From contig JALGZO010000546.1 in NCBI GenBank assembly GCA_025774865.1, positions 1 through 6,118 on the forward strand: 6,118 bases of DNA. The letters are read 5' to 3'. Made by a program: the position numbers and the translations under genes. Source of the DNA: a bacterium (lineage in GTDB: Bacteria; ARS69). Positions within the stretch are counted from its first letter, which is position 1. Each line of letters opens with the position of its first letter. Below are positions 1-6,118 of the stretch, piece after piece. Under the pieces are notes generated by a model that did not search any database, was not told where the DNA came from, and saw nothing but the letters and a program-made list of their open reading frames with translations.

Positions 1-981
1 GGCGGGCTGGATTGCGTCGACTGCCACAGTTTTCCCACTGGAGAGAACGGCACGATCATCCCGGCCCCGCTGCTCCAGGAAGACCAGGACATGGTCGTCC
101 CGCAGCTGCGCAACATGTACGAGAAGACACGCTTCGACGACACCGCGTCGACGAACGTGCGGGGCTTCGGCTACACGCACGACGGGGCGATCGACGACCT
201 CTTCTCCTTCCTCGACTTTCCCGGCTTCAACTTCGACAGCATATCGGACCAGGAGGACGTGGCCGCGTTCCTCCTGGCGTTCGACGGCGACGTGCACGCA
301 GCGCTCGGCGCGCAGTGGACCATGGACGGGACGAACGAGGCGGCCGGGATCGATCGCGTGAGCACGCTCGTCTCGCTCGCCGACCTGAGCGTCGTGGGGC
401 TCATCGCGAAGGGACGTGACGGCAACACCGATCAGCGGGGATGGGTGTACGAGAGCGGCGCTGGGTTCAAGCCGGACCGTGAGCTCGAGGGGCACGTTCC
501 GCTCGGGACGCTTATGGCGAACGCGGCCAGCGGGACCGAGATCACCTTCACCGCCGTCCTGAAGGGGAACGAGCACCGTCTCGGCATCGATCAGGACGGG
601 GACGGGTTTCCGGATCAAGACGAGCGCGACGTCGGCTCGGACCCGGGGGATCCGGGCTCCACGCCCGACCAGGCCGTCGGTGCCCCGCTCCTGAGCGGCG
701 GAGCTCGGCCGGCGCTGTGGCTCGCCGGCGCGAACCCGACGCGCACGGCGACGCGCATCGGCGTGCAGCTCGCCGTTGCCGGGGCGGTGCGGCTCGACGT
801 GTTCGATTTGAGCGGGCGTCGCGTTCGGGCGCTCCTCCAGGGGAACGCGGCGGCTGGTCCATCCGAGCACGTCTGGGACTTGCGGGATGCACGGGGTCGC
901 CGGGTGTCGTCGGGTGTGTACTTCGTTCGCCTCTCGACCCGGGACGCCTCCATCGGAGAGCGGATCGTGGTCTTGCGGTGA
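1..981 (+). CDS. C-terminal part of an exported c-type cytochrome with FlgD-like C-terminal domain (5' partial)
   Basis: The reading frame is open from base 1, so the gene begins upstream; 326 residues are visible. A haem-c attachment site CVDCH lies at fragment residues 5-9. It is followed by PQLRNMYEKT and GFGYTHDG and then a DVAAFLLAFD helix, a pattern common in multidomain di-haem cytochromes of the cytochrome-c-peroxidase/DHOR-like type. Residues about 197-220 form an Asp/Gly-rich stretch (DQDGDGFPDQDERD) like a thrombospondin type-3 or EF-hand-like calcium linker. Residues about 240-326 match the FlgD-type Ig fold used as a C-terminal domain in many FCB-group secreted proteins (DVFDLSGRRVRAL, then SGVYFVRL and a closing ERIVVLR strand). 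Haem attachment implies export. The protein is probably periplasmic, surface-bound or secreted, in redox chemistry with an unknown substrate. It ends 9 bp from the convergent lipoprotein gene. Confidence 0.85.
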   Translation, partial: GGLDCVDCHSFPTGENGTIIPAPLLQEDQDMVVPQLRNMYEKTRFDDTASTNVRGFGYTHDGAIDDLFSFLDFPGFNFDSISDQEDVAAFLLAFDGDVHAALGAQWTMDGTNEAAGIDRVSTLVSLADLSVVGLIAKGRDGNTDQRGWVYESGAGFKPDRELEGHVPLGTLMANAASGTEITFTAVLKGNEHRLGIDQDGDGFPDQDERDVGSDPGDPGSTPDQAVGAPLLSGGARPALWLAGANPTRTATRIGVQLAVAGAVRLDVFDLSGRRVRALLQGNAAAGPSEHVWDLRDARGRRVSSGVYFVRLSTRDASIGERIVVLR

Positions 982-989
982 CGATCGTC
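980..989. repeat. 10-bp perfect palindrome between convergent genes
   Basis: GACGATCGTC is self-complementary and starts inside the TGA stop of the cytochrome gene. It fills almost the whole gap to the stop of the convergent lipoprotein gene. No T-run follows on either strand, so it is not a canonical intrinsic terminator. With no loop it is more likely a chance or protein-binding palindrome than a strong hairpin. Confidence 0.4.
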
Positions 990-990
990 G

Positions 991-1467
991 TCAGTTGGCG
1001 GTGAGCTCGGAGGCGAGGAGTCGCGCCTTGTGCGCGAGCGTGGCGGCAGCCTGGATGTCGTGCTCCGCGAAAGCGTCCCTCGCCGCCGCCAGTAGCCCTT
1101 CGACCGTAGCCAGGGTTTCGCGATTCTCGGCGGACAACACCCGGCGTTCGGCGTCCCGGATGGACTGCTCCGCTTCGCGAAGATCCCGTTGGGCATTCGA
1201 TGTCAATGTCTGACGCTCCTCGTCGTCCAGATCGACGAGAATCTCCTGGGCCTCGTCGAGCGGGCTCGCCTCCGCCGAGTCGGGAAGCGCGATGTCCGCG
1301 GTGGGTGCGCGGTCCGGCTCGGGGGCGGGCGGCGTCGCCGGCGGCGGCTCGTCAATCTCTGCGGGGCGCGTGGGCGCTCGCGAGCAACCCCAGGCGAGCA
1401 CCGCGAGGGCCGCGGCGGCCACGAGTCCGCTGCCTCGGACCGATCGAAGTCGTCGGGCGGGGAGCAT
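991..1467 (-). CDS. Small probable lipoprotein with Pro-rich linker and helical domain
   Basis: This 158-residue protein is the last gene of the regulator-kinase operon. Its ATG lies 44 bp after the kinase stop and has a GGAGG five bases upstream. The N-terminus has Arg residues, a hydrophobic stretch (about 14-27) and Cys28 in LAWGC. This is lipobox-like, but with Ala at -3 and an unusual Trp at -2. Ser follows the Cys, which would favour outer-membrane sorting under the enterobacterial rule. Residues 30-60 are Pro/Ala/Glu-rich and look disordered. Residues about 68-156 are charged and heptad-like and should form two or three long helices, perhaps a helical hairpin or coiled coil. I recognise no family. 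Position suggests an envelope accessory to the kinase or a structural target of the circuit; that role is inference. A plain secreted or anchored protein is the alternative. Confidence 0.8.
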   Translation of the reverse strand: MLPARRLRSVRGSGLVAAAALAVLAWGCSRAPTRPAEIDEPPPATPPAPEPDRAPTADIALPDSAEASPLDEAQEILVDLDDEERQTLTSNAQRDLREAEQSIRDAERRVLSAENRETLATVEGLLAAARDAFAEHDIQAAATLAHKARLLASELTAN

Positions 1468-1511
1468 CCATACCTCCGCTAGGGGCGAGCGCTGGGCGCC
1501 GTGGGACTTCC

Positions 1512-3266
1512 TCAGGAAGGAAGTGTCATCGTGACGACCGTGCCTTCTCCGGGGATCGACTGGATGTCGACCTCCCCACCGTACAGCTCCGCCGTCTGAC
1601 GAACAATCGCCAGCCCGACTCCCGTTCCCTCCTCTCGCGTCGTGTAAAAAAGGTCGAGAACCTTGCCTCGGGCCTCGGGAGGGATTCCCGGGCCCGTGTC
1701 GGCGACGGAGATCCGGATCCGATCTTCGTTGCGGCGGCAGCGTAGCACGACACGGCCGTCCCGCGACGGCCGGGCCTGGATGGCGTTCTGGACCAGATTC
1801 GTGATCGCCTGGCGAAGGACCTCCCGATCGCCGTCGCCCGAGGCCGGAACCGGAGAGGCGTCCAGTCCGAGCTCGAGGCCGGCCAGAATCGCGTCGGCTT
1901 CGAGCTCCTCTCGAACGTCACGAAGGAGGTCGTTCATGTCGATGCGCTCGACCACCCGAGGTCTGAGGCGCGCGATCTTGAGAAACCCTCGGATCGCGCG
2001 ATCGAGCCGGCTCACTTTCTGAAGCGCGCTCTTCACGTGCTTCTCGACCTCGGGAGCCGCGACCTCTCTCAATGCGTCCAGGTCGAGAGTCAGGCCCTGC
2101 AGAGGATTCCGGATCTCGTGTGCGACTCCCGTAGCCATTTGCCCGAGATGCATCAACACGCGACTCTGATCGACGAGATTGTGCAGGGCGGCCTGGTCAC
2201 CGGCGTTCTTGATCTCGATGAGCACTCCGGGTTCGGGCCCGGCCGGCTCTTCGATCCGATGCCCCACCGCCACCATGTCGCCGCGTCCCTCGACCGGCGG
2301 GAGCGGCACCGAGAGGCTGCGCTCACGCGACGAGCGGAGCTTCTCGCACAGAGCCCGGACCGGATGCTGCGGTGGCAAGAGCTCCTGCAGGCGCCGTCCC
2401 ACGGCGTGGTCGCGGTCGAGGCCGAGGAGCTGCGAAGCGGGGGTGTTGGCGAGCATCACCTCGTCGTCCTGGCCGAGCGCGAGGATCCCCTCGCCCAAGA
2501 AGTCGGCCGCGCGATGAATGGTCCGCTCGCGGTGAAACTGCTCCCCGAGAAGATTCAGCTGGTGCGTGAGTCGACTGAATTCGTCGGCTCCCGATTGCGG
2601 AATCGGTCGGTCGAAGCGGCCCTCGCGGAACGCGGCCACCCCTTCCTCGAGGGTGCGAACGCGGCCGACGACGATTCGCGAGAACACGACGACCCCGCCG
2701 ATCACGAGCGAAAGAACGACCAGGGAGACGACCAAGCCGCGCCAGAATGCCTCCTGAACGCTGCCCCACAGGAATGTCCCCGTCACGATCACGACGACCG
2801 ATGCGAACGGCTGGCCGTCTTTCGTCAGCGGGGTGACGGTCTCGAAGTAGCCTCGCGGCCGAAGCCGCCACAGCTCGGGAAGCGACTCGACGAGGTTGCG
2901 AACGCGGGGCAGTGGCGGGCGTCGCTCGACCACTCGCCCGGTTAGGGAGGGCAGGCTATGGGCGACGGCGACGCGGTTCGTGTCGCAGACGGCGACATGC
3001 AGCACGGACGACGCCTGGGCGAGGGCGTCGGCGAGTACGAGCTGAAGTCCGGAGTCGCGTGCTGCGTCCTCCAGATCGGCTCCCGGTGCCTCTCGTTGGA
3101 TGAGCTCGAGCTGGCGTCTCACCGCGGCCGTGATCAACGCGCATTCGGTGGCCGCCCGTTCGGTGGCGATCCGCGCCACGCTCGCGAACTCGAGGATCGC
3201 GGAGGCCGCGACGAAGGCCGGGGCCAGGATCAACAGCGCGCGGACGGAGCGGGAGCTACCCCTCAT
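1512..3266 (-). CDS. Membrane-bound sensor histidine kinase (Cache-like, HAMP, PAS, HisKA, HATPase)
   Basis: This 584-residue kinase is the likely partner of the regulator just upstream. ATG at 3266 is chosen because an AGGAAG lies eight bases before it; the frame stays open further upstream but runs deep into the regulator gene. Transmembrane segments lie at about 10-33 and 177-199, enclosing a roughly 140-residue extracytoplasmic domain. That domain contains VAVCDTNRVAVAHS followed by LTGRVV, which resembles the signature strand of PDC/Cache sensors. A HAMP linker (about 197-249) and a PAS-like domain (about 250-355) follow. The catalytic core has the H-box VAHEIRNPL (phosphoacceptor His383), N-box TNLVQNAIQA, G1 DTGPGIP, LDLFYTT F-box, G2 GTGVGLAI and G3 GEGT, all intact. 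It has no receiver domain. The class is NtrB/ZraS-like, pairing with sigma-54 activators. The ligand is unknown. Confidence 0.95.
   Translation of the reverse strand: MRGSSRSVRALLILAPAFVAASAILEFASVARIATERAATECALITAAVRRQLELIQREAPGADLEDAARDSGLQLVLADALAQASSVLHVAVCDTNRVAVAHSLPSLTGRVVERRPPLPRVRNLVESLPELWRLRPRGYFETVTPLTKDGQPFASVVVIVTGTFLWGSVQEAFWRGLVVSLVVLSLVIGGVVVFSRIVVGRVRTLEEGVAAFREGRFDRPIPQSGADEFSRLTHQLNLLGEQFHRERTIHRAADFLGEGILALGQDDEVMLANTPASQLLGLDRDHAVGRRLQELLPPQHPVRALCEKLRSSRERSLSVPLPPVEGRGDMVAVGHRIEEPAGPEPGVLIEIKNAGDQAALHNLVDQSRVLMHLGQMATGVAHEIRNPLQGLTLDLDALREVAAPEVEKHVKSALQKVSRLDRAIRGFLKIARLRPRVVERIDMNDLLRDVREELEADAILAGLELGLDASPVPASGDGDREVLRQAITNLVQNAIQARPSRDGRVVLRCRRNEDRIRISVADTGPGIPPEARGKVLDLFYTTREEGTGVGLAIVRQTAELYGGEVDIQSIPGEGTVVTMTLPS
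3256..3266 (-). other. 11-bp stop/start overlap joining regulator and kinase genes
   Basis: The kinase ATG at 3266 lies inside the last codons of the regulator gene, whose TAG is at 3256-3258. The kinase ribosome binding site (AGGAAG) is embedded in the GAG-GAA-GAG codons for the regulator's terminal Glu run. This layout is typical of translational coupling and supports stoichiometric production of a cognate pair. Confidence 0.8.
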
Positions 3267-4755
3267 CGTCGGGCTCTTCCTCGTAGCGACGAAGCTTGGA
3301 GTAGAGGGTCTTCGCCGTGATGCCGAGGATGCGAGCGGTCCGGGTGCGATTGCCGCCACAAGCCTCGAGCGTCTCGAGGATGAGGGAGCGTTCCGCGTCG
3401 TGGATCGAGCTTCCCACCGGGATCGTCACCGCGCCCGGGGTGGCGGCCAGCGATTCGGCGACGCGGCGGGGTCCCCTCACCGACTTCGGAAGGTGGTGGG
3501 GGCCGATCTCGCCTTCCGGACAGAGGATCACGGCGCGCTCCACCACGTTGCGGAGCTCTCGCCCGTTGCCCGGCCAGTCGTGCGCCATCAACAGGCTCAT
3601 CGCCTCGTCGGCGAAGCCGAGCACGATCCCCCCGTTCTCTTCGACGAACTTCGTGAGAAAGTGCTGGGCGAGGAGCGGGACGTCTTCGCGGCGATCCCTC
3701 AAGGGCGGCAGCGCCAGTGTGAAGACGTTGAGACGATAGTAGAGGTCCTCTCGCAGCTTGCCCGACTCGACGAGCCGTTCGACGGGGACATTCGTGGCGG
3801 CCAACACGCGGACGTCGACCTCCAGCTCGGTCGATCCGCCGACCCGTCGAACGATTCCGTCCTCCAGAACGCGCAGGAGCTTGCTCTGGAGGTCGATCGG
3901 CATCTCCCCGATCTCGTCGAGAAGCAGGGTCCCCTCGTGGGCGAGCTCGAAGCATCCCGCCCGGGACGAGGTGGCTCCGGTGAACGCGCCCTTCTCGTGC
4001 CCGAAGATCTCGCTCTCCAGGAGCGTTTCGGGAATGGCGGCGCAGTTGATCGCCACGAGTCGCGAGGAGGCGCGGGGGCTCATGGCGTGAATCGTCCGGG
4101 CGGCGAGTTCCTTGCCGGTTCCGCTCTCGCCGACCACGAGGACGGAAGCGTTCGTCGGAGCGACCTGCTCGATGAGGCGATACACCTCCAGCATGGGAGC
4201 GGACCCACCGACGAGTTCCTGCAGTCGACCGCTCCGGACCATCTCGCGTCGAAGGTGGAGGACCTCCCGCCGGAGGGTGGCGCGCTCGAGTCCCTTGCGG
4301 ACGCTCGTCACCAGGCGGCTCCGATCCACCGGTTTTTCGAGGTAGTCGTAGACGCCCTGCCGCGTCGCCTCGATGGCGGTGTCGATGGAGCCGTATCCCG
4401 TGAGAACGATGAGCGTGGTCTCGATCCCAAGTTCGCGAATCTCGGAGATCAGGGCGAGGCCGTCCTTCCCGGGAAGATTGAGGTCGGTGATGATGACCTC
4501 CGGCGTCAGGGCGCCGAGGCATCGCAGGGCGGTCTCCGCGTCTCCGGCCGTCTCCACCTCGTAGCCCTCGCCGGCCAGAACCCGGGAGAGCCCTTCGCGA
4601 ATCGACTCGTCGTCGTCGACGACGAGAATTCGCCCGGGTGCCTCTACGAAGCTCGCGTTCTGTGGACGGATGTCGACGGTCGAGTGCGGGGCCAAGAGCA
4701 CCTCTCCCCCCAGCGGCGCCGGTCGCATCGCGGCGCGCCTGGACTGAAGACCCAT
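3256..4755 (-). CDS. NtrC-family sigma-54-dependent response regulator
   Basis: With ATG 4755 the protein has 499 residues. The receiver domain (about 42-155) holds the acidic DDD cluster at 47-49, phosphoacceptor Asp91 in ITDLNLPG, Thr119 and Lys141. The AAA+ domain (about 182-415) has Walker A GESGTGKE (209-216), the sigma-54-contacting GAFTGA loop (256-261), Walker B LLLDEIGEMP (277-286) and REDLYYRLNV. Sensor II reads WPGNGRELRN, with Gly where Val is usual. A Fis-type helix-turn-helix ends the protein (GGNRTRTARILGITAKTLYSKL). It should activate sigma-54 promoters when phosphorylated, and its last 11 bp overlap the kinase gene. The start is uncertain: ATG 4755 has GGAGG at a long 12-base spacing, ATG 4782 has only a weak AAGG, ATG 4728 and TTG 4695 are other options, and the frame is open to TTG 4833. 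About 40 residues precede the receiver, more than is typical. Confidence 0.95.
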   Translation of the reverse strand: MGLQSRRAAMRPAPLGGEVLLAPHSTVDIRPQNASFVEAPGRILVVDDDESIREGLSRVLAGEGYEVETAGDAETALRCLGALTPEVIITDLNLPGKDGLALISEIRELGIETTLIVLTGYGSIDTAIEATRQGVYDYLEKPVDRSRLVTSVRKGLERATLRREVLHLRREMVRSGRLQELVGGSAPMLEVYRLIEQVAPTNASVLVVGESGTGKELAARTIHAMSPRASSRLVAINCAAIPETLLESEIFGHEKGAFTGATSSRAGCFELAHEGTLLLDEIGEMPIDLQSKLLRVLEDGIVRRVGGSTELEVDVRVLAATNVPVERLVESGKLREDLYYRLNVFTLALPPLRDRREDVPLLAQHFLTKFVEENGGIVLGFADEAMSLLMAHDWPGNGRELRNVVERAVILCPEGEIGPHHLPKSVRGPRRVAESLAATPGAVTIPVGSSIHDAERSLILETLEACGGNRTRTARILGITAKTLYSKLRRYEEEPDDEG

Positions 4756-4776
4756 TTTACCGAGCCGCCTCCACTC

Positions 4777-4792
4777 TGGCATGAGCCTTGTA
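4777..4792 (+). promoter_or_regulatory. Sigma-54-like -24/-12 promoter firing toward the small membrane protein gene
   Basis: TGGCATG, four bases, then TTGTA matches the sigma-54 consensus TGGCACG-N4-TTGCW at 10 of 12 defined positions, with exact GG to G spacing. The -12 element is GT instead of the near-invariant GC, which weakens it. The predicted start is about 4803, giving a leader of about 177 nt before the GTG at 4980. It overlaps the 5' region of the divergent regulator gene. Confidence 0.42.
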
Positions 4793-4816
4793 TGGGGTAT
4801 AGGCCCGAAGGCTCGA

Positions 4817-4832
4817 AGCGGGCTCTGAGCCA
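4817..4832 (-). promoter_or_regulatory. Possible sigma-54-like box upstream of the regulator operon
   Basis: Read on the minus strand, TGGCTCA, four bases, then CCGCT keeps the GG and GC cores with correct spacing and matches 8 of 12 consensus positions. It would start transcription near 4806, just before the candidate ATGs at 4782 and 4755, and would mean autoregulation. Such matches are frequent by chance in GC-rich DNA, so this is weak. Confidence 0.22.
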
Positions 4833-4898
4833 ACGTCCCGGGGGCGGGGCCTCCGGTGATTGATTCGGTGGGGATGAGGGGAGTGAGGCCGCCGCCCC

Positions 4899-4911
4899 CC
4901 GCGGACCGCGG
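4899..4911. repeat. 13-bp inverted repeat in the divergent region
   Basis: CCGCGG, a single A, then CCGCGG forms a symmetrical repeat. Each half is itself a palindrome. It lies in the non-coding leader between the regulator and the small membrane protein gene and could be an operator. GC-rich sequence makes such repeats common. Confidence 0.3.
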
Positions 4912-4933
4912 CCGAGCCCGAGCGGGAAGACGC

Positions 4934-4960
4934 CGGCGACACCCCGTGTGGACGTCGCCG
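4934..4960 (+). repeat. Inverted repeat with 7-bp arms just upstream of the small gene's ribosome binding site
   Basis: The arms CGGCGAC (4934-4940) and GTCGCCG (4954-4960) are perfectly complementary around a 13-base loop. The structure ends 8 bases before the GGGAGG that serves the GTG at 4980. In RNA it could stabilise the leader or influence access to the ribosome binding site. In DNA it could be a dimeric regulator site. Confidence 0.35.
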
Positions 4961-4979
4961 ATTCGCCGGGAGGCGGGCA

Positions 4980-5075
4980 GTGGAAGATTACCTCGCCGCG
5001 ATCGCGTTTTGCCTCGGCGCGATCATGTTCAGTCACATTCTCACGTTGGAGCCGGACCAGGACGACGAAGAGTGA
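4980..5075 (+). CDS. 31-residue acidic single-span membrane protein
   Basis: A short frame starts at GTG 4980 and ends at TGA 5073-5075. Six bases before the GTG is a full GGGAGG Shine-Dalgarno, as good as any in the window. The product begins MEDYLAAIAFCLGAIMF and has one hydrophobic stretch of about 19 residues (4-22), then an acidic tail ending EPDQDDEE. It contains no Lys or Arg. This composition looks selected and not random: neighbouring spurious frames are Arg-rich, whereas this one is hydrophobic then acidic. It lies divergent from the regulator operon and downstream of a sigma-54-like box. It is probably an inner-membrane small protein modulating a larger partner, possibly the kinase; the function is not recognisable from sequence. 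Homologues in relatives would settle whether it is real. Confidence 0.6.
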   Translation: MEDYLAAIAFCLGAIMFSHILTLEPDQDDEE

Positions 5076-5096
5076 CCGGTTCGAGTGCGTTCTTCT

Positions 5097-5137
5097 TCGC
5101 GTAATTCTTACCGGGCCGCGGAAAATTTACCGAACCG
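5097..5137. other. AT-rich island with repeated TTACCG after the small gene
   Basis: The segment holds TAATTCTTACCG and then GAAAATTTACCG, a TTACCG direct repeat 20 bp apart, in otherwise very GC-rich DNA. Arms CGGTTCG (5077-5083) and CGAACCG (5131-5137) flank the island as a 7-bp inverted repeat. The island could be part of a transcription end or a protein-binding site. I see no convincing -35/-10 pair in it. Confidence 0.3.
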
Positions 5138-5229
5138 ACCGGTGCGACTCGCGCGGCGCGTCCCCCGGGCGCAGCCTTCGGACTGATTCCAGTCGAGGGG
5201 GATCAGGCTCGGATCTGCGTTCGGCCGAG

Positions 5230-5277
5230 GACGCGCCGCGCTACGCGTCGGGGCGTCGAGCGAGAGCCCGACGCCCC
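5230..5277. terminator. Two adjoining GC-rich stem-loops, possible bidirectional terminator
   Basis: GACGCG (5230-5235) pairs with CGCGTC (5244-5249). Immediately after, GGGGCGTCG (5250-5258) pairs with CGACGCCCC (5269-5277) over a 10-base loop. The second stem is 9 bp and almost all G-C. No T-run follows on either strand, so the structure would need Rho or act as a loop-only pause. It lies between two convergent genes, where a bidirectional terminator is expected. A structured small RNA is possible but there is no promoter support. Confidence 0.45.
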
Positions 5278-5294
5278 CCCGCGTCCGACCATCG

Positions 5295-5318
5295 GCTGCA
5301 GCCTTCAGCGGCTGCAGC
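5295..5318 (-). terminator. 9-bp stem-loop directly after the exported-protein stop
   Basis: GCTGCAGCC (5295-5303) pairs perfectly with GGCTGCAGC (5310-5318) over a 6-base loop. It begins 2 bp past the stop of the minus-strand gene at 5321. Position and stem strength suggest a 3'-end hairpin for that transcript. No U-tract follows, so it is not a textbook intrinsic terminator. Confidence 0.5.
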
Positions 5319-5320
5319 GC

Positions 5321-5743
5321 CTATCGGTCGAGGTCCCGATAGTCCAGATCCTCGTACGTGGCTTCGCGACTTTCCCATTCATCCCACGGAGTCTCGCGGC
5401 TCGAGCCGATCACCAGCTCGGATGCGTGCCGCTTCACCTCGAGCTCGACAGGGGGTACGAGCCCGAGCTTCACCTTCTTCGACTGCGGGGGAATCGCGCC
5501 CACGCCGACCCGCCGGGACGATCTCGTTGCCTTGATCGGGGCGATGGTGTCGTGCTTCGCGAACATGGAACGCGCATCCGCGAACAAGATCGCGAGGATC
5601 TCGCCGACGCGCGCCGGGCTCGATATGAAGGGAGTCCGGGCCGTCGACGGGGCCAGAACCTCGTTGGCCGGGACCTCGGCGTTCGCGAGGGCCGCCGGCG
5701 CTACCCACGCCATGATCAACATGGCCAGAACGGTGCGTTTCAT
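5321..5743 (-). CDS. Exported 140-residue protein of unknown function
   Basis: ATG 5743 has GGGAGG seven bases upstream and starts a clear Sec signal peptide: MKR, then a hydrophobic core, with a signal peptidase I site after ALA (residue 20). An earlier in-frame start at 5782 would bury the signal and lacks such a site. The mature protein of about 120 residues has one amphipathic segment (about 45-62, VGEILAILFADARSMFAK), a basic middle (KATRSSRR; KKVK) and a short segment with VPPVELEVKRH. It ends in an acidic, aromatic tail (PWDEWESREATYEDLDYRDL). There are no cysteines and no second membrane span, so it is probably periplasmic or secreted. I recognise no family. It sits 61 nt downstream of the predicted start of the strongest sigma-54 promoter here, so it is a prime candidate target of the neighbouring regulator (inference). 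Confidence 0.8.
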   Translation of the reverse strand: MKRTVLAMLIMAWVAPAALANAEVPANEVLAPSTARTPFISSPARVGEILAILFADARSMFAKHDTIAPIKATRSSRRVGVGAIPPQSKKVKLGLVPPVELEVKRHASELVIGSSRETPWDEWESREATYEDLDYRDLDR

Positions 5744-5781
5744 CTGACAACCTCCCGCCCGGCGGTTGGTGATGCCGGGCA

Positions 5782-5800
5782 CCGGGCCGGGTGGGCCCGG
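5782..5800 (-). other. Stem-loop at the 5' end of the predicted exported-protein mRNA
   Basis: CCGGGCC (5782-5788) pairs with GGCCCGG (5794-5800) over a 5-base loop. With transcription starting at about 5804 this hairpin spans roughly +5 to +23. A stem so close to the 5' end often protects mRNA from decay. It is well clear of the ribosome binding site. Confidence 0.4.
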
Positions 5801-5815
5801 GGAGGGGGCTACCTC

Positions 5816-5830
5816 GCATTCGAGGTGCCA
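5816..5830 (-). promoter_or_regulatory. Sigma-54 -24/-12 promoter of the exported-protein gene
   Basis: On the minus strand the sequence reads TGGCAC, five bases, then ATGC. The -24 hexamer is exactly consensus, the spacing is exact, and the -12 element keeps the invariant GC, differing from TTGC by one base. The predicted start is about 5804, giving a 61-nt leader to ATG 5743. It is the best such match in the window, and it lies near a gene for a sigma-54 activator. Confidence 0.65.
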
Positions 5831-5929
5831 ATCCGCGGGGGAAGACGCTCAAGTCGTGTTTCGACAACGGGATGGATGACGGCTCCACGGGCGGGCATCG
5901 ACCGGAGGGGGGCCCCGGATCGGCGACTG

Positions 5930-5957
5930 GTCGACAGCGCGTCGACACCCGGTCGAC
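5930..5957. promoter_or_regulatory. Three GTCGAC palindromes phased at 11 bp, candidate activator binding array
   Basis: GTCGAC occurs at 5930-5935, 5941-5946 and 5952-5957, each start exactly 11 bp from the next, with 5-base spacers AGCGC and ACCCG. About one helical turn apart, the copies present the same DNA face. The array is about 100-128 bp upstream of the -24 box of the exported-protein promoter, the usual distance for NtrC-type enhancer sites. It is also about 20 bp upstream of the -35 box of the plus-strand gene. It could serve either promoter. Confidence 0.45.
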
Positions 5958-5976
5958 GCGCCGGGGCGGGTTCCCA

Positions 5977-6005
5977 TTGACAGCGCGCCGCGGACGTTCT
6001 CCGAT
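5977..6005 (+). promoter_or_regulatory. Sigma-70-type promoter for the GAF-like gene
   Basis: A perfect TTGACA -35 hexamer lies at 5977-5982. After a 17-bp spacer comes TCCGAT (6000-6005), a weak -10 keeping the first T and the final AT. The predicted start near 6012 leaves about 30 nt to the GTG at 6043 and would exclude the ATG at 6004 as the start. The poor -10 suggests activator dependence. Confidence 0.4.
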
Positions 6006-6042
6006 GGTCAGACATGGGCTACGGGACCAGGGGGGAGACGAC

Positions 6043-6118
6043 GTGCACCGGCGCGACACCCTTCTCGAGCTGTCCATTCTCTACGACACGGCTCGAGGGC
6101 TGCTGCGGCTCAGGGACC
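6043..6118 (+). CDS. Start of a possible GAF-domain protein (3' partial)
   Basis: The frame is open to the end of the window; 25 residues are visible from GTG 6043. This GTG is preferred because a GGGGGGAG lies five bases upstream. ATG 6004 in the same frame has no clear ribosome binding site and precedes the predicted transcription start. The residues DTLLELSILYDTARGLLRLRD resemble the first helix of many GAF-domain sensors (kinases, phosphatases and sigma-54 activators with a GAF input), which open with LLE-(I/L)-x-x-L-(Y/L)-x-x-(A/T). The effector domain lies beyond the window, so the class cannot be told. It is divergent from the exported-protein gene and shares its control region. Confidence 0.55.
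   Translation, partial: MHRRDTLLELSILYDTARGLLRLRD

Follow-up and report, generated by a model that had tools for sequence, protein, structure and literature searches.

A predicted sigma-54 promoter with a candidate upstream activating sequence between a small exported-protein gene and a divergent, predicted GAF-AAA-Fis activator gene

The locus and its genes

The window, a stretch of 6,118 nucleotides, belongs to a 4.7-Mb fragmentary assembly of an uncultured bacterium (G000). It carries a histidine kinase and response regulator cluster, a small exported-protein gene and the beginning of a divergent sigma-54 activator gene (Table 1). Five genomes of the phylum were considered, the window's own and four relatives. 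The comparison genome G002, from the same family and another genus, supplied the one true ortholog of the exported gene that was compared (n = 1). A second locus of the window's genome, C477, contains a different exported gene beside a paralogous activator. Genome-wide motif tests were pattern searches. Matches of the sigma-54 activator type number about 20 to 70 per genome in this lineage.

Table 1. Features of the window, with positions counted from its first nucleotide
Feature	Position	Strand	Remarks
3′ part of a protein gene	1-981	+	TSP3-like and FlgD_ig/C-terminal-sorting-like regions; adjoins the histidine kinase cluster
Membrane sensor histidine kinase	1512-3266	-	HAMP, PAS, HisKA, HATPase
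AtoC/NtrC-type response regulator	3256-4755	-	Receiver, AAA with GAFTGA, Fis HTH
Second -24/-12-like site	4777-4792	+	TGGCATGAGCCTTGTA, 9/11; non-coding, between response regulator and possible 31-aa peptide
Possible 31-aa membrane peptide	4980-5075	+	VEDYLAAIAFCLGAIMFSHILTLEPDQDDEE; purine-rich ribosome-binding site
Small exported-protein gene	5321-5743	-	140 aa; signal peptide MKRTVLAMLIMAWVAPAALA; conserved C-terminal tail
Predicted -24/-12 (sigma-54) promoter	5830-5816	-	TGGCACCTCGAATGC; GG at 5829-5828, GC at 5817-5816
Three GTCGAC palindromes	5930-5957		At 5930, 5941 and 5952; 11-bp period; candidate upstream activating sequence
21-bp array block	5940-5960	-	CGCGTCGACCGGGTGTCGACG; 18/21 identical to CGTGACGACCGGGTGACGACG above the G002 ortholog
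Possible sigma-70-type promoter of the divergent activator	5977-6005	+	TTGACA 5977-5982, weak TCCGAT 6000-6005; putative, by inspection
Predicted GAF-AAA-Fis sigma-54 activator	6043-6118	+	First 25 codons; cut by contig end

The ATG at 5743 was taken as the start of the exported gene because a GGGAGG ribosome-binding site lies upstream, a signal peptide follows and the start of the ortholog aligns with it. The conserved C-terminal tail of the protein reads ETPWD-WE-R--TY---DYRD--DR. Among 60 genomes homologues were found only in G002, whose ortholog (P0003) shares 36% identity, highest over this tail, and neither Pfam nor NCBIfam returned a match for a family with the ETPWD-WE tail. The predicted model is of low confidence (pLDDT 58.5) and largely unstructured, so that the fold is uninformative.

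The divergent gene, predicted to encode a one-component activator, specifies HRRDTLLELSILYDTARGLLRLRD after its start codon, a stretch that shares 64% identity with the N-terminal part of the G002 activator P0004. On another contig of the assembly, C490, a gene of this kind is broken off at codon 35 by the contig end, and C490:5703-7172 (minus strand) is most likely the remainder; the proposed join would span a gap of about 27-30 nt. The C490 product (P0006) has a GAF Pfam hit, a sigma-54 AAA domain with GAFTGA and a Fis HTH, a domain order resembling that of NorR- and NifA-type activators. Identity with NorR or NifA was ruled out, as all NCBIfam equivalog scores fell far below the cut-offs.

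The -24/-12 promoter of the exported gene

The sequence-only reading placed a near-consensus -24/-12 promoter before the exported gene, and the site was recovered exactly. It matches 9 of the 11 consensus bases (TGGCAC-N5-TTGCA), keeps GG-N10-GC intact and ends 72 bp before the ATG. When the 299 bp upstream are shuffled, TGGCAYN5WTGC seldom arises on the sense strand (P = 2e-4). Across the whole assembly TGGCACN5WTGC occurs 15 times versus 25 for the reversed control, and was therefore rejected as a genome-wide enriched motif. Thus the motif alone is insufficient for a promoter call and comparison has to decide. The G002 ortholog is preceded by a perfect -24/-12 site (TGGCATCGGAGTTGCA, L107:10009-10024) and the C477 exported gene by TGGCATCCCCCATGC. 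In all three exported genes that neighbour such an activator, TGGCAYN5WTGC starts 87-111 bp ahead of the start codon, with shuffle probabilities of 1e-4 to 4e-4 at each. The window's genome also encodes rpoN (PF04552 at G000:C42, E 6.8e-63), as do all five phylum genomes. Given the conserved sites and the presence of rpoN, the reading of TGGCACCTCGAATGC as a sigma-54 promoter is well supported, and transcription would start near 5804. A chance match, with transcription from an ordinary promoter, is what the comparison with the reversed control might suggest; it is highly improbable given the perfect site at the corresponding position in the ortholog and the matching one at the paralogous C477 pair.

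The GTCGAC array as a candidate enhancer

Three GTCGAC palindromes with exact 11-bp periodicity had been described in non-coding DNA upstream of this promoter, and all three were confirmed. They lie between the starts of the exported gene (5743) and the divergent gene (6043), 100-127 bp from the end of the -24 element and hence within the enhancer range of about 80-150 bp. The array amounts to two overlapping 17-bp 6-N5-6 dyads, and positions 5937-5961 form a perfect 10-5-10 inverted repeat, GCGCGTCGAC-N5-GTCGACGCGC.

Three equally spaced GTCGAC hexamers did not arise in any of 20,000 shuffles of the region, and for any thrice-repeated, equally spaced 6-bp palindrome the probability was 1e-4. 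GTCGAC occurs once per about 780 bp, a frequency from which about 8 pairs at 11-bp spacing and about 0.01 triples are expected in the assembly. A single pair is thus ordinary and a triple is not. Two successive GTCGAC-N5-GTCGAC units were found only in the window. The search for further phased arrays, which the earlier reading had proposed, yielded no second exact triple in the 4.7-Mb assembly; single pairs occur at four other places, all in coding-like ORFs, and GTCGAC-N5-GTCGAC was rejected as a genome-wide regulon marker on that account.

Conservation was also anticipated, and it holds in part: in G002 the promoter and a 21-bp block recur and the palindromes do not. The block, CGCGTCGACCGGGTGTCGACG, and its counterpart, CGTGACGACCGGGTGACGACG, lie on the same strand and start at -130 (window) and -115 (G002) from the -24 element. 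The match had a probability of 0.0013 against shuffles when the 35-bp array was compared to the 185 bp that precede the promoter in G002; an unrestricted comparison of the whole regions was weaker (P = 0.02). At the C477 promoter similarity to the array is weak (P about 0.03-0.15), and neither of the two comparison promoters has exact GTCGAC palindromes. The pattern TGWCGACN4TGWCGAC occurs five times in the five genomes, twice at the orthologous promoters of the window and G002. Since the TGWCGAC and 17-bp patterns were picked after seeing both sites, this rarity is descriptive. A relaxed search with the 17-bp operator, allowing 2 mismatches in G000 and G002, gave exact sites only at the window and the G002 ortholog; three sites with one mismatch are all in coding-like ORFs.

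The array might alternatively be a chance feature of G+C-rich DNA beside a real promoter. GTCGAC is common, single 11-bp pairs are near expectation and the palindromes are not conserved, all of which suits such an origin. The exact triple, unique in the assembly and never obtained by shuffling, and the 21-bp block, whose position and strand the ortholog preserves, speak against it, and we consider it unlikely. Of the claimed unit of promoter plus upstream activating sequence, then, the promoter is well supported, whereas the assignment of the array as upstream activating sequence is moderately supported by its sequence and the recurring block.

The activator and the proposed circuit

Relatives of the divergent activator recur beside exported genes of this kind. 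In G002 the gene for P0004 lies next to the exported-gene ortholog and converges on it, and the pairing is repeated at C477. Strong matches to this activator subfamily were found in the phylum genomes examined only at these three places, always beside the exported gene; the two genes are divergent in the window and convergent in G002 and at C477. Directly upstream of the C477 activator, on the same strand, lie STAS and HATPase genes of the RsbV/RsbW type (L136:11436-12252), an arrangement that suggests a partner-switching module tied to that activator.

The sequence-only reading probably had the response regulator in mind when it named a nearby activator, and the histidine kinase next to it is likely its partner. 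Phosphorylated by this kinase, the regulator could bind the same array and serve the same promoter: its gene, about 0.6 kb away from that of the exported protein, encodes a complete sigma-54 activator that includes a Fis-type HTH, and AtoC/NtrC-type regulators bind dyads of the general shape seen in the array. The divergent activator gene is closer, however, and in G002 the exported gene adjoins an activator of the GAF-AAA-Fis type, while the best matches of the response regulator lie on other contigs, and a conserved link between regulator and exported gene was not observed in that genome. The regulator pair may moreover serve its own -24/-12-like site at 4777. We therefore give this alternative a low probability, and the response regulator as binder of the array is not supported. 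Public relatives of the regulator were too distant for synteny (best segments 39-53% identical) and were set aside. The window contains three sites with at least 9/11 consensus bases against 0.43 in shuffles. The four related genomes contained no relative of the possible membrane peptide VEDYLAAIAFCLGAIMFSHILTLEPDQDDEE.

The conserved neighbourhood of its relatives with such exported genes favours the divergent GAF-AAA-Fis protein, which is most likely the activator of the array. This protein may, on the other hand, use the array as an operator for its own gene, shared with the exported gene or not. Divergent regulators often autoregulate, and the activator start is about 85 bp from the array, which sits 20 bp upstream of the TTGACA hexamer. 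Yet in G002 only the exported gene has the conserved block upstream; there the activator is not divergent, and inspection revealed no such block above it. Autoregulation as the role of the array thus appears improbable.

We favour, as the probable reading, a sigma-54 control region in which the array is the enhancer of the exported gene and the divergent GAF-AAA-Fis protein its activator. Sigma-54 RNA polymerase would form a closed complex at 5830-5816. The GAF domain of the activator may sense a small ligand, and its Fis-domain dimers would bind the phased sites, the 11-bp period bringing consecutive half-sites to the same helix face. The activator oligomer would then loop onto the polymerase and its GAFTGA-bearing AAA+ domain open it, so that the small exported protein could be made. 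Partial conservation, the recurrent neighbourhood, rpoN and the sequence of the array lead to this model, from which we infer binding, looping and the identity of the activator.

All parts of this circuit belong to known kinds, and it is a standard bacterial control circuit. One-component sigma-54 activators lie beside their target operons in Desulfovibrio vulgaris (DVU2956/DVU2957 and DVU3142/ohc), and in the case of DVU2956 the divergent activator, not the other of two candidate neighbours, bound in gel shift (PMC4641369). As in those systems, the activator is divergent from the sigma-54 operon and a binding motif, here a candidate one, lies in the shared upstream region. In contrast, the gene controlled here would encode a small exported protein of no known family, the regulator has a GAF-like N-terminus and the binding site is a candidate from sequence. 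Upstream activating sequences of the NtrC type are 17-bp dyads of the form 6-N5-6. GTCGAC-N5-GTCGAC has the same geometry, 100-130 bp above the -24 element, but the sequence is different and the three half-sites of the array overlap instead of forming separate dyads. The locus offers a concrete candidate assignment of activator, enhancer and promoter in this lineage.

A wider and tentative idea, which we regard as possible though doubtful, is that the sigma-54 activators of this phylum are commonly paired with an adjacent small, fast-evolving exported protein that has its own promoter and a matched enhancer, the enhancers differing with the recognition helices. These helices are RTTLIAKIQRFG in the presumed window activator versus RTTLNSKIKRFG and RTTLNARIKKLG in those of G002 and C477; the enhancers would be GTCGAC-based in the window and GTGACG-based at the other two loci. 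If true, there would be many insulated circuits of one activator and one exported protein. The occurrence of small exported proteins beside such activators here agrees with the published view that sigma-54 chiefly controls the cell exterior (PMC3162934).

In the five genomes, strict -24/-12 matches frequently fall between genes, 37-82 bp upstream of plausible starts, and many of the genes behind them encode exported or membrane proteins. Four of the 18 are close to an activator gene's 3′ end and precede exported or membrane-anchored proteins, for which a rough P of 2e-5 assumes 60 activators per genome and a distance of 300 bp; the G002 case, about 700 bp from its activator across the exported gene itself, is beyond that distance. 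The least certain of the four, G001:C405, is also covered by a coding-like ORF. A conserved protein of about 250-260 aa (AYFVLDSLLKSRIECGFES...VNVYLVHLL) is encoded behind a strict -24/-12 site in G001, G002 and G004 (L144, L150, L160).
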